Assembly (NCBI GenBank): GCA_022821965.1
Contig: JAJECN010000023.1
Span: 62,001-126,000 of the forward strand
DNA length: 64,000 bases
Reading direction: 5' to 3'
Source of the DNA: Candidatus Poribacteria bacterium
GTDB taxonomy: Bacteria > Poribacteria > WGA-4E > WGA-3G
Shown: positions 1-64,000 of the stretch, one piece after another
How the letters are laid out: every line of letters begins with the position of its first letter
Position numbering within the stretch: position 1 is the first letter of the stretch
The notes under the pieces: model-generated
Told to the model about the DNA's origin: nothing
The model's input: the letters and a program-made list of their open reading frames with translations, nothing else
Database searches by the model: none
Program-made: the position numbers and the translations under genes

Positions 1-56
1 ACGCAAGGTATATGCCGGCGCAGTTGGCTAACATGGCATAGGAGAAAAATAAAAAA

Positions 57-1007
57 ATGAAATACGATAGTGTTTTATTGGTTGCATTTGGCGGTCCGAC
101 ACCGGGCTGCTGTCAAAAATACGATAACGATGCGTGTCCTGGTGAAGCCTACTGCTTTGTTGAAGGTATCGCTGGAACAGCAGCATCTCAAAAAAAACGT
201 GTAGAAGACATCTCAACCCATTACGTAAAATTGGGTGGATTTTCGCCCTTCAATGAATTGACTTTCAAACAAGCCGCCGCATTAGAAGAGGCATTGCGTG
301 TAGGTAATCTGCCGCTTCCTGTCTATGCCGGATTCAGACATTGGAATCCCTACTTAAAGGAAGTCATCGCAGAGATGGCACAGAAAGGACACCGTAAAAT
401 ACTCGGTATTATCATGGCACCACACCAATCTCAATTCAGTTGGGAGTGGTATCAACAGGCAGTGAAAAAAGGAATTGAGGCAGTTGATGGTGAAAAACCA
501 ACTATTGACTATCTTGACCCCTGGTATACATGTAAAGGTTATATTGATGCCATCGCTGAGATTATCAAAACGGCGTGTAGTGACAAGTTAGAACATGCCG
601 AACTTGTTTTCACAGCACACGCGATTCCGCAGTCAGCAGCGGATAACTCACCGTACACACAACAGCTTGAAGATACCAGCAGAGCGGTCGCTCAGAAGAT
701 CGGAAAAACACAGTTCGGTTTGGCATACCAAAGCGAGGTAGAAAACAGCCCTATACCGTGGACGCAGCCCGATATCAACGACTGGCTTAAAGCCCGAAAA
801 AAGGATGGTGTTGATACCGTTGTCGCCTCGCCTATCGGTTTCCTCTGTGACCATGTTGAAGTACTCTATGACTTAGACATAGAAGCGACTGAAACGGCGG
901 AGGCGTGCGGCATTGATTTTACTCGGGCGGGAACAGTCGGTGCCCATCCGAAATTTATCGGCATGTTAGCAGACTTCGTATGTGAAAAATCTGCGGAATC
1001 AGAGTGA
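57..1007 (+). CDS. hemH: Ferrochelatase (HemH/CpfC family)
   Basis: Inserts ferrous iron into the porphyrin in the last or penultimate step of haem synthesis. The 316-residue length is normal for the family. It opens with the LLVAFGGPT strand-loop, and has the catalytic His at residue 188 (TAHAIPQS) and the partner Glu at 268 (DHVEVLYDLD). The HYVKLGGFSP block resembles the actinobacterial/planctomycetal clade, which suggests the coproporphyrin branch, but substrate cannot be settled from sequence alone. Residues 17-33 form an unusual Cys-rich segment (Cys18, 19, 27, 33). An AGGAG lies about 11 bases before the ATG. The next gene is the porphyrinogen oxidase, 99 bases on. Confidence 0.93.
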   Translation: MKYDSVLLVAFGGPTPGCCQKYDNDACPGEAYCFVEGIAGTAASQKKRVEDISTHYVKLGGFSPFNELTFKQAAALEEALRVGNLPLPVYAGFRHWNPYLKEVIAEMAQKGHRKILGIIMAPHQSQFSWEWYQQAVKKGIEAVDGEKPTIDYLDPWYTCKGYIDAIAEIIKTACSDKLEHAELVFTAHAIPQSAADNSPYTQQLEDTSRAVAQKIGKTQFGLAYQSEVENSPIPWTQPDINDWLKARKKDGVDTVVASPIGFLCDHVEVLYDLDIEATETAEACGIDFTRAGTVGAHPKFIGMLADFVCEKSAESE

Positions 1008-1106
1008 AGAGCGAACGGACTCGTTTGATTGTGATGCGCTTGTCCTCTTGTTCATGCTGGATAGGGGTTGAAAGTTTTAAATGACGAATCTGGATTGAGA
1101 GTTCTC

Positions 1107-2525
1107 ATGTCGAAAAACTCAGTTAGAAAGCGTGCCATTGTTATCGGAGGCGGCATCACGGGGTTAACTGCTTGCTATCGCTTGCAACGCGAGGCAGCAC
1201 AACGCGATATTCCGCTTGACCTTACACTCCTTGAAGCAAGTGAGCGTGTCGGCGGCGTTATTCAAACTGAACACCGCGACGGTTTTCTCATTGAGCACGG
1301 CCCCGATGCATTTATTTCAACAAAACCGTCGGCGAAGGCTCTGTGTGAAGAACTAGGTATCGCAGATCAACTCATCGGTACTAATCCAAAGGTCCGCCGG
1401 AGTTTTGTCATCCGCAATGGAATGTTGCATCCTGTCCCGGAAGGTTTTTATATGATGGCACCGGGTTCTTTCATGCCGTTTCTAAAAAGTCCACTTTTTA
1501 GTTGGCACGGTAAACTCCGAATAGCATTTGATCTCTTTATTCCACGTAGGGAAAGAGATACGGATGAAGCCGTAGCACATTTCGTCAGGCGGCGCCTCGG
1601 CACCGAAGCCTTCACACGGATGGCACAACCTATGATAGGAGGCATTTACACCTCGGATGCCGAAAATTTAAGTCTCAAGGCGACTTTTCCAAGATTCTTA
1701 GAGATGGAGAAAACGCACGGGAGCATCATCAAGGCACTACGCGCACAAAAAAAGCAGGCAGCCGAAACCAGCCGAGACACGAGTGGACCGCGCTATAGCC
1801 TCTTTCTCTCTTTTAAATCTGGAATGCAGACCCTGGTTGATAAACTTACTGAAGCCGTATCCGACAGTATTAGGTTAAGTGCCAGCGTAGAACATATTCA
1901 ACGAGCACCTGACGATAACGGGTGGATCGTTTCCCTTGCCAATGGGGGAACACTAAATTCAGAACTCCTCTGCATTGCCCTTCCAACACCACAAACGGGA
2001 GTGCTTGTCCAAGATATATCAAAGCCGCTTGCCCCAAAACTTGATGCTATCCCTTACGCTTCCTCGGCAACGGTTAACTTCGCGTTCCGCCGTTCAGACG
2101 TTACGCATCCATTGGATGGTATGGGATTCGTCGTTCCAGCTACGGAAAATTTATCTCTCATCGGGTGTTCCTTCAGTAGCGTTAAATTTGAAAACCGTGC
2201 GCCTGCTGAACATGTCCTGTTACGCGCCTTTGTCGGCGAACCTACGTCCAAAAAAGGTGCAACAGAACTTATTGAGTTATGTCAAGCGGACTTAACACCG
2301 CTCCTCGGATTCAAAAGTGCTCCACAGTTCGCTATCGTTAGCAAGCATTCACAAGCAATGGCACAATATCAGGTCGGCCACCAAGACGTTGTCAGTGATA
2401 TAGAACGGTTCGTGAATGGCTTACGGGGATTCGCACTTGCCGGAAACGGCTATGATGGGGTCGGCATTCCGGACTGTATTCGGAGTGGAGAGACAGCAGC
2501 ACTTTCACTCTTAGATACATTGTGA
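1107..2525 (+). CDS. hemY: Protoporphyrinogen/coproporphyrinogen III oxidase (HemY/HemG family)
   Basis: FAD-dependent oxidase that aromatises the porphyrinogen ring before iron insertion. The N-terminus has the dinucleotide-binding GGGITGL motif followed by LLEASERVGGVIQT, and the C-terminus has the flavin-binding GNGYDGVGIPDC-like end typical of HemY. Length (472 residues from the ATG at 1107) matches the family. An in-frame TTG at 1068 would add 13 residues, with a purine stretch before it; neither start has a strong ribosome site, so the start is uncertain. It sits between ferrochelatase and a multihaem cytochrome, which supports a haem-supply operon. Confidence 0.9.
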   Translation: MSKNSVRKRAIVIGGGITGLTACYRLQREAAQRDIPLDLTLLEASERVGGVIQTEHRDGFLIEHGPDAFISTKPSAKALCEELGIADQLIGTNPKVRRSFVIRNGMLHPVPEGFYMMAPGSFMPFLKSPLFSWHGKLRIAFDLFIPRRERDTDEAVAHFVRRRLGTEAFTRMAQPMIGGIYTSDAENLSLKATFPRFLEMEKTHGSIIKALRAQKKQAAETSRDTSGPRYSLFLSFKSGMQTLVDKLTEAVSDSIRLSASVEHIQRAPDDNGWIVSLANGGTLNSELLCIALPTPQTGVLVQDISKPLAPKLDAIPYASSATVNFAFRRSDVTHPLDGMGFVVPATENLSLIGCSFSSVKFENRAPAEHVLLRAFVGEPTSKKGATELIELCQADLTPLLGFKSAPQFAIVSKHSQAMAQYQVGHQDVVSDIERFVNGLRGFALAGNGYDGVGIPDCIRSGETAALSLLDTL

Positions 2526-2532
2526 GGATGTG

Positions 2533-3552
2533 ATGGATTTGACGGTAGCGCGCCGAGGCATAGTCGTCATAGGTTTGGGACTGTTCGGATATGTGTTGGT
2601 GACGTTAAGTGGGAAACTTTCGCCCCGCGCTGAAAACGCTGCAGATCGTGTGATGGAAGCGTATCAAGGATTTCAGGACGGGAAGTGTAAAAGCTGCCAT
2701 CCTGCAATCTGGCGAGAGTGGGAAGATTCGATGCACGCGAAGGCGTGGATTGATGAAATCTATCAGGAGATTGTGAGTCAAATTCCGGACAGAGAAACAA
2801 AATGTGACCGGTGTCATGCCCCCGAACCGATTCTCATCACGGGTGTAGGAGAGATGCCGGAACTCAGAAACGAGCAACGAGAAACAGGGGTTTCATGTCT
2901 CGTCTGCCATCTCGATGCTGAGGGTGCGATGCGCGGACCGCCAGCAAGTGCTGAGACCTATTTTCACGCCAACGTAACTGATCCTATCTATACAGCACCA
3001 ACAACACTCTGTAGTACTTGTCATGGTCAACCGACTGTCCCTGAGCATGACCAAGTTTCCAGTTTTCTAAATAGTAAATTCGCCGAAGATGATAAAAGTT
3101 GCGCGACGTGTCACATGCCGATTGTGAATCGGCTACAAAGCACAGCCAGTTACGAAAGCATTAAAGGCAGGAAACATACATGGCGAGGGAGCCGTAGTGT
3201 CGCGCAACTCAGACGTGCTGCGGCACTTCAACTTGAGATCGCACCTGAAAAGGTGAATGTGAAAGTCCAGAGCAAAACCGGACACATTTTACCGGGAGGG
3301 ACATTGCGCACAATTGTGCTTGAAATGGTACACCTCACTTCAGAGGACGGTGTGCGTCAGAAGAAACGAGTCTCAATTTCTGCTGGAGAAGAAAATCGAC
3401 TTCTTCCAAATGAAAACAGGACTTATGTTTTTGACACACTCTCCAGGGTGCCCGGCGACACAATTACAGTTCGCCTAATGTATCAATTAACACCAAAAAC
3501 ACAGGAATCTGAGTGGGTATTGATGGCAGAGGAAAATCACGTTGTGCCTTGA
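2533..3552 (+). CDS. Membrane-anchored pentahaem cytochrome c
   Basis: Predicted periplasmic electron carrier or oxidoreductase. One N-terminal hydrophobic segment (about residues 8-25) acts as uncleaved anchor or signal. Five CXXCH haem-binding motifs are visible, with His at about residues 56, 95, 126, 164 and 194 (CKSCH, CDRCH, CLVCH, CSTCH, CATCH). The arrangement resembles the cytochrome c-554 family; the C-terminal 140 residues have no motif I recognise and look beta-rich. GAGG at 2524-2527 favours the ATG at 2533 over the GTG at 2530. It begins 7 bases after the porphyrinogen oxidase stop, so co-transcription with haem synthesis is likely. Electron donor and acceptor are unknown. Confidence 0.85.
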   Translation: MDLTVARRGIVVIGLGLFGYVLVTLSGKLSPRAENAADRVMEAYQGFQDGKCKSCHPAIWREWEDSMHAKAWIDEIYQEIVSQIPDRETKCDRCHAPEPILITGVGEMPELRNEQRETGVSCLVCHLDAEGAMRGPPASAETYFHANVTDPIYTAPTTLCSTCHGQPTVPEHDQVSSFLNSKFAEDDKSCATCHMPIVNRLQSTASYESIKGRKHTWRGSRSVAQLRRAAALQLEIAPEKVNVKVQSKTGHILPGGTLRTIVLEMVHLTSEDGVRQKKRVSISAGEENRLLPNENRTYVFDTLSRVPGDTITVRLMYQLTPKTQESEWVLMAEENHVVP

Positions 3553-3555
3553 GTG

Positions 3556-4302
3556 CTAAGTATTCATGTTGGGTAGTGATTCGAGACCGAGCAATCTTTT
3601 TAGGGTCGGTGTCGCGCGGGATACAACTGCATCTGATACCAATTCGAGATGTGCTTGCTGTGGTTTCAGGATGGAGCGACAGAAAAAACCGAGTAACCCA
3701 ACACGCGTTTCATTCGTTCTATTTTCTGAGGATCCGTGCCATATTGCCCCGTTGACAATTAAAACGGAACCCCGTGGTCCGCAAATCTGCAGCTCGTCGG
3801 CATATTCCACACCCGGTTCAGGTAATGCCTCGAGCCGCCGATGGCTCCCCGGGACACAACTGGTTGCTCCATTTTCAACCGTCCAATCATCCAAAAACCA
3901 TACGCTGTTGGCAACCATAGGGAAATTTGGACGCGGAGTCGGAAGTCCAGATAATGGGTAATCAATATGGAGACCGGCATCAGGTGCGCTCGGATAAAGA
4001 ACATTTACGGTAAAGGAGCTCAGTGTGCAATCCGCACCGAGTAGATACTCCATAGCGGCGAGCATCTTCGGTTCTTGAATGGTTTCTTCAAACATCTCGC
4101 CTTTGTCAATGAGATTCCAGACGCGTTGCGCGCTGTCATTCGCAAGATATGTGTGCCCCTTGCCGGCTTTTTGTTCCGCCTCAGCGAGTGCTAAAGCGCG
4201 TTCTCGAAGCTGCGCCGTTGTATCTGGAGGTATTAGGCTTTCGAGAAGAAGAAAGCCGTGCTGATCCAGTTGATCCTTTTCAGATTCGGTCAAAACAGTC
4301 AT
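3556..4302 (-). CDS. Phytanoyl-CoA dioxygenase (PhyH) family protein
   Basis: Predicted Fe(II)/2-oxoglutarate-dependent hydroxylase. The iron triad is His112-x-Asp114 (LHIDYP) and His189 (WHGSS), with Arg200 as likely 2-oxoglutarate anchor; the 248-residue length is normal. The substrate cannot be read; bacterial members act on many small molecules. GGAG lies 7 bases before the ATG and a TTGACA-N17-TAAACT promoter sits just upstream (4332-4360). It converges on the cytochrome gene with only 3 bases between the two stops. Confidence 0.88.
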   Translation of the reverse strand: MTVLTESEKDQLDQHGFLLLESLIPPDTTAQLRERALALAEAEQKAGKGHTYLANDSAQRVWNLIDKGEMFEETIQEPKMLAAMEYLLGADCTLSSFTVNVLYPSAPDAGLHIDYPLSGLPTPRPNFPMVANSVWFLDDWTVENGATSCVPGSHRRLEALPEPGVEYADELQICGPRGSVLIVNGAIWHGSSENRTNETRVGLLGFFCRSILKPQQAHLELVSDAVVSRATPTLKRLLGLESLPNMNT

Positions 4303-4326
4303 GTTTTTCTCCGATGCTATTTTTTC

Positions 4327-4355
4327 TTGACAGTTTAAGCGTTTTATGGTAATAT
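4327..4355 (+). promoter_or_regulatory. Sigma-70-type promoter toward the giant surface-protein gene
   Basis: TTGACA at 4327-4332, exactly 17 bases, TAATAT at 4350-4355. It points to the gene starting at 4863, giving a leader of about 500 bases, and overlaps the oppositely directed PhyH promoter, so the two could interfere. Confidence 0.55.
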
Positions 4356-4360
4356 GTCAA
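4332..4360 (-). promoter_or_regulatory. Sigma-70-type promoter for the PhyH gene
   Basis: Read on the minus strand: TTGACA (4360-4355), 17-base spacer, TAAACT (4337-4332). The predicted transcript begins about 20-25 bases before the ATG at 4302, leaving room for the GGAG site only. The -35 box lies in the left arm of a 12-bp perfect inverted repeat shared with the plus-strand promoter at 4421. Confidence 0.6.
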
Positions 4361-4420
4361 ATAGATTGTAAATTTCTGCTTAAAGAGCCGGAAATTTTCA
4401 GCCAAAATTCCAATTTTGAT

Positions 4421-4449
4421 TTGACATATTTTGTAAATTGTGGTATTAT
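4421..4449 (+). promoter_or_regulatory. Second sigma-70-type promoter toward the giant surface-protein gene
   Basis: TTGACA at 4421-4426, 17-base spacer, TATTAT at 4444-4449 (with TATAAT immediately after, at 4450-4455). ATTTGACATATT at 4419-4430 is the exact reverse complement of AATATGTCAAAT at 4351-4362, so the -35 boxes of the divergent promoters form an inverted repeat. Confidence 0.6.
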
Positions 4450-4455
4450 TATAAT

Positions 4456-4862
4456 CGGACTGCAATTTAATCGATGATATACCGATGCGGCGGGAACAAA
4501 TTTACCGATTGCATAAAAAATCACGTAACTGCAGGACGATTTTGTTACCGGTTTCGTCCGTGTAACGCTCATGTCTCTAACACGTAACGATTAAATGCTT
4601 GCTTAATTTTGCCACTTTTTGTTAAAATAATAAAAAAATTCCCGCGAGGTCAAACGTGGAAGTTAGATGCCCACTTTCCATCTGTTTTTGACCTGTGCCA
4701 TAGGCTACATCGGTATCGGGAAATTTTAATGCTCGTTGGTAGGATGTTAATTGGATGGGCAGACATCTACCCCGGACGTCTTTTTTGTATTCTCGCTTGC
4801 CCATCTAAGAAACTCAGTACTTAGTCCTGCAAGCGCGCGGACTTAATGAGGAGGATGAGTTA
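4456..4862 (+). other. Long untranslated leader of the giant surface-protein gene
   Basis: About 400 bases downstream of the 4421 promoter hold no convincing gene. Near the 3' end, GATGGGCA (4754-4761) can pair with TGCCCATC (4798-4805), enclosing a T-rich run after GTC, a weak attenuator-like arrangement. I do not recognise a known riboswitch. AGGAGG at 4849-4854 is the ribosome site for the ATG at 4863. Confidence 0.4.
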
Positions 4863-7800
4863 ATGAAAAAACGAACACTCGTTTGTTTTTTGATTTTTAC
4901 ACTGTGTGTTTTTTACACTTCAATTCCGAACACTGTTTTCGGGCAGGAAGGGGAAGCCTCTCTCGCTGTCAAAGTACGTGACAAATACATTGATTTGTTT
5001 CAGCGTGAGGATGTTAAAGCACTTCTGCCAGAGATTTTGGACGGACTTAAGACAGCAGAGATTGATGATATCGGTGGTACCATTGATTTAGCTATCAGTC
5101 TTATTAACGCTGGACAGTCCGCAACCCTACAGGCGGTCGCTCAAGGGCAAGGGATCACAATAACAGACGACCACGTAAAGCTTCTGTCGGATCCAGATGT
5201 CCAAGCGTTGCTTCAAGATGAAGACGTTAAAACATTGCTGCAAGATCCGGCAGCAATTGACGAACTTGCCGGATTGTTGCTACCGGGTGATACGACTCCG
5301 CCCGTGGATACGACCCCACCCGTGGATACAACTCCACCCGTGGATACAACTCCACCCGTGGATACGACTCCGCCCGTGGATACGACTCCGCCCGTGGATA
5401 CGACTCCGCCCGTGGATACGACTCCGCCCGTGGATACAACTCCACCCGTGGATACAACTCCACCTGTGGGGCCATTTGCCCCAATAATGCCTACAAATGA
5501 AGCACTTTTGGGAAAATCTCGGCTTGGTGGGCTCTCGCTAAATACGATTTCTGGAAAGCGGTTTGTGGAGGATATTATTAATGCATTAGGGTTGTCTGGT
5601 ATTAAAGCAGAGGACTTTGTAGATGCAGTTCTCGCCCAAGTGCCGAAGGGCTATCTTCCCAAAAGACAGATTAGGCAGCTTTTAACGTCAGGCGATCAGT
5701 CTTTAGCTTTTGCTGATAAAAATAAGCATCTTGATCCTGAGAACTTCGGAAATGCTATAACGCCGGATTTCAACGATTATGTCTTCTTAGAGCAAAGCAG
5801 CAGACATCTAACGAGCAATAGTTTACACGTTTATACGCGTGTTCCATCAGCGGCTGTTGGTGGTGTTACGTTCAGCCTTACAGATGGCAGAATAGTTGAG
5901 GCTCAGCAGGTTACACCAGATGAATTCCAAAGGGATACTGTTCCTTATACCTTCCGGTTGGAAGAGACGCTCGCCGCTACGAACTTGCCCGCATGGCCAG
6001 GTTTAGATGATGCTCAGTTGTTCTCTGAGGTTGCCCTCCGCTACTCACATACAGGTGTAGAGGGAGACTACATCGATGTTGCTATGGATCCGATGGTTGG
6101 AGAAAAGGGTGTTGTTTGGGAAACCGATATAGGTATCCCAACTGGTACCACTACCTATTACTACTTTGCAGTAACTCTCGCTGAACCGGTAGAATTCAAG
6201 ACGATAGATCGCAAAGCGGTTGCGGGTATGGATCCAACCACTGTGACGCTTGAAGCGTTCCTGAACGCAACGCACACATACAGAATTGAGGGTTGGGCGA
6301 TGCCAGACCCACGTAACCTTCAATTGACGGATCGCGGTATTGTTAACGCGTTATTTGATGATGATGTACGGGCTGCAATTGGTAGTATTATAACATCGCC
6401 CCAAGGTTCTGTTATACTCACAAAGCTCATAAGCCATCAACGTATCAGTGTAAATGAGATTCTGGGTGCGATGGCGCCGAGGCAAATAAACAGAGTTCGG
6501 AATTTAATAGTCCGTAATGCTAACCGATTGACGGAAAAATTTGAGACGGCATTCGATCCGATGTTGGCTTCTGTTTTCACTGTTCCACACGTCGATTTTG
6601 AAACGGAGTCAATTTGGGTCGCACATATTGATTCGATTGCTGATGATCATTATCACTTAGAGGCTCGGGTATACGACACTGACGGAAACGCAGTTGATCA
6701 GATTCAACAACAGTTCACCGTTGATACAAGTGCACCGGAAGCGGACATCCAGATTATACCCGTTCCACCCGTTAAACCCGATGGTGTGAAGACTTTTGGT
6801 TATACAAATAGCGAAGGTATCTACGTTGCTACTGCACACAAAGATGGTGTTGCAGTACCTGGCCCTGCAGTACTCAATATTACGGGTATGCCGGGTCAAG
6901 GGGTAGGTCCAGGCGAAGGATACCTATTCTATCAACAAGTCCAGTTGGATACCCATGGTATGCCAACAAGCACATGGATGCCGTTAACAGTTGAATCTAC
7001 CATGTTGGCATCAAGGATTTGGACAGAAGTACTCAACCAAGTTGACGAGGAAGAACTCGCCTCTTTCTTGAGGCAAAATTCGGAGCTTGTTGGTAACCTT
7101 GATGCTGCATCAATATTAAGTCTCGCCAAGACGACCACTCCTGAGGCTCTATTAGCTTTGATAACGCCAGCGCAGATCCAAACTGCTGCAAACAACTTTT
7201 TCAGGGGTTTGGAACCCTTTATAGGGCGTTTCCAGTTAAACGAAGCTCAAGGCGTATTAATACATAAAGCTTTAGGTGCTTCAATAGACATCGTGGATCA
7301 TCTCGTGCCGGTCACCTTTGAAGCACCGAACACCGTGATGATGCCTATTCAGGGGGCGCACATGCCTCTGATGATTGGCGACTACGGCATTCGCGCAATG
7401 GGAATTGATACGCTCTTCAATGTTGGATCCCATGTTGAACCCACGCGGCTCAGAATCGTTATGCCAGAGCATGATAAAGCGGTTATCACGGGTGTTAGTA
7501 TTGGTGACCGAAACGGGGATGGTATTGTCGGTAATCGGTGGTGGGAAAGCGGACACATTTTCGCGAATACTACGGAAGGTGTGATGTTAACCCTTGAAGT
7601 GCCTGAACCGACTGATCATCTTATTGATCACCCGAAAGCCAGCATTCTTGTACAATATAAGGACGCAAATGGGGACTGGCAAGATATAGGTAACGCCAAT
7701 CTGACGGGTCTTGATGGTTCAAACAGCCCCTGGAAAGTTGAAGTAGAATGGGATGTAACTGACTTTGACGCGTTAGTCGCAGCCGGTAACACCGTCGTCA

Positions 7801-10800
7801 TGGTGCGTGCCGTAGCAACCAACGCGCTGACAATCACAGATCCAAATCCGATGACATTCGAGATAACATTGGATCCTGATGTTCACCCGGTTGATCCCGA
7901 AGTGTTGGCACTTGCTGTTGATGAAACTACGATTACGCAAACTAATCCAGATAGCGGCGCGCCACAAGGCACGTTCACCATTGACGCTTATACACCACAA
8001 CGGACATCTATAGAGAGTTTAGCGATGGATCCGATGTCTGATGGAATCGCCGCCCTTCGCTTAGAAATCAAAGGTGGGGAATATGCGGATTGGACAGAGC
8101 TTGGTGTTTCAGCTGCTAAGGGTGAATTAGTCAGTGATGCGAAAGCCAATGACCTCGTTGAAGCCGGTATGCAGGAGAAGGTGCCATCAGATACCTATCA
8201 AGCCTGGTCCTTCATGGTGGATACAACGCAATTGGCTGATACCATCACCAAGGATACCTTGGAAGCGGCACATGCTTTAGCTACAGGTGCCACAGATGAG
8301 AATATGTATTCCGTGCGTGCCATCGCAGTGCTATCTGATGGCAGCGATGATACGGAAGATCCAGCTGGGCAACCTATGGATTCGTTCTCCGTTGATAACG
8401 ATGACGATGTCGGTCCACTCGGTCCAACAAACCTTGTCGTATCAAATGTTGAGGCATTCAAGGATACAGCGGTCTTCGTAGACAACGGTGATGGAACCTA
8501 CACCGTTGGTGGGCTTGTGGATATATACGACGATGCCGTGAATCCACCGACAGCTACCTTTACGATTACACCGACTGCTAAACGGACAACCTACGAAACG
8601 GTAGAATTGAAGGTAGATCAAGCAGCACTTGATGCTGGTGTTGAAATCATCTCCGAATCTGTAGTAGAAACTGCTCCAGGCGAATTCACCGTAACCGTTA
8701 CGGTTGAAATACCTGAAGACACGGATGAGCTTGAAGCGACAAGCGGTCCGTATACGTTCCATGCCTTGGCGATAGACGTGGTTCCGAATGTGCAAACCCA
8801 TAACCTTGAAGATGGTGCCCTCATTGACACCAATGGGATGCCGAGCATTGACGTAACAGTCATGAACTCTTATCGGCCAAATCCGGGTATTTTAGCGATT
8901 ACTGTGGATGATGCCGAAGTAACCAATCCGGACAGTGGGGCACCGCAGGGCACAGTAGTCCTGAACGGATACACCCACGAAATCACGTCACCGCCTACCG
9001 AAATGGTTCGATTCGAGGTTAGCAACGACGGTGGTTCGGAGTGGATAGATGTTGGCACTGCTACTGCTGATAATGTTATGATGCTCACCGAAGAGGAGTT
9101 GCCCGCTTTGGTGGCGGACCTTATCAAAGCGGCGGTCAACGGTAATTCAAATACGCCGATTGTCTCCCAGAAATGGTCGCTTGAGGTGGATACTGCTGCG
9201 CTGTTGGCTGATACTATCAGTGCCGAGGAAGACTTCGACCAAGCCCACGGTTTAAAACCGGATGATAATCCGTATATGGTACGTGCTGTCGCTATCACAC
9301 CAAAACGACCCGATAATGACGAAACCGTATCAGAGGATGACGTTAATACAGCTTCGTTCTCCGTTGACAACATTGACGATGTCGGTCCTCTCGGTCCTAC
9401 GCACATCACTATGATTGCTGATGTCGCAGGTGAGATTGTTGCGAACGAAGATGGCAGTTACACTGTTGGTGGTATTGTCGCAGTTGCGGATGAGCCAAGC
9501 ACGCTTCAAGACAACATCGCTATCTTTACCATTGATCCGTCTGCCCGCCCAGTAACTTATGTTGGTGGTAAGGCGAGATTGGTTCGCACGAACCCGGATG
9601 GCACCTCAACCTTTGTTGACAGTGATACCGCATTTGTGGGTGACACTGATGCGGAGGTTTTGGCTATAACCATCAATGTTGACGAACTTGATGGAACTTA
9701 TACGTTTCATGCTTTAGCTGTGGACGCGTTCAGCAATCCGCAAGAGCATAACCTTGAAAATAACGCTCTAATTGACACCAATGGGATGCCAAGTATCACG
9801 GTGCATGTCGTAAACTTCCGAGTTACTGACATCATGGAGTTGGCAGTAATAGGTGTTGATGGTGTTGAGGTGGAAACGCCCCCAGCAGAACCAATTCCGC
9901 TTAGGGAATCCTTAAAGGTTAATTTTAACGTTACCGCTTCCAAAGCGGATGATCCCAATCGCATGTACACCTTAAATTTGGATGAGTTAAGTGGTGCAAG
10001 CGATGATGTTCTGAGAGCAGTACCGAGTGAAGCAGCCGAAGATCTAGAGAAAACCTTCTCGCTTATGGTGACTCTCAATCAACTTTCTGATGGTCTTTAC
10101 ACCCCACACGGTGTTGTAACCAAACGAAACGGTTGGGTAGGCTTCCCGTTAGCGAATATTCATCTGGATAACACTCCGCCAGCTATCATGATTAAAGCCC
10201 CTCTTGAAGGGCATACGATCAGTAATTTGCCGACTCTACGTGCTACTTATGACGATGGTGATGGAAGTGGTGTGGAATTCGGCGGCAATTATTATCCATG
10301 GGCGATGGCAGTTTCACCTGACGCACCAAACATGTTTGTCTCACTCGTGCGTCTCAAACCCACTGCCGGTGAAAATGATGTCGTGCAAAGCGAGGTTGAC
10401 ACAGCAGTTGACACGCTCGTTTACACGCGTAAAGAGGAGTTACCCGGCGGTGCATACCAGTTTGATGTCACGGTTGTGGACAGACTTGGAAACACTGCTA
10501 CAGAATCGGTAGCGGTTGCTGTTGACGGTGCTGCCCCAATGGTCCATATTCATGACCCAGCTTCCGGGCAAACCTTCGACTATAGGCGTCCGACTATAAG
10601 CGGTTTCTTCGCTGGTGTGGACATTGGCATCACAAAGTTTACCTTTGACGGTAGTGATGTCGCGCCAACTGTAGAAGGGAAGCAATTCTCTTATACACAT
10701 CCGGAGGCTTTAACCGACGGTGAACATATCCTTAAAGTTGAAGTCATGGATGGTGATGGTAGAACTGCTGAAACATCTGTAACCTTTGATGTGGCCGGAA

Positions 10801-13595
10801 CACCGCCAGTCATCTCTGAAGTGTCGCCGACAGGGAATGTTGAAGGAATGTTAGAGAACAATCCTGTAATGCTCTCAGCCGTTGTGACAGATGACCAATC
10901 TGCTATCACGAGTGTGATGTTCAGCGTTGATGATGGTGAACCTATCTCGGTGTCTGCGGATCAACTCAGCGATGGTCGTGTAGAAGTTGATGCAGGTGTT
11001 TTCGCAGCGGGTATGCATACGGTGAAGCTGGTTGCGGAAAGTGAAGGTGGAACGACCGAACATCAATGGATGTTTGAAATCACGCGCGATGAAACTCCGC
11101 CTATTGTCTCCGAAGTCGCTCCTGTGGGTGTTGTTCATGGGGTCGTAGGCGATAATGATGTCGTGCTATCGGCTGTTGTGACAGACGATCATTCGACCAT
11201 CACGAGTGTGATGTTCAGTGTTGATGGGGTCGCGCTCTCTGAAGTGACTGCCGATCAGATCAGCGATGGTCGTGTAGAAGTCGCTGGTGTTTTCCAAGCG
11301 GGTGAACACACGGTTGATTTGGTTGTCGAAAGTGAAGGTGGAACGACCGAACATCAATGGATGTTTGAAATTGTTCCAGATACCACACCGCCTGTCATTT
11401 CTGAAGTGGCACCCATAGGTCTTGTGAAGGGAACCAAGGATGATAAAATGGTGACGCTCTCTGCAGTTGTAACAGATGAGCAATCCGTTATTGAGAGCAT
11501 CCAGTTCATGCTTGACGGTGTACTGGTGGATCCTGGAGTCAGCGATACGGACTTGATCGGGAATTTGAATGAGGCTGTCGCTGGCGATGGGACTTCCCTC
11601 GTTAAACGCTTGAATATCGCGCTAACTAAGAGGGATCCTGTGAAACGCAATATCACAGTCGAAGTTGACGAACCTCGCAGTTATACTGTTGAAGTCATCG
11701 CAACGAGCGAAGGTGGCACCACGAAACATAGTTGGACGTTTACTTTTGCTCGAGACACGACTCCTCCTGTTGTCTCTGCAGCGTCACCGACTGGAAAGAT
11801 CGCAGGTACCGAGGGCGACAATTCAGTTACGCTGTCCACTGTTGTAACGGATGATGAATCTGCTATCACCAGTGTAGCAATCAGCGTTGACGATGTTGAA
11901 CTTGAGACTATTACGGATCCTGTGAAGTTGAGTGCTGGTCGTATTGAAGTTGCTGGGGTTTTCCAAGTTGGTGTGCATACGGTGAAACTGGTTGCGGAAA
12001 GTGAAGGTGGAACGACCGAGCATCAATGGATGTTTGAAATTGTTCCAGATACTACACCGCCTGTCATCTCTACAGTAGCTCCGACTGGCACTGTCCAAGG
12101 TTCCAAGGGCAGCAGCAATTCGGTGCCCCTCTCTGCAGTTGTCACTGATGAGCAATCTGCTGTTGCGAGCGTAGAGTTCCATGTAGATGGTGGTGCCCCT
12201 ATCGCCGTGCCTGCTGAGCAAATTGCTTCAGGAAGCATTAAAGTAGAGGTTGATAACCTTAAAGCCGGTACGCACACTGTGAGAGTCGTTGCAACCAGTG
12301 AAGGTGGAACGACGGAGCATACTTGGACCTTTACTTTCCTCCGTGATACAACGCCACCGATCATCTCTGCAGTTGCTCCTTCTGGAGTTATCACGGGCGA
12401 TAGTTGGGTGACAATTTCAGCAGTTGTCACTGATGAGCAATCGAGCGTCGTAAGTGTGAAGTTCGGTATAGATGACAAACCGCTTCGCTCAGTCCCACTT
12501 GCACAAATCGCTGAAGGACGAGTTGAAATTGCTGATAGTTTCACAGCTGGAACGCACACCGTAAGAGTTGTTGCGATCAGCGAAGGTGGAACAACCGAAC
12601 ATTCGTGGACGTTTACATTAGTCGTTGATAATGCGGCACCTGCAATCACCTCAATTACTCCGTCTGGAACTATCCGGGGCGGACTCCCTGTCATCTCGGC
12701 AAGTGCCAGCGATGAATCGGGTGTTGATAAAATGGTTATCACCGTGTGGGATAGCAACGGTAAAGAGGTGAAGGGCAAGACCCAAGATGATGGTGAGAGC
12801 GATGTCGAAGGTATCACCCGCTTGGATTTCAATCTTGAAAAGCCCCTTGATGAGGGGACTTACACGATTGAGGTCCGCGCAACGGATACGATCGGCAACT
12901 CTGCCACAGCAAAGGGAAGTTTCTCAATCGACTTCGATACTGCTGCTCCTGTTATCACGATGGCATCGCCGCAGAATGAGGCACGCCTGATTGAACGTCG
13001 GCCGCAGATTTCGATAACCTACGCTGATGCTGAATCCGGTGTAGATGTTGATTCTATCCGCTTTGTTTTCGACGATAAACTGATTAACCTCGCACCGAAC
13101 CAGAAGTCGGCATCACAGGTTATATATACCCCACCTGCCGATCTCGCTTTCGGGCAACATACAGTCAAACTTGAAGTATCCGACATGGCGCATAAAGAGG
13201 GCAACGTTTCTGAAAAGAGTAGTGGTGCCCGTAAGGCAAACATGGCGGTTCATGAGTTTACATTCTTTGTTGAGAGTGAGGAAGGCCCAGTATTGGCATC
13301 GCGTCCGATTAACGCACCCAATCCGTTCAAGGACAATACCCGTATTTCCTTCACACTGACCCGACAATCCACGGTGAGTATTATCATTTATGATATGACG
13401 CTCCGTCCGGTTCGAGTCCTTGTGGATAACGAGGTTTGGGATGCAGGCGAGTACGTTGGCAAAGGCGCAATCGGTTGGGATGGAACTACCACCGCTGGTG
13501 AAGATTTAGCTCGAGGCGTTTACTACTGTCAAATTATAGTGGCAGACGGTTTCGAGCCAGAATATGCCATACTCAAACTCGCACTGACGCGCTAA
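4863..13595 (+). CDS. Giant secreted multi-Ig-domain surface protein with T9SS/FlgD-like C-terminal domain
   Basis: A 2910-residue exported protein, likely a surface adhesin or structural protein. It has a Sec signal peptide (residues 1-27, cleavage likely after VFG), an acidic N-terminal region, then ten copies of DTTPPV (about residues 143-202). Two near-identical modules of about 324 residues follow (NPDSGAPQGT at 1030 and 1355; DVGPLGPT at 1182 and 1506). About seven Ig-like repeats of 90-125 residues (about 1980-2600) begin with linkers such as DTTPPVIS and share EGGTTEH. The last 94 residues, from NAPNPF at 2817 through WDGTT to RGVYYC, match the FlgD-Ig/T9SS type A sorting-domain pattern. 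AGGAGG lies 8 bases before the ATG. A PorV-like gene follows. Ligand unknown. Confidence 0.9.
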   Translation: MKKRTLVCFLIFTLCVFYTSIPNTVFGQEGEASLAVKVRDKYIDLFQREDVKALLPEILDGLKTAEIDDIGGTIDLAISLINAGQSATLQAVAQGQGITITDDHVKLLSDPDVQALLQDEDVKTLLQDPAAIDELAGLLLPGDTTPPVDTTPPVDTTPPVDTTPPVDTTPPVDTTPPVDTTPPVDTTPPVDTTPPVDTTPPVGPFAPIMPTNEALLGKSRLGGLSLNTISGKRFVEDIINALGLSGIKAEDFVDAVLAQVPKGYLPKRQIRQLLTSGDQSLAFADKNKHLDPENFGNAITPDFNDYVFLEQSSRHLTSNSLHVYTRVPSAAVGGVTFSLTDGRIVEAQQVTPDEFQRDTVPYTFRLEETLAATNLPAWPGLDDAQLFSEVALRYSHTGVEGDYIDVAMDPMVGEKGVVWETDIGIPTGTTTYYYFAVTLAEPVEFKTIDRKAVAGMDPTTVTLEAFLNATHTYRIEGWAMPDPRNLQLTDRGIVNALFDDDVRAAIGSIITSPQGSVILTKLISHQRISVNEILGAMAPRQINRVRNLIVRNANRLTEKFETAFDPMLASVFTVPHVDFETESIWVAHIDSIADDHYHLEARVYDTDGNAVDQIQQQFTVDTSAPEADIQIIPVPPVKPDGVKTFGYTNSEGIYVATAHKDGVAVPGPAVLNITGMPGQGVGPGEGYLFYQQVQLDTHGMPTSTWMPLTVESTMLASRIWTEVLNQVDEEELASFLRQNSELVGNLDAASILSLAKTTTPEALLALITPAQIQTAANNFFRGLEPFIGRFQLNEAQGVLIHKALGASIDIVDHLVPVTFEAPNTVMMPIQGAHMPLMIGDYGIRAMGIDTLFNVGSHVEPTRLRIVMPEHDKAVITGVSIGDRNGDGIVGNRWWESGHIFANTTEGVMLTLEVPEPTDHLIDHPKASILVQYKDANGDWQDIGNANLTGLDGSNSPWKVEVEWDVTDFDALVAAGNTVVMVRAVATNALTITDPNPMTFEITLDPDVHPVDPEVLALAVDETTITQTNPDSGAPQGTFTIDAYTPQRTSIESLAMDPMSDGIAALRLEIKGGEYADWTELGVSAAKGELVSDAKANDLVEAGMQEKVPSDTYQAWSFMVDTTQLADTITKDTLEAAHALATGATDENMYSVRAIAVLSDGSDDTEDPAGQPMDSFSVDNDDDVGPLGPTNLVVSNVEAFKDTAVFVDNGDGTYTVGGLVDIYDDAVNPPTATFTITPTAKRTTYETVELKVDQAALDAGVEIISESVVETAPGEFTVTVTVEIPEDTDELEATSGPYTFHALAIDVVPNVQTHNLEDGALIDTNGMPSIDVTVMNSYRPNPGILAITVDDAEVTNPDSGAPQGTVVLNGYTHEITSPPTEMVRFEVSNDGGSEWIDVGTATADNVMMLTEEELPALVADLIKAAVNGNSNTPIVSQKWSLEVDTAALLADTISAEEDFDQAHGLKPDDNPYMVRAVAITPKRPDNDETVSEDDVNTASFSVDNIDDVGPLGPTHITMIADVAGEIVANEDGSYTVGGIVAVADEPSTLQDNIAIFTIDPSARPVTYVGGKARLVRTNPDGTSTFVDSDTAFVGDTDAEVLAITINVDELDGTYTFHALAVDAFSNPQEHNLENNALIDTNGMPSITVHVVNFRVTDIMELAVIGVDGVEVETPPAEPIPLRESLKVNFNVTASKADDPNRMYTLNLDELSGASDDVLRAVPSEAAEDLEKTFSLMVTLNQLSDGLYTPHGVVTKRNGWVGFPLANIHLDNTPPAIMIKAPLEGHTISNLPTLRATYDDGDGSGVEFGGNYYPWAMAVSPDAPNMFVSLVRLKPTAGENDVVQSEVDTAVDTLVYTRKEELPGGAYQFDVTVVDRLGNTATESVAVAVDGAAPMVHIHDPASGQTFDYRRPTISGFFAGVDIGITKFTFDGSDVAPTVEGKQFSYTHPEALTDGEHILKVEVMDGDGRTAETSVTFDVAGTPPVISEVSPTGNVEGMLENNPVMLSAVVTDDQSAITSVMFSVDDGEPISVSADQLSDGRVEVDAGVFAAGMHTVKLVAESEGGTTEHQWMFEITRDETPPIVSEVAPVGVVHGVVGDNDVVLSAVVTDDHSTITSVMFSVDGVALSEVTADQISDGRVEVAGVFQAGEHTVDLVVESEGGTTEHQWMFEIVPDTTPPVISEVAPIGLVKGTKDDKMVTLSAVVTDEQSVIESIQFMLDGVLVDPGVSDTDLIGNLNEAVAGDGTSLVKRLNIALTKRDPVKRNITVEVDEPRSYTVEVIATSEGGTTKHSWTFTFARDTTPPVVSAASPTGKIAGTEGDNSVTLSTVVTDDESAITSVAISVDDVELETITDPVKLSAGRIEVAGVFQVGVHTVKLVAESEGGTTEHQWMFEIVPDTTPPVISTVAPTGTVQGSKGSSNSVPLSAVVTDEQSAVASVEFHVDGGAPIAVPAEQIASGSIKVEVDNLKAGTHTVRVVATSEGGTTEHTWTFTFLRDTTPPIISAVAPSGVITGDSWVTISAVVTDEQSSVVSVKFGIDDKPLRSVPLAQIAEGRVEIADSFTAGTHTVRVVAISEGGTTEHSWTFTLVVDNAAPAITSITPSGTIRGGLPVISASASDESGVDKMVITVWDSNGKEVKGKTQDDGESDVEGITRLDFNLEKPLDEGTYTIEVRATDTIGNSATAKGSFSIDFDTAAPVITMASPQNEARLIERRPQISITYADAESGVDVDSIRFVFDDKLINLAPNQKSASQVIYTPPADLAFGQHTVKLEVSDMAHKEGNVSEKSSGARKANMAVHEFTFFVESEEGPVLASRPINAPNPFKDNTRISFTLTRQSTVSIIIYDMTLRPVRVLVDNEVWDAGEYVGKGAIGWDGTTTAGEDLARGVYYCQIIVADGFEPEYAILKLALTR
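5289..5468 (+). repeat. Ten tandem 18-bp repeats encoding DTTPPV
   Basis: Ten in-frame 18-bp units with no spacer. Units 1 and 5-8 are identical to one another, as are 3, 4 and 9; units 2 and 10 differ by a few third-position changes. This pattern indicates recent expansion by slippage or unequal exchange. The encoded motif is the same as the linkers between the Ig-like repeats later in the same protein. Confidence 0.95.
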
Positions 13596-13610
13596 GTAAA
13601 CGGCAGTTTG

Positions 13611-13648
13611 CATATCGGGAATTGGACATTTGTCCAGTTCCCGATGTG
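13611..13648. other. Strong intercistronic hairpin
   Basis: Two 18-base arms (13611-13628 and 13631-13648) pair completely apart from two G-U wobbles, with only TT between them. No T-run follows, so it is not a classical terminator. It lies 15 bases after the giant gene's stop and just before the AAGGAGG of the next gene, where it may act in mRNA processing or stability, or limit read-through. Confidence 0.75.
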
Positions 13649-13667
13649 GACACTGAAGGAGGATATA

Positions 13668-14666
13668 ATGTTACTGACAAAGCAAATTGCTAAATGGGCT
13701 TCCAAACAGGGCCCGAAATTGCTATGTGGTTTAATACCCCTTTTCTTTCTTATCCTAGCGGTGTCACCGGTCAGTTTTGCCGGAGTGGATGCCATGCCAC
13801 ATCTACGGCTTGGTGCCGGTGCACGCTCCATTGGTTTGGGTGGTGCTTTCACGGCAATCGCCGATGATGCCACCGCAACCGTCTGGAATCCAGCGGGACT
13901 CGGCTCCGCAGAGGATTTAAGTTTCAATCTTTCAACGCAGCAACTTGATCTGGATAGAAGCCATAACTTCATCGCTTTGACGAAAGCTCTCGGTTCAGCC
14001 GGATCCATCGGACTTGCTGTAACAAATGCTGGTGTGAGTGGTATCCAGCAATATGATGCCAACGAACGCTACGGTGGTGACTTCGACTACAGCACGAATG
14101 CTTATTCCCTCTCTTATGGCATTGGTTTTGGAAGCTTCGGTATCGGTTTAACGGGTCGTATGTTGATGGATAATTTCGGTGCAGATGGCGTTGAAAACCA
14201 GAGCGGATTTGGCGGTGTAGACGTCGGACTGATGGGACATGCCCTACACATGGATATGGGTGAAGAAAAGGTTCCAACTTTCCATTACGGCATTGTTGCT
14301 AAATATCTCGGCGCAGCTCTCGGTGATGATACCGTGCCAATGGTAATCAACGTTGGTATAGCATACGATCTCTATATGGGCAACGTTGTTACATTCGCAG
14401 CGGATCTTGAGCAAGAGTTGGTTAATCTTGACCAGAGCGCGACAAGTCTAAAGCTCGGTGCTGAATATACCATACTCACTTATAAATCTACTGGTCTTGC
14501 TATCCGTGGTGGGGTTAGAGCCTCCCGCGATGTCCAAAACCTCTTCGGTGGGTTTGGGGTCAACATCGGTGGACTGCAGATTGATTATGCCATCCAAGAT
14601 GGCATGGCGAGTGAACTAAACGGCGTTGGATCAACTCACTTTGCGTCCCTCTCTTATAGCTTTTAA
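13668..14666 (+). CDS. PorV/PorQ-like (UPF0164-type) outer-membrane beta-barrel protein
   Basis: Predicted outer-membrane protein of the PorV/OmpP1-FadL-like group. After a signal peptide (about residues 1-39, ending near SFAG) comes the family hallmark RLGAGARSIGLGGAFTAIAD with ATVWNPAGLG, then alternating beta strands to a C-terminal ...ASLSYSF ending in Phe, typical of barrels. The start at 13668 is set by AAGGAGG at 13656-13662; an upstream in-frame start would run through the hairpin. In T9SS bacteria PorV shuttles cargo that carries C-terminal sorting domains, and the preceding gene encodes such a domain. The role here is inferred from that. Confidence 0.85.
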   Translation: MLLTKQIAKWASKQGPKLLCGLIPLFFLILAVSPVSFAGVDAMPHLRLGAGARSIGLGGAFTAIADDATATVWNPAGLGSAEDLSFNLSTQQLDLDRSHNFIALTKALGSAGSIGLAVTNAGVSGIQQYDANERYGGDFDYSTNAYSLSYGIGFGSFGIGLTGRMLMDNFGADGVENQSGFGGVDVGLMGHALHMDMGEEKVPTFHYGIVAKYLGAALGDDTVPMVINVGIAYDLYMGNVVTFAADLEQELVNLDQSATSLKLGAEYTILTYKSTGLAIRGGVRASRDVQNLFGGFGVNIGGLQIDYAIQDGMASELNGVGSTHFASLSYSF

Positions 14667-14678
14667 AGGAGATAACTA

Positions 14679-15542
14679 ATGAAAATAATAAGAGACACAC
14701 TGAAGTTGACACTGGTTCTGTACATTTGCGCAGCACTCAGTGGCGTTTACGTGTTATCCGCATCCGCGAAAATCACACCACACGACGGGGATGATGACAC
14801 TATGTTGGTTACCATCGTGAAGGGTGATACTCTCTGGGATCTCTGCCAAGAGCATCTCAAGGATCCGCTACGGTGGCGCGAACTGAGCAAGTATAACGAT
14901 TTCACTAATCCACATCTCATCTACCCCGGCGAAAAATTGCGCATCCCGCTTGCTATGGCAAAAGATGTCGTTACAATTGCTGAAGATGAGCTTGCCGCGC
15001 AGCAGACTGAACTTGAAAGGCTAAAGGTGGAATTAGCCGAATCCGAAGCAACACGGGATAAACTTGCGGCAGAAATTAAAGGGCTCAATGCAAGTATGGG
15101 TGAACTCAAGGCACAAATCATGGCTCTTGAGGCAAGTCTAAAATCACAAGAAAAGCTAATGGATGCCGTAAGCCAATCTAGTGATGCTGTCTCTGCGAGC
15201 GTCAAGAAAGCCCTTGAAGCTGCCAAAACTGCTATTCTTCACGAAATCACCCACCTTGACGAGCATTTGGCAGAGATGGATAAGATGATCAAAGAGCACA
15301 AAATGGCAGAGGAAGCAACAAGCGCAGCCATTGAATCCATCCAAGGGGACGTGAAAATGTTCTTGGCGAGCGTTGAAGCCAACCAAAAGGCAATCAACGA
15401 AGTCAAGATGATGCTTGAGGATGCAAAGGGTGTCCACGAGGAACTGTCCACGTCCAAACGTGCTTTGGTATTTCTGACGACTGTCGCGGCGGGTATCGGA
15501 TGGTTTGCTATTAACGCCATTGGCGGACGTAGCGGCGAATAA
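14679..15542 (+). CDS. LysM-domain coiled-coil envelope protein
   Basis: 287-residue exported protein: signal peptide or anchor (about residues 8-30), one LysM peptidoglycan-binding domain (about 43-92, from VKGDTLWDLC to YPGEKLRIP), a long coiled coil (about 98-255) and a C-terminal hydrophobic segment (about 263-280). It could bridge peptidoglycan to a membrane. AAAGGAG at 14666-14672 overlaps the upstream stop, so it is the third gene of the operon, followed directly by a terminator. Confidence 0.87.
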   Translation: MKIIRDTLKLTLVLYICAALSGVYVLSASAKITPHDGDDDTMLVTIVKGDTLWDLCQEHLKDPLRWRELSKYNDFTNPHLIYPGEKLRIPLAMAKDVVTIAEDELAAQQTELERLKVELAESEATRDKLAAEIKGLNASMGELKAQIMALEASLKSQEKLMDAVSQSSDAVSASVKKALEAAKTAILHEITHLDEHLAEMDKMIKEHKMAEEATSAAIESIQGDVKMFLASVEANQKAINEVKMMLEDAKGVHEELSTSKRALVFLTTVAAGIGWFAINAIGGRSGE

Positions 15543-15564
15543 GCGAAACCCATCACCTTTTAGG

Positions 15565-15600
15565 CAGGGAAGGTGTTTCAAACACCTCCCTGCTTTTTTT
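15565..15600 (+). terminator. Rho-independent terminator of the envelope operon
   Basis: GCAGGG-A-GGTGT pairs with ACACCTCCCTGC (one bulged A), short loop TTCAA, then six T residues at 15595-15600. It follows the LysM gene stop by about 20 bases. Confidence 0.85.
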
Positions 15601-15634
15601 ATACAATTCGCTACCGTTTAGAGGCACCGGGGAT

Positions 15635-16276
15635 ATGTCAGCAAACACCTCTAAATACCCTCAGCCTCCCTTTACTCACGCAATCATGCTCTATGGAGAT
15701 AGAGCAGGAAGTAAAGGGACATTTAGATTCGCGGGCTTCGCGTGGATACAGGACACAAAAGCCATCCTGGTGCAAGGCGATGCCCAAAGCCTAAGCAGTG
15801 CCGCGGAGTGGCGGTGTTTTCTACGCTTAACCACACTCGCGCATCGGCTCAAAAAGCCTATCATTTTGTGGAACCTACCAGTTGTGCATATCGCTACAGC
15901 ACAACGCCAGACTTCATTGGACTTCGCACAAGCAATTCAGAACGCTGAATTAGAACTTCTAAAACTGCCCCATCCTATTATCACAGTTTTTGATGAAACT
16001 TATAATCTTACTCACACACCTCCAGAGTTGATATGGAACGATGGGGTTGTACTTGTCGCACCATCAGATATCCAACCTTCTGAGCTGGAAAAAGTGAAAG
16101 TCGTGCAGCGTCCAACAGAAATCGCACCGGCAATTTTGGAACTTCTTCGTCAGGCAGAAGAAATTTCTACCACAGAATTGGTCGAAAACCGGCAAGGATC
16201 CTTGCGATTCCTCGTAGAAAGTAGAACGCAGTTCTCCTCAGATCCGCATTACAATGAGGAGACATCACATGTTTGA
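15635..16276 (+). CDS. Uncharacterised protein with faint acetyl-CoA carboxylase alpha (crotonase-fold) resemblance
   Basis: 213 residues. The block LTTLAHRLKKPIILWNLP, followed about 40 residues later by LELLKLPHPIITVFDE, mirrors the order and spacing of two strands in AccA-type carboxyltransferases (AEKF-x-PIITF and REM-x-PII). The Gly-Gly oxyanion loops that make the active site are missing, so if homologous it is probably a non-catalytic relative. It overlaps the next gene, a CDP-alcohol phosphatidyltransferase, by 8 bases, so the two are likely co-translated and perhaps functionally linked. No function can be assigned. Confidence 0.7.
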   Translation: MSANTSKYPQPPFTHAIMLYGDRAGSKGTFRFAGFAWIQDTKAILVQGDAQSLSSAAEWRCFLRLTTLAHRLKKPIILWNLPVVHIATAQRQTSLDFAQAIQNAELELLKLPHPIITVFDETYNLTHTPPELIWNDGVVLVAPSDIQPSELEKVKVVQRPTEIAPAILELLRQAEEISTTELVENRQGSLRFLVESRTQFSSDPHYNEETSHV

Positions 16277-16892
16277 AGCAAAATTAAAACCCCACCTTGA
16301 AGCATTCCTTTCTGTTCTCGCAAACAAAATGGTTGCAATCGGTATTACAGCGAATATGGTGACGCTCTTCGGGCTGGTCATAAACCTCATCGCGACCTTC
16401 TATTTCGCAACAGGTCGTCTTATTACTGGTGGGATTCTGATTCTGTTTGGGGGAAGTTTTGATATGATTGATGGCGCGGTTGCCCGTGCCCAAAGGGATC
16501 TCCGGGCATCAGGAGCACTCTTGGACTCCGTTATAGATCGCTACTCGGAAGGCTTTCTCTTCCTTGGAGCCCTCATCTATTTCTACAGTTTGGATAGTTT
16601 GTTAGGGATAATTCTCGCGTTCGGGGCATGGTTCGGTTCAATACTCGTTAGTTACGTGAGGGCAAGAGCTGAAGGACTCCAAGTGACTTGTAAGGTGGGA
16701 CTCATGCAGCGTCCTGAACGTATCATCTTATTGGGTGCTGGGACCCTGCTCCAAGGGCTACTCTGGTACAAGTTTTTAATTGTTCAAAGTACAGGAATGA
16801 TTCTGCTCTGCACACTCGGTATCCTTACCCTCACCTCACACATCACTGCCATTCACCGTCTCATTTTTTCGTACCAAGAATTGGATCGCTAA
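16269..16892 (+). CDS. CDP-alcohol phosphatidyltransferase
   Basis: Integral membrane enzyme transferring a phosphatidyl (or related) group from a CDP-alcohol to an acceptor in phospholipid synthesis. The complete signature D-x2-D-G-x2-A-R-x8-G-x3-D-x3-D is present (DMIDGAVAR ... GALLDSVID). Several hydrophobic helices surround it. The ATG at 16269 is preceded by GAGGAG at 16256-16261, giving 207 residues. The acceptor (inositol phosphate, glycerol phosphate or other) cannot be read. A second, divergent member lies at 24324-24926. Confidence 0.9.
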   Translation: MFEAKLKPHLEAFLSVLANKMVAIGITANMVTLFGLVINLIATFYFATGRLITGGILILFGGSFDMIDGAVARAQRDLRASGALLDSVIDRYSEGFLFLGALIYFYSLDSLLGIILAFGAWFGSILVSYVRARAEGLQVTCKVGLMQRPERIILLGAGTLLQGLLWYKFLIVQSTGMILLCTLGILTLTSHITAIHRLIFSYQELDR

Positions 16893-17683
16893 CCGAGCCC
16901 GAGAAGCGATATGATATCTAAATTAAAGGGCTTTAGCGCAAGGTTCGTCGCGAAGGCAAGCACAGTTACAACGAGAACCACTTTAATCCATTTTTCGCCT
17001 TTTTCGACGGCCCAATGGCTCCCAATCCATGCGCCGGTAGCATTCCCTATTGCTAAGGTTACACCTAAAGTCCAATCAACCTGCTTGTTCATGATAAAAA
17101 TACCGAGCGCAAGCACGGTATAGGCGAAGATAACCAAAACTTTAATCGCATTCGTCCGAACGAGATCAATGCCTGTCAAAAGTCGCAGAGCCGTTATAAC
17201 AAGCAGCCCCACACCCGCTTGAATGAAACCTCCGTAAATCCCGATAAAGAAGAATACAACCATTGCAATGACTTTAGAGCCTGTCCCGCTGCTTTCAATC
17301 CTATCTTTTAACCGTGCGGTCGGGTTTAGCAATGTTAAGCCGAGCATAATCAGCATCACAGCTGCGAGGATGAATTGAAACAACGCTGCATCCGTGCCAA
17401 TCGCAATTTTGGCACCTATCCCCGCACCGATAACTGCTGGGATAGCGAGTAAGAGGCCATACCGAAAATTAGAGACCCCCTTACGCCTGAAGCCTATGAT
17501 GGCACTGACGTTTTGGAAGAAAATAGCGATTCGGTTCGTCCCGTTTGCTAATATCGGATCGGAGGTGAGGAAGATAAGCATCGGGAGTGCCAACAACGAT
17601 CCGCCAGCAGCAACTGTGTTTAGGAAACCTGCGCAAATGCCTGTACCAAAGAGTAAAACCGTGTGCAAGAGGTTGAATTCCAC
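16889..17683 (-). CDS. TauE/SafE-family sulfite/anion exporter-like membrane protein
   Basis: 264 residues, about 7-8 hydrophobic helices, with the family features FLNTVAAGGSLLALPML near the N-terminus and an internal repeat (IGIYGGFIQAGVG). Members export sulfite, sulfoacetate or related organosulfur anions, which would fit a sulfatase-rich genome, but the substrate is not determined. GTG start with GAGG upstream. Its 3' end overlaps the convergent phosphatidyltransferase gene by 4 bases. Likely last gene of a minus-strand operon starting at 20040. Confidence 0.88.
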   Translation of the reverse strand: MEFNLLHTVLLFGTGICAGFLNTVAAGGSLLALPMLIFLTSDPILANGTNRIAIFFQNVSAIIGFRRKGVSNFRYGLLLAIPAVIGAGIGAKIAIGTDAALFQFILAAVMLIMLGLTLLNPTARLKDRIESSGTGSKVIAMVVFFFIGIYGGFIQAGVGLLVITALRLLTGIDLVRTNAIKVLVIFAYTVLALGIFIMNKQVDWTLGVTLAIGNATGAWIGSHWAVEKGEKWIKVVLVVTVLAFATNLALKPFNLDIISLLGLG

Positions 17684-17695
17684 TTTATTCCTCTG

Positions 17696-17974
17696 TTATT
17701 TTCTTTTTCTTGATGGATCGGATAACATCTGGCGATATTTCGCAAAACCGATGAGAATAAGGGCAATAAGGTTACCGAAAATAATGGCACTTCCGAATCC
17801 TGCTGTTACCAAAAAACCGCCGATTCGGAGAATTCCATCTCCAAATGGACATTGCCAATCTAAAATGAAAATAGCCACGGCAGGAATCAACGTGCCGAGT
17901 ATGAACCCTATCCCGGCAGCGGCACCAGCAACATTCTGAAGTTTTTTTAGCATCGGTAGTTGAACTTCAAACAT
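17696..17974 (-). CDS. Small hypothetical membrane protein
   Basis: 92 residues with two hydrophobic stretches (about residues 15-40 and 47-77) and a basic C-terminus (DPSRKRK). No family recognised. It lies 12 bases upstream of the TauE-like gene on the same strand and 31 bases after the MetE-like gene, which supports it being real and co-transcribed. Confidence 0.6.
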   Translation of the reverse strand: MFEVQLPMLKKLQNVAGAAAGIGFILGTLIPAVAIFILDWQCPFGDGILRIGGFLVTAGFGSAIIFGNLIALILIGFAKYRQMLSDPSRKRK

Positions 17975-18005
17975 CTGTATTCTTTATTATTGGCTCCGAT
18001 TTTCA

Positions 18006-19025
18006 TCAATCGAGACCTAAGTATTTATCCCTGCCTTGCACGAGTGCTTCTATCTTGCGGTCAACCACCGAACGTTGGAGCATCCAAAAGCCGCAGTCCG
18101 GATGCACCCAACCAATACGTCCTGCACCCAACATCTTTTCTGCTGTTTCTATACTGGCTGCCACATCATCGGCAGTTTCAACCGGATTGACTTTCACATC
18201 AATCACGCCGATCCCGAGGACGATGTCTGACGTGATCGCCTTGAGTGCCTCAAGATCTGTATCAGGACGGTGTTTCAACTCTAAAACCAAGTGATCACAC
18301 CGGAGCGTATTCAAGAAGTCGATCAAAGCACTCCAGGTCCCTTTTTGAATAACCTGACCCCCGTAGTTGCCAAAGCAGAAGTGAACCGCTTTTTCTCCGT
18401 TAAACGCATCAAGGACGATATTAATCGCCTCGGCGGCACGGGGTGCGTCTTGTGGATTCCCCGGTATGTTTGCCTCATCAATTTGGAGACAGGCACAATC
18501 CAGTTCTCTCACCTGTGCTGCTAAGACTTCTGCCAAAACGGTGAGCAATCTATCAAAGTCGCCGTAATGTTTATCCAACAGCGTTCGTGCGAGCATGTAA
18601 GGACTTGTCACCGTGAATTTAATATCTTTGCCAGCAACGTCTACAGCGCGCTCACAGTCAGAAACGAGATTTAACGTGCCTTCGCTCAGCGCGTCTTCAA
18701 CAACTCCTGCCGGTTTTGCCCGAAACGACATCGTCTGCATCTGCCTAAATTCATGCCATTCCTGCCGTCCTACCTCTGCTCTCACACCAGAGAGCGGGCG
18801 GATGAAATAGTCAATCATGCCATTGGTATCTGGGTGGTTGGGATCAAAACGGTAGAGTTCGCCATCTGTCGGCAAATCAATGCCGCGTTGCCGCTGGATA
18901 TCGACGACGACTCGGGTCGCATCGAGGAGGGTCTGCTCTGTTGGCGTAGAGAGAAGCCACACTGGGACGGGATAAGACCCGACAGTTGTGGTTAAAATTT
19001 CTGGTTTTTTTGTTGTATTTTTCAC
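18006..19025 (-). CDS. MetE C-terminal-like (cobalamin-independent methionine synthase family) protein
   Basis: 339 residues covering only the catalytic TIM-barrel half of MetE. Zinc ligands expected for the family are visible: His215 and Cys217 (VHFCFGN), Glu249 (LELKHRP) and Cys311 (HPDCGFW). TVGSYP near the N-terminus is also typical. Stand-alone barrels of this type include methylcobalamin- or other methyl-donor-dependent enzymes and remain poorly assigned, so a methyl transfer to a thiol is the safest prediction. GTG start lying 4 bases after the upstream lipoprotein stop. Confidence 0.85.
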   Translation of the reverse strand: MKNTTKKPEILTTTVGSYPVPVWLLSTPTEQTLLDATRVVVDIQRQRGIDLPTDGELYRFDPNHPDTNGMIDYFIRPLSGVRAEVGRQEWHEFRQMQTMSFRAKPAGVVEDALSEGTLNLVSDCERAVDVAGKDIKFTVTSPYMLARTLLDKHYGDFDRLLTVLAEVLAAQVRELDCACLQIDEANIPGNPQDAPRAAEAINIVLDAFNGEKAVHFCFGNYGGQVIQKGTWSALIDFLNTLRCDHLVLELKHRPDTDLEALKAITSDIVLGIGVIDVKVNPVETADDVAASIETAEKMLGAGRIGWVHPDCGFWMLQRSVVDRKIEALVQGRDKYLGLD

Positions 19026-19029
19026 AGTT

Positions 19030-20040
19030 TTAATTTCGGACTAACTCAAAGGATTCAAGTTCAAAAACGGTATCAACTGTCTCATCACCGCGGGTTTGCG
19101 ACTGCGTAAATTTGATGATACCTACGTCCGGCGCGACCCACTTTTTCACGACAGTGATGTCAAGTGAAATGTCTTGGTTTTCAATGTCGAAACCCCAACG
19201 GAATGACTCTTGAACTTGGAAGACATGTTCAAAAGTTCCAGCTGGTACAGACACTGTTTCTTCCGATATTACCTCAAATTCATCCAGTCCACCCCCCAGC
19301 GGGAAAAGTTCAGGAACCAATTGCGCTTGGAAGTTGACCTCCCATTTGTCACCCGGAATGAGCGGGAATTGGTATAACGGCAGATATGGCACAAAAAGGA
19401 TTGTGTCACCTGTGCCGGATGTGGTATTCTGCGCGTGCTGTATGATTGCTGAAACCTCACCTTTTTCATCAAGGCGCGTTCCGAGGTAAGAATAGTTAAC
19501 AATATTCTCCAAACCCTCGCCACTGCTGGACTTCTGGAGGACAAAACTCTCGATGGTTTCTCCACCTGCTCGTTGAATCTGGATGGTATCTACGATCTCG
19601 AACGTGATCTTAGTACCGTTTGCGTCGCGGTAGTGCCAAATATTCCCTACCGCCAATGGATAATAATTTCCCGGTCGGGTCCGCCACACCTGAATGTCAA
19701 GTGTACTTGTTGTAGTGTGTTCGCCATCGCTTACTGTAACCTCAATCTGGTATTTTCTTTCAGTTTGCGGTGCTTGCCAGAGTGCACCGGATGCGTTTTC
19801 CGTTAGTTCGCCACCCGTAGCTGACCAGGTGTATGATAAAGAGTGCCCTTCAAGATCTGCAGCTTCCAAGCGGATCAATACTTCTTCTCCCGGTGAAACT
19901 ATATCTGATTCTGCTTCAAAGGTTAAAATCCTCGGTGCGAAGTCTGTGTGATGGGGGTCGGAACTCCCACAGCCTAATCCAACACCAATAAGCAGAAACC
20001 AGAGTACTTTCCAAGCATTTGTTATATTTTTGATTTTCAT
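19030..20040 (-). CDS. PKD/Ig-like domain lipoprotein
   Basis: 336 residues. N-terminal hydrophobic stretch ends at Cys24 (GVGLGC), a plausible though non-ideal lipobox. A PKD-like domain follows (about 45-117: SYTWSATGGEL ... VTVSDGEHTTTSTLDIQVW), then a beta-rich domain from NYYPLAVGNIWHYRD to the end, seen in many surface lipoproteins of uncertain role. GGGGAG precedes the ATG. First gene of the probable minus-strand operon lipoprotein, MetE-like, small membrane protein, TauE-like. Confidence 0.78.
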   Translation of the reverse strand: MKIKNITNAWKVLWFLLIGVGLGCGSSDPHHTDFAPRILTFEAESDIVSPGEEVLIRLEAADLEGHSLSYTWSATGGELTENASGALWQAPQTERKYQIEVTVSDGEHTTTSTLDIQVWRTRPGNYYPLAVGNIWHYRDANGTKITFEIVDTIQIQRAGGETIESFVLQKSSSGEGLENIVNYSYLGTRLDEKGEVSAIIQHAQNTTSGTGDTILFVPYLPLYQFPLIPGDKWEVNFQAQLVPELFPLGGGLDEFEVISEETVSVPAGTFEHVFQVQESFRWGFDIENQDISLDITVVKKWVAPDVGIIKFTQSQTRGDETVDTVFELESFELVRN

Positions 20041-20141
20041 GATATTTCTCCCCAGATATAACCTTTTTCACACAGTATCCGTAAATTTCGGTGGCAGGTT
20101 CGCTGGGAAGCGTCTTTCGCCAGACAATACACTCACTTTTT

Positions 20142-20882
20142 TCACGCGTCAAGGGGTTTTCCACGCAAAACTTCACGAGATTGCGTTTCTCCATTCCCAG
20201 TCACATTGTAAGCGAAGGTATTCATCAACCGATCATTCGGTGAATCATTCGGGGCAGAGCCGTGGATAATCAGAGCGTTAAAGAAAACACCATCTCCGGG
20301 TGCCATTTCAACAGCGACAGCATCTTCCCGTTCTTGATAATGTCCCGGTAGAAAAACGCCAAACGTCTGATGTTTCCGTTCATGTTCCTGCAAGCCCCAA
20401 TTATGGCTGCCGGGAACAAACTGAATGCACCCGTTCTCAAGGTTTGCCTCGCTGATAGCCAGTTGGCAATTAATCATGACGGGTTTGTTGTTCTCATTTT
20501 TCCAATAAGCGTAATCTTGATGCCACGGGATAGATGTCCCGTCTCCACCTGCTTTCGGAAGCAATTTGCTGTGGTAGAGCGAGATGTTTTCACCCATCAA
20601 AACTTCCAGTATATCCAGCACATCGTCAGAACGAAGCAGGCGGTTCAGCGTTGGGCTTACCAACTCGCTGTGCATTAACTGTTTGATACGCGGTGGATGA
20701 TCGTCCGAATCATAAACTTCCCAAGAAATTCCAATTCCATCAGTAGGTTGTTCAGCCATACGGTTGTGTATATCTATGATTTCTTCCTGAATGAGTGCAA
20801 TGTCTTCTGCAGAGACAAGCCCTTTTTTCAAGAAATAACCGTTTGTTTCATAAAACTGCTGTTCTTTATTTGTAAGTCCCAT
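20142..20882 (-). CDS. Phytanoyl-CoA dioxygenase (PhyH) family protein
   Basis: 246-residue Fe(II)/2-oxoglutarate hydroxylase: His121-x-Asp123 (PWHQDYAYW), His207 (IIHGSAPN) and Arg218. VPGSH at about 156 is also typical. More canonical in its HQD motif than the copy at 3556. AAAGGAG precedes the ATG. Substrate unknown. Confidence 0.9.
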   Translation of the reverse strand: MGLTNKEQQFYETNGYFLKKGLVSAEDIALIQEEIIDIHNRMAEQPTDGIGISWEVYDSDDHPPRIKQLMHSELVSPTLNRLLRSDDVLDILEVLMGENISLYHSKLLPKAGGDGTSIPWHQDYAYWKNENNKPVMINCQLAISEANLENGCIQFVPGSHNWGLQEHERKHQTFGVFLPGHYQEREDAVAVEMAPGDGVFFNALIIHGSAPNDSPNDRLMNTFAYNVTGNGETQSREVLRGKPLDA

Positions 20883-21185
20883 CCGATTTCTCCTTTGCCC
20901 ACCAAGCGCGATCGCTGAATGGTGAAGGTTCGCTTCCTAAATAGGCTATGCCTTTATAAATAAAGTATACAACACGCTTCGAGAAAAATCAAGGGATTTA
21001 CAATTTAAATTGTGTACTTCAACGGGAACTGAGAGAAAAAAGTTTACTTTCGTCGCAAACCCTGCTAAAATATATAGAGATTGATTACGTATCATCACTT
21101 TGCAAGAATTATCATGCTTGCAAAGCATATTATTGCGCGCATTGTAAGTCTTAGGTATGCACTATCAAATGGAGTTAAAACTGGT
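20883..21185. other. Divergent intergenic region between PhyH and MazG-like genes
   Basis: About 300 bases, AT-rich, no gene. On the plus strand TTTACT (21043-21048), 17 bases, TAAAAT (21066-21071) forms a promoter candidate for the MazG-like gene; GGAG at 21171-21174 is its likely ribosome site. I see no clear terminator or repeat. Confidence 0.5.
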
Positions 21186-21524
21186 ATGGAGTATACACTC
21201 GAAAATTGCCAAAAACTCGTAGACGACTGGGTCCACACTTTTGGAGTCCGTTATTTTTCAGAGTTAACCAATACCACTATTCTCATGGAAGAAGTGGGGG
21301 AATTAGCCCGGATTATGGCGCGCCAATATGGGGAACAGAGTTTCAAGGAAAATGAGAAGGATTTGGACCTTGGCGACGAAATGGCTGATATTCTTTTTGT
21401 ACTTATCTGTCTTGCAAATCAAACAGGGGTCAAACTTGAGGACGCATTCAAAAAGTCAATGGAGAAAAAGACGCGGCGAGATAAGGAACGGCACCGCGAA
21501 AATCCAAAACTTTTAGAAAACTGA
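21186..21524 (+). CDS. MazG-like nucleotide pyrophosphohydrolase
   Basis: 112-residue all-alpha NTP pyrophosphatase. The metal-binding signature EEVGELAR ... DEMADILF (E-E-x2-E and E-x2-D) is intact. Such short members remove non-canonical or excess nucleotides. Start chosen at the ATG preceded by GGAG at 21171; an upstream in-frame ATG (21114) has no ribosome site. The downstream TPR lipoprotein begins 34 bases later. Confidence 0.87.
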   Translation: MEYTLENCQKLVDDWVHTFGVRYFSELTNTTILMEEVGELARIMARQYGEQSFKENEKDLDLGDEMADILFVLICLANQTGVKLEDAFKKSMEKKTRRDKERHRENPKLLEN

Positions 21525-21558
21525 GTGCCGAACGCCGAACCGCCGAAGGAGATAGACA

Positions 21559-24288
21559 ATGACGCTCCGTAAAATCCACATATTTTTAATTCTTATTCTG
21601 CTTTTTGTCGTCAGTGGATGCGCTATTTTTCCGAAAAGTCAGCCTGCACTGCCGATCGTTGATCCGCTGGTCGAGCGGAACCGTGAGTGGCGAGAGCAGG
21701 TTGAGACTGGCAATAGCGAACTACAACGAGGAAATCTACATGCAGCCCTTACGGCTTATAAAGCTGCTGTTGCAATTCGTCCAGATTCCAGTGAAGTACA
21801 ACACAAAATTGCAGAGATATATTTCCAACTTGAAGAGTACGAAAACGCACGGAATGCATTCATAACATTTTTGGTACTGGAACCAAACAATATTACGGCT
21901 CTGAACTATGCTGGATACATCTCTGAAAAATTAGGGGACTACGCAGCAGCCGCTGAATACTACGAGCGAGTCCTTGGTGTTTCGGTGGATAATCTCTACG
22001 CCTTGAATCATCTCGGTTTAGTTTACAAGCAGCTGCAACGTTTCGATCAAGCACTTGAGGTGCTCCAAAGAGCACTGTCGCTTGATCCGAGATGTGAACG
22101 CCCTGAGAGCGAAAATTTGCACAATTATTTGGGGTTAATCTACTTGGAGCAAGGTGAAATTGGCGAGGCTATCGCAGAATTCCGAGAATCAATTCGATTA
22201 TTTCCAACCGATGTTTGGGCGAGAGAGCAACTTGCCGCACTCTATGAGGACCAACAGCGCTACTTTGAGGCGCAGCTTCAATACAAACAACTTTTAGACA
22301 TTGATTCGGACAATCTCCTCGCTTTGACGCGGCTTCAGGCACTCGGCCAACTGGATTTTAGTTCAACACAGGTTGTCGATATCCAGCCCGTTACCCTTCT
22401 GAATCCAGACGTTGAGCATGTCATAGCGAACGCACCGGACGCAAATGATTATCATGCCACTGATACGCTTGTCTTATTTAACCATTTCAGCCACGATATT
22501 TTGCCGACAGGACAGTCGCGCTATACAACACACCAAGTCGTGAAAATTCTTACCGAAAGAGGCATCCAAAAATACGGAGATATTGCTATTCCTTACCAAC
22601 CCGCTGCGCAAAATATAAGTGTTAACATAGCCAGAACAATTACGGCAGACGGCACGGTGCTGCAACCGCCCGAAGAGGCGTTTAATGACGTAACACCGCC
22701 TGGGTTATTGGCACAAAACCTCTATTCCGACGCGATGTGGAAAGTGATTTCTATGGTGGGTCTTGCACCGGGAGTTTGCGTTGAATACCAGGTAACGCTT
22801 GAAGATAAAGTACCTGGCGGCGAGACATGGATTACGGGAGGATACAATTTTCAGGCAACGGAGGCAACCCTTGAAACGAGTTATGCGCTTCGGATGCCTA
22901 AAACGTGGCACCTTCAGTGGAAGATTGCCAACGCTATGTCGGGCACAACTCCCCAAGAACCAGAGGTGTCTTATACAGAAAATGATACCGTTGTATATAT
23001 CTGGAAATATGGCGAGACACCTGCGCTGACAATGGAAGAGGGTATGCCGCATATCAACGATGTCGTTCCACGCCTGCGTTATTCATCGATTGCAGACTGG
23101 AACAATGTTTACGCTTGGTATAAAGAGCTCGCGAAGGGGAGATACACACCCGATACTCACATTGAGGAAAAAGTTCAGCAATTAACTGGGACTCTGACAA
23201 CCGAAGCCGCGAAGGTACGCGCTATCTACCATTTTGTTGCCGCAAAAATTCGTTACGTGGGTATTGAACTCGGGCAGAGTGCCTACCAACCCTCACCTGC
23301 CACCGAAGTTTTTCAAATGCAATACGGCGATTGCAAGGACAAAACAACACTCCTGATTTCAATGTTGGGTCTCGTCGGCATCAAAGCCTATCCTGTTCTG
23401 ATTAGTGTTGCACCATACGAACGCGTTGATACGGAACTCCCATCACTCAATCAGTTTAATCACATGATTGCTGCAATTCCGACAGCGGACAACACCTATA
23501 TCTGGTTAGATCCCACCTCGTCAACTTGTAGTTACGGCGACCTGCCTTATAATGTACAAGGACGCATGGGATTTCTCATCACCGATACACACGGTGCGTT
23601 TGTGGAGACACCTATTTTCCCCTCTGAATCCAATAGACTGGTAAGCGCAACAGATTTGACGCTGAACCCCCAAGGTACTGTAGAAGGGACGCTCCATATT
23701 CAAACGAGTGGGCAATATAATCTAAACACCCGCTGGGCATACCAACAGATACAATCCAGTGCTTTGAAAGGTACTTTGGCGGCTGAACTCAGCGGGCAAT
23801 TTCCGGGGATCCAGATAGGGTGGTATGACATGTCTGACCTTAACGAGCTTAACGAACCGGTAGAAATCAGACTCGGTTTTCGTGTTGAGAATTACGCAAC
23901 ACCTTTGGAAAACAGTATGTTATTGCCCTTACCAATTGATGAGTTCGGGGAGTATGCTGAAGCGTTTGCTAAGGACCAACGGATGTATTCGTTGGATTTC
24001 GGTTATCCAACGCAAATTGAAAAGACGGTTCGTATCCGCGTTCCAGACGGGTGGAAGGCTGCCGTGCCGGAAGATAGCCATCATACTATAGAAAGTGCGG
24101 AATTCACTCGGCAGTACAGGCAGGTTGATAACATTCTCACTTACCAGTTAATATTTACTCTTAAGAACAGGATCCTACCAGCTGCTGCTTACGCTGAGGC
24201 GAAACCGTTTTTTACTGCGCTTGCGAGTGAGGATGGGAGCCACTTGCTGCTAAATACAAGTGGCTATAGTTCTATGTCCCGAAAATAA
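21559..24288 (+). CDS. TPR - DUF3857 - transglutaminase-like lipoprotein
   Basis: 909 residues. Lipobox VVSGC (Cys21) ends a signal peptide; several TPR repeats (about 50-260) follow, then a DUF3857-type domain (about 295-460) and a transglutaminase-like domain with triad Cys592 (YGDCKDKT), His635 (FNHMIA) and Asp651 (WLDPTS). The C-terminal 240 residues are the beta-rich segment usual after this domain pair. It probably sits on the outer or inner membrane facing the periplasm; the crosslinking or protease substrate is unknown. AAGGAG before the ATG. Confidence 0.88.
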   Translation: MTLRKIHIFLILILLFVVSGCAIFPKSQPALPIVDPLVERNREWREQVETGNSELQRGNLHAALTAYKAAVAIRPDSSEVQHKIAEIYFQLEEYENARNAFITFLVLEPNNITALNYAGYISEKLGDYAAAAEYYERVLGVSVDNLYALNHLGLVYKQLQRFDQALEVLQRALSLDPRCERPESENLHNYLGLIYLEQGEIGEAIAEFRESIRLFPTDVWAREQLAALYEDQQRYFEAQLQYKQLLDIDSDNLLALTRLQALGQLDFSSTQVVDIQPVTLLNPDVEHVIANAPDANDYHATDTLVLFNHFSHDILPTGQSRYTTHQVVKILTERGIQKYGDIAIPYQPAAQNISVNIARTITADGTVLQPPEEAFNDVTPPGLLAQNLYSDAMWKVISMVGLAPGVCVEYQVTLEDKVPGGETWITGGYNFQATEATLETSYALRMPKTWHLQWKIANAMSGTTPQEPEVSYTENDTVVYIWKYGETPALTMEEGMPHINDVVPRLRYSSIADWNNVYAWYKELAKGRYTPDTHIEEKVQQLTGTLTTEAAKVRAIYHFVAAKIRYVGIELGQSAYQPSPATEVFQMQYGDCKDKTTLLISMLGLVGIKAYPVLISVAPYERVDTELPSLNQFNHMIAAIPTADNTYIWLDPTSSTCSYGDLPYNVQGRMGFLITDTHGAFVETPIFPSESNRLVSATDLTLNPQGTVEGTLHIQTSGQYNLNTRWAYQQIQSSALKGTLAAELSGQFPGIQIGWYDMSDLNELNEPVEIRLGFRVENYATPLENSMLLPLPIDEFGEYAEAFAKDQRMYSLDFGYPTQIEKTVRIRVPDGWKAAVPEDSHHTIESAEFTRQYRQVDNILTYQLIFTLKNRILPAAAYAEAKPFFTALASEDGSHLLLNTSGYSSMSRK

Positions 24289-24323
24289 GGGCTGCACGGT
24301 TTTCCGTGTGTTGAAGCGTAGCG

Positions 24324-24926
24324 TTAACCCTTGATGTACTTCCAACCATCGACTATGACAGGAAGCCCGCGAATTAGACACATAGCGACAGTTATAGCAG
24401 ATAGGATTACGCCTGCCAATTCCAATCCGACAACTAATTCGGGGTAGACCCCGGAATTTTTGAAGGCAATAACGCTACCGAGATAGATAAAAGCAATCGT
24501 TTTCGTGATGCCGTAGACACTTCGGCTCACTCTTGAACTGGTGAGTGCACGCGTCCATTTAGAGGTCATCATCGTGTTTTCACCGAAGGCAGTTTTGCCT
24601 TGTGCAAAGGCCACACTTCGCAAGCCATCTGTGAAGAAGCCACGGGCAATCACAACCGCTGGTATCCAGAACGGAATCAACCCAACAACGGCGAAGTAAA
24701 CCCAGAAAATGCATTCGACAATCCGATCGCCAACGATGTCAAATAGGGCACCGAAATCGGAAGTCTGATTCAGTTTACGGGCAACATAACCGTCAACTGC
24801 ATCGAGGAACAGAATTAAGCCGATCAGCGCGACGAGTAAAATGTCTAAATAAAGGTGATATCCAAAAAGGGAAATCACAACGAAAACCAGAATTAAGCGG
24901 AAGAGGGTAATCAAATTCGCAATCAT
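24324..24926 (-). CDS. CDP-alcohol phosphatidyltransferase (PgsA-like)
   Basis: 200 residues. Full signature D-x2-D-G-x2-A-R-x8-G-x3-D-x3-D (DAVDGYVAR ... GALFDIVGD), surrounded by membrane helices. GGAG followed by 8 bases precedes the ATG at 24926; a start at 25001 would place AAAGGA directly against the ATG and is less likely. The sequence begins MIANLITLFRL, as in PgsA-type glycerophosphate phosphatidyltransferases, but the acceptor is not proven. Confidence 0.88.
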   Translation of the reverse strand: MIANLITLFRLILVFVVISLFGYHLYLDILLVALIGLILFLDAVDGYVARKLNQTSDFGALFDIVGDRIVECIFWVYFAVVGLIPFWIPAVVIARGFFTDGLRSVAFAQGKTAFGENTMMTSKWTRALTSSRVSRSVYGITKTIAFIYLGSVIAFKNSGVYPELVVGLELAGVILSAITVAMCLIRGLPVIVDGWKYIKG

Positions 24927-25072
24927 GATTTTATCTCCAGAGATAAGTGAGGCATTTTCTCTGCTTTCATAACGGCTGTATGTTTTCAAGTTAAGCGTCA
25001 TTCCTTTAATAGTAACATATTGACTCGGAAAAAAACAACATCAATTTTGCAAACGAAAGAGGTATTTATTCG

Positions 25073-26677
25073 ATGAACGAAAATAGAAAACCTAACATCG
25101 TCCTTATTCTAAACGACGATATGGGTTTTTCCGACTTGGATTGCTACGGTGGCGAAGTCCAAACGCCACATCTGGATCGGCTTGCAGCGGGTGGGCTTCG
25201 GTTTACACAGTTCTACAATACGGCTCGCTGCTGTCCGTCCCGTGCGTCCATGCTTACTGGACTACACCCACACCAAACGGGCGTGGGACACATGATGGGC
25301 GACGATGGACTTGAAGGTTATCGCGGAGACCTTAATGACCGTTGTATTACTATTGCCGATGCCGTCCGTTCAGAAGGATACGGCACGTACATGAGCGGTA
25401 AATGGCATATCTCTCGACATACCGGTGCTGATGGCCCCAAACATAGTTGGCCCTGTCAGCGTGGGTTTGATGAGTACTATGGAATTATCACCGGTGCCGC
25501 GAATTTCTGGAAACCGAACACCCTAACCCGAAATAATACCCGCATCCAACATGATGAACTCCCCGAAGGCTACTTCTTCACAGACGCTGTTAGCGATGAA
25601 GCAGCGACATTTATCCGTAATCATACTGAGAAAATACCTGACCGGCCATTCTTTACCTACGTTGCTTACACGGCACCGCATTGGCCCCTGCACGCGCATG
25701 AAGAGGACATCGCACTCTACAATGGTCGTTTTGCTGCTGGATGGGATAAACTTCGGGAAGAACGGCTTTCACGGATGCGGGAAATGAAGATTTTAGATGG
25801 GGCGTGGCAGCTTACGGCGCGAGATCCTTCACAACTCCCGTGGAGCGAGGCGCAATACAAAGAGTGGAATCAACGCCGCATGGAGGTTTACGCTGCACAG
25901 ATCACCCGTATGGATGCGGGCATTGGACGAATTATCGACACATTGGAAGAGACAGGTGAACTTGATAACACGCTTATCCTGTTTTTAGCCGATAACGGTG
26001 GTTGTGCTGAGGAGCTCGGTGGTCCTCCAGCGAGGCGCGACGCTGGTTCACTCATCAGTACCGAGACGACCTCCGATGGACAACCTGTCTATCGTGGGAA
26101 CGACCCAAGTATTATGCCTGGTCCCGAAAACACCTATCAGAGTTACGGCGTTCCATGGGCGAACCTTTCCAATACGCCGTTCCGTGAATACAAGCACTGG
26201 GTGCACGAAGGCGGTATCGCTACGCCGCTCATCGCGCATTGGCCGAATGCCATAAAGTCCGAAGGCGAACTCCGCCATCAGCCTGGTCAACTGACGGACA
26301 TCATGGCGACATGCCTTGAAGTCTCAGGGGCGACCTACCCTGAAGAACACGATAGAAAACCAATTTTGCCGTTAGACGGAACGAGTTTGGGACCGATTTT
26401 TGATGATAAGGACAACGGTAAAGAGGTGCTTTATTGGGAACACGAAGGCAATTGCGCAGTCCGTCAAGGGAAGTGGAAATTGGTCTGCAAATTCCCCGGT
26501 AATTGGGAACTCTATGATGTGGAAGCGGAACGGACAGAGATTAACAACCTCGCCGACAAACATCCGAAAAAAGTAAAAGAACTCATAGGAATTTACCAAG
26601 ACTGGGCAGATCGCTGTTTTATCTACCCGTGGGATAAACTCCAGGAACAACGGAGACAACAACGGCAGCAGCGGTAA
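25073..26677 (+). CDS. Arylsulfatase-type sulfatase (no signal peptide)
   Basis: 534 residues of the S1 sulfatase family. The formylglycine site is Cys53 in CCPSR-ASMLTG; metal ligands are in NDDMG (Asp15-Asp16) and LADNGG. SGKWH is the conserved Lys/His block. The insertion ending in HEGGIATPLIAHWP is characteristic of arylsulfatase-like subfamilies. The N-terminus MNENRKPNIVLI lacks any signal peptide, so a cytoplasmic location or later export is implied. It converges with the lactonase gene across a palindrome. Confidence 0.93.
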   Translation: MNENRKPNIVLILNDDMGFSDLDCYGGEVQTPHLDRLAAGGLRFTQFYNTARCCPSRASMLTGLHPHQTGVGHMMGDDGLEGYRGDLNDRCITIADAVRSEGYGTYMSGKWHISRHTGADGPKHSWPCQRGFDEYYGIITGAANFWKPNTLTRNNTRIQHDELPEGYFFTDAVSDEAATFIRNHTEKIPDRPFFTYVAYTAPHWPLHAHEEDIALYNGRFAAGWDKLREERLSRMREMKILDGAWQLTARDPSQLPWSEAQYKEWNQRRMEVYAAQITRMDAGIGRIIDTLEETGELDNTLILFLADNGGCAEELGGPPARRDAGSLISTETTSDGQPVYRGNDPSIMPGPENTYQSYGVPWANLSNTPFREYKHWVHEGGIATPLIAHWPNAIKSEGELRHQPGQLTDIMATCLEVSGATYPEEHDRKPILPLDGTSLGPIFDDKDNGKEVLYWEHEGNCAVRQGKWKLVCKFPGNWELYDVEAERTEINNLADKHPKKVKELIGIYQDWADRCFIYPWDKLQEQRRQQRQQR

Positions 26678-26688
26678 CTGTTTAGACA

Positions 26689-26728
26689 GGTCACCGTGCT
26701 TGACTGTTATCGTTTAGGCACGGTGACC
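26689..26728. terminator. Palindrome between convergent sulfatase and lactonase genes
   Basis: GGTCACCGTGC (26689-26699) pairs perfectly with GCACGGTGACC (26718-26728) around an 18-base loop. No T-run follows on either side, so termination is inferred from position between two stops only. Confidence 0.5.
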
Positions 26729-26745
26729 GCCTCCTACAAATCGAC

Positions 26746-27840
26746 TTAACTACACGCCTGCATCTTCAAACAGACGGGTGTTGGCACTTCTGCTACATCC
26801 CCTGTCGCATTCAACTCTCCAGTTTCGGTGTCAATTGCGAACGTAACGACCGTATCTGTCTGCTGATTGGCAGCAAAGAGAAAGGTGCCCTCCGGGTTCA
26901 GCCCGAAGTTCCGCGGTGTTTGTCCCTGTGTTGATTCATAACCGATAGGACTGAGCATCCCCGTCTCTGCATCAATCGCGCAGATAGCGATGCTATCGTG
27001 TCCACGGTTTGAACCATACAAAAACTTTCCGGAAGGATGGACGTGAATATCGGCACAATGGCTGGTGCCGTCGAAATCATCGGGAAGCGTGGAGATGGTC
27101 TGAAATTCAGTTAGTGTTCCCGCATTCGCGTCGTACCGGAAAGCAGTGAAGGTAGAATCTATCTCGTTAATCACGTACGCGTACTGCTTATTCGGATGAA
27201 AATCGAAATGACGTGGTCCCGCACCCGGCTGTACGCGCACCCACGGCTGCGTATTAGGTGTAAGTTTCCCACTTTTCGCATCCAATTGGTAGATAAGCAC
27301 TTTATCAAGTCCGAGATCGGGTGAGAAGGCGTAACGATTGCCCGGATCGATCATAATTGCGTGTGCGTGAGGTTCCATCTGCCGCTGTGGGTTGACACTT
27401 GACCCTTGATGCTGCACGAAATCGGAGGCATCACCGAGTCTACCGTCTGATCCTATTGGGAAAGCAGCGACACTTCCACCGCCATAATTCGCCACGAGTA
27501 AACATTTACCAGTGGCATCTACACTCAGATGACACGGGGCACCACCGCCGGTCGCTTGCTGGTTGAGATAACTAAGTTCCCCTGTTTCTTTGTGAATGTA
27601 AAACGCTGTGACTGCGCCACTGGGTTTACCCTCAAACTCACCGAGTTCATTGACAGCAAAGAGATACTGTCCACTCGGGTGTATTTCCAAAAACGATGGG
27701 TTTTCAACGCCTGTTATCTTGCTGCTATATTCTAAGGCACCGGTCGCGCCATCTAAGCGATAGACGTAAATCCCTTCGCTATTTCCATGCGTATAGGTGC
27801 CAACATAAACGAAATAGTCCTGGCTGTTCTGTTGCGCCAT
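26746..27840 (-). CDS. pgl: 6-phosphogluconolactonase-type lactonase (7-bladed propeller)
   Basis: 364 residues of the cytosolic lactonase family (YbhE-like). It opens with YFVYVGTYT and has repeated propeller motifs such as NPSFLEIHPSG, HLSVDATGKCLLVANYGGG and PRHFDFHPNKQYAYVINE. Family members hydrolyse 6-phosphogluconolactone, but many paralogues act on other lactones, so specificity is not certain. AGGAGG lies 8 bases before the ATG at 27840; a TTG at 27846 is too close to it. It ends the PhyH-sulfatase-sulfatase group on the minus strand, which suggests lactone processing in the same catabolic route. Confidence 0.85.
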   Translation of the reverse strand: MAQQNSQDYFVYVGTYTHGNSEGIYVYRLDGATGALEYSSKITGVENPSFLEIHPSGQYLFAVNELGEFEGKPSGAVTAFYIHKETGELSYLNQQATGGGAPCHLSVDATGKCLLVANYGGGSVAAFPIGSDGRLGDASDFVQHQGSSVNPQRQMEPHAHAIMIDPGNRYAFSPDLGLDKVLIYQLDAKSGKLTPNTQPWVRVQPGAGPRHFDFHPNKQYAYVINEIDSTFTAFRYDANAGTLTEFQTISTLPDDFDGTSHCADIHVHPSGKFLYGSNRGHDSIAICAIDAETGMLSPIGYESTQGQTPRNFGLNPEGTFLFAANQQTDTVVTFAIDTETGELNATGDVAEVPTPVCLKMQACS

Positions 27841-27854
27841 TATCAATAGCCTCC

Positions 27855-29465
27855 TTACGAAATTTTGAGGTGAATCGTTCTTTCTTCGCTTTCACTATAA
27901 CCGATGCGAATCGCTTTTGCTCGGACACTTGTTTCGCCTTTTGGTAGACGTAGTGGATCGGTATACAACCGCCAATGGGCATCCTCTCCTTGCTCCGTTG
28001 TGTAGGCAATAGATGCCCCTTGCGTGGAGCAGTGAAGTTGTAAAACAAGCGGAGCTGCCCATTCACCAACCCTGTGAGCGACCTCCGTACCGGGATGTTC
28101 GGCGTTAATAGGAATAAAGATCGGAGCTGCCGTTTGTGGCTGTGTACTATCAGGGTACCACGTCGCAACCATCTGTTCTTCCGGTATATTCCCCATATCC
28201 CCAAATTCGGACTGCCACTCTGCCAGCGCACCGCGCATCCGTCCCAGTACGTCTTGATGTTCAGAGTCCGCTGCTAAATTGTTGAGTTCATACCGGTCAT
28301 TTTCAATATCATAGAGTTCTTCGGCTGGACGTGGAGAACGGAACATTACTGCTTGATCGCCTTCCAATTCGCCTGCGGCATATAATCGCCACATCTCCTG
28401 CATGACTGGGTGCCGATTGCGATAGGGGATCCAAAGCAGATACGGCTTTTCGGGGTAATAATTTTTGATGTATTTATACTTTTTATCACGTACAGCGCGG
28501 ACCATATCGTAGGATTCGTCGTAGCGGTCGCGCGTCGCGAAAATATAGTCGCGTTCGATCTTCTGCGGACCGAGGAAGGGTTGTCCCTGTAGATGTTCCG
28601 GTGCCTGCACGTCGCAGAGTGAAAGGACGGTCGGACCGAGGTCAATCAGACTTACGAGTTGTTCAGTGACACTGCCGGAACTCAGCGTGCCGGGCCAGCG
28701 GACGATCAAAGGTATACGGATGCCAGCGTCATAGGGCCATCGTTTTCCACGCGGTAGCCCTTCACCGTGATCGCTCCAGAGAAAAACAATAGTATTCTCT
28801 ACAAGCCCATCCTCCTCCAACTGATCCAACAGTTCACCGACGCGTGCATCGGCAGTTGCGAGATTATCGTATTGGCGAGCCAACGCTTGCCTTGCTTTCG
28901 GCGTATCGGGTAGATAAGGGGGTAACTGCACATCATCTGGATTCGTGGTCGTGGTCAACGGACGATCCTCGCGTTCCCACATACCGCTTTCATGCGTAAC
29001 ACCCGGATTGAAGACCGAGAAGAAGGGTTGTCCCGTTTCACGATTTCGCCAATGCGCGGTGTTGTTAGACTCATCCCATGCTGTAATCGGTGGTGTGAAC
29101 TGATAATCGGTTTTGCTATTGTTCGTGCAGTAATAACCCGCGCCTCTGAGGTATTCGGTGAATGTTTTGACGTAAGGCGGTGGCACAGCGGAATACGGTG
29201 TTGGCATGTCAGGCGTATTTTGGTTTGTATGCGTCGTCCGCATGTGATGTGTACCGATAGAGGTTTGGTACATACCAGTAATGATTGCGGAACGGCTCGG
29301 GGCACAGACACCGGCGGTCGAAAAGGCATTCGGAAACCGACATCCGCCGGCAGCAAGCCGGTCAATATTCGGTGTGCGAGCGATTGGGTCTCCGTAACAA
29401 CCAAAACGTGGGGTCGTATCTTCTATCGAAATCCAAAGAATGTTCGGGCGATCTGGTGTGTTCAT
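27855..29465 (-). CDS. Sulfatase with C-terminal chitobiase/FN3-associated domain (copy B)
   Basis: 536 residues. Formylglycine site Cys54 in CAPSR-SAIITG; LWSDHGEGLPRGK carries the metal and substrate residues and resembles the N-sulfoglucosamine sulfohydrolase branch. The last about 80 residues (STQGASIAYTTEQG ... VRAKAIRIGYSESE) match the chitobiase/hexosaminidase C-terminal type of Ig domain. No signal peptide. AAGGAG 5 bases before the ATG. It is a close paralogue of the next gene and lies 14 bases before the lactonase. Confidence 0.93.
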   Translation of the reverse strand: MNTPDRPNILWISIEDTTPRFGCYGDPIARTPNIDRLAAGGCRFPNAFSTAGVCAPSRSAIITGMYQTSIGTHHMRTTHTNQNTPDMPTPYSAVPPPYVKTFTEYLRGAGYYCTNNSKTDYQFTPPITAWDESNNTAHWRNRETGQPFFSVFNPGVTHESGMWEREDRPLTTTTNPDDVQLPPYLPDTPKARQALARQYDNLATADARVGELLDQLEEDGLVENTIVFLWSDHGEGLPRGKRWPYDAGIRIPLIVRWPGTLSSGSVTEQLVSLIDLGPTVLSLCDVQAPEHLQGQPFLGPQKIERDYIFATRDRYDESYDMVRAVRDKKYKYIKNYYPEKPYLLWIPYRNRHPVMQEMWRLYAAGELEGDQAVMFRSPRPAEELYDIENDRYELNNLAADSEHQDVLGRMRGALAEWQSEFGDMGNIPEEQMVATWYPDSTQPQTAAPIFIPINAEHPGTEVAHRVGEWAAPLVLQLHCSTQGASIAYTTEQGEDAHWRLYTDPLRLPKGETSVRAKAIRIGYSESEERTIHLKIS

Positions 29466-29546
29466 TATGACTCCTTGTTTTTGGCAAAGATTTTACCCTA
29501 AACAGCGGTTTAAGTCAATAAGGTCGTCTAAGCATTCCAAGGTCGT

Positions 29547-31157
29547 TTAGTCGTCTGAAACTGTGAATTTTAGAGATTTTTCATCGCTCTCTTTGTAACC
29601 GATCCGAATTGCTTTTGCTCTTATAACGGTTTCACCTTTCGGTAAACGCAAAGGTTCTGTATACAACTGCCATCGGACATCTTCACCTTGTTCGGTTGTA
29701 TACGCAAGTGAGGCACCTTGTGTTGAACAGTAGAGTTGCAGAAGCAGCGGTGCGTCCCATTCTCCATCTTCGTGAGTAGGCTCCATGCCGGGGTTAGACG
29801 CGTTAATCGGAATGAAAAGTGGTGATGCTGTTTGTGGTTGTGTGCCGTTAGGATACCACTTCGCCACCATTTCTTCTTCAGATATATTCCCCATATCCCC
29901 GAATTCCGATTGCCATGCTGTCAACGTTTCTCGCATCCGTTTAAGCACATTTCCATGTGCTGCATTCTCTGCTAAGTTGTTGAGTTCATACTTGTCATTT
30001 TCCACATCGTAGAGTTCTTCAGTGGGACGCGGCGATTGGAACATGACCAATTGATCTCCCTCTAATTTGCCTTCGGCATGAAGTCGCCACATCTCCTGCA
30101 TCACGGGATGGCTATTGCGGTAAGGATCCCAGAGAAGATACGGATTTTCGGGATAATAATTTCGGATGTATTTATACCTTTTATCACGTACAGCACGCAA
30201 CATGTGATACGATAAATCAAGGCGGTCGCGCGTCGCGAAAATATATTCACGTTCTACTTTTTGTGGTCCAAGGAAGGGGTGTCCTTGTAGGTGCTGCGGT
30301 GCTTGAACACCGCATAACGAAAGCACAGTGGGACCGAGATCAATCAAACTCACCAATTGATCGCTTTCACTCCCTGGATTAAGTTCTTCGTGCCAACGCA
30401 CAATCAACGGAATTCGGATCCCCGCATCATAGGGCCACCGTTTACCGCGTGGGAGTCCTTCACCGTGATCGCTCCAGAGAAAAACAATAGTATTTTCTGC
30501 GAGTCCATCTTCTTCCAGTTGATCTAATAACTCTCCGACACGGGCATCGGCTGTGGCGAGGTTATCGTACTGTCGAGCCAATGCGGCACGGGCTTTAGGT
30601 GTATCTGGTAAATAAGGAGGTAATTCCACGTCATCTGGATTCGTGGTCAGTGGACGATCTTCCTTTTCCCACATACCGCTTTCGTGTGTAACGATTGGGT
30701 TAAAAACGGAAAAGAAGGGTTGCCCTTCCGTACGATTTCGCCAGTGTCCTTGATTGCTATTGTCATCCCACGCTGTGATAGGTGGTGTAAACTGATAGTC
30801 TGTTTTACTATTGTTGGTGCAATAATAGCCTGCCCTTCTCAGGTATTCGGTGAAGGTTTTCACATAAGGTGGAGGAACAGCAGAATACGGCGTAGGTAGG
30901 TTAGGTGTACTTTCGTGTGTATGCGTTGTCCGATGGTGATGTGTTCCGATGGAAGTCTGATACATACCGGTGATAATAGCGGAACGACTTGGTGCACAGA
31001 CTCCGGCTGTTGAAAAGGCATTTGGAAACCGACATCCGCCTGCAGCGAGGCGGTCAATATTTGGGGTGCGGGCGATTAGGTCACCATAGCAACCGAAACG
31101 CGGCGTTGTATCCTCTAAAGATAGCCAGAGGATATTCGGACGATCTGGTGTGCTCAT
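29547..31157 (-). CDS. Sulfatase with C-terminal chitobiase/FN3-associated domain (copy A)
   Basis: 536 residues, same length and domain order as the neighbour at 27855, with Cys54 in CAPSR as the formylglycine site. Most of the sequence is identical or conservatively changed, so the pair arose by tandem duplication. GGGAG 5 bases before the ATG at 31157 sets the start; an upstream in-frame start would run into the PhyH gene. Substrate is probably a sulfated or sulfamidated glycan fragment, by family only. Confidence 0.93.
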   Translation of the reverse strand: MSTPDRPNILWLSLEDTTPRFGCYGDLIARTPNIDRLAAGGCRFPNAFSTAGVCAPSRSAIITGMYQTSIGTHHHRTTHTHESTPNLPTPYSAVPPPYVKTFTEYLRRAGYYCTNNSKTDYQFTPPITAWDDNSNQGHWRNRTEGQPFFSVFNPIVTHESGMWEKEDRPLTTNPDDVELPPYLPDTPKARAALARQYDNLATADARVGELLDQLEEDGLAENTIVFLWSDHGEGLPRGKRWPYDAGIRIPLIVRWHEELNPGSESDQLVSLIDLGPTVLSLCGVQAPQHLQGHPFLGPQKVEREYIFATRDRLDLSYHMLRAVRDKRYKYIRNYYPENPYLLWDPYRNSHPVMQEMWRLHAEGKLEGDQLVMFQSPRPTEELYDVENDKYELNNLAENAAHGNVLKRMRETLTAWQSEFGDMGNISEEEMVAKWYPNGTQPQTASPLFIPINASNPGMEPTHEDGEWDAPLLLQLYCSTQGASLAYTTEQGEDVRWQLYTEPLRLPKGETVIRAKAIRIGYKESDEKSLKFTVSDD

Positions 31158-31188
31158 TCTTACTCCCTTTTGACAGTGATTTGATGTT

Positions 31189-32025
31189 TTAGTGCCAACA
31201 TCCCTCCGTATACGCCTCGCGATCAAATAACTTCTGGCGGAACGTTGTCGCCTGTGCCATCCATTCCTCAGGGATCTCCTGCGTGTAGCGATGCGGCGGT
31301 CCTGCCTCTTTAAAGATATCTATGGCGAAGATACGATAGAGTTGTGGGGAATCTATAGGTTTCGCCTCCGCGGCGTGGAAGATGCGGGCATCGATGTAGA
31401 CCATACTACCCGGTGGCAGTTCAAGTCGTTTCTCTTCCAGTTTGCGTCCAGCCTCTGCGTCGAAATCGCCTGCAAGCATTCGATCCGGTGTTGCTTCTTT
31501 TGTCGGAGCGACCTTGTGGCTGCCCGGTATAACTTTGAGATTCCTATCACCGCGTGTGAAGCCGTTCGGATAGTATAGAATCTGTATATAGTAATTGTCG
31601 CGCTCTGCGAGGTTAACAGGATTCTCATGCTTCCAATGGTGATGGTCCTGGTGGAATCCAAGTGGACCAATCCCACGGGGTGCGATGTTAAGTGCAGAGT
31701 GACAGAAGTGATATGCGTCACCAATGGTCGCCTGTATTAGTGCCGTAATGAAGGGATCGTCAATGAGCCGATCGCTGTATTCACCGCGATCGTTCCATGG
31801 ACGGATGAAATAAGAGCGTTCTTGTGCGTCGCCATTATGTAATGCCTCAATGTACTGACGCGTCGGTTCAAAATGCTGTGTGATTTCCTCAATCAGACCT
31901 TCTCTTCCGTCGTCCGTGAATACATCTGGATAAGCAATGTAGCCATTGTTATGAAAAGAATCAATGTCCGCTTGCGATGGACCTGATAATCGGAAAAGTG
32001 AATCAAGTGTCGTGGTTGTTTCCAT
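31189..32025 (-). CDS. Phytanoyl-CoA dioxygenase (PhyH) family protein
   Basis: 278 residues (280 from an ATG at 32031). In the longer numbering the iron triad is His127-x-Asp129 (FHQDHHHW) and His219 (ARIFHAAE), with Arg233 for 2-oxoglutarate; VIPGSH at 168 is typical. AAGGAG is 2 bases before the first ATG and 8 before the second, so 32025 is preferred. It heads the minus-strand group with two sulfatases and the lactonase, suggesting that hydroxylation and desulfation act on the same class of substrate. Confidence 0.9.
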   Translation of the reverse strand: METTTTLDSLFRLSGPSQADIDSFHNNGYIAYPDVFTDDGREGLIEEITQHFEPTRQYIEALHNGDAQERSYFIRPWNDRGEYSDRLIDDPFITALIQATIGDAYHFCHSALNIAPRGIGPLGFHQDHHHWKHENPVNLAERDNYYIQILYYPNGFTRGDRNLKVIPGSHKVAPTKEATPDRMLAGDFDAEAGRKLEEKRLELPPGSMVYIDARIFHAAEAKPIDSPQLYRIFAIDIFKEAGPPHRYTQEIPEEWMAQATTFRQKLFDREAYTEGCWH

Positions 32026-32073
32026 AGCCATAACTCCTTACACAATTCGTAATTGCATTCCCTAAGTTTTGGT

Positions 32074-32102
32074 TTGACTTTTGGTTGATTTGAAAGTATA
32101 AT
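32074..32102 (+). promoter_or_regulatory. Sigma-70-type promoter of the toxin-antitoxin pair
   Basis: TTGACT (32074-32079), exactly 17 bases, perfect TATAAT (32097-32102). The transcript would start near 32109, about 64 bases before the antitoxin ATG. Confidence 0.7.
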
Positions 32103-32172
32103 TCTACTATTCTTTAGGCTTCTGGTGCTGTAAACCCTTAGTGTCTTATGTGAGATCAATAGGAGCAAAAAA

Positions 32173-32400
32173 ATGCAAAAACTCGACCGGATAACATTCA
32201 ATCCAAATGTAATGGGAGGCAAGCCTTGTATCCGCGGCATGCGGGTCACCGTTGGCATGATTGTTGGTTTGGTTGCTTCTGGTTGTTCTAATGCCGAGAT
32301 TTTGGATGCCTATCCCTACTTGGAGGAGGAAGATATTCGTCAATCCCTTTCCTATGCCGCGTGGCGAGTTCAAGAAATTGAAGTGCCAGTGGGTCCATAA
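32173..32400 (+). CDS. DUF433-family antitoxin
   Basis: 75 residues. The block DRITFNPNVMGGKPCIRGMRV, through ILDAYPYLEEEDIRQSLSYAAW, is the DUF433 pattern, a helix-turn-helix protein related to VapB-type antitoxins that usually autoregulates its operon. AGGAG lies 8 bases before the ATG. Its TAA overlaps the ATG of the toxin gene by one base. Confidence 0.9.
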   Translation: MQKLDRITFNPNVMGGKPCIRGMRVTVGMIVGLVASGCSNAEILDAYPYLEEEDIRQSLSYAAWRVQEIEVPVGP

Positions 32401-32777
32401 TGAAAGTGCTAATTGATATGAACCTTTCTACCAAATGGGTTCCTGTTCTTGAACAACACGGATGGCACGCGGTTCACTGGCGGGACATAGGTGAACCGCA
32501 CGCGTCAGATAACACAATTATCGCTTGGGCTCGTGAAAAGGGTTATATTGTGTTCACCCAAGATCTTGATTTTGGAACGTTACTCGCGACTACCTATGTT
32601 CAAAAACCGAGTGTGATTCAAGTTCGTATACAGAACGCACTGCCGAAGAACTTGGGACCTTGGTTAGCACGGATTCTTCAGCAACACGAAACAGCTTTAG
32701 AAAGCGGTGCTTTGCTTACTGTCACCGAAGACCGGACAAGGGTACGTATTCTCCCTTTCAAGGAAAATGAGATATAA
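32400..32777 (+). CDS. DUF5615 PIN-like toxin
   Basis: 125 residues of the PIN-like nuclease fold. MKVLIDMNLS supplies the first acidic residue, and VFTQDLDFG the second acidic pair, as expected for DUF5615 proteins. Together with the DUF433 gene it forms a probable type II toxin-antitoxin pair in the usual antitoxin-first order. RNA target is not known. It converges on the next sulfatase with 5 bases between stops. Confidence 0.88.
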   Translation: MKVLIDMNLSTKWVPVLEQHGWHAVHWRDIGEPHASDNTIIAWAREKGYIVFTQDLDFGTLLATTYVQKPSVIQVRIQNALPKNLGPWLARILQQHETALESGALLTVTEDRTRVRILPFKENEI

Positions 32778-32782
32778 CCTGC

Positions 32783-34255
32783 TCACATCCGGCTGTGTCC
32801 ATCCTGCTTAAATGTTTCCAGTAGTGCAGTCAGTCGTTCCACGATCTCTGGATATGTCTCCCAAACATTGTTTGTTTCACCCGGATCCTCATAGATTTGA
32901 TACAGTTGTCCCGGAACATCCGGTTTGGGACCCCCATCACGAGGCGGGGGCCAGCCACCTGAACCTTGCGTCCCCAAAATCAATTTCCATTCGCCGTGTC
33001 GTATCGAAAAAACACCGGTACTGGAGTGATGCACGATAGCCTCTCGCAAAGGATTTTCTGTCTCTTCACCTAACAGTGCGGGTAAGATATTGCAACTGTC
33101 CTGTCCTGCATCGTCAGGGACTTCGGTGCCGACGATAGCGGCGCACGTCGCCATAAGATCCGTGAGACAGGTTAGCGCGTTGGTTTCGGTATTCGATGCG
33201 ATGACACCGGGCCAGCGTGCAATTAATGGTTCGCGGTGTCCACCTTCCCAGATATGTGCCTTGTAGCCACGCCAGTCCCCACACGACTTGTGGTCGTAGA
33301 GATGGTATGGCATCGGGCTATTGTCGCCTTGGATTCGGTCGCCGGGCAAAGCACCGTTATCGCTCGTAACGAAGATGAGCGTCTCATCAGTTTTGCCAGT
33401 GCGTTCTAAGGCATCCATTACTTCACCGACCATCCAATCAACAAGCCACACCAGATCCCCGCGAGGACCAGCACTGCTCTTGCCGCGTGCGAAGTCTGGC
33501 ACGACTGCTTCTGTACAAGGTTCGTGCGGTGCGGAGGGGGTCAGGTAAAGGAAGAAAGGCGCGTCCGCATCGGCTTGTCCCTCAATATATTCAACCGCCT
33601 TCTGTGCGATAATGGGATCTGCGTCTTTATGCTGCCATTCTGGAGTCATCATTCCGGGACGACTCGTAAACTCCGGAACCTCATGATAGACGCTCGGAAT
33701 CTCGACAAACGTATCGTTCTCAATGAAGCCGTAAGGAGGTTGACAGGTTGGACAACCGGCGTTTCCATAGAAATAGTCGAAACCGAGATCTACCGGACCG
33801 CCGGTCAGTGGCGCGGTGAAATCAATATGTTCTTCCAACTCGCGTCCTGCGTTCTGCCACGGCAGTGGCGCATTGAAATCAAAATGGTATCCCGATACCG
33901 TTGAGAATCCGAGTCCCAAATGCCACTTACCGACGCATGCAGTGTTGTAACCCGTCTCTTTTAGCAATTGAGGAACTGTCAAGCGTCCTGATTCAATCAG
34001 GGGCGGCTCATACCCGTAAAGCACGCCGTGTTTGAGGCGGCTCCGCCAACAGTATCGTCCCGTTAGGACTCCGTATCGTGTGGGTGTACAGACCGCCGAA
34101 GGGGAGTGTGCATCGGTGAAGCGAATTCCTTCTTGTGCGAGTTTATCCATGTTTGGGGTGGGAATCTTTGAATCGGGGTTATAGCAGCCGACATCACCGT
34201 ATCCCATATCGTCTGCCATGATAAAAACAATGTTCGGAGAAATGTTTGTATCCAT
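32783..34255 (-). CDS. Arylsulfatase with CTPTR active-site variant
   Basis: 490 residues. Formylglycine site Cys56 in CTPTR-YGVLTGRYCWRS: the usual Ser is Thr, a variant seen in a known sulfatase subgroup. MADDMGYGD provides metal Asp residues, ACVGKWHLG the Lys/His block, and VTSDNGALPG the second metal site. No signal peptide. Substrate unknown. Confidence 0.92.
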   Translation of the reverse strand: MDTNISPNIVFIMADDMGYGDVGCYNPDSKIPTPNMDKLAQEGIRFTDAHSPSAVCTPTRYGVLTGRYCWRSRLKHGVLYGYEPPLIESGRLTVPQLLKETGYNTACVGKWHLGLGFSTVSGYHFDFNAPLPWQNAGRELEEHIDFTAPLTGGPVDLGFDYFYGNAGCPTCQPPYGFIENDTFVEIPSVYHEVPEFTSRPGMMTPEWQHKDADPIIAQKAVEYIEGQADADAPFFLYLTPSAPHEPCTEAVVPDFARGKSSAGPRGDLVWLVDWMVGEVMDALERTGKTDETLIFVTSDNGALPGDRIQGDNSPMPYHLYDHKSCGDWRGYKAHIWEGGHREPLIARWPGVIASNTETNALTCLTDLMATCAAIVGTEVPDDAGQDSCNILPALLGEETENPLREAIVHHSSTGVFSIRHGEWKLILGTQGSGGWPPPRDGGPKPDVPGQLYQIYEDPGETNNVWETYPEIVERLTALLETFKQDGHSRM

Positions 34256-34294
34256 TATGATTCCTAAAAAATAGGTGGCGGTGAGACATCGCGC

Positions 34295-35407
34295 CTACTG
34301 CAACTTCGTCTTCAATTCAGCGAGGTCTTTGTCAATTGATGCTTCTTCAGCATAACTCGAAAATTCACGCTCTAATTTCGCATCCTGATACGCAACATCT
34401 ACTTCAACCGCTGCCTTCGCTAAAGTGGCTGCCTCAGTTGCGTCCTGTTCCATCTTTGCAAACGTTTCAAGTGCTTTACTCTCCTGTATTTCTTCTAACA
34501 TCTCACGGAGATGCGCTTCGGCATCAACGTTTCTGTGTTTCGCCACAACAGAGGCTTTTTTCCCTTCTGCTTCCATGGTTTTCTGATGAAGGTGCTCAAG
34601 GAGATTCCTGAGATCCCGGACGACCTGTTTCTGTTCTTCCCACTGCGTTTTGTATTGATCTGCTAACCGTCCGTATTCGTTTCGTTTTTCGAGGTCTTCG
34701 CGTGCCAAATCCTCGCGTTCGGCTTTAAGGGAAATGAGTGCACGTTCTTGCCACTGTTCTGCTTGGGCGATAGCATCTTCATAAGCGTCCTGAAACTGCT
34801 TTTCAATCCCGACAGAGGCATCAACTTTCTCTCGTGCCTCTGAAAGTCGGTTTTTCATTTCAATAATAGCATCCTCTAAAACCTGTTCCGGATCTTCAGT
34901 TTCAACCTCAGTTTGTTCCAATTCCGGCTCATATTTCACCACAACCGTTTCTGCTAATTTATCTCCGAGCCGTTGTTGTTTTCCTCCAAGGAACCATAGT
35001 AAATCAAATGGTTGGAAGATACCAGCGAACCGGCGAACAAAAGCATCTTTGAAGGTGCACGGCTTGCCATCCTTCAAACGAATCGCTTGTAGGGACAACA
35101 GCTTCTTCCCTATTCCCTGACCTTTTCTGAAGCCGTCCATAAAAAGTAAACCGAATATCCACAAGGCAGCACTGAACAGAACGGCAAAGATGCTGAGTCC
35201 AAGACCCGCTAACAATGACCTGGATACATCGAAAGGACCTGGCAAGAAAGGACCTGTAGGAAGAAATAGAAATGCTACAAGCGATAAAAGAAAGGCAAAA
35301 CCTAATTGCACGGCACCTAAGATCGCAATGTCCATAAAGAGCGCGCATATCCGCGCCATTCGGGATGCCAGTTTGAATTTTTTCCCCGCAATCTTAATAG
35401 ACTTCAT
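34295..35407 (-). CDS. RDD membrane domain - PspA/IM30 fusion protein (copy 1)
   Basis: 370 residues. The N-terminal about 165 residues are an RDD-type membrane domain (ASRMARICALFMDIAI, then two hydrophobic regions, FMDGFRKGQGIGKKLLSLQ). From about residue 180 to the end it is a highly charged helical region matching PspA/IM30: LSEAREKVDASV, AEREDLAREDLEKRNEY, HRNVDAEAHLREML, and the terminal FSSYAEEASIDKDLAELKTKLQ. PspA-type proteins assemble ESCRT-III-like filaments that remodel or protect stressed membranes; here the domain is tied permanently to a membrane. The ATG at 35407 aligns with the starts of the other copies. Cellular role is inferred only. Confidence 0.82.
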   Translation of the reverse strand: MKSIKIAGKKFKLASRMARICALFMDIAILGAVQLGFAFLLSLVAFLFLPTGPFLPGPFDVSRSLLAGLGLSIFAVLFSAALWIFGLLFMDGFRKGQGIGKKLLSLQAIRLKDGKPCTFKDAFVRRFAGIFQPFDLLWFLGGKQQRLGDKLAETVVVKYEPELEQTEVETEDPEQVLEDAIIEMKNRLSEAREKVDASVGIEKQFQDAYEDAIAQAEQWQERALISLKAEREDLAREDLEKRNEYGRLADQYKTQWEEQKQVVRDLRNLLEHLHQKTMEAEGKKASVVAKHRNVDAEAHLREMLEEIQESKALETFAKMEQDATEAATLAKAAVEVDVAYQDAKLEREFSSYAEEASIDKDLAELKTKLQ

Positions 35408-35460
35408 TTTCAAATCCCGAGAATCTTTTTCTCGTTGTATGACGCGCGCCGGATGAATGC

Positions 35461-36555
35461 TTATTGTTGTAATTTTGCTTTCAATTCAGTGAGATCTTTG
35501 TCTATTGATGTTTCTTCGGCATAACTCGCAAACTCACGCTCTGATTTCATATTCTGATATGGAACATCTAATTCAGCTGCGGCTTTTGCTAAAGCGGCTG
35601 CCTCAGTAGCATCTTGCTCCATCTTTAAAAGTGTGTCGAATGATTCGTTGTCTTGTACCTCTTTTAGCATTTCGCGAAGATGTGCTTCGGCGTCAACATT
35701 TCTGTGTTTCGCCGCAACAGTGGCTTTTTTCCCTTCCGCCTCCATAGTTTTTTGCTGGAAATGCTCAAGAAGGTTGCTAAGTTCTCGGACGATCTGTTTC
35801 TGTTCTTCCCATTGCGTTTTGTGTTTATCTGCTAATCGTCGATATTCGTTTCGTTTTTCGAGGTCTTCACGTGCCAAATCCTCACGCTCTGCTTTAAGGG
35901 CAATGAGTGCGCGCTCTTGCCACTGTTCTGCTTGGGCGATAGCACCTTCATAGGCATCCTGAAACTGTTTCTCAACACCGATGGAGGCATCAACCTTCTC
36001 TCGCGCTTCTGAAAGCCTGTTTTTCATCTCAACGATAGTGTTTTCTAAAACTTGCTCAAGGCTTTCGGTTTCAACGTCAACCCCTTCCTGTTCAGGTTCA
36101 TATTTTACAACAACTGTTTCTGCGAATTTATCACCTAACCGTTGTCGTTTATCACCAAGCGTCCATAAAAAGTCCAGTGGTTGAAAGATGCCGGCAAACC
36201 GGCGGAGGAAAGCATCTTTGAAAGTACACGGCTTACTATCTTTCAAACGAATCACTTGTAGTGATAGCAGTTTTTTGCCTATGCCTTGTCCCTTTCTGAA
36301 CCCGTCTATGAAAAGTAGACCGAATGTCCATAAAGCTATATTAAAAAAAACAAAAATCCCAGCGACGAACCCCTGCAAAGGACCTTGCGGTTGACTCCAC
36401 ATTGTTGGAGAAATAAGTTCTGCTATCAAGCGCATAAGGCAGACCGCAATGATTTGGGCAACAGATAAGCAAGTGAAATCTATGAAGAGTGCGTACAAAC
36501 GCGCCATTCGGGATGCCAATTTGAATTTTTTACCTGCAATTTTAATGGACTTCAC
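35461..36555 (-). CDS. RDD membrane domain - PspA/IM30 fusion protein (copy 2)
   Basis: 364 residues with the same two-domain plan as copy 1, and highly similar throughout the helical half (AEREDLAREDLEKRNEYRRLAD, HRNVDAEAHLREML). The RDD half diverges most in the loop between its first two helices. Start taken as GTG at 36555, preceded by AGGA and 7 bases; a TTG at 36561 is possible. 47-53 bases separate it from its neighbours, so the three copies are probably one transcript. Confidence 0.82.
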   Translation of the reverse strand: MKSIKIAGKKFKLASRMARLYALFIDFTCLSVAQIIAVCLMRLIAELISPTMWSQPQGPLQGFVAGIFVFFNIALWTFGLLFIDGFRKGQGIGKKLLSLQVIRLKDSKPCTFKDAFLRRFAGIFQPLDFLWTLGDKRQRLGDKFAETVVVKYEPEQEGVDVETESLEQVLENTIVEMKNRLSEAREKVDASIGVEKQFQDAYEGAIAQAEQWQERALIALKAEREDLAREDLEKRNEYRRLADKHKTQWEEQKQIVRELSNLLEHFQQKTMEAEGKKATVAAKHRNVDAEAHLREMLKEVQDNESFDTLLKMEQDATEAAALAKAAAELDVPYQNMKSEREFASYAEETSIDKDLTELKAKLQQ

Positions 36556-36609
36556 TTTCAAATCCTATAAATCTTTTTGTGTTTGTGCGATACACGTTTT
36601 GATGAACGT

Positions 36610-37782
36610 TCATTTCTGTAGTTTTGTTTTCAATTCGGCGAGGTCTTTGTCAAGTGATGCTTCTTCAGCATAACTCGAAAATTCACGCTCTAATTTCGCA
36701 CCCTGATACGCAACATCTACTTCAACCGCTGCTTTCGCTAAAGTGGCTGCCTCAGTTGCGTCCTGCTCCATCTTTGCCAGCGTTTCAAACGCCTTAGTGT
36801 CTTGAATTTCTTTCAGCATCTCACGAAGATGGCTTTCGGCATCAATATTTCTGTGTTGTGCGACGACGACTGCCTTTTTCCCTTCAGCTTCCGTCATCTT
36901 CTGTTGAAGATGTTCAAGAAGGTTGCTGAGTGCTTGAACGACCTGTTTCTGTTCTTCCCACTGCTTTTTGTGCTGGTCTGCCAATTGTCGGTACTCGTTT
37001 CGTTTTTCGAGATCTTCGCGTGCCAGATCTTCACGTCCTGCTTTGAGGGAGATAACAGCGCGTTCTTGCCACCGTTCTGCTTGAGTAACAGCTCCTTCGT
37101 AGGCTTGCTGAAATTGCTTCTCAACGCCGACAGAGGCGTCAACCTTCTCGCGCGCCTCTGAAAGCCGGTTTGTCATCTCAGCGATGGTATGTTCTAAAAC
37201 CTTCTCTGGATCTTCAGTTTCAACCTCAACTTCCTCCAGTTCAGTTTCAAGTTTCACTACAACCGTTTCTGCTAATTTATCCCCCATCCGTTGCCGTCTT
37301 TTTCCGAATGTCCAGAAAGCATCCAAGGGTTGAAAGACTGATGTGAGTCGGCGAATAAAAGAGTCCTTGAGAGTGCACGGTTTACCATCTTTCAATCGGA
37401 GTACTTGTAATGATAGCAGTTTTTTGCCAATCCCTTGTCCATTTTTGAAGCCGTCCATAAAAAATAGACCCGCTGTACACAAGGCAGTGCCTCTCCAAGC
37501 GAAGGTCTGGAAATCACTATTCACCCACGGTCCGAAAAGAAAAACTAAAAGCAGCTGAGCGACAACCAAGGCACTTCTTGGTAGTTTGGTTTTGGGACCT
37601 AGTATCCATAGTAATGCACTGAACAACCCAATCAGAATAGGACCAGAACTCACTGCTTCCAAGAGAAGGAACAGAATCAATAGAATACTCGCGAGGAACA
37701 TTCCATCTATGAAAAACGCAAACAACCGCGCCAGTCGGGATCCTAATGTAAATTCTCTGCCCGCAATTTTAATGGACTTCAT
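36610..37782 (-). CDS. RDD membrane domain - PspA/IM30 fusion protein (copy 3)
   Basis: 390 residues, first gene of the probable three-gene operon. The RDD half is the most divergent: about 25 extra residues with an additional hydrophobic stretch (residues 55-85) between the first helix and the FMDGFKNGQGIGKKLLSLQ block. The PspA half again shows GREDLAREDLEKRNEY, HRNIDAESHLREML and the acidic-helical end DKDLAELKTKLQK. No other Psp genes (pspBC, pspF) are adjacent. Confidence 0.82.
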   Translation of the reverse strand: MKSIKIAGREFTLGSRLARLFAFFIDGMFLASILLILFLLLEAVSSGPILIGLFSALLWILGPKTKLPRSALVVAQLLLVFLFGPWVNSDFQTFAWRGTALCTAGLFFMDGFKNGQGIGKKLLSLQVLRLKDGKPCTLKDSFIRRLTSVFQPLDAFWTFGKRRQRMGDKLAETVVVKLETELEEVEVETEDPEKVLEHTIAEMTNRLSEAREKVDASVGVEKQFQQAYEGAVTQAERWQERAVISLKAGREDLAREDLEKRNEYRQLADQHKKQWEEQKQVVQALSNLLEHLQQKMTEAEGKKAVVVAQHRNIDAESHLREMLKEIQDTKAFETLAKMEQDATEAATLAKAAVEVDVAYQGAKLEREFSSYAEEASLDKDLAELKTKLQK

Positions 37783-37953
37783 CCTGAAAAAACCTCTGTG
37801 CTTCTTACGGGAAACGCCTCGCTTGTGAGGAACAAACTCACGGCACTCCCCGTCAAAGTGGGGGTTGCAGTTAAACTTACAAATCCCGTCGCGTTCTGTA
37901 CATACTATAATAGAGTCTATGAGGGTGAGAAAAGATAGTAAAACGGAAACGGG

Positions 37954-37975
37954 GGCGAGGCGTGGAGACCTCGCC
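37954..37975. repeat. GC-rich intergenic palindrome (GGCGAGG/CCTCGCC)
   Basis: GGCGAGG (37954-37960) pairs with CCTCGCC (37969-37975) over an 8-base loop. The same core appears at 58535-58553, so it is one of a dispersed family. It lies between the RDD-PspA operon start and the end of the Gfo/Idh/MocA gene. Confidence 0.6.
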
Positions 37976-37983
37976 TTACAATA

Positions 37984-39042
37984 TTACAAAGTCGGCACCG
38001 TCACTGCAACTTCGCGTCCACCGGCATTTGAGGAATCGATGACTCCCTGAATGATAACATTGGTAAGCATCACGCCATACGGATCGATCGGCGAGGGTTT
38101 CCCTTCACGGACAGCGTCAATAAACGCTGAATCCTCTTCGTGAAACACACTTACCGATTCAAACTCCGTGAACTCTTGGTCAAAAATTTCACCGTCTTTA
38201 TCGCCGTAGACGCGCACACCTTCCTCCGGTCCGCGGACTTCTCCGATGCCGAGACGTAGTCCCGCTTTCTTACCGAGGAAAATCGTCCCACCGAGTGAAT
38301 CCATATTCATGCACCAGCAGGTCTTGAATACCATACGCGCCCCGTTCTCAAAGACCACCCAACCGACACCGAAATCTTCTACTTCCGTCTCTTTAAGTGC
38401 AGGGTTCCATGTATTGTGGAGACTGAGATAGTTGGAGGTGATACCAGAGACTGCAACAGGCTTGGGATGTCCCATCAGATAGAGGGCGGTGTCTAAAGCG
38501 TAAACGCCGATGTCCGCAGACGCGCCTAAACCAGCTGTCGCTTTTCGGATAAAACTACCCCCCGGGTTCCCGCGTCTCCGGTCTGCAACGGTTTCGACGT
38601 AGTAAATATCACCAAGTGTGCCAGCATCAACAATCTCTTTTGCCTTAACGACCTGTGGTGAATATCGGAGTTTCAAGCCGATCATCAGAATCTTATCGTT
38701 TTCTTTTGCGGCGCGCCACATTGAAGCGGCAGCATCCAACGTCGCCTCCATCGGCTTCTCGCAAAAAACATGTTTGCCTGCGTTCAGTGCAGCGACGGTA
38801 GGTGCGGCATGTACACCTGTGGGGGTACAGACGTACACCGCCTCAATCTCATCCATTTTGAGCATTTCGTTGTAGTCAGTGAACGTACGCTTGATGCCCC
38901 ACTGTTCTTTCGCACGTTCAAGGTTTGCGGGGACGAGGTCGGCAGCAGCGATAATCTCGGCACCTTTAATCTCAGCAAGTGTTCGACAGTGTGCCCCAGA
39001 GATACCACCCGCCCCAATCAAGCCTAATTTTACTGTTCTCAT
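37984..39042 (-). CDS. Gfo/Idh/MocA-family oxidoreductase
   Basis: 352-residue NAD(P)-dependent dehydrogenase acting on a sugar, inositol or related polyol. N-terminal Rossmann motif GLIGAGGISGAHC, then VCTPTGVHA and HVFCEKPME with the catalytic Lys of the E-K-P motif; the GADIGVYALD-like segment carries the second catalytic region. GGAG 6 bases before the ATG. Substrate not determined. Confidence 0.9.
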   Translation of the reverse strand: MRTVKLGLIGAGGISGAHCRTLAEIKGAEIIAAADLVPANLERAKEQWGIKRTFTDYNEMLKMDEIEAVYVCTPTGVHAAPTVAALNAGKHVFCEKPMEATLDAAASMWRAAKENDKILMIGLKLRYSPQVVKAKEIVDAGTLGDIYYVETVADRRRGNPGGSFIRKATAGLGASADIGVYALDTALYLMGHPKPVAVSGITSNYLSLHNTWNPALKETEVEDFGVGWVVFENGARMVFKTCWCMNMDSLGGTIFLGKKAGLRLGIGEVRGPEEGVRVYGDKDGEIFDQEFTEFESVSVFHEEDSAFIDAVREGKPSPIDPYGVMLTNVIIQGVIDSSNAGGREVAVTVPTL

Positions 39043-39139
39043 TTCTATCTCCTCATCAGGTGTTATATCCTCTTGATTTTAACGCATTTCTCCTTTGGAA
39101 GTCAAGAGAAATTTTAGATGGACTCCAGCGAAGTTGATA

Positions 39140-39168
39140 TTGACACGATTCCGAACCTATGCTATATT
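39140..39168 (+). promoter_or_regulatory. Sigma-70-type promoter of the zinc dehydrogenase gene
   Basis: TTGACA (39140-39145), 17 bases, TATATT (39163-39168). It predicts a start of transcription near 39175 and so rules against an in-frame ATG at 39118 as the translation start. Confidence 0.65.
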
Positions 39169-39201
39169 TCAAACAGATCATTACCATTTGAGGTGGCTAT
39201 T

Positions 39202-40233
39202 GTGAAAGCGGCACAATTTTATGGCGGAAAAGACATAAGGGTTGAAACGGTGCCTGATCCAACACCCGAAGAAGGGCAAGTACTCGTCCAAGTAGAGGCG
39301 ACAGGGATCTGTGGCAGTGATCTGCACGGGTACCATCATCAACCAGAGAAGCCCCTATCTCCACGTGTTGGTGGACACGAATTAACAGGAGAAATTATCG
39401 ACTTAGGCAGAGGCGTTACAGGGCATGAAAGGGGGATGCGTGTGGCGGTTGAACCGATTAGTCCGTGTAATAATTGCCCGGAGTGTTTCAACGGTTATTA
39501 CAATATCTGCGGAAATCTGCGGCACGGCGGTGGTGGTTTTGCAGAGTTTATGGTCACCCGCACACCAAACGTGTACGCGTTGCCGGACAGTGTTTCGGCT
39601 GAAGGTGGCGCATTGGCAGAGGTCTATGCCGTGGCAGTCCATGCCGTCAACAGAGCGATGGTGTCCCCTGGAGACCGGGTCGCTATTATTGGAAGTGGTC
39701 CCGTCGGATTGACGATTGCTCAAGTCGCAGATATTGCAGGGGCAACCTCTATCGCCATGCTCGGCAAGCCGGATGGACCGATACAGATCGCCCACGAAGC
39801 GGTTGGAGCCGTGCCTATTAACGTCGATAAGACAGATGCTGTTGAAGCTATTAAAGAGTGGAGTGATGGTAGAGGTGCGGATGTTGTCTTTGAAGCGGTC
39901 GGTGGCACTGCGAATACGCTGGAACAGGCGACAGAGATCGCAGCAAAGCGTGGCAGAGTTTGTATGGTCGGTGGGCATCGTACCCCGCTCACCTTTTCAG
40001 AACGGTTCGCACGGAGTCGGGAACTTACCGTAATCTGGTCGTTCTGTTACGGCAGACGTGGTGGAAAAACAGAGTTTCAAGTTGCCATTGATTTGCTTGC
40101 CGCAGGTAAACTTGACCCGAACCCATTGATTACCCATAGGTTCGACTTGGACGATATTAACGAGGCATTTGCTGTTGCTGCAGGACGTGATGAACACGGG
40201 TCTGTGAAAGTTCTCGTGATGCCTAACGATTAG
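39202..40233 (+). CDS. Zinc-dependent medium-chain alcohol/polyol dehydrogenase
   Basis: 343 residues from the GTG at 39202, which has GAGG 8 bases upstream. Catalytic zinc: Cys37 (GICGSDLHG), His59-Glu60 (GGHELTGE); structural zinc: Cys89, Cys92, Cys95 and Cys103. NAD-binding motif IGSGPVGLTIAQ. It resembles sorbitol/threonine dehydrogenases, and probably oxidises a polyol or sugar alcohol, in keeping with the divergent Gfo/Idh/MocA gene. Confidence 0.9.
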   Translation: MKAAQFYGGKDIRVETVPDPTPEEGQVLVQVEATGICGSDLHGYHHQPEKPLSPRVGGHELTGEIIDLGRGVTGHERGMRVAVEPISPCNNCPECFNGYYNICGNLRHGGGGFAEFMVTRTPNVYALPDSVSAEGGALAEVYAVAVHAVNRAMVSPGDRVAIIGSGPVGLTIAQVADIAGATSIAMLGKPDGPIQIAHEAVGAVPINVDKTDAVEAIKEWSDGRGADVVFEAVGGTANTLEQATEIAAKRGRVCMVGGHRTPLTFSERFARSRELTVIWSFCYGRRGGKTEFQVAIDLLAAGKLDPNPLITHRFDLDDINEAFAVAAGRDEHGSVKVLVMPND

Positions 40234-40330
40234 TTTTCAGTTATCAGTTAAAGAGGGTTGTCGTCAAACCTAAGGTCCTCTCCTAATTGAAAACAGATAA
40301 TTGGTAACCTCAATAGGGAAAAAGATAAAG

Positions 40331-40966
40331 ATGGAAACACTTAAATTGCTCATATTTGTTGGTACAGAAGGTATTTATCACGATCATGCAGGAAACGGAC
40401 AGTTCTTGACATCAATGCTCAACGATACCGGCGAAATTGCCTCTGATTTCTCGCAAGACTACAATGTGCTTGCTGATGGGCTTAGCGGATACGATACTGT
40501 CCTGTTCTATACGGATGTCGGGGAACTCTCGGAGGCACAAGAAATGGGACTGCTCAACTATATCCGAGCGGGTGGTGGATTTTTTGGACTGCACACCGCG
40601 GCTGCTTCATTTAGGGAATCTGAAGGCTACCACGGTATGCTCAACGGATTTTTCAACGGACATAGCCCGTATATGGACTTCACGGTTAATGTGAGTAACA
40701 GTGGGCATCCGATTACCGAAGGATTAGCCGATTTTGGGGTGACGGATGAACTCTACTACCTCAAACACAATCCTGACACATCACACCACCTGATGCATGC
40801 TTATGACGAGACAAAAGATGAAACGCATGTTATGGCGTTCCACCATACGTATGGCGAGGGTAGGGTCTTTTACTTCGCGCTCGGACACGATATGGCAGTG
40901 CTTGAAAATCCAAGTTTTCAGACGGTTATCCGCCGCGGTGCGTTGTGGGCAGGCAATCGGCTATAG
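40331..40966 (+). CDS. ThuA-like protein
   Basis: 211 residues from the ATG at 40331. Typical ThuA features: LLIFVGTEGIYHDHAGN at the N-terminus, the Gly-rich YIRAGGGFFGLHTAA loop, MDFTVNVSNSGHPITEG, and VMAFHHTYGEGRVFYFALGHD near the C-terminus. ThuA proteins have a class I glutamine-amidotransferase-like fold and are linked to trehalose or other disaccharide use, but the reaction is unclear. It follows the dehydrogenase by about 100 bases. Confidence 0.88.
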   Translation: METLKLLIFVGTEGIYHDHAGNGQFLTSMLNDTGEIASDFSQDYNVLADGLSGYDTVLFYTDVGELSEAQEMGLLNYIRAGGGFFGLHTAAASFRESEGYHGMLNGFFNGHSPYMDFTVNVSNSGHPITEGLADFGVTDELYYLKHNPDTSHHLMHAYDETKDETHVMAFHHTYGEGRVFYFALGHDMAVLENPSFQTVIRRGALWAGNRL

Positions 40967-41032
40967 ATGCGTTGGGCTGTGGTGGACAGCATGGATGTGT
41001 GTGGGTTCTTGGTAGGTTCCGTTATATTTTTT

Positions 41033-41061
41033 TTGACTTTTTTTCTTAAATTTTTTACAAT
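41033..41061 (+). promoter_or_regulatory. Promoter of the TGT/PglZ/HerA operon
   Basis: TTGACT (41033-41038), exactly 17 bases (very T-rich), TACAAT (41056-41061). The predicted transcript starts near 41068, only about 3 bases before the first ATG, so the first gene may be read from a leaderless mRNA. Confidence 0.65.
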
Positions 41062-41070
41062 GATTATCAA

Positions 41071-41331
41071 ATGGATGAACCGATGCCAAATTCCCGATCC
41101 ATAACCCAACTTGCAGCTTATTGGAAACGAAATGGGCTCAGCACGCGCGCCAGTTATGTTCTTGCCAAAGCTGGTATATCGGAGACACAGTTGGTAGCGT
41201 ACCGTGAAATATCGGCACTCTTATGTTTGAAAAACTGCGGTTCCGAAACCGCCAAAGAAATCTGGGATTTTATGGCAAACTCAGAACGAGAAGTGAAAGA
41301 GGTGAAATTTGAAAAGCTCATCCCGAACTAA
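41071..41331 (+). CDS. Small RNA-polymerase alpha-CTD-like (helix-hairpin-helix) protein
   Basis: 86 residues. Residues 23-68 follow the alpha-subunit C-terminal domain pattern: LSTRASYVLAKAGI (helix 1 with Arg and the K-x-G-I turn), then the ALLCLKNCGSETAKEIWDFM block, equivalent to the LL-x-L-x-N-x-G-x-K/T-x2-E-I helix-hairpin-helix of alpha-CTD. It could bind DNA or RNA, or contact transcription proteins. No ribosome site lies upstream and the promoter ends 10 bases before the ATG; an alternative ATG at 41083 exists. It overlaps the next gene by 23 bases. Homology is by eye and moderate. Confidence 0.72.
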   Translation: MDEPMPNSRSITQLAAYWKRNGLSTRASYVLAKAGISETQLVAYREISALLCLKNCGSETAKEIWDFMANSEREVKEVKFEKLIPN

Positions 41332-42889
41332 GTTTGTACCTGTAACGCCAAACGAGATTCAACCTGTAACGATCCGCTATGCCCGTGAAACAGATGTAGC
41401 CGGTGCAAAGGATCTCGCGGACCGGCATCGGATGGAATTAGGCTTTGTTCGGGTATCCGTGCTACACGAAGCACAAAAAAAGAAATGGCTCCTCGTCGCC
41501 ATTCGGGATGAACAGGTCATCGGTTTCGCTAATTTCCGTATTCGTCAGGATAAAAACGCCACGCTTTATGATATTGTTATTGATGAGTCCTATCGTAAGC
41601 AGAAAATCGGGAAACGGCTTATACAACGCTTAACGTGGTTAGTGAACGTAGCTGGAGGCGAACATATTCGACTCAAGTGCCCCCAATCTCTTCCAGCAAA
41701 CGCGTTTTACGAGAAACTGCAATTTACACGGACAGATACCGAAATCGGGAAAAAGCGTCCGTTAAACGTATGGCACTACTTCCTCAAACCATTGCCCCGG
41801 CGGTTTGAATTCAATGAGAACGGTGATGGATTTTTACACAGTCCACCAGATCATTCCCCACATTTTTTCGCTTCAGCAACGATTGCCCCTGGAGAAATAC
41901 GAAAGATCTACGAACTCTGGCATGCGCATGCCCACGATTTTGAGTGGTCCCGAGGTAAACCGAATCCATTTCAACGGTTGTTAATTTCACCTGTACTTGC
42001 TAGCTCTTCAACACTCGCGTTTGTGCGTGAACTTAAGCGGAGCGGTGAAACGGAAGAAGTCATGTTCGATTCCGGTGGTTTCTTCGTCCAAAAGGGGGAT
42101 ATTACTTATAACGAACTCTATTCAAAATTACGTGAGGTTTACCAGACAGAAGATTGGGCGGATATCTACATTTTGCCAGACAATCCACCATTGAGTAGGG
42201 ATTCTATGTCTGACGCTGAAACTAAAATCCGACAGACAGTTGATGGAAGTGTTAGTTTTGCTTACCAATTGCCGTCTGATCTCCGTGGAAAGGTGATGCC
42301 AGTAATCCATGCCAAACAGCCTGCACACCTGGAGTTTTGTCTGCAAAACTATGAAGTTTTAATGGCGGACTCACACCGGATCGGTTTCGGGTCTTTTTCA
42401 ACCATGGGCACCACGAATTCAATTAACCGGGTCAATGTGGATGTGTTGCGTTTGCTTGATGATTTAGTCCCGCGACTCAATGGGAGTCGGCTTCATAGTT
42501 TTGGAATTTCAACGCCCCCCGCTGTTTTCTGTTTAGCAAAGGTGGGTGTAAAAACTTTTGATTCCAATGGTTGGATGCGGACGGGTGGTTATGGGTCTAT
42601 ATTTTTTCCGTTCATGTATGGTAGGCGGATTGATTGTAAAACTCGTAAATACTCTCGTATTCATAAGGATGAGTTTGAACCCCTAAAATTGAACATTGGA
42701 CATCGATGTCCATTTTGTGAGTCCTTTGATAAACTAGCAGAGGAAAGTGGGCGGTGGTTTCGGATTATGCATAACCTAATAGTCATGGCAGAATTAGGGA
42801 CTTACAACTACCAACCACAATGGAATATCCTCGAAGAGTACTCCGAACATTATTACCGAATGCTTAAAGATGTGCAAATATCAACATAA
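41309..42889 (+). CDS. GNAT acetyltransferase - tRNA-guanine transglycosylase-like (DpdA-like) fusion
   Basis: 526 residues. Residues 20-160 are a GNAT domain (TIRYARETDV; acetyl-CoA loop RKQKIGKRL at 96-104; ANAFYEKLQF at the end). From about 222 the protein follows the TGT fold: SPVLAS, MFDSGGFF (Asp254, equivalent to the base-binding Asp), LPDNPP (Asp291), GSFSTMG, then HSFGISTPP and VKTFDSNGW (Asp418, position of the nucleophile). A zinc site H465-x-C467-x2-C470 ... H488 (HNL) replaces the usual C-x-C-x2-C ... H. The archaeal-style FDS motif and operon partners suggest DNA or RNA base exchange like DpdA. TTG start with GAGGTG upstream, overlapping the previous gene. Substrate unproven. 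Confidence 0.8.
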   Translation: MKSSSRTKFVPVTPNEIQPVTIRYARETDVAGAKDLADRHRMELGFVRVSVLHEAQKKKWLLVAIRDEQVIGFANFRIRQDKNATLYDIVIDESYRKQKIGKRLIQRLTWLVNVAGGEHIRLKCPQSLPANAFYEKLQFTRTDTEIGKKRPLNVWHYFLKPLPRRFEFNENGDGFLHSPPDHSPHFFASATIAPGEIRKIYELWHAHAHDFEWSRGKPNPFQRLLISPVLASSSTLAFVRELKRSGETEEVMFDSGGFFVQKGDITYNELYSKLREVYQTEDWADIYILPDNPPLSRDSMSDAETKIRQTVDGSVSFAYQLPSDLRGKVMPVIHAKQPAHLEFCLQNYEVLMADSHRIGFGSFSTMGTTNSINRVNVDVLRLLDDLVPRLNGSRLHSFGISTPPAVFCLAKVGVKTFDSNGWMRTGGYGSIFFPFMYGRRIDCKTRKYSRIHKDEFEPLKLNIGHRCPFCESFDKLAEESGRWFRIMHNLIVMAELGTYNYQPQWNILEEYSEHYYRMLKDVQIST

Positions 42890-42905
42890 CGTTAAAGGAA
42901 ACAAT

Positions 42906-43730
42906 ATGTCCCGAATACATATTCTCAAAGGATTTTCTGATGTCGATAGTGCCTTATGGGTTTTGAAGTATCATCCGGGTCCCCGAAGTCGTTCGGATTT
43001 GGTGCAAATAGTTCGTGACAAAGGTTATATGGTAGCAAATGAAGATTATGAAATCATTCTGTTATTAATTAAATGGGGAATTGCCCGACGCACTCCATCG
43101 GAATTAACTCACAAAGGTAAAGAGTTTTATGCCTTGTGGGAAAGGAATCGAGATGTGGCTATTGACATACTACACGGGTTGCAATACGGTTTGTGGACAA
43201 AACACTTGCGGACTCAAAATACAGAGTCTTGGTCTTATCGAGAGGTTTGTAATTATCTTTGGGATTCTGATGCCTTACCCAAAAAGGATGACGTTATCAG
43301 TCATATCTATAATAGCCTCTCATATCTGGAAATAGATCCAGAAAAGGCGGCGTTTGACGGTAAATCTGTGAATCATGCCTACGATTGGCTTTTACCACTT
43401 TCTCCACTAATGCTTGAGGGAGTCAGAGAAACAGCAAACGGCAGAAATTTCAGGAATGCCACTTTTAAACGGCGCTCTCACTGTTCTACAGCGTTGTTTC
43501 TAATGGGATTGGATTGGGTTGCTAGGGAATCTGGAAACACCTATGGAGATTTATGGATGATTGGAGAGGAACAGAGACGGCAAGTTTGCCGATTCTGTTT
43601 AATTGACGAGACGCGGTTTGACTTCATGTTCAACGAAACGCTTCGCCGCTTTTCTGCTTACTTATCTGTTCGCAGATCTGGTGGTCTTTATATTGTTATT
43701 AATAATGAACCACAAATCTCTGATTTTTAG
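42906..43730 (+). CDS. Uncharacterised winged-helix-like protein of the TGT/PglZ operon
   Basis: 274 residues from the ATG at 42906, which has AAAGGAA upstream. Residues 13-80 look like a winged helix: ALWVLKYHPGPRSRSDLVQIV, then an IILLLIKWGIARRT recognition-like helix and LTHKGKEFYALWE. The rest is mostly helical with a C-R-F-C pair near residue 219. I do not recognise a named family; a protein of this size and plan accompanies DpdA in Dpd clusters, but I cannot confirm homology. It starts 16 bases after the TGT-like gene and ends 17 before the large ATPase. Confidence 0.75.
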   Translation: MSRIHILKGFSDVDSALWVLKYHPGPRSRSDLVQIVRDKGYMVANEDYEIILLLIKWGIARRTPSELTHKGKEFYALWERNRDVAIDILHGLQYGLWTKHLRTQNTESWSYREVCNYLWDSDALPKKDDVISHIYNSLSYLEIDPEKAAFDGKSVNHAYDWLLPLSPLMLEGVRETANGRNFRNATFKRRSHCSTALFLMGLDWVARESGNTYGDLWMIGEEQRRQVCRFCLIDETRFDFMFNETLRRFSAYLSVRRSGGLYIVINNEPQISDF

Positions 43731-43747
43731 TTTACGGAGTTATTTTT

Positions 43748-46700
43748 ATGTCATTACACGAAATTTATAAAAAAGAACCTACTGTAGCTACGCCCTCGGT
43801 TTATAATTTAGTATCTGCACCAGAAATGTGGGATCGTAAATTTCACTTTCATGTCAGCACTCATATATCTATTGGGAATTTACGGAACCGGTGGGACGCT
43901 ATCATTAACAATCTCCTGAAAAAACGTTCTGTAACCGGTTTGATCTACGCAGATAAAGGTTACGGTAAAACTTCTACCGGTATTTCTTTATGGCAAGCAG
44001 CGGAGGCGAAACAGATTGTCACAGTCCCCCCATTTGTCTGGGGGAGTCTTGCTGATATGCTTACGGCGACGCATGCATGGATCTGCTATCGTTTGCAAGA
44101 TACACGACCTGAACTTATCCATGATATCGAGCAAAAACATCGAGAGATAGTTGAAGTTGATGAAGAAACGTTGGCACAAAGGTTAGTCCAAGAGAATAGC
44201 TTATCTTATGATCAGGCTCGCAACACGATTAATCACTTGAGAGAAGCAGGTCGACTTTTAGAGGTTTTGTCTCCACACCAACTTTTGGACTACCTCCGTT
44301 TTACAACGCAAATACTTCTAAGATCAGGTTACAACGGTCTCTTAATGCTGCCCGATGAGTTTGAACTTTTTAAGACGAATCCTGACATATCACAGAATTA
44401 TCAGAATCTCAAAGACTTTATCTTCGGACTTTATGAAGAAGAAAACTTCCCAATTGGATGTGTTGCCTTCACCTACAATCGCACATTTGCTGATATTGAG
44501 CTCAGAGCAAGTCATATATTAGATCGGTTTAATAAGCCCGAGGGGAGTCAGATTAACTTAGAGCAACTTTACGGGCAAACAGATTTTGCAAAGTATTTGT
44601 GGGAGAAATTGTCCGGAACACTTCAACTGTCGCCTTCAGAACGTAATGCTGTAGATACGGATGTTTTAGAGGCACTCGGGCAATTTTTACGCCATCCGCG
44701 ATCACGTGAACTTATGAGTGGTCCCCGTTCAGTTGTGAGGACATTTAATCGTGCAGCACAACGTTATATTGAAAGTAATAGACCCTATTCTATTTTTGAT
44801 TTTTGTGATGATTATCTTTCTGGAAATATCAGTTACGGATCACAAGAAAGTGAAACAGCATCAGCCTATAACCAGATAATAGGATTACCAATTGTTCGTA
44901 ATACAACTGATGGTGATAAAATTGTTAAGTTACTCTGTGTACATCCAGAGGGGATACCACCGGAGTGCTTCCAGAAGTACGGTATTCCTGAGCAGGCTAA
45001 AGATGTCGTTATCCAAGATCTCCTTGGGGATCATGTTAATATAAAAGTCACAGGACCGGCTCTAAAAATATATCGAGACGATTTGTTGGGCGTAGATGAA
45101 CTTAATGAAATTCTTAAAATGCTAAGAGGGACGTTTAGTCCAGCAGATAAAGAGTTCCACCGCGCTGCTGTGCGTGCTTTTAGCAGGCATATCCTCTCTG
45201 AAATTTTGACGAAAAAGACAGGAGCTAGCCTTGGATGGGTTATTACCGAAACAGATGGAAATTTTGGATTTCATTGCAGATTGGATGCAAAAGGCACAGT
45301 TTTGTCAGATTATCCTGATAGAACATTAACCATTGATGTTGCCACAGAAATTCTCTCGAATTTCCCAACATCCGACAGCCAGTTTCGGACACAATTTACT
45401 TTGGACACCACTAACCAGGTAGACAACGCTTGTTGTATTACAGCAAAGAGTCTTGATTTTCGTTTTAATGTACAGCAACCCATTGACGCTCAACGAGTAC
45501 CAGAAGACATCGGTAAACTAGGAGAATTGTTCCTTCCTGAATTCATAACACCACTGCTTTTACTTTCTATCTTGGATTTTTTTGATGATGATTCAATAGT
45601 TTCTATGGTGGAATCTGCAAAACAGGAAGCCGAAGTTGGGTTTCTTAAAGAGCGAATTCGTAATGAACTGATCCATTATTTTTTTTCACCTGAAATTAAG
45701 ACAGAGGTTTACTTTGATCCAGTTGAACTTTCTACGGATTTTCAATCGGTGACTGCCGGAAAAGACTTCGTTGAAAATGTTTTACGAATTTTAATACCAA
45801 AGCAATTTCCTGACTATTCTGCGGTTGCCACGGCAGCGCAATGGAAAAGATATTTGGATGCATATAAGCTCGCACTCAGCAACATTCCTACGCTTGCAAT
45901 TAGACGCGGAATTGAGCCCATGGCAATGGCTAATTCCGATGTTCCAGGACATTTTGGATTGAGCGGCATCTCCGCTTTTCGGAATTTCAATAACGTTGTT
46001 GGACGCGAGTTGTTGAGATTTGAGGACAGTACTGGGCGGCAAGTCGAAGTTACAAGCAAACAAGAACAAGTAAATGTTTTGTTTACGCTTCATCGATTTG
46101 AAAAGCGACTCGTAGAACAACTTGAGACCAATTCCACAACTATTATTGTTGATGGGCAGGTTGTTAATGCAATAACGCTTCCTTTCGTCCATGAGTATGC
46201 TGCTAAGCTTGGTTATGCCAAGGACGAAATTAATGAGTTAGTAGATATTCTTAATACCCGCGGTATAATCAAGACCAAAAGCGAAATTGGTATGGAGCAT
46301 CTCTATATCGCCGATGTCTCTATCAATTTTTCCGAATTGGAAGCAAAATTGAGTAATATTGAGGACGTGATTAAATTAGCAGAATCTAAGGGGTTTGACT
46401 ATCAATATGACGTTCTCACCTCTGTCCGTAATCTCATCCAGACTGGGGGCATTGAAAATGATGAGGTACAAAAAGAGGAGTTGCGTCAAAAATTGAATTC
46501 GACAGAGAGGAACTTTGAGCAGTATTGCCGCAATATGATTATCACCGAGCAGAATTGTCTTGAACAACAGATTACCGAACTTGAGACACTTCGCCTTCCG
46601 GTTCCTAAAGTTTTAGGGCAGCAAACTGATTATCCTCCAGTAGATTTCAGCCAAATCCTTTTTGATGATATCCAAAACCATGTGAAACGTGCTTATGTAA

Positions 46701-47710
46701 GCCTTTCTGATGAAATTACGAAAATTCAGTCGAAAGTGCGAGATATGGTTGATCGTGAAGTTGAAACTTATGAATCAGATCAGACACTATTCAAAGCAAT
46801 TGAGACAGCTGATCGATTGAAATCGGAACGAATTAAAGTTGGCACGCAAATTAAAAATCTGAGTAAGAGACAGAATGATACCGAAGAATTATTCCAACTT
46901 TTCGATCCGTGGAGACAGCTAGCGCGACAGTGCCATAACGATAAACGCTCAATGGAAAACAGTCGCGAAGATATGGAAGTCGGCAATCTAATTGATAGGT
47001 TAAATGGTGTTGTGGGCGAGATAAGACAACACCTTTCTGAAAAACGCCAAAGCCTTAAAGATATTTTAAGCAACAGTGAACACTTCAAGTTAAAGATTGA
47101 TAGCATTAATTCCGAATTTGGTACATATGAAAAAGGTAAAGAAAATGAATTTATCAAATATCAAGATAACCTTGAGAATCTTTTGCGGAAACTCTTTGAG
47201 AAACCACATATTGGCGTAAGTTGGAATCCTGCTGATCAAGATGGATGTTACAGGGACACTCGGCAAAAGGTTGTTGAAAAGTTGTTAAAGGAAGTTATAG
47301 GCGAAGCGAGACGGCAAATTGATAGCCTCAACCGTGATTTGCGGCAGCCAATTGATATTCTTGCTGTCCCTGATGAATTAAAAGATAAATCAGTCGCTTT
47401 ACGTCAAGATCTACAGACGTGTGACAAAAAATTCTTGGCAGTCCGCTCGGAACTGACTATTGAGCAAGTTGACACTGAATTAGAAAATTGGGTGTCTACA
47501 TTGATTTCCCTACGCGAAGCCGGTAGAACATACTTGAAGAGATGGGAGAAAATTAACGAGGATATGCAAAGGTTTAGAAGTGCTCTAAGCCAAACAGCAC
47601 AAAGGTTACATGATGCTGTAAACCCACTGATAGAGGATGGCACTTTCCCTTCAGCACGCGCAATTGTTGAATGCTTAGAGGAATTGTATGAATTGCGGTC
47701 AAACGTTTGA
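43748..47710 (+). CDS. 1320-residue P-loop ATPase with C-terminal coiled coil (BrxC/PglY/DpdH-like in plan)
   Basis: Residues 68-75 are a Walker A motif (ADKGYGKT); LLMLPDEFELF has the Walker B Asp203-Glu204; ASHILDRF at 254-261 may hold an arginine finger. Residues about 280-900 contain mixed helical and beta segments with winged-helix-like parts. Residues about 900-1300 are strongly charged heptad-rich helix, giving a coiled coil of SMC-like appearance. Size and N-terminal ATPase with a very long helical tail fit the large ATPases of BREX and Dpd systems, but I cannot establish which family. GGAG lies 8 bases before the ATG. It is clearly AT-rich. Probable motor or sensor of the system. Confidence 0.8.
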   Translation: MSLHEIYKKEPTVATPSVYNLVSAPEMWDRKFHFHVSTHISIGNLRNRWDAIINNLLKKRSVTGLIYADKGYGKTSTGISLWQAAEAKQIVTVPPFVWGSLADMLTATHAWICYRLQDTRPELIHDIEQKHREIVEVDEETLAQRLVQENSLSYDQARNTINHLREAGRLLEVLSPHQLLDYLRFTTQILLRSGYNGLLMLPDEFELFKTNPDISQNYQNLKDFIFGLYEEENFPIGCVAFTYNRTFADIELRASHILDRFNKPEGSQINLEQLYGQTDFAKYLWEKLSGTLQLSPSERNAVDTDVLEALGQFLRHPRSRELMSGPRSVVRTFNRAAQRYIESNRPYSIFDFCDDYLSGNISYGSQESETASAYNQIIGLPIVRNTTDGDKIVKLLCVHPEGIPPECFQKYGIPEQAKDVVIQDLLGDHVNIKVTGPALKIYRDDLLGVDELNEILKMLRGTFSPADKEFHRAAVRAFSRHILSEILTKKTGASLGWVITETDGNFGFHCRLDAKGTVLSDYPDRTLTIDVATEILSNFPTSDSQFRTQFTLDTTNQVDNACCITAKSLDFRFNVQQPIDAQRVPEDIGKLGELFLPEFITPLLLLSILDFFDDDSIVSMVESAKQEAEVGFLKERIRNELIHYFFSPEIKTEVYFDPVELSTDFQSVTAGKDFVENVLRILIPKQFPDYSAVATAAQWKRYLDAYKLALSNIPTLAIRRGIEPMAMANSDVPGHFGLSGISAFRNFNNVVGRELLRFEDSTGRQVEVTSKQEQVNVLFTLHRFEKRLVEQLETNSTTIIVDGQVVNAITLPFVHEYAAKLGYAKDEINELVDILNTRGIIKTKSEIGMEHLYIADVSINFSELEAKLSNIEDVIKLAESKGFDYQYDVLTSVRNLIQTGGIENDEVQKEELRQKLNSTERNFEQYCRNMIITEQNCLEQQITELETLRLPVPKVLGQQTDYPPVDFSQILFDDIQNHVKRAYVSLSDEITKIQSKVRDMVDREVETYESDQTLFKAIETADRLKSERIKVGTQIKNLSKRQNDTEELFQLFDPWRQLARQCHNDKRSMENSREDMEVGNLIDRLNGVVGEIRQHLSEKRQSLKDILSNSEHFKLKIDSINSEFGTYEKGKENEFIKYQDNLENLLRKLFEKPHIGVSWNPADQDGCYRDTRQKVVEKLLKEVIGEARRQIDSLNRDLRQPIDILAVPDELKDKSVALRQDLQTCDKKFLAVRSELTIEQVDTELENWVSTLISLREAGRTYLKRWEKINEDMQRFRSALSQTAQRLHDAVNPLIEDGTFPSARAIVECLEELYELRSNV

Positions 47711-47721
47711 CAACCTATTAA

Positions 47722-48270
47722 ATGAATTGGTTAACCTATCATAAACAACTCTTAAAATTAGCGGAAACGATGGAAACGCTAATGCCTTCTCAAATTTCCG
47801 CGCGAAATGTGCTTCTACTTGCTATTCAAACATGGGAACCATACATCAATCTGTACGGACCACCCGGTGTTGGGAAGACTTTTATTGTCCACTGTTTGCA
47901 TCATTGCACTGACCTCCTCTATTTTTCGGATCCGACTCGTTACAACGCCTCTGTTTCCAAAGAGTGTGCTGTGGCAATTGACAATGCACCGCACACCCGC
48001 CAAGAAGCACGCCGACTTTATGATAGGATCCGATGGGGACAAAAGGATTATACCGGTCCAAAGAATGTTATCTTAATCACGCGCCAACCTATTGATGATG
48101 ATATACGGAAGATTGAACTAACATTGACAGACATTGACATTGCCCATATAGAAAACATCATGCGCCAACAATTCGGTAAATCTGATTTTGAGGACTTCAG
48201 TGAGTATGCTCAGCAACGTTCAGGCTTGTGGTGGTACATCAAAAACCTTTGTTGTAGCATAGAATGTTAG
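47722..48270 (+). CDS. Small AAA-type ATPase, 3' end inside a dispersed repeat
   Basis: 182 residues. Walker A GPPGVGKT (46-53), Walker B AVAIDN (Asp87), and a sensor-like VILITRQP (about 115-122). It lacks the usual lid domain. The last six codons and the TAG stop lie inside a 25-bp sequence (48252-48276) that recurs with one difference at 63695-63719, so the natural C-terminus may have been replaced by a repeat insertion. It starts 11 bases after the large ATPase with no clear ribosome site, suggesting coupled translation. It may be a clamp-loader-like partner of the large ATPase (inference). Confidence 0.78.
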   Translation: MNWLTYHKQLLKLAETMETLMPSQISARNVLLLAIQTWEPYINLYGPPGVGKTFIVHCLHHCTDLLYFSDPTRYNASVSKECAVAIDNAPHTRQEARRLYDRIRWGQKDYTGPKNVILITRQPIDDDIRKIELTLTDIDIAHIENIMRQQFGKSDFEDFSEYAQQRSGLWWYIKNLCCSIEC

Positions 48271-48276
48271 TCTGTG
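48252..48276. repeat. Dispersed 25-bp repeat copy at the end of the small ATPase gene
   Basis: TTGTAGCATAGAATGTTAGTCTGTG differs from 63695-63719 at one base only and from 63665-63689 at a few. The other copies form TAGxx(C/T)xAGxCTxxTAG-type hairpins; here the changed base weakens the stem. It supplies the stop codon of the ATPase gene. Confidence 0.8.
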
Positions 48277-48370
48277 TGCTTATGCGTCCGCAAATGAACA
48301 GTTTACAGCGAAAAAAACGCATATCGCCGTGATTCTCATGGAAATATAGGAAGTTGCTTGGGAGGTTATC

Positions 48371-48553
48371 ATGTTAGTGAAAAGACTTTTTGAAAAACTC
48401 GAGCACCGGAGACTCGAAAAAGCTCGTTTAGAGGGGGTATCTGAAGGCTTATCCGAAGCACAGAAAAAACATGCAGAATGGGTGGAATGGGCTAAAAACG
48501 GTCAGGATAAGCCGCAACCCAAACCCCCAAAAGCTCCAGAGACGGATAGTTAG
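48371..48553 (+). CDS. 60-residue charged helical protein
   Basis: Strong GGGAGGTTATC ribosome site before the ATG supports expression. The first about 45 residues are a charged amphipathic helix (KRLFEKLEHRRLEKARLEG ... EAQKKHAEWVEWA) and the tail is Pro/Lys-rich (QPKPPKAPETDS). No family recognised. It lies within the operon, between the small ATPase and PglZ genes, and could be an adaptor; it may instead be unrelated. Confidence 0.65.
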   Translation: MLVKRLFEKLEHRRLEKARLEGVSEGLSEAQKKHAEWVEWAKNGQDKPQPKPPKAPETDS

Positions 48554-48595
48554 GTAGACACACTCTCTGGGCCCGAGCACAAAGGACAGAATGAA

Positions 48596-49690
48596 ATGGC
48601 ACAGCAATTGTGCACAATCCCCTGCATAACTGAAATCCCGGAAAACTATCGTGCCTTGTGGGAACTTTGCCTTACCGATGTGTGGTGTCCAGCATCGCTT
48701 GAGGAGTGGCGAGAGCGAATTGACTCACCTCGCCAAATTGATGCAGATTCAACACTTTTTGTGAATTTATCTCCTTCAGACCGAGAAGAATTAACACAGG
48801 TTTTCGGTTTTCCGACAGTTGAATTTCCAGCACTTCCTTCAATGGAACAGGTCAATGAGGCATTGCCAAACCGTTTTGGGACAATTCATCTATTCAAACA
48901 GTCTGATGTCGCTGCAGAAATTACAAAACGGATTCATCAGGAATTGCCACAGATCGTCGTTCTATTGGTTTTCGATGGCTTATCCTTTTATGATGTCGTA
49001 GATTGGAAACTACCCCAAGCTACACTGGAACCGTGTCTTGTAGATGGATTAAGTGTCACGAATAGTGCTATGCAACGACTCATCGGTTCACCTGTTTTAA
49101 CACATAGACTTTTTGGGATGGGATATATCCGGCGATTGGGTTTTTCATATTGGGAACGCGCAGCAAATGTATTAACCGACGCGCTTTTTGCTGAGTTTCC
49201 ACCGAACCAACTGCATCGCATGACAACCTTTGATGAAGTTTTAAAGACAGTAAAGGCATCCAGATGGTCAACACATACCTACATTCAGATTATCCGTTCT
49301 GGACTTGATGGGGTTTGCCATGCTAACAGAGAACGCCCAAATATTAAGTCGATTCTTAACGATCTAAAACGAGATATTTTATCGCTTCTTGAGGTCTTAC
49401 AAGCAACTGAGAAATCATTTCGTCTCTTCATTACTGCCGACCATGGGATCCTTTGGTACGCTGACCAAGACATCATTCCGTTGGCACAAGAGAAATTCAA
49501 GGCACGGTATACTCACGGATCTATCGCACGAGGGGATAACCAGCTAACGCTGAATACCGATGAGGGCACCTACACCGTTTTAACTGGCGACAAAGTTATC
49601 GCGAAACAGCGTAAAGTGACAGAGTGGGGTTTTCACGGTGGAGTCTCAGCACAAGAATCATTAGTCCCATTTTGGGATGTCCGTCAATAA
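48596..49690 (+). CDS. pglZ: PglZ-domain protein (alkaline phosphatase superfamily)
   Basis: 364 residues, shorter than BREX PglZ proteins, made up mostly of the catalytic domain. Metal and active-site residues: Asp127 (LLVFDGLSFYD), Thr155 in LSVTNSAM as probable nucleophile, Asp238 and His242 (GLDGVCHA), Asp282-His283 (ITADHG), and His347 in the hallmark HGGVSAQESLVPF. All expected metal ligands are present, so catalysis is likely. PglZ is the signature protein of BREX and Pgl phage-defence systems, though its substrate is not established. It lies 17 bases before the HerA-type ATPase. Confidence 0.88.
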   Translation: MAQQLCTIPCITEIPENYRALWELCLTDVWCPASLEEWRERIDSPRQIDADSTLFVNLSPSDREELTQVFGFPTVEFPALPSMEQVNEALPNRFGTIHLFKQSDVAAEITKRIHQELPQIVVLLVFDGLSFYDVVDWKLPQATLEPCLVDGLSVTNSAMQRLIGSPVLTHRLFGMGYIRRLGFSYWERAANVLTDALFAEFPPNQLHRMTTFDEVLKTVKASRWSTHTYIQIIRSGLDGVCHANRERPNIKSILNDLKRDILSLLEVLQATEKSFRLFITADHGILWYADQDIIPLAQEKFKARYTHGSIARGDNQLTLNTDEGTYTVLTGDKVIAKQRKVTEWGFHGGVSAQESLVPFWDVRQ

Positions 49691-49707
49691 AGTGAGAATA
49701 ATTTATA

Positions 49708-50916
49708 ATGGCTGAAGTGAATCTACGAGTCGGGACTGACTACGAAACTGAAGATATAGCGTATATCCGAGCAACTGGTTCTCGTGCCGTGTTTATCTGT
49801 GGGAAGCGAGGTTCCGGAAAAAGCTACACACTCGGCGTGATTGTTGAAGAATTGTTCGCGCAGGAACGCGGAAAAGCCGTTCTAATTATCGCCGATCCGA
49901 TGGGTATTTATCACACGATGGTTTCGGCGAACGAAAGCCAATCGGATGAAGTTCGACAGGCGGGATTGCTAACTGAAGGGTTTCCTGTCCACTTGGTTGT
50001 TCCGGGGGATCCGCTTGCCTGTTTCGGAGATGCACAAATCCTTAACAGATTGCAAATGAATGGCGTTGAGGTAACATCATTGTGGGTTAATGCTCATGAT
50101 TTGTCAGCGGATGCTTGGTGTGAACTTTTTGATCTGGAAATCAACAACGCTATGGGAATAGCGTTGTGGCGGGCGGTGGATACCCTTCAGGAAACCCGCG
50201 AACATTTTAATATTTCGGATATATTGAAGGCACTCCGTAAAGATACGCGCGCTAAAAGCACCACAGTAGAAGCACTCGAAAATCGTTTGACAGCTGCGCA
50301 AAGGTGGGGATTTTTCTCTGAAGAACCAACCCACTTAACGGATGTATTTTCCTTGGAACATATTAACGTTTTGGATTTAAGTGTTATTGATGCAGGCACT
50401 AAAGGATTGCGGAATTTAGTGTTGGATATTGTTGCACGACGGTTGTTTACAGAACGGACGCGGATGCGCCGACGCGAAGAATTTGGAATGGAAACAAGTC
50501 TTCCCCGAGTTTGGATGGCAATTGACGAAGCACATCAGTTTATACCGCAGGGCAAGGGGTCCTTATGTAAAGAGATGTTAATCCGTTGGGTTAAAGAGGG
50601 ACGCCAGCCCGGACTGAGTCTTGTCGTCGCGACGCAACAACCCTCCGCAATTGATTCTGAATTGCTTTCGCAGTGCGACTTGATTATGGCACATAAAATT
50701 ACGACATGGGATGACATCAACGCCCTTGATCGACTAAGTGCAACGTATATGGAAGGCGATTTAAAGGGATATATCCGGCAACTTAACCGGCGTGGCGAGG
50801 CACTTCTGGTTGATGACGAGACCGAATCTGTTAACACAATCCGTGTCCGTCCGAGACGTAGTGCGCACGGCGGGGCTGAAATTCAGGAGCAAACAGCGAG
50901 TCGCTCCTTTTTCTAA
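49708..50916 (+). CDS. HerA/FtsK-type hexameric ATPase
   Basis: 402 residues. Walker A GKRGSGKS (32-39), Walker B WMAIDEAHQFIP (Asp273-Glu274), sensor TQQPSAIDSEL, and the DUF87/HerA C-terminal pattern LIMAHKITTWDDINAL. HerA-type rings translocate double-stranded DNA and in many defence systems pair with a nuclease or other effector; no NurA or nuclease gene follows here. Last gene of the operon. An inverted repeat lies 25 bases downstream. Confidence 0.88.
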   Translation: MAEVNLRVGTDYETEDIAYIRATGSRAVFICGKRGSGKSYTLGVIVEELFAQERGKAVLIIADPMGIYHTMVSANESQSDEVRQAGLLTEGFPVHLVVPGDPLACFGDAQILNRLQMNGVEVTSLWVNAHDLSADAWCELFDLEINNAMGIALWRAVDTLQETREHFNISDILKALRKDTRAKSTTVEALENRLTAAQRWGFFSEEPTHLTDVFSLEHINVLDLSVIDAGTKGLRNLVLDIVARRLFTERTRMRRREEFGMETSLPRVWMAIDEAHQFIPQGKGSLCKEMLIRWVKEGRQPGLSLVVATQQPSAIDSELLSQCDLIMAHKITTWDDINALDRLSATYMEGDLKGYIRQLNRRGEALLVDDETESVNTIRVRPRRSAHGGAEIQEQTASRSFF

Positions 50917-50941
50917 GAGGCTATCTGTGGACAGTTAGTAA

Positions 50942-50966
50942 AAGGGTGGATACAGAATCCACCCTT
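50942..50966. terminator. Palindrome closing the operon, between convergent genes
   Basis: AAGGGTGGAT (50942-50951) pairs perfectly with ATCCACCCTT (50957-50966) around a 5-base loop. No long T-run follows, so it may be a bidirectional terminator or a dispersed palindrome. Confidence 0.55.
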
Positions 50967-50975
50967 ACATTGGCA

Positions 50976-52304
50976 CTATACCATTTCACGGGCAGGGTAG
51001 TGCTTATCCCCTGGTGACACATCTGTTGGATCGTTTGACACAGCCGTTTCCGGTGGGACCATAATTTGGTTCTCGCTCATCGGATCGTCTGTTTCAGCAC
51101 GCCATTGTTCCAGACGGTCTCGCATCTCTGTCAAGACGTTCGTATAATCTGGGTTTCCTGCGAGATTATGTGCCTCTGACGAATCAAACACGACATCGTA
51201 CAACCTTTCCGATTCAACAGGATCGTCCCCCCAACCGTGTTCCATCATAAAAGTTTTGCTGATGCTGTCGTCGCAATTCGGCAGTGCCCACTTCTCAGCG
51301 TCGTCATAGCGTCTAATGTATTTCCAACGCTTGGTTCGGACAGCGCGTTGCGGTTCATAACAGCAGTGGTAGTTAACTTCAGCGAAGATAGCGTCGCGAG
51401 TATCTTCCGCCTCACCCCGCACTAACGGGAGAACGGAATTACCCTGGAGCCACGCGGGTGCTTCAATCTCTGCCAATTCACAGATCGTTGGGAAGAGATC
51501 GATCTGACTGACCAACCCGTCCACAACTTGTCCTCCATCAAAACCGCCGGGACCCCGAACAATCAACATTATACCGATGCCGTGGTCACTGAGGTGGCAT
51601 TTCATGCGTGGGAATGCAAGCCCGTGGTCGGTCGTGCATATCACAAGCGTATTCTCAGCAAGCCCATTTTCCTCCAATGCGTCAAAGACGACTCCCATTT
51701 TCCTATCGAGTGTCCGTGCTGCGTCTATGTATTCCGCCATATCTTGCCGTGTTACGGGTGTGTCAGGGAATGGTGCCGGTGGTTTTACGTAGCGCGGATC
51801 TGTTTTCGGTTCGCCATCCGGTGGCGGATCGAATCCTTTCGCTCGGCGATGCGTTTCACCGAACCCAACATCCAAAAAGAAGGGAGCATCGTGTTTCTCC
51901 TTGATGAAGGCACGGGCGCGTTCTTCTGCGCCTGCTCGTACACTTCCTTCAGATAAAAGTCTCTGGTATCCTGTTTCTTTGAGGTCTCGGACAACGTGCT
52001 GGAATCCTGCCAAGGCGGTGATGTAGCCTGCTTGGTTTAAGGTGTACGTTATGAGGTGCTCTGGTACTGGAAGACTCCACCCCCGATTTGTCAATCCACC
52101 CATACCGCAGCTGTGTGCCCATTGTCCGGTGAGCAGTGCGGCGCGGGATGGTGAACAGGTTGGATTTGCACAAAAGGCGTTCCGAAATACCACGCCTTCC
52201 TCCGCAAGTTTCTGAATATTTGGTGTTGGGATTGCATGCCCGTAAGGCTGCACATATCGTCCCGTATCGTGTGAGTGAATATAGACTATGTTTGGTTTAC
52301 TCAT
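50976..52304 (-). CDS. Sulfatase (N-sulfoglucosamine sulfohydrolase-like)
   Basis: 442 residues. Formylglycine site Cys50 in CSPSR-AALLTG. The block TTDHGLAFPRMKCHLSDHGI matches the sulfamidase-like branch also seen in the tandem pair at 27855-31157. No signal peptide (MSKPNIVYIHSHD). It converges on the PglZ/HerA operon and appears unrelated to it. Confidence 0.92.
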   Translation of the reverse strand: MSKPNIVYIHSHDTGRYVQPYGHAIPTPNIQKLAEEGVVFRNAFCANPTCSPSRAALLTGQWAHSCGMGGLTNRGWSLPVPEHLITYTLNQAGYITALAGFQHVVRDLKETGYQRLLSEGSVRAGAEERARAFIKEKHDAPFFLDVGFGETHRRAKGFDPPPDGEPKTDPRYVKPPAPFPDTPVTRQDMAEYIDAARTLDRKMGVVFDALEENGLAENTLVICTTDHGLAFPRMKCHLSDHGIGIMLIVRGPGGFDGGQVVDGLVSQIDLFPTICELAEIEAPAWLQGNSVLPLVRGEAEDTRDAIFAEVNYHCCYEPQRAVRTKRWKYIRRYDDAEKWALPNCDDSISKTFMMEHGWGDDPVESERLYDVVFDSSEAHNLAGNPDYTNVLTEMRDRLEQWRAETDDPMSENQIMVPPETAVSNDPTDVSPGDKHYPAREMV

Positions 52305-52331
52305 GTAATAAATAACCCTTGATATAAAGTA

Positions 52332-52352
52332 GGCGCGCTTAAGAAGCGCGCC
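52332..52352. repeat. GC-rich palindrome GGCGCGCTT/AAGCGCGCC
   Basis: Perfect 9-bp stem with 3-base loop AAG, just upstream of the sulfatase start and downstream of the small gene at 52421. No T-run. Probably a REP-like element. Confidence 0.6.
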
Positions 52353-52420
52353 GATCTGAAAAGTACTTTTTTGTTTTACCGAGAACTCCGATGTGTGTAA
52401 GTCAACTCGGTATCAGATAA

Positions 52421-52633
52421 CTATTCTGGTTGGAGATTCGCCCGTGCGCTATTTTTCTCTGGTGGATGTCTATCTTGTGTAAGCGAAACCTCGCTTAGCA
52501 AAGCGATTTCAGGAACTCGGAGTTCCTCGCTGAAAATTGTCACAAACGTCCGTCTGAGTCTCGGCGACTGAATCGGTTCAATTAATTTCGTGTTGGCTTG
52601 TTCATCAGTTGTTGTGTCAACAGTCTTCAACAT
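52421..52633 (-). CDS. 70-residue hypothetical protein with strong ribosome site
   Basis: The ATG at 52633 has a near-perfect AGGAGG six bases upstream, the best reason to believe this gene. The product is hydrophilic (MLKTVDTTTDEQANTK start, basic PRLRRTF block, Asn/Arg-rich end), with no membrane segment, cysteines or motif I recognise. Confidence 0.5.
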   Translation of the reverse strand: MLKTVDTTTDEQANTKLIEPIQSPRLRRTFVTIFSEELRVPEIALLSEVSLTQDRHPPEKNSARANLQPE

Positions 52634-52910
52634 GATGCACCTCCTACGAACATACCGCGCCTCTGGAGCAGGGACAAAACATTCTGAATTCACTTAATTG
52701 AGTATAACTTCAGTATGTCCTAAACTCCTAAAAATGTCAAGAAATTTTTTATAACACTCGGTTTGAACGTTTTCCAGTTTCCAGTCAAAAGCCCCTGAAC
52801 TAAAGAGTTATGAAACCAAATCTTCTGATTTAGAAGGGAACAGAAGGGACTAATCCTGTGGAGTATGCATAATTGGAGTCTATCAAAGCCTATTGGGTAC
52901 GGAGAGTCTA

Positions 52911-53963
52911 CTAACGTCGTGGTATCGGTGGATTTGCTTTATAAATCTCTGTTAGTAGATTCATAGCGTGCAGCGACTCTGCCTTGTCGTACTGTGGACA
53001 TTGGTGTAATCCTGCGGCGAGGCAGCGGTGAATCGCTTCGGCTTGGTACAGGAAACCGTGCTGATTTGGGGAGGCGTTTCGTATACTCACCATCCTCGGC
53101 AACGGGTACTCGAAGGTGTGTAATGGGGCAGGTGCGTTTCCTGTTCTATACTGAGAAGGCACGCCATTCGCGGGCGGTATTCGGATAGAGAGACGTGTCG
53201 GACAGTGTGCGGGACGTTCAAGGGTGATGCGTCCTTTTGTGCCGACGAGTTCTGTCACCTCTGGTAACTCGGAGTTTCGGGGTGGGAATGTCAGTACTGC
53301 GCACTTATCTTCACCGAATTCCACAATCGCGCCACGCGCATATCTACCTGTAGCGACAATTGCTGTCGGGATGGAATCCGCACCGAAGCCGAGGGGGACA
53401 GCTTGGATGGTGTAGATCGGGTCGAAGAAATCGGACTGTACAAGGACGACTTCACCGATAGTGCCATTCTCAATCTCTGTTCGCGCATGTTCCACTGCGG
53501 GAAAGAATCGGGTCCAGACACCGTCTTGTAACATTACGCCTTTCTCTTCGGCGGCGGCGTACATTTCCCGTGCTTCAGAGATATTCTCGGCGAAAGGTTT
53601 TTCACACAAAACGTGTTTGCCAGCTGCAATCGCGAGAAGGGTGTGCTCCTTGTGCAGTCGGTTAATCGTGCCGATGTATACGATGTCTACATTGTCGGCT
53701 TCAACCATTTCTCTATAGTTGCCGTAGGCGGTAGCAACTTCGTATTGTCTTGCAAATTCTTTTGCTCGGTCAATTTCGCGTGCCGCCACAGCGGTTACGG
53801 TTGCCCCTTCGCAGGCGTGCAGCGCTGCCACCCACATCCCTGAAATTCTACCTGCACCGAGGATGCCCCAACGTAACGGAAAAGCGACATCTGCTGCGCT
53901 CGTAATACCACGGCGGATGTCAAGCGGTGTTGAGAGAGGTATATTGTCTGTCATAGAATTCAT
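52911..53963 (-). CDS. Gfo/Idh/MocA-family oxidoreductase (dihydrodiol dehydrogenase-like)
   Basis: 350 residues. Rossmann motif WGILGAGRISGMW, IGTINRLHKEH and the catalytic HVLCEKPFAEN. The DGVWTRFFPAVEH and SDFFDP segments resemble dimeric dihydrodiol/xylose dehydrogenases rather than inositol enzymes. It begins about 36 bases after the end of the zinc dehydrogenase on the same strand and is likely co-transcribed with it. Confidence 0.9.
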   Translation of the reverse strand: MNSMTDNIPLSTPLDIRRGITSAADVAFPLRWGILGAGRISGMWVAALHACEGATVTAVAAREIDRAKEFARQYEVATAYGNYREMVEADNVDIVYIGTINRLHKEHTLLAIAAGKHVLCEKPFAENISEAREMYAAAEEKGVMLQDGVWTRFFPAVEHARTEIENGTIGEVVLVQSDFFDPIYTIQAVPLGFGADSIPTAIVATGRYARGAIVEFGEDKCAVLTFPPRNSELPEVTELVGTKGRITLERPAHCPTRLSIRIPPANGVPSQYRTGNAPAPLHTFEYPLPRMVSIRNASPNQHGFLYQAEAIHRCLAAGLHQCPQYDKAESLHAMNLLTEIYKANPPIPRR

Positions 53964-53999
53964 AACAACCTTTCTTCGTCAAAGCCGGTCTGATTAATT

Positions 54000-55013
54000 T
54001 TAGTCCCACGCGTCAAGGACGACTTTCCCGCAGTTATGTGTACACTGCAACGCCCATGCCTCCTGAATCTGGCTCATAGGGAAGGTGTGCGTGATAAATG
54101 TATCCAGCTGTTCCTTCACTTGTGTTATCATCTGCATCATAGCAGGTGTCTCTATGAGGTTATAATGCCGTGTACCGTGTACGGTCAAGCCTTTATTGAT
54201 AATATTACCGCCCTGAATTGACACTTCACGAATTCCACCAATCAATGCGATGTGTCCTTTTGGGCGTGTTACGTCAATCAATAATTGGACTGCTGCAGGC
54301 GCTGCTGAGCATTCGATCCCTTTGTCTGGGCCTTTGCCACCGGTCAAATCCCGAATCTGATCGCCGACATCCTCGTCTTGTGGGTTGACGACTTCGGCTG
54401 CACCGAGTTTTTTCGCGAGGGCTGCGCGATACGGGTGGCTTTCAACAGCGATGACGTGTGCACCTCTATACACAGCATTAATCACGCCGCCAAGCCCAAT
54501 AGGTCCCATCCCCGTGATTAGGACGGTATCAAACGCGTTGACGTTCATCAACCGCATAGCATTAGATGTCGATCCCAGCCCACAACATGCCATTGCAGCG
54601 TGATGATAGGAGACTTCCTCCGGAATTGGCACGAGCAGCCAGTCCTGTTTAAGGATGTACTGCGCAAAAGTCGCTGTTACGCCAGTCTGTTCGGTAATGT
54701 GTAGAATCTGATTGTCGTCCGGACAGTGGGCATATTCGCCTGCTAAGCAGATGTAACACTTTCCACAGGGGAAGTGTGGCATCACGACAACGCGGTCGCC
54801 TACCTTGACAGTGCCTTGTTGTGCGATTTCTACCACTTCACCCGCGGCTTCGTGTCCGAAACTATCACTCTCACCGTCATTTTTGAAGCCTTTGTATTCC
54901 GTACACATAGGTGCTGCATGAATTTTGACGATGACAAACTCACCCTTGGCAACTGGGTCTGGTTTGTCAATTAAGCCCGCCCTTTCGGGTCCAAATTTTG
55001 CAACGACTTTCAT
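54000..55013 (-). CDS. Zinc-dependent alcohol dehydrogenase
   Basis: 337 residues from the ATG at 55013 (GGAG 6 bases upstream). Catalytic zinc ligands Cys37 (PMCTEYKG) and His54-Glu55 (FGHEAAGE); structural zinc Cys83, 86, 89 and 97. NAD-binding motif ITGMGPIGLGG. The Cys37-Thr pair lacks the usual G-S-D context. Substrate unknown; operon partner is a Gfo/Idh/MocA dehydrogenase, suggesting sugar or polyol catabolism. Confidence 0.9.
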   Translation of the reverse strand: MKVVAKFGPERAGLIDKPDPVAKGEFVIVKIHAAPMCTEYKGFKNDGESDSFGHEAAGEVVEIAQQGTVKVGDRVVVMPHFPCGKCYICLAGEYAHCPDDNQILHITEQTGVTATFAQYILKQDWLLVPIPEEVSYHHAAMACCGLGSTSNAMRLMNVNAFDTVLITGMGPIGLGGVINAVYRGAHVIAVESHPYRAALAKKLGAAEVVNPQDEDVGDQIRDLTGGKGPDKGIECSAAPAAVQLLIDVTRPKGHIALIGGIREVSIQGGNIINKGLTVHGTRHYNLIETPAMMQMITQVKEQLDTFITHTFPMSQIQEAWALQCTHNCGKVVLDAWD

Positions 55014-55105
55014 GAGGATCTCCGTTTTTTGAATAATATAAGGGATTATACCTTTTTTGTCAGTTTGAATCAAGTTTTCAAAAACAAAACCATTCCACAT
55101 TTCCC

Positions 55106-55134
55106 TTGCACTCTTATCCCCTTTCTGATAAAAT
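55106..55134 (+). promoter_or_regulatory. Sigma-70-type promoter of the LarA-like gene
   Basis: TTGCAC (55106-55111), 17 bases, TAAAAT (55129-55134). Predicted start near 55141, giving a 40-base leader with AAAGGA before the ATG at 55183. Confidence 0.6.
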
Positions 55135-55182
55135 AAGGCTATAAAGTCCACCTATGGGTGAAAATATAAAGGACGGAAACGC

Positions 55183-56436
55183 ATGGCACTTCCAAAAATG
55201 ACACGGATTCAACAGCGGTTTGAGGCACCCGTTCTCACCGATCTACCCGCAGCGATTCATGCTGAACTGGCGCGGATTAACGCCTTCGACATTGTCAAAC
55301 CCGGCGAAACTGTCGCCGTTACCGCTGGCAGTCGCGGAGTCGCAAATGTTGACATAGCAGTCAAGGCAACGGTTGATTATCTCAAAGGACTCGGCGCGCG
55401 TCCTTTTGTTGTTCCAGCGATGGGAAGCCACGGTGGTGCAACGCCTGAAGGACAGCGAAGCGTGCTGGAACACTACGGTATCACTGAAGAGACAGTTGGC
55501 GCGCCGGTCAAAGCGACAATGGAGGTCGTGGAACTCGGAAAGACGGCAGACGGCTTGCCGGTTTTTTTCGACAGATATGCCGCCGAAGCCGACCATGTTG
55601 TACCGCTCAACCGCATTAAGGCGCATACAGATTTCAACGGCTCTATTGAGAGCGGTTTGATGAAGATGATGGTTATCGGACTCGGTAAACAGCAGGGTGC
55701 GAACTTCTACCACCGCGCCTTCTTCCAGTACGGTTTTGAGCACGTTATCACTGCGGTTGGTGGCTTCATTCTCGACACCGGAAAAATCGCTTTCGGTGTT
55801 GGACTCATTGAGAACGCCCACGAAGACACAGCGAAAGCAGTAGCGATGCCCGCCGCGCAGCTCCTCCAAACGGAACGTGAACTACTGGTTGAGGCGAAAT
55901 CGCTGATGGGACAACTCCCCTTTGACGAACTCGATCTGCTCATCATAGATTGGACAGGCAAAAACATCAGTGGCACTGGTATGGACACAAACGTCATCGG
56001 TAGGATGATGCAGAACTTTGAACCCGAACCCGCAAAACCTGCTATTCTCCGCATATTCGTCCGGGATATCACCGAAGAGAGCGACGGGAACGCCACCGGT
56101 ATCGGGCTTGCTGACTTCACAACCACGCGCCTCGTGGACCAGATTGATCGGCACTCGACCTATATGAACGGCATCACAGCACTCGGACCGCAGAAGTCGA
56201 AAATCCCGTTCTACTACGACACCGACCGAGAAGCAATTGAGGTGGCACTTGACACTATTGGACTCACCGAACCCGAAGATGCACGGGTTATCCGTATTGA
56301 GAGTACGCTGAGATTGACGGAGCTTGACATTTCTGAGGTGCTGCTTGAGGATGCGAAACTGCATTCAAGGTTAGACGTTATCGGCGAAACGAAGCCGCTC
56401 CCGTTTGACGCTGCAGGCAACCTGCTACCGTTTTAA
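55183..56436 (+). CDS. LarA-like (DUF2088, lactate-racemase-type) protein
   Basis: 417 residues. N-terminal domain VAVTAGSRGVANV, then the conserved PAMGSHGGATPEGQ and NRIKAHTDFNGSIESGLMKM blocks of the nickel-pincer LarA superfamily. LarA itself racemises lactate; many relatives act on other 2-hydroxyacids or sugar acids, so a hydroxyacid or polyol epimerase or racemase is the safest call. No nickel-pincer biosynthesis gene (larB, larC, larE) is present in the window. Confidence 0.83.
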   Translation: MALPKMTRIQQRFEAPVLTDLPAAIHAELARINAFDIVKPGETVAVTAGSRGVANVDIAVKATVDYLKGLGARPFVVPAMGSHGGATPEGQRSVLEHYGITEETVGAPVKATMEVVELGKTADGLPVFFDRYAAEADHVVPLNRIKAHTDFNGSIESGLMKMMVIGLGKQQGANFYHRAFFQYGFEHVITAVGGFILDTGKIAFGVGLIENAHEDTAKAVAMPAAQLLQTERELLVEAKSLMGQLPFDELDLLIIDWTGKNISGTGMDTNVIGRMMQNFEPEPAKPAILRIFVRDITEESDGNATGIGLADFTTTRLVDQIDRHSTYMNGITALGPQKSKIPFYYDTDREAIEVALDTIGLTEPEDARVIRIESTLRLTELDISEVLLEDAKLHSRLDVIGETKPLPFDAAGNLLPF

Positions 56437-56779
56437 AAGGTTTTCGTGGATCATTCGGTGCGGACGGAAGCTGCACCATAACTGTCAATTTTAGAAAAAT
56501 AACCGTCTTGGTACCAGACCCGGTAGGTTCGGTTTCCTAACCGAACCGGATCCTACGCGGAAACCTTGAAGCTTTCAAAAACCTCTTGAATCCCGTAGGG
56601 ATGGTATCTGTGTAGAAAAACGTTGTCTTCCACAACCAAGCCCCGTAGGGGGTTTTTGCTGGGGTGTTTCTGCAGCATTTGTAAAGACGTTCCTACAAAA
56701 TACCGCGAAAAATCCCTAAATTGACACTATGGTGCGGCCGAAAGCTGCGCCTATCGCTATGGGCTGGTGAGGACGAAAA
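56437..56779. other. 343-base intergenic region with palindromes
   Basis: No gene is evident. A perfect palindrome lies at 56526-56547 and GTAGGG/CCGTAGGG motifs are repeated around 56600 and 56645. GAGG before 56780 is the ribosome site of the prenyltransferase gene. Confidence 0.5.
56526..56547. repeat. Palindrome GGTTCGGTT/AACCGAACC
   Basis: Perfect 9-bp stem with 4-base loop TCCT, flanked by TAG and GGATCCTAC. Probably a REP-like dispersed element; no T-run, so termination is unlikely. Confidence 0.65.
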
Positions 56780-57631
56780 ATGCGAAAACTCAGAATTATC
56801 CTTGAGATGATCAAATTTGAACACACGGTCTTCGCGCTGCCCTTTGCGGTTATGAGTGCCTTTATCGCTGCGGATGGGTTTCCCCCACTTGAAAAACTCG
56901 GCTGGATCCTCGTAGCAATGGTCGGCGCGCGCAGCTGCGCCATGGCATTCAATCGGCTCGCCGATGCTGAAATTGACAGTAAAAACCCTCGTACTGCCAC
57001 GCGTGCGATCCCCGCAGGTTTAATCACAAAGAGCGCCGTGTGGGGTTTCACGATCATCTCCGCCGCTCTGCTGGTTGTTGCGGCGTGGCGACTGAACCCA
57101 CTCGCGTTTGCGTTATCACCGGTCGCGCTTGCTGTGGTGATGGGCTACTCCTATACCAAACGTTTCACCGCGTTCTCCCACTTCTGGCTTGGACTTGCGC
57201 TCTCCATTTCACCCGTTGGGGCATGGATCGCAATTCAGGGAAGTTTCGCGTTGCCTCCGATCATTCTCTGTCTCGTTGTGCTACTCTGGACAGCCGGGTT
57301 TGACATCATCTATGCGTGTCAAGATGTCAACTTCGATAGAAAGCACGGACTGCATTCGATTCCAGCGAAAATCGGGATTCGGTGGGCGTTATGGCTCTCG
57401 TCCGCTTTACACGTTATTGCTGTGTTGCTGCTCCTCGCCATTCCATTTCTCGTCGAATTAGGACTTTTCTATTACAGCGGTGTCGGGATTGTCGTCCTCA
57501 TCTTTATCTATGAACACGCCATCGTCAAACCAACGGATCTATCCCGTGTCAATCTCGCCTTTTTCACACTGAATGGCATGATTAGCCTCGTCTTGATGGC
57601 ACTTTCAATAACCGACATTTTACTTTTTTAG
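56780..57631 (+). CDS. UbiA-family prenyltransferase (MqnP-like)
   Basis: 283 residues, about eight hydrophobic helices. The two acidic motifs expected for aromatic prenyltransferases are present: NRLADAEIDSKNPRTATR (about 57-74) and CQDVNFDRKHG (about 180-190). The first motif with NPRT matches the UbiA-like group assigned to the futalosine menaquinone pathway (MqnP) or 4-hydroxybenzoate prenylation. It would make the membrane quinone used by the cytochrome chain. Other quinone genes are not in the window. Confidence 0.86.
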   Translation: MRKLRIILEMIKFEHTVFALPFAVMSAFIAADGFPPLEKLGWILVAMVGARSCAMAFNRLADAEIDSKNPRTATRAIPAGLITKSAVWGFTIISAALLVVAAWRLNPLAFALSPVALAVVMGYSYTKRFTAFSHFWLGLALSISPVGAWIAIQGSFALPPIILCLVVLLWTAGFDIIYACQDVNFDRKHGLHSIPAKIGIRWALWLSSALHVIAVLLLLAIPFLVELGLFYYSGVGIVVLIFIYEHAIVKPTDLSRVNLAFFTLNGMISLVLMALSITDILLF

Positions 57632-57668
57632 TAAAGAGCCTTACCGAACCGCAAGGAAATATAAAAAA

Positions 57669-58490
57669 ATGAAACTCTCACTTTCCGTGCGCGTCGCAGA
57701 AACCGCATCTAAGAAAGACGCAACCCACACCTTCGCACAACTGACGGGACTCGCTGCAGAGCTCGGCTACGAAGCGGTCTGCATGCGCGCCTCCCAAGTC
57801 GGTATCCACTCACCTTTGGAGCAGATTACCGCTGCGCGCAAACGAGCGGACTCGCTCAATTTGAAGGTCTCTATGGTCACCGGTGATTTTCCGGTACCGC
57901 TCAACAACGAGCAGGGACCCGATGGACTCCGCAATATAACCCCCTATCTCGATTTAACAGAGTTGCTTGGCGCAGACCTCATCCGTATTGCGATGAAAGT
58001 TGAGGAAGACATCCCGTGGGCGCAACGTGCCTCTGACGAAGCAGCTGAGCGCGGTATCCGTCTCGCACACCAATCACATACACAGAGTTTGTTTGAAACA
58101 GTGGACGGATCTGTTGAAGTCTTAAAGCGAGTCGGCAGAAAGAATTTTGGGATTATCTACGAACCTGCCAACCTCGACCTCTGTGCACAGGATTACGGCG
58201 TTGAGACGCTTAAACGATTCTCGCCCTATCTTCTCAACGTCTATCTCCAAAACCACATCCGCCGACCGGAGGGAAAGACACACCTTTTGACGTGGATTCA
58301 AGGCATCGTTCCACACGATCCGATCCGTTTACAAGACGAAGGTGGTATCGACTTTCCACTCGTATTTGAAGGTCTGGAGGCAATCGGTTACGACGGTTAT
58401 GTGACCGTGCATCAGGCGTTCCGAGAGATTATGGAGCCTGAGGACGCAGCGGAACAGAGTTACAACTATCTAAAATCATTTTGCACATAA
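57669..58490 (+). CDS. Sugar phosphate isomerase/epimerase (xylose-isomerase-like TIM barrel)
   Basis: 273 residues of the AP-endonuclease-2-type TIM barrel: LGYEAVCMRAS, a middle RLAHQSHT block, FGIIYEPANLDL and FPLVFEGLEAIGYDGYVTVHQ at the C-terminus, all normal family positions. Typical metal ligands (Glu, Asp, His) are present. AAGGAAATA precedes the ATG. Specific sugar or inositol derivative unknown. Confidence 0.87.
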   Translation: MKLSLSVRVAETASKKDATHTFAQLTGLAAELGYEAVCMRASQVGIHSPLEQITAARKRADSLNLKVSMVTGDFPVPLNNEQGPDGLRNITPYLDLTELLGADLIRIAMKVEEDIPWAQRASDEAAERGIRLAHQSHTQSLFETVDGSVEVLKRVGRKNFGIIYEPANLDLCAQDYGVETLKRFSPYLLNVYLQNHIRRPEGKTHLLTWIQGIVPHDPIRLQDEGGIDFPLVFEGLEAIGYDGYVTVHQAFREIMEPEDAAEQSYNYLKSFCT

Positions 58491-58534
58491 ACAATTAAGT
58501 AGGCACTTTTCGTTTAACAGAAGAAGGGACGTAG

Positions 58535-58553
58535 GGGCGAGGTTGCCTCGCCC
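58535..58553. repeat. GC-rich palindrome GGGCGAGG/CCTCGCCC
   Basis: Perfect 8-bp stem with 3-base loop TTG, sharing its core with the palindrome at 37954-37975. It lies downstream of the TIM-barrel gene and may be a REP-like element. Confidence 0.65.
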
Positions 58554-58624
58554 GCCTTTCAAAGCGTGCCTAATTATCTTTAGATGTCACTATAAATTGA
58601 TATTAAATTGTGGAGGTAGTACTC

Positions 58625-59233
58625 ATGGTGTCTAGCGACTTTAAAACAATTTCTGAGGTACAAGAAAAATTCAGAATCAAATACGCGTCTAATGACTTTT
58701 TTGACATTCAGGCTAAAAACCCTTCAGAACAATTCTTACAAGAACTTGAGTTTAGCAGGCAGTACATTGATGTTTTTGGATCTGAGGGATCAAGATGTGA
58801 AGTTATTATATTTCCCATCTTAAGAGAGGTTTACAAGAATTACGCCAAAAACTACGGACTTTGGGTAAAGAAATCTATCATCTATGATGAGATTTTAAAC
58901 GGCACTCCGGACTATCTCATTGCCACACGGTCCGAATTAGGTATGACTGTTGTCGGTACACCCCTGGTAATATTAGTTGAAGCAAAAAAGAATGACTTTG
59001 AACAAGGTTGGGGGCAGTGTCTGGCTGAGTTGGTTGCAGCGCAAAAAATAAATCATGATTCTGATTTTCCCGTGTATGGTGTTGTTACCGACGGAAAATT
59101 GTGGGAATTTGGTCAACTTGTTGGTGACACCTTCATTCAAAATAGAACTAACTTTACTATAGATAATTTGCCGATCCTATTCGGTGCTATGAATTCTGTC
59201 TTCAGATCAATACAGAAACGTGAAAGCTGTTAA
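58625..59233 (+). CDS. PD-(D/E)XK-like predicted nuclease or nuclease-fold protein
   Basis: 202 residues from the ATG at 58625, with GGAGG 8 bases upstream. Glu68 (REVYKNY), Asp96 (GTPDYLIA) and Glu119-x-Lys121 (ILVEAKKNDF), followed by a Gln/Glu-rich helix (GWGQCLAELVAAQ), fit the PD-(D/E)XK core. Many such small proteins occur in bacteria without known partner or substrate. Its stop codon overlaps the ATG of the following sulfatase (TAATG), so they are co-translated. Confidence 0.68.
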   Translation: MVSSDFKTISEVQEKFRIKYASNDFFDIQAKNPSEQFLQELEFSRQYIDVFGSEGSRCEVIIFPILREVYKNYAKNYGLWVKKSIIYDEILNGTPDYLIATRSELGMTVVGTPLVILVEAKKNDFEQGWGQCLAELVAAQKINHDSDFPVYGVVTDGKLWEFGQLVGDTFIQNRTNFTIDNLPILFGAMNSVFRSIQKRESC

Positions 59234-60768
59234 TGTCAAGAGAAGAAATATCTATGAGCAACCAACAACCCAATGTCCTAATCATTACAACTGACCAGCA
59301 GCGCACAGATAGCCTCAGCTGCTACGGATCAACATTCACAGATACACCGCATCTGGATAAGTTTGCATCTGAAGGTGTCTGTTTTGAGCGGGCATACTGT
59401 GCGAATCCTGTGTGTACACCTGCCCGTGCCTCAATCTTTTCGGGACGGTATGTGAGTCGCCACGGTGCGTGGAATGTCGGTATGAACGTCCCTGACGATG
59501 AACCGATGCTGTCACACCGACTTGCTGAGGTCGGCTATCGCACGCACTATATCGGTAAAGCACACTTCCAACCTTTCGGTGCATCCGCGGAACAGTCGAT
59601 CGAAACCTTCAGGGATACGACGCGCTATCCCGATTTCCAAGGTCCCTACTACGGATTTGAAACGGTGGAGTTGGCACTCGGCCACGCGACCTATGGTATC
59701 GCAGGACACTACGGTGAGTGGGTCCGCTCACATGTTTCCGAAAAGACGTTCGAGAGTTACAGCAAAGCGACACGTCTCAGTGAAAGAGGTTTCGGCGGTG
59801 AGGCTTATGATTGGGAGATACCGCTGAAATACCACAATAGCGTCTGGACAGCGGATCGGACAATAGATTTCTTGTCGAATCGGGATGCATCCCAACCTTT
59901 TCTGTTAGCGATCGGTTTCCAAGATCCGCATCATCCGCATTGTGTTCCAACCGAATTTGACGATCGCGTCAATCCTACGCACGTTCCACTACCAGATTTC
60001 GTTGAAGGCGAGTTAGATGACAAGCCGCCCCACTTTTTGGAGGCACGGCACGGCGAACTTGAGAAGTCAGAGATTCGCGGAACGTTTGCCATTGCCGGGC
60101 AGGGTGGTGGTGCTGATTACCGAAAAGTCTCTGAAAACGAGGCACGGATCGGCAGGGCGTATTACTATAATATGGTCAAAATTATTGATCAGCAGATGGG
60201 ACGTATTCTGGAGTGTCTGGATACGTGTGGATTAACAGAAAACACGTTAGTGCTCTTCACGACCGATCACGGTGAGCTTCTCGGAGATCACGGGCTATGG
60301 ATGAAGGGACCCTTCCATTACGAGCAGCTCGTCCGCGTCCCGACGTTGATGCGGTTTCCGCAAAGCATACCCGCCGGGCAACGCACACAGGCATTATTCA
60401 GTCATGTCGATATTGTCCCGACGGTTCTCTCTGCGGTTAGCTTGCCGATCCCGTCAGATATAGATGGTGTAGACGCGATACCGATGCTTACTGGAAAAAC
60501 AACGTCCGTGCGTGATGATGCCCTGGTTGAGTGTGTAGACGATCCGCGTGGCTTAAGACTCAAAACGATTGTGACCGACACACGGAAACTGACGTGGTAT
60601 TGTGGACATACTTATGGTGAACTCTACGATTTGGAGAACGATCCGGGTGAGCGGGTTAATCAATGGAATAATACTGCCTACGCTGCAGATAAAACATCTC
60701 TCATGAGTCGTATTCTCGATGCAATGGAACCATTAGAGAACAGGGTTGAGCGGTTATCGTATGCATAA
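59233..60768 (+). CDS. Sulfatase with CTPAR active-site variant
   Basis: 511 residues. Formylglycine site Cys61 in CTPAR-ASIFSG, the Ala variant. TTDQQR supplies metal residues, YIGKAHF the Lys/His block, and FTTDHGELLGDHGLWMKGPFHYEQ matches the choline-sulfatase/iduronate-sulfatase-type branch. No signal peptide. An ATG at 59254 is an alternative start. Overlap with the nuclease-like gene is unusual for a sulfatase. Confidence 0.92.
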   Translation: MSREEISMSNQQPNVLIITTDQQRTDSLSCYGSTFTDTPHLDKFASEGVCFERAYCANPVCTPARASIFSGRYVSRHGAWNVGMNVPDDEPMLSHRLAEVGYRTHYIGKAHFQPFGASAEQSIETFRDTTRYPDFQGPYYGFETVELALGHATYGIAGHYGEWVRSHVSEKTFESYSKATRLSERGFGGEAYDWEIPLKYHNSVWTADRTIDFLSNRDASQPFLLAIGFQDPHHPHCVPTEFDDRVNPTHVPLPDFVEGELDDKPPHFLEARHGELEKSEIRGTFAIAGQGGGADYRKVSENEARIGRAYYYNMVKIIDQQMGRILECLDTCGLTENTLVLFTTDHGELLGDHGLWMKGPFHYEQLVRVPTLMRFPQSIPAGQRTQALFSHVDIVPTVLSAVSLPIPSDIDGVDAIPMLTGKTTSVRDDALVECVDDPRGLRLKTIVTDTRKLTWYCGHTYGELYDLENDPGERVNQWNNTAYAADKTSLMSRILDAMEPLENRVERLSYA

Positions 60769-60931
60769 ACGGACAAAGATTGGTTCTCGAATAACCTCTT
60801 TCAACGCCTCTGTTTTTAAACTTGCATTAAAAAAATAGATTGGGTATCATTTAGGTAGAAGAAATTGGTTGTGCTTGACTTCGCTTCGACTACATCAGAT
60901 CCTACGCTAAAAAAACATTGGGGGCATCCAG

Positions 60932-61744
60932 ATGGAGCCTACGCTATCCATTGTGATTCCGATTTACAACGAGGTGACAAGCCTAAAAGAGCTGCTGCTG
61001 CAGGTTGTCGGTGTTGAAATCGGTATGAAAAAAGAGTTGATTCTCGTCGATGATTTTTCAACAGATGGCACACGTGATATTTTAAAGGAAATTGAAGCGA
61101 TTCAAGAGGAGTCGGACGAAATACGCACGTACGTCTCAACAGCCGAAATACCACCAAGCGAAGACACTGCACCTAATAGCGAGCGGCAGGAACCCGCAAG
61201 TTCCGTAGAAAGTCTCTCCGAAATCTCCGCTAAAGTCTTCTATCACGATGTGAATAAGGGAAAGGGCGCAACACTCCGCACCGGGTTCCAGCATATCACC
61301 GGTGAAATTACCCTCATCCAAGATGCCGACTTGGAATATGATCCCAAGGATTATCCAAAATTGCTGCAGCCTATCCTTGCAGGCGATGCCGATGTCGTAT
61401 ACGGTTCTCGGTTTATGGAGGGCAGACAAACAGGATTGTTACGGAGTTACCTCGCAAACCAATTTCTCACAACCCTTGCAAACATCGTTAATGGTACAAG
61501 GCTTACCGATATGGAAACTTGCTATAAGGTGATACGGACATCAATCCTAAAAGAGATTTCACTCTACTCGGATAGGTTCGGTTTTGAACCTGAAATCACA
61601 GCGAAACTCGCCAAACGGAAGTGCAGGATCGTTGAAGTGCCTATTTCCTACCGCGGCAGAGATTATCATGAGGGGAAAACGGTGAGTTGGAAGGACGGTG
61701 TCGCCGCGATTTTCCATATTCTCCGCTTCCGATTCTTTTCGTAG
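60932..61744 (+). CDS. Family 2 glycosyltransferase (dolichol-phosphate-mannose-synthase-like)
   Basis: 270 residues. LSIVIPIYNE and LVDDFSTDGT form the nucleotide-sugar site; IQDADLEYDP holds the metal-binding Asp residues; SRFMEGRQTG and FEPEITAKLAKRK follow as in this family. A low-complexity insertion (about 66-105, Ser/Glu/Pro-rich) separates the first two motifs. Probably moves a sugar from a nucleotide donor to a lipid carrier. GGGGG 7 bases before the ATG. Confidence 0.88.
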   Translation: MEPTLSIVIPIYNEVTSLKELLLQVVGVEIGMKKELILVDDFSTDGTRDILKEIEAIQEESDEIRTYVSTAEIPPSEDTAPNSERQEPASSVESLSEISAKVFYHDVNKGKGATLRTGFQHITGEITLIQDADLEYDPKDYPKLLQPILAGDADVVYGSRFMEGRQTGLLRSYLANQFLTTLANIVNGTRLTDMETCYKVIRTSILKEISLYSDRFGFEPEITAKLAKRKCRIVEVPISYRGRDYHEGKTVSWKDGVAAIFHILRFRFFS

Positions 61745-61768
61745 AGGACTAACGCACCGCGTAAAGAT

Positions 61769-63595
61769 ATGCACAACTTGCAGGATTTGCTTAAAAAGGT
61801 AGATGCCATTCTGGATTCGGTTAATGTAGAAGAACCGACACAAGACTGCCAACCGCCCACAGATCCCCTTCTCCAAGCACTCCGCAACCACTTCGGTTAT
61901 ACATCCTTCCGCAATGGACAACGCGAAATTATTGAGGCGATTTTAGATGGTGAAAACGTATTTGCCGTATTCCCAACGGGACACGGGAAATCGTTGTGCT
62001 ATCAACTTCCTGCCTTAATGCTCGACGGCATAACGGTCGTAATCACTCCGCTCATCTCATTGATGAAGGATCAGGTAGATGCTTTACGCCAACAAGGAAT
62101 TGATACAGTTTCGTTTATAAACAGCACACAGACATGGGATGAATATCTGAATGAATTGGCGCGCTTGAGACGAAACGAGATAAAACTCCTCTATATCTCC
62201 CCAGAACGTCTCCGAAGCCGCCGGTTTTTGGATATCCTGAATGCGTTTCCTATTTCACTTTTCGTTGTAGATGAAGCACACTGTATCTCGCAATGGGGAC
62301 GCGATTTCCGGCCCGCTTATTTGTCGCTCAAAGATACCATTGACGTGCTACAACCGCGTGTTATTTCGCTTTTCACAGCAACGGCACCACCAGAGATCCA
62401 AGACGATGTACTCAGCGTGCTAAATATACCGACACCTCGCACCCTCACACAAGGGATTGAGCGTCCTAATTTGAAATTGATTGTCCAGCAGAATGAAAAT
62501 GAGGATGAAAAGTATCAACGACTTGAAAAGTTTCTCACCGATCAAGATCCAAATCTTTCAATGGCACAACTCGGAAACCTGAAAACTTCTCCGAAGAACG
62601 GGATCATCTACGCTGGACGACGACGTGAGACCGAAGAAATCGCAGATTTTCTCCGACGGTGCGGATTCCGAGCAGATTTCTATCACGCTGGACTTGAACC
62701 TCATGAACGCACCCGCGTGCAAGAAGCATTTTTTGACAACAGTGGAAACGGATTGGATATTGTCGTTGCCACCAACGCTTTCGGCATGGGTATTGATAAA
62801 CCGGATATCCGATACATTGTGCATTGGACACTTACCGGTACCCTTGAGGAATACTGCCAAGAAGTCGGTAGGGCAGGTAGAGATGGAGAAGACGCGCTCT
62901 GTGTTCTGCTTTTCTGCCACGATGACCGTGGATTGCATGAGTGGTTTATTAAAGAAAGCGCGCCGGATAAGCAATCCTTGCTGAAACTCTTAAGGGTCAT
63001 CGAGAATTTCAAAGGACGCGGCAGGTATCGCACCATTTCCAACGAGGAATTGGAGTGGATGAGCAGTTCTAAAGGAACAAAGGTCCTCGTCTGTCTCAGT
63101 TATCTTGAGAAGCTTGGGTTCTTGAAGCGATGGTATAACGTACCATCTCAACTCTCGGTGAGATTCCGTGGACTTTGGAGTGAAGAAACTGAGCCATCAG
63201 ATGCCGAGCAGCAGCACTTGCTTAGCATCTTACGAGGCGGAAACGTGAGAACTGTTCTGGAATTGTCTGAAGCAATCGGACTCAATCCGAAGGCGGTAAT
63301 GGAACAACTTGCCGAACTTCAGAGTGAGGGTTATATTCAGTACTGGGGACAGGAAGACTTGCTCCTTATCGAACTGCTTGAAGACAGCGAACTTCTCAGC
63401 ACACTCACAGACGAACAGATTGAAGTCGGCGATTATGTCCGCCGAAAACAGAGCAAGATCGATCAAATGGTCTTTTATGCATTAGAGGCAACCTGCCGAA
63501 TGCATGTGATTCGAGACTATTTCGGCGAACCTATTGATGAAAATTACCGATGTGGAACATGTGATTTGTGTCAGACACAAGCCATCAGTGATTAG
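61769..63595 (+). CDS. recQ: RecQ-family ATP-dependent DNA helicase
   Basis: 608 residues. Motif 0 FGYTSFRNGQ, Walker A FPTGHGKSLCYQ (69-80), DEAH box at 168-171, motif III FTATAPP, motif VI QEVGRAGRDGE, and the C-terminal zinc-binding Cys residues at 576, 595, 598 and 601 next to DYFGE. It has a helicase core and RQC zinc region but no HRDC. The 35-residue N-terminal extension is unusual. It unwinds 3'-5' in recombination and replication restart. A general repair gene; not obviously part of the 41-51 kb system. Confidence 0.93.
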   Translation: MHNLQDLLKKVDAILDSVNVEEPTQDCQPPTDPLLQALRNHFGYTSFRNGQREIIEAILDGENVFAVFPTGHGKSLCYQLPALMLDGITVVITPLISLMKDQVDALRQQGIDTVSFINSTQTWDEYLNELARLRRNEIKLLYISPERLRSRRFLDILNAFPISLFVVDEAHCISQWGRDFRPAYLSLKDTIDVLQPRVISLFTATAPPEIQDDVLSVLNIPTPRTLTQGIERPNLKLIVQQNENEDEKYQRLEKFLTDQDPNLSMAQLGNLKTSPKNGIIYAGRRRETEEIADFLRRCGFRADFYHAGLEPHERTRVQEAFFDNSGNGLDIVVATNAFGMGIDKPDIRYIVHWTLTGTLEEYCQEVGRAGRDGEDALCVLLFCHDDRGLHEWFIKESAPDKQSLLKLLRVIENFKGRGRYRTISNEELEWMSSSKGTKVLVCLSYLEKLGFLKRWYNVPSQLSVRFRGLWSEETEPSDAEQQHLLSILRGGNVRTVLELSEAIGLNPKAVMEQLAELQSEGYIQYWGQEDLLLIELLEDSELLSTLTDEQIEVGDYVRRKQSKIDQMVFYALEATCRMHVIRDYFGEPIDENYRCGTCDLCQTQAISD

Positions 63596-63664
63596 CCGTG
63601 ATTGTCGTTCCTATAAGAAAAAGCCTACGATACCAGCCTTCTCTAATACCATCTCTGATTGAAA

Positions 63665-63719
63665 TTGTAGCACAAACTTTTAGTTTGTGTTCTCTTGTAG
63701 CATAGACTGTTAGTCTGTG
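63665..63719. repeat. Two tandem 25-bp palindromic repeats
   Basis: Unit 1 (63665-63689) and unit 2 (63695-63719) both follow TTGTAGCAYARACT-N-TTAGTYTGTG and each can form a stem of 8-9 bp. Unit 2 differs by one base from the copy at the 3' end of the small ATPase gene (48252-48276). They lie between RecQ and the permease gene. Confidence 0.85.
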
Positions 63720-63776
63720 CACTAACGGTGCCGTTAATGCGATATAAACTTTTAGAAATGGTATAACCAGTGTCGC

Positions 63777-64000
63777 TTAATTTTCCGTGCGGATTGCCTC
63801 AATCGGTGAAAGCCGCGCCGCTTGCATCGCCGGATAGACACCGAAAGTAATACCCATAAAAATTGAAAAGATAACGGAAGTCGTTATCCACGGTAAAGAG
63901 AGCACAACGGGCCACTCCGGTACAACCTTTACGATACGAACAGCAAGTCGTGTCATGCCCTGTGCCGCGACCCAACCTCCTGCAATACCAAGCACACCAC
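63777..64000 (-). CDS. MacB/FtsX-type ABC permease, C-terminal part (runs off the window)
   Basis: Only the last about 74 residues are inside the window; the reading frame stays open to the end. AGGWVAAQGM, a hydrophobic helix, and the ending GVYPAMQAARLSPIEAIRTEN are the typical C-terminus of MacB-type permeases that drive transport or mechanotransmission across the envelope. The substrate is unknown. Confidence 0.85.
   Translation of the reverse strand, partial: GVLGIAGGWVAAQGMTRLAVRIVKVVPEWPVVLSLPWITTSVIFSIFMGITFGVYPAMQAARLSPIEAIRTEN

What the first reader, a model, noticed from the sequence alone, without database searches (positions are those of the whole stretch)
41071..50916. Candidate undescribed system: GNAT-TGT fusion with PglZ, HerA, large coiled-coil ATPase and alpha-CTD-like protein
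Eight genes run on one strand behind a single strong promoter with gaps of -23 to about 100 bases. Established knowledge: PglZ plus a large P-loop ATPase defines BREX/Pgl defence, and TGT-fold DpdA enzymes insert 7-deazaguanines into DNA in Dpd clusters. Here both appear together, with a HerA ATPase and small alpha-CTD-like protein, but no PglX methyltransferase, BrxL/Lon, nuclease or restriction gene is visible. I infer a modification or sensing system in which base exchange takes the place of methylation. It also looks AT-richer than its flanks (two sampled 60-base lines about 40% and 32% G+C inside, 57% and 53% outside), consistent with transfer.
Basis: partly seen in the sequence, partly recalled or inferred. 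Interest (0 to 1): 0.92.

Follow-up and report, generated by a model that had tools for sequence, protein, structure and literature searches.

The report
DNA base-exchange BREX-like phage defence
This stretch of an uncultured Poribacteria genome carries a compact gene set, first described in print in January 2026, that probably swaps a base in the cell's own DNA as a self-mark and destroys unmarked DNA; the new part is that its marking genes also turn up joined to a quite different defence system.

Summary
The cluster is real: seven intact genes plus one truncated remnant at 41071-50916, in a Candidatus Poribacteria genome. Gene B is a GNAT fused to a TGT (fold match Z 25.9, catalytic residues kept), C has the SspB/DUF4007 fold (Z 14.0), D and E are P-loop ATPases, G is a compact PglZ with likely metal ligands kept, H is HerA. 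This is not an undescribed system: it matches the BREX-Related Capture (BRC) system of Rakesh & Krishnan (PMC12839542, January 2026), which also proposed TGT-based marking. New here: (1) gene A, alpha-CTD-like, is the N-terminal part of a 689-858-residue alpha-CTD/sigma-4(/HARE-HTH) protein in two distant BRC loci, a component absent from the published list of seven; (2) six carriers share one chromosomal site, yet the block from the end of B through C, D and E has been swapped while A and G-H stay similar; (3) the triad GNAT-TGT + C + D occurs in eight further loci beside Druantia genes (DruE and DruF in 8 of 8) instead of PglZ/HerA. I infer that B-C-D is a portable base-exchange modification module, with PglZ-HerA as the restriction side. 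DNA modification and anti-phage activity are untested.

The parts
41033..41061 (+). promoter TTGACT-17-TACAAT; its end lies 9 bases before gene A's ATG
   Evidence: 10 of 12 consensus matches; same motif upstream of A in L021, L023, L025 and, with changes, L024
41071..41331 (+). gene A, 86 aa, alpha-CTD-like protein; short form of an alpha-CTD/sigma-4(/HARE-HTH) protein seen in distant BRC loci
   Evidence: PF03118 E=0.0017; matches residues 16-87 of the L053 689-aa protein (E=2.9e-13) and 9-92 of the L054 858-aa protein (E=1.3e-4) in a two-sequence search (E=1e-11 and 0.006); their domains
41309..42889 (+). gene B, 526 aa (TTG start), GNAT (about 20-157) fused to TGT (about 180-512); D254, D291, D418, C467, C470, H488 conserved
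   Evidence: PF00583 1.7e-12; fold match to TGTs, Z 23.9-25.9 in the 50 rows shown; residues invariant in 14 aligned sequences; alignment to the genome's own tRNA TGT
42870..43730 (+). gene C, 286 aa, SspB/DUF4007-like (BrxA-like) winged-helix protein, likely DNA target recognition
   Evidence: AlphaFold model pLDDT 89; SspB 6juf/6lb9 Z 14.0/13.9 over 250 residues, next row 8.8
43748..47710 (+). gene D, 1320 aa, P-loop ATPase; BrxC-like role inferred
   Evidence: Walker A GYGKT and Walker B LPDE region conserved; BrxC_BrxD PF10923 E=0.0045, below cut-off; profile match to the Druantia-associated ATPase 100%, E=8e-61
47722..48270 (+). gene E, 182 aa, small P-loop NTPase (position of the STAND NTPase/BrxB-like component of BRC)
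   Evidence: GxxGxGKT P-loop and IDN motif conserved in 6 of 6 aligned members; AAA hits, best E=0.0023
48371..48553 (+). remnant F, 60 aa, C-terminal piece of a resident gene; probably not part of the system
   Evidence: about 500 bases missing relative to L024 and L021; full-length F without the cluster in L123, L125, L126
48596..49690 (+). gene G, 364 aa, compact PglZ, likely nuclease
   Evidence: BREX_PglZ_2 E=3.1e-4; PADLOC PglZ E=0.0016, 6.1e-7 for the L054 homologue; ligand-like residues invariant
49708..50916 (+). gene H, 402 aa, HerA/FtsK-type DNA translocase
   Evidence: PF01935 5.9e-12; PADLOC HerA 8.7e-24 and mad8 9.6e-23
42600..48150 (+). swapped block: end of B (Cys/His end of TGT), C, D, E; approximate borders
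   Evidence: identity to L023/L024/L025 falls from 79-92% to 46-69% and returns to 82-96%; per-segment matrices and trees
40301..40966 (+). flank: ThuA-like gene (name by eye), left edge of the insertion site
   Evidence: next to the sulfatase in 19 of 20 fetched genomes without the cluster
50976..52304 (-). flank: sulfatase-like gene (name by eye), right edge of the insertion site

Best explanation
This is a BREX-Related Capture (BRC) system, an anti-invader modification-restriction locus. Gene D, an ATPase, and gene C, an SspB-like winged-helix protein, form the scanning and target-recognition unit (inferred). They hand the target to gene B, whose TGT domain exchanges a guanine in DNA for a 7-deazaguanine made from the cell's preQ0/preQ1 supply, perhaps acylated by its GNAT domain; this marks self-DNA (inferred). 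DNA without the mark is pulled in by the HerA translocase H and cut by the PglZ nuclease G, with the small NTPase E coupling recognition to the effector (inferred from BRC and BREX). Gene A, an alpha-CTD-like DNA-binding protein, is the shortened form of a larger protein that probably reads DNA or its modification (inferred). Shown here: gene content, folds or motifs, catalytic residues, conservation, one shared insertion site in six carriers, block exchange of B(end)-C-D-E, and the separate life of B-C-D beside Druantia genes.
For: Each of the seven BRC components listed in PMC12839542 section 36 has a counterpart here, D and E by size, position and motifs rather than by family profile. B, C, D, E, G and H occur together in 8 loci: window, L021-L025, L053 (Latescibacteria) and L054 (Promineifilum). 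TGT residues D254/D291/D418/C467/C470/H488 line up with the genome's own tRNA TGT. The TGT part is nearest to DpdA-type enzymes (L033 E=1.3e-58, L034 E=3.5e-19; the genome's tRNA TGT, in the same search set, gave no hit). QueC E=1.4e-76 and QueF E=2e-30 in the genome; QueC in 15 of 17 further genomes or records carrying GNAT-TGT; intact QueD beside GNAT-TGT in L052. C has the SspB fold. The block swap gives C and D the pattern expected of recognition parts.
Against: I saw no DNA modification or phage assay for it. PF19557 (DUF6079) gave no match in the window's genome, and D compared with BrxC-type or SspC-type profiles reached only 41% and 23% probability, over the ATPase part. C compared with SspB/DUF4007 by sequence profile gave nothing (0.1%); only the fold supports it. 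The window's B had no PADLOC hit to DpdA. QueC occurs in 12 of 14 control genomes, so its presence is weak evidence; the Promineifilum host G196 showed no QueC (a 2.2-Mb MAG). A TGT-fold enzyme can also act on RNA. The block swap cannot tell marking specificity from invader sensing. Some relatives carry in-frame stops (A in L021; D in L022).
Confidence: 0.6

Rival explanations
1. The GNAT-TGT is not a self-marking enzyme but part of the attack or alarm: it inserts or recognises deazaguanine in invading DNA, and PglZ-HerA acts on the altered DNA.
For: GNAT and TGT appear only in a subset of BRC loci (PMC12839542), so the restriction side can work without them. A DpdA-type relative lies on a contig that looks phage-like by eye (L033), so invaders may carry such bases.
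Against: The GNAT-TGT + C + D triad stays together beside an unrelated set of Druantia genes, as expected of a self-contained modification module. In the published Ssp model the SspB-type protein works with the modification side (PMC10853773 passages).
Confidence: 0.2
2. The TGT acts on RNA (tRNA or phage RNA) and the GNAT on tRNA, aminoacyl or protein targets, so the locus is an RNA-modifying or RNA-sensing defence.
For: The TGTs in the structure lists that match the model are tRNA enzymes; the best NCBIfam hit of the GNAT is RimI (9.2e-10, below its cut-off).
Against: By sequence profile the TGT part hits DpdA-type enzymes and misses the genome's tRNA TGT; its partners are a winged-helix fold like SspB, HerA and PglZ.
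Confidence: 0.12
3. A decaying island: the genes were acquired once and are being lost, with no present function.
For: Remnant F; in-frame stops in A of L021 and D of L022; a PglZ fragment at the site in L125.
Against: In the window A-E, G and H are open and the catalytic motifs are kept; the block has moved between genera at 83-92% identity.
Confidence: 0.05

Closest known systems
BREX-Related Capture (BRC) system, Rakesh & Krishnan 2026 (PMC12839542; section 36 read in full, other passages by term search)
   Same: PglZ, large BrxC-type ATPase, small NTPase, DUF4007/BrxA-type winged-helix protein, HerA/FtsK, GNAT and TGT in one locus; proposed GNAT/TGT self-mark
   Different: Here an alpha-CTD-like gene precedes the GNAT-TGT; it is not in the paper's list of seven. 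In the passages my term search showed (12 of 15 places) an RNAP alpha-CTD-like domain is mentioned for PglW only. Figure 10B and the supplement were not visible to me.
Dpd (7-deazapurine in DNA) system
   Same: DpdA-like TGT as base-exchange enzyme
   Different: No PADLOC Dpd hit of any kind in the cluster's eight proteins; effector is PglZ-HerA
BREX types 1-6
   Same: PglZ, BrxC-like ATPase, BrxA-like and BrxB-like proteins
   Different: No methyltransferase in the Pfam scan and no BrxL in the Pfam or PADLOC scans of the eight proteins (two weak methyltransferase hits, PADLOC E=1e-4 and NCBIfam E=0.036, fall on the 86-aa alpha-CTD-like gene A); TGT instead
Ssp / BREX type 4 phosphorothioation modules
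   Same: modification enzyme + SspB-fold protein + ATPase (C matches SspB by fold)
   Different: TGT in place of the PAPS reductase SspD; ATPase only remotely similar. The genome also holds a DUF4007 gene followed by a 1162-aa ATPase and an SspD-like gene (L146; the last two named by eye)
Druantia (DruE/DruF/DruL, PADLOC types II and IV)
   Same: in eight other loci the B-C-D triad lies beside DruE and DruF (8 of 8) and DruL (7 of 8)
   Different: no match to window genes A, E, G or H in those stretches

Membership tests
BRC | TGT | tested here: met
   Z 25.9 to 1iq8 over 296 residues; catalytic residues
BRC | GNAT (sometimes fused to TGT) | tested here: met
   PF00583 1.7e-12, fused
BRC | HerA/FtsK translocase (in all BRC loci) | tested here: met
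   PF01935 5.9e-12; PADLOC HerA 8.7e-24
BRC | PglZ | tested here: met
   weak profiles, ligand-like residues invariant
BRC | PglZ with N-terminal inactive Swi2/Snf2 region | not tested
BRC | DUF4007/BrxA-type winged-helix protein | tested here: met
   SspB fold Z 14.0; no sequence-profile support
BRC | DUF6079/BrxC-type ATPase | tested here: inconclusive
   PF10923 E=0.0045; no PF19557 match in the genome; 41% to a profile of three BrxC-type proteins
BRC | small STAND NTPase (active BrxB homologue) | tested here: inconclusive
   P-loop NTPase of 182 aa with conserved motifs; STAND subfamily not established
BRC | anti-invader activity | not testable with these tools
   not shown in the section read
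BREX | PglX/BrxX methyltransferase or other classical modification gene, and BrxL | tested here: not met
   no methyltransferase in the Pfam scan and no BrxL in the Pfam or PADLOC scans of the eight proteins; weak methyltransferase hits (PADLOC E=1e-4, NCBIfam E=0.036) are on the 86-aa alpha-CTD-like gene A
Dpd | DpdA plus DpdB, DpdC and the dpdD-K set | tested here: not met
   only the TGT is present

The most novel reading that the evidence does not exclude
GNAT-TGT + SspB-fold protein + ATPase is a portable DNA base-exchange modification module, the 7-deazaguanine counterpart of Ssp, that has been plugged into two unrelated restriction machines: PglZ-HerA (BRC, this window) and Druantia (DruE/DruF/DruL). 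In BRC the recognition half of the module is traded between lineages as a cassette like a specificity subunit, and an alpha-CTD/sigma-4/HARE-HTH protein (gene A in short form) reads the mark.
Probability: 0.45. Interest if true: 0.82.

Novelty: new member of a known kind. Interest (0 to 1): 0.55.

Why it matters
If right, DNA base exchange is a third exchangeable self-mark, beside methylation and phosphorothioation, shared by BREX-like and Druantia-like restriction machines. That makes a clear test possible: one module, two restrictors, one predicted DNA base. It would also give a handle on how a TGT reaches a base in double-stranded DNA, and on what a fused acetyltransferase does to the inserted base.

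Tried and rejected
Rejected: 'undescribed system'. Rejected: gene F as a component. Rejected as support: QueC alone, since it is common (12 of 14 controls). The 650-720-aa GNAT-first proteins picked up by the GNAT half of B (seen in full in L038-L040) are another family, not GNAT-TGT. L034 is a Dpd-like helicase/PLD locus, not BRC. C versus DUF4007 by sequence profile gave nothing; the rows below SspB for C are mostly ordinary winged-helix proteins. One search's G_H matrix was wrong (the joined genes were out of frame) and its TGT comparison used the wrong ORF; both were redone and the versions discarded. PDB sequence search with the PglZ alignment gave only E 0.058 or worse. The PDB search with the B alignment listed GNATs only in the 60 of 124 rows shown. 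Viral-contig scan: one Druantia-type hit, L073. Print searches for the Druantia link: 'Druantia'+'transglycosylase' 0 papers, 'Druantia'+'TGT' 0, 'Druantia'+'deazaguanine' 8 listed, of which I read passages of one, PMC12458937, and none of the other seven; so absence from print is not proven. For gene A, a search for two of 'HARE-HTH', 'sigma', 'alpha C-terminal domain' held 73 papers; the ten listed were not relevant and the rest were not seen.
Full report
Observation. Seven are intact. The sixth (48371-48553) is a leftover of a 137-144-aa protein: about 500 bases present in L024 and L021 are missing here, and the full-length gene sits at the same site in three genomes without the cluster. 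G+C is 42.8% in the cluster and 48.1% in the rest of the window. The host is a Candidatus Poribacteria relative (record titles of loci with B 93-94% identical).

Domains. A: alpha-CTD-like, PF03118 E=0.0017, below cut-off. B: GNAT E=1.7e-12 plus a TGT that Pfam barely sees (E=0.036), but whose AlphaFold model (pLDDT 81.9) matches archaeosine TGT 1iq8 at Z 25.9, 3.0 A, 296 residues. D254, D291, D418, C467, C470 and H488 are invariant in 14 aligned relatives and line up with the DSGG, second Asp, FD, Cys and His positions of the genome's own tRNA TGT (the roles of these residues are recalled). The TGT part scores E=1.3e-58 and 3.5e-19 against DpdA-type proteins (L033, L034), and the genome's tRNA TGT, present in the same search set, gave no hit. 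C: model pLDDT 89, SspB 6juf/6lb9 at Z 14.0/13.9 over 250 residues against 8.8 for the next row; Foldseek E=7.7e-3, prob 1.00. By sequence profile C has no DUF4007 match. D: P-loop ATPase with Walker A/B regions conserved, PF10923 E=0.0045, below cut-off; against BrxC-type and SspC-type profiles only 41% and 23%, over the ATPase part. E: small P-loop NTPase. G: compact PglZ; residues that fit the metal and nucleophile positions of the NPP/PglZ superfamily (recalled) are invariant in 5 of 5. H: HerA.

What it is. A paper search found PMC12839542. Its section 36, read in full, describes the BREX-Related Capture system: PglZ, DUF6079 ATPase, STAND NTPase, DUF4007 protein, HerA/FtsK, GNAT (occasionally fused to TGT) and TGT, in 45 taxa, and proposes that GNAT/TGT mark self-DNA. 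I file the window as a member; the DUF6079 and STAND labels could not be confirmed by my profile tests. The term 'BREX-Related Capture' occurs in one held paper.

Distribution. D of the window matches 14 of 84 genomes of the phylum: 8 at 46% identity or more, the window's included (BRC), one partial damaged BRC copy (G071, 38%; L118), one D on a 3.6-kb contig (G082, 24%), and 4 of the Druantia type (20-22%). B, C, D, E, G and H are all present in 8 loci that I could read: window, L021, L022, L023, L024, L025, L053 of Latescibacteria and L054 of Promineifilum. In L022 D has one in-frame stop. In L054 TGT and GNAT are separate genes, and C, E and A match weakly. L026, L027, L028 and L118 are cut by contig ends.

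A further component. A lies directly upstream of B in all 9 BRC loci whose contig reaches that far: seven in Poribacteria (window, L021, L022, L023, L024, L025, L027; the L021 copy has an in-frame stop) and, as the N-terminal part of a 689- or 858-aa protein, in L053 (residues 16-87, E=2.9e-13) and L054 (residues 9-92, E=1.3e-4). The long proteins hold alpha-CTD domains (3.9e-37, 4.4e-18), sigma-70 region 4 (5e-11, 1.3e-14) and, in L054, HARE-HTH (8.1e-8), and match PglW of BREX type 2 in PADLOC (1.3e-11, 9.7e-15). The BRC section lists no such protein; in the passages my term search showed, an RNAP alpha-CTD-like domain is named for PglW only (12 of 15 places shown). I infer a DNA-binding, perhaps mark-reading, role.

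One site, swapped block. Six carriers (window, L021-L025) have the cluster beside the sulfatase, and beside the ThuA-like gene wherever the contig reaches it (5 of 6; L022 ends at A). Of 30 genomes of the genus with the ThuA-like gene and no BRC I fetched 20; in 19 of the 20 the ThuA-like and sulfatase genes are neighbours, 5 of them with a whole or partial F between and one (L125) with a 54-residue PglZ piece, the trace of a lost copy; in L127 the sulfatase was not found in the stretch. Nucleotide identity of the window to L023/L024/L025 is 79-92% from base 41201 to 42700, falls to 46-69% from 42701 to 48100, and is 82-96% from 48101 to 50800. By segment, window against L023: B residues 107-400 91%, B 430-end 67%, C 63%, D 60%, E 73%, G 92%, H 89%; window against L026 from another genus: 85%, 91%, 83%, 92% for the first four. 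A foreign genus shares the block while congeneric genomes do not: that is recombination, not uneven rate alone. The D tree puts L026 with the window type and L023-L025 apart with support 1.0. The block holds the Cys/His end of the TGT, the SspB-like protein, the ATPase and the small NTPase: the parts expected to read DNA.

The module elsewhere. GNAT-TGT + C-like + D-like genes (C profile 98%, D profile 100%, E=8e-61) occur in eight more loci: L029, L030, L031, L032 (Poribacteria), L050 (proteobacterium MAG), L052 (Acidobacteria MAG), L055 (Isosphaera MAG) and L073 (IMG/VR contig). A DruE-type helicase lies in the same gene cluster in 8 of 8: the L050 protein itself (1527 bits to PADLOC DruE4) and seven others 45-54% identical to it (in L055 one 525-aa ORF separates DruL and DruE). 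DruF is present in 8 of 8 and DruL in 7 of 8, not seen in L052. A search with window genes A, E, G and H found nothing in the 16 stretches read of these loci at E 1e-3. L052 also has an intact QueD (PTPS 2e-37) right upstream of the GNAT-TGT, with pieces that look like QueC and QueE ends before it (by eye) and an intact QueC about 9 kb upstream. This ties the GNAT-TGT to preQ0 chemistry in that genome. I found no print record of the combination (seven of the eight papers unread).

Mechanism. In Ssp, a modification enzyme, the SspB winged-helix protein and a ring ATPase act together, with SspB as recognition part (PMC10853773 and PMC12707154, passages only). By analogy B is the modifying enzyme, C and D the scanning and recognition unit, G and H the restriction side. 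This differs from the published guess that the STAND NTPase stands in for DpdB: no E was found in the Druantia-type loci although B, C and D stay together. preQ0 and preQ1 should be available (QueC, QueF); preQ1 carries an amine that a GNAT could acylate (chemistry recalled; speculative). Steps not shown: any base exchange, its target, PglZ cutting, defence.

Verdict. Real, already described in silico, untested. The additions here, a further component, cassette exchange, and the triad's double life, are what deserve a second look.

Noticed in passing
L029+L114, L030+L115, L031+L116, L032+L117, L050, L052+L148, L055+L155, L073+L149+L156: GNAT-TGT + SspB-like + ATPase operons joined to Druantia genes (DruE and DruF in 8 of 8), in four bacterial groups by record title and on one contig held in IMG/VR; L052, L055 and L073 add a 657-671-aa helicase with NERD/UvrD-type PADLOC hits (45-51% identical among them).
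   Followed up: partly
L052:9100-9954: Pieces resembling the ends of QueC and QueE (by eye), then an intact QueD, directly upstream of a GNAT-TGT gene.
   Followed up: partly
L033:9267-10415: DpdA-type TGT on a contig that looks phage-like by eye, the nearest relative of the BRC TGT domain among the non-GNAT proteins compared.
   Followed up: no
L034:611-11565: Dpd-like locus with PLD nuclease, DruE/DpdJ-type helicase and DpdA in another genome of the phylum.
   Followed up: partly
L146:3353-8801 (the window's own genome, other contig): A DUF4007 gene followed by a 1162-aa protein and an SspD-like gene (the last two named by eye), likely a phosphorothioation set; DUF4007 matches at E<=0.001 in 49 of 193 searched genomes.
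   Followed up: no
L023:11585-13918: Transposase-like ORFs (by eye) inserted between genes E and F of the BRC cluster.
   Followed up: no
L038, L039, L040: A Poribacteria family of about 670-aa proteins beginning with a GNAT domain, of unknown function, picked up by the GNAT half of gene B.
   Followed up: no

Follow-up and report, generated by a model that had tools for sequence, protein, structure and literature searches.

The host of the locus, Candidatus Poribacteria, is a sponge-symbiont bacterium. The window analysed here, a stretch of 64,000 nucleotides, sits on a 148-kb contig of a 5.7-Mb genome and contains an island of about 10 kb between thuA and a sulfatase gene. This site is empty in seven of the eight same-genus relatives tested. 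In the relatives L112-L118, which carry adh-thuA-sulfatase without the island, thuA and the sulfatase gene are adjacent, with a gap of 77-264 bp in the five empty junctions inspected; blastn matches between empty junctions and the window stop at about 40962 and resume at about 50971. The island holds an operon of seven co-directional genes (g0-g6), the second of which encodes a GNAT acetyltransferase domain fused to a TGT-fold transglycosylase domain.

40963..50970, no strand: island of about 10 kb between thuA and the sulfatase gene
41071..41331, + strand: g0, first gene of the operon, small helix-hairpin-helix protein resembling the C-terminal domain of the RNA polymerase alpha subunit (PF03118 E 0.0017, under cut-off)
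41309..42889, + strand: g1, GNAT-TGT fusion, 526 aa (ORF call, Pfam, AlphaFold, Foldseek, alignment)
42870..43730, + strand: g2, SspB/DUF4007-like putative DNA-binding protein, 286 aa (AlphaFold, Foldseek, profile-profile comparison)
43748..47710, + strand: g3, BrxC-like ATPase, 1320 aa (PF10923 BrxC_BrxD E 0.0045, under cut-off)
47722..48270, + strand: g4, P-loop/AAA (putative STAND) ATPase, 182 aa (PF13191 AAA_16 E 0.0023; PF00004 AAA E 0.0034)
48596..49690, + strand: g5, PglZ-like protein, 364 aa (NCBIfam BREX_PglZ_2 E 3.1e-4, under cut-off; PADLOC PglZ E 0.0016)
49708..50916, + strand: g6, HerA/FtsK-type translocase, Mad8-like (PF01935 E 5.9e-12, over cut-off)

The same seven-gene set recurs in other Poribacteria (L022-L025, L041); g0 is 85-95% conserved in relatives. 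The translocase g6 is also recognised by PADLOC as HerA (E 8.7e-24) and mad8 (E 9.6e-23). The AlphaFold model of g2 (pLDDT 71) has SspB (6juf) as its top Foldseek match (probability 1.00, E 0.016, TM 0.49), and the protein has no Pfam match, the DUF4007 profile included. A homologue of g3 in Haloplanus matches PF10923 BrxC_BrxD over the cut-off (E 2.3e-6); the DUF6079 profile does not match g3, and sequence searches of g2 and g3 against the PDB gave no useful match. The PglZ-like match in g5 is weak and confined to the C-terminal part. The assignments of g5 as PglZ, g4 as STAND and g2 as DUF4007 are accordingly weak. The small g0 possibly has a larger relative in an 858-aa protein (L053:2398-4974) encoded upstream of the Promineifilum BRC operon, which shows RpoA-CTD-like, sigma-70 region 4-like and PglW/MzaA-like matches. 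Outside the island, at 35461-37782 on the minus strand, the window encodes two paralogous membrane proteins in tandem, alike in their coiled-coil C-termini.

The g1 gene starts with a TTG codon within the 3' end of g0. GNAT profiles match its residues 58-140 (PF00583 E 1.7e-12, PF13508 E 2.4e-12), and the best matches are protein acetyltransferases, RimI by profile (E 9e-10) and Ard1 by Foldseek. The TGT profile PF01702 gives only a weak sequence match (E 0.036, 13.6 bits, under the gathering cut-off of 26.3). In the AlphaFold model (mean pLDDT 75, pTM 0.62), the N-terminal part resembles Ard1/RimI GNATs with a TM of 0.74-0.80 by target, and the remainder is matched by crystal structures of TGT enzymes, with 4gi4 ranking first (E 1.2e-9, probability 1.00, TM 0.60 by target). 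By sequence profile, the DNA-guanine transglycosylase 7ui4 comes closest among PDB entries (E 0.0045). An earlier sequence-only reading had proposed a GNAT domain in front of a TGT-fold enzyme at 41309-42889; Pfam bears out the first part, and structure prediction yields the TGT fold, not another one.

41363..41788, + strand: GNAT domain of g1, about residues 19-160 (PF00583 E 1.7e-12; Foldseek to Ard1/RimI)
41864..42886, + strand: TGT-fold domain of g1, about residues 186-526 (Foldseek to TGT structures E about 1e-9; 7ui4 by profile)
42068..42070, + strand: codon of Asp254 (FDSGGF), aligned with the general-acid/base Asp of TGT
42179..42181, + strand: codon of Asp291 (LPD), aligned with the base-binding Asp of TGT
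42560..42562, + strand: codon of Asp418 (FDS), aligned with the nucleophile Asp of TGT
42701..42772, + strand: zinc block H465-x-C467-x2-C470 ... H488 (alignment)

The genome encodes a separate canonical Tgt, which speaks against a canonical tRNA Tgt role for g1 and served as the reference for its active site. Asp254, Asp291 and Asp418 share alignment columns with D95 (DSGGF), D149 (base-binding) and D268 (FDC nucleophile) of that enzyme, and H465, C467, C470 and H488 with its zinc ligands C306, C308, C311 and H337. The three aspartates and the zinc-block positions are invariant among g1 relatives of 31-95% identity. A chance resemblance of the TGT half was ruled out, since the fold matches and every motif stays unchanged even where identity is about 31-37%. 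Both the catalytic positions and the His-for-Cys zinc site (H-x-C-x2-C ... HN) picked out in the sequence-only reading thus hold up in alignment. The histidine is present in all 16 members of one DNA-TGT clade (support 98/97), and is therefore read as a clade signature, not decay; this also disposes of a degenerate or defective zinc site. Two bacterial DpdA enzymes (L110, L111) keep C-x-C-x2-C, as the genome's canonical Tgt keeps the cysteine. Judged from the alignment, the His zinc ligand marks a single well-supported DNA-TGT clade, a feature that is new as far as the searched literature shows. A further difference lies at His334 of g1, which takes the place of the canonical base-binding Gln (V-Q-G); phage 9g DpdA, which puts preQ0 into DNA (PMC6884629), also has His there in the alignment. 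Overall, g1 has the fold and catalytic aspartates of bacterial and archaeal Tgt (PF01702), but differs from them by its low identity in structural matches (about 12-14%, under the Pfam cut-off), its His zinc ligand, its fused GNAT and its defence operon. A phage origin of the window protein was considered and dropped, as no match was found among 50,697 phage records.

The GNAT domain was also said to keep an acetyl-CoA loop. The domain is real, but its loop is only partly canonical: it reads R96-K-Q-K-I-G101 in the window haplogroup, with Lys for the first Gly of R-x-x-G-x-G, and the full motif is present in several relatives. The GNAT of this module carries a dedicated, conserved signature (ADxHRxELGF, CPxxLxANxFY).

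The composition of the operon matches that of BREX-Related Capture (BRC) systems, described by Rakesh and Krishnan (NAR, January 2026; PMC12839542). In the accessible text of that paper, the HerA/FtsK translocase is universal, GNAT and TGT occur in a subset of loci, GNAT is "occasionally fused with TGT", and DUF4007 is equated with SspB. The novelty of the GNAT-TGT architecture, which the sequence-only reading could not place among standard TGT or DpdA descriptions, therefore does not stand. The window operon has the translocase (g6), the BrxC-like ORC/Cdc6 ATPase (g3, over the cut-off only in the Haloplanus homologue) and the subset feature of GNAT and TGT, here fused in g1. Shared with BRC, as far as that text goes, are the BrxC-like ATPase, HerA, GNAT and TGT in one operon and, less surely, PglZ, a STAND-type ATPase and a DUF4007/BrxA-like DNA-binding protein; the window operon differs in having the extra RpoA-CTD-like g0, and DUF6079 and DUF4007 were not found in it by Pfam profile. 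Given this composition, the SspB-like fold of g2 and the equation of DUF4007 with SspB, we treat the locus as a BRC member.

Two other defence systems are related. Dpd (DpdA, PDB 7ui4) also has a TGT-fold enzyme with the catalytic aspartates in a defence island, and 7-deazaguanine chemistry is likely common to both. However, the NCBIfam DpdA model NF041059 (cut-off 200 bits) gave no match to g1 at E<=1 and 26.6 bits for one relative, ruling out a full-length match to the DpdA models. The DpdA zinc site is C-x-C-x2-C, in contrast to H-x-C-x2-C in the g1 clade, and a GNAT partner stands in place of DpdB and DpdC: profile searches found no DpdB (ParB-like) or DpdC (DUF328) domain among the operon proteins. 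With the phosphorothioation modules of Ssp/BREX type 4 (SspB, SspC, SspD) the operon shares an SspB-like protein, a BrxC/SspC-like ATPase, a DNA-modifying enzyme (here a probable one) and adjoining machinery of putative PglZ type, the transglycosylase and acetyltransferase replacing the sulfur-transfer SspD/BrxP. Another TGT-centred cluster of Poribacteria (L032:8346-13655, L033, L034, L038, L039, L040) may represent a distinct defence system based on DNA modification. Its archaeal-TGT-like enzyme of 400 aa lacks the zinc cysteines and is accompanied by a DUF6884/YaaA protein resembling DpdC, a BrxD-like ATPase and a protein with a PIN domain. Poribacteria also encode apparent DpdC-DpdA fusions of about 590-640 aa (L076:484-2409, L079:1045-2805), YaaA/DUF6884-like by eye at the N-terminus and DpdA-like with C-x-C-x2-C at the C-terminus.

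No defence TGT of the clade lacks a GNAT, which is either part of the same protein or encoded by its own gene in the operon. Fusions are seen in the window group, in Oscillatoria and in most of the Druantia copies; separate genes occur in Promineifilum (L053, E 9e-46), in two more genomes of the same phylum (L105, L106) and in Haloplanus (L094), where the GNAT is no more than a distant relative of the others (E 2.6e-6). The tree requires at least three fusion/fission changes of the GNAT, indicating that the TGT and GNAT genes stayed together throughout. No GNAT of the module type was found within the 53 kb searched near a sister TGT encoded by a phage; the tree positions of this phage TGT and of phage 9g DpdA are unsure on account of their long branches. 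The constant pairing of defence TGTs with GNAT is new as far as the searched literature goes. A protein of about 670 aa with a GNAT at its N-terminus and a long, unassigned C-terminus (L036:7117-9129, L037:8911-10911; the L036 copy beside an Eco57I-type methyltransferase) was checked as a module member and found to be unrelated.

The same enzyme occurs beside a different defence system. Druantia type IV consists of DruE, DruF and DruL, and its published description names only these and no modifying enzyme (PADLOC, PMC8565338). Relatives of g1 lie in Druantia type IV-like operons with DruE (PADLOC 1574 bits), DruF-like and DruL-like genes (L026-L029, L057-L059, L061, L095, L105, L106; at least five phyla), the three genes not being visible at every locus since some contigs or retrieved stretches end first. 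The hosts are four Poribacteria, an Acidobacteria MAG, a proteobacterial MAG, an Isosphaera MAG and a cyanobacterial plasmid; further copies come from two genomes of the Promineifilum phylum and one IMG/VR contig. The stretch separating the TGT from the Druantia genes encodes homologues of g2 (hhalign 99.8%, E 1.4e-28) and g3 (hhalign E 2e-110). By contrast, a PADLOC search found no DruE, DruF or DruL in the window operon. On the tree, BRC-side and Druantia-side TGTs are intermingled, and BRC as a single clade is rejected (p-AU 0.008, to be read with caution for long branches). The presence of a module of TGT, GNAT, SspB-like protein and ATPase in Druantia type IV-like operons of at least five phyla is new with respect to the searched literature, in which Druantia, transglycosylase and acetyltransferase are nowhere treated together and which covered few subscription papers. 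Some TGT-Druantia operons also encode a protein of about 660 aa between the ATPase and DruF (L057:15982-17955, L061:7336-9351, L107:8617-10617), with weak UvrD/STAND-like helicase matches in the L057 and L061 copies. Among 85 genomes of the phylum, the BRC-type copy is found in eight (one in fragments) and the Druantia type in four; samples of 301 to 398 genomes from four other phyla, each of which included a known carrier, have the gene in one to three genomes per sample.

The window genome encodes QueC and QueF, so that preQ0 and preQ1 are available in the cell; the sequence-only reading had named queC among the genes that would bear on its proposal. QueC scored over the cut-off in 16 of 17 carrier genomes, and queF in all carriers tested bar the same one, a 2.2-Mb Promineifilum MAG that may be incomplete. 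In Poribacteria the preQ0 genes lie elsewhere in the genome and serve tRNA as well. Linkage in relatives is stronger evidence on the base. On a Haloplanus plasmid, queC, queE and queD are directly beside the BRC locus, and in the Acidobacteria Druantia copy queD lies 38 bp upstream of the GNAT-TGT gene and queE and queC at a distance of about 9 kb. The GNAT-less sister TGT is encoded together with folE, queD, queC and queE on a 144-kb contig of a Poribacteria MAG, whose phage nature is evident from portal and head proteins, a primase and DnaE. This linkage of relatives to preQ0 genes is new by the literature searched. Besides this complete set of preQ0 genes, the phage contig (L030, L090, L091, L120-L122) encodes its own DNA polymerase III alpha and beta subunits and a thymidylate synthase, and its TGT has the same H-x-C-x2-C site.

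Comparison of six operons uncovered a sharply bounded block of divergence within otherwise conserved genes.

About 42450..48050, + strand: allelic cassette of the C-terminal third of the TGT, g2, g3 and the first part of g4 (identity and DNA scan)

The GNAT and TGT barrel are 90-98% identical in all pairs (GNAT 90-93% across haplotypes) and HerA is 93-97% identical. Between haplotypes, identity falls to 67-69% in the TGT after residue 400, 51-63% in g2, 47-55% in g3 and 65-76% in g4; the corresponding values within haplotypes are 97-100%, 87-95%, 93-97% and 74-94%. A DNA scan places the edges near 42450 in the TGT and at about 48000 in g4, with well-conserved flanks. This pattern points to block exchange between haplotypes rather than fast drift. 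A common target for modification and recognition would lead one to expect the TGT C-terminus to co-vary with g2-g4; the cassette fits a unit whose TGT C-terminal domain and recognition proteins must match, and it may set the target sequence. L041 is a further mosaic within g3. Its copy of the BrxC-like ATPase gene is broken into two ORFs and diverges in its 3' part (L041:5004-8975), which suggests decay or recombination. The allelic cassette is new as far as searched literature shows; it, the HxCxxC signature and the preQ0-gene linkage are all absent from the BRC description in the accessible text of PMC12839542.

Taken together, g1 is probably the DNA-modifying enzyme of a BRC-type anti-phage system, making a 7-deazaguanine self-mark finished by acetylation. 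Action on DNA is suggested by the nearest profile structure, the DNA-guanine transglycosylase 7ui4, and by the separate canonical tRNA Tgt. The TGT domain would replace guanine in the host's own DNA with a 7-deazaguanine, either preQ0 or preQ1, supplied by the queuosine pathway of the cell; g2 (SspB-like) and g3 (BrxC-like) would take part with it in selecting the sites. The GNAT would acetylate the inserted or incoming base, the most plausible acceptor being the aminomethyl group of preQ1. The marked base would identify self, and unmarked invading DNA would be captured by HerA and attacked through PglZ. The base-exchange role proposed in the sequence-only reading is plausible given the TGT fold, the three aspartates and queC/queF in the genome; its suggestion that a base or precursor is acetylated and then exchanged gains from the constant TGT-GNAT pairing and from queC/D/E beside relatives. 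Base acetylation as the finishing step is itself credible, if not quite probable. Several points count against the model: the lack of DpdB/DpdC among the operon proteins, the Promineifilum carrier without QueC and QueF, His334, the Lys in the acetyl-CoA loop, the unlinked preQ0 genes in Poribacteria, the distant Haloplanus GNAT and the weak assignments of g5, g4 and g2.

The acetyltransferase step is where the main alternative departs. The DNA base exchange could be the same, with the GNAT acetylating a protein (the TGT, a partner or a phage protein) and plain dPreQ0 or dPreQ1 as the mark. The similarity of this GNAT to RimI and Ard1 and its occurrence as a separate gene in some loci agree with such a role, and the BRC authors, in the accessible text, propose dPreQ0 alone as the mark (PMC12839542). 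We nevertheless consider it unlikely, since the two genes remained together through at least three fusion/fission changes and the dedicated GNAT signature points to a substrate tied to the TGT. Alternatively, the fusion could be an abortive-infection effector, its TGT acting on tRNA during infection and its GNAT working like tRNA-acetylating toxins. TGT family enzymes mostly act on tRNA, and some GNATs are toxins that acetylate aminoacyl-tRNA. This reading is rendered quite improbable by the closest solved relative being a DNA enzyme, by the phage sister enzyme being encoded with preQ0 genes, by the DNA-handling partner proteins and separate tRNA Tgt, and by the failure to recognise an antitoxin-like gene. 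Removal of guanine from invading DNA to leave abasic sites, for which base-excision restriction enzymes offer a precedent in the accessible text of PMC10273834 and the altered incoming-base pocket (His334 for Gln) an argument, is very improbable, as a PglZ-like effector is already present in the operon, no TGT residue needed for covalent exchange has been lost, the preQ0-inserting phage 9g DpdA has the same His and queC/D/E adjoin relatives.

Returning to the self-marking model, a bolder and rather doubtful extension is that TGT, dedicated GNAT, SspB-like protein and BrxC-like ATPase form a portable module that writes an acetylated 7-deazaguanine, for example N-acetyl-preQ1, into host DNA and serves two unrelated effectors, PglZ/HerA in BRC and DruE in Druantia type IV, with its specificity switched by a cassette that includes the TGT C-terminal domain. 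To our knowledge, no acetylated 7-deazaguanine has been reported in DNA. In BREX-like immunity, a base-exchanging enzyme would fill the slot of a methyltransferase or phosphorothioation enzyme, and the TGT-GNAT module is common to BRC and to Druantia type IV, where no modifying enzyme figures in the published description. Should the GNAT indeed acetylate the inserted base, the product would be a novel modification of DNA and a self-mark of a new kind. Which base is used and which protein sets the sequence can be tested directly, thanks to the queC/D/E linkage and the allelic cassette.
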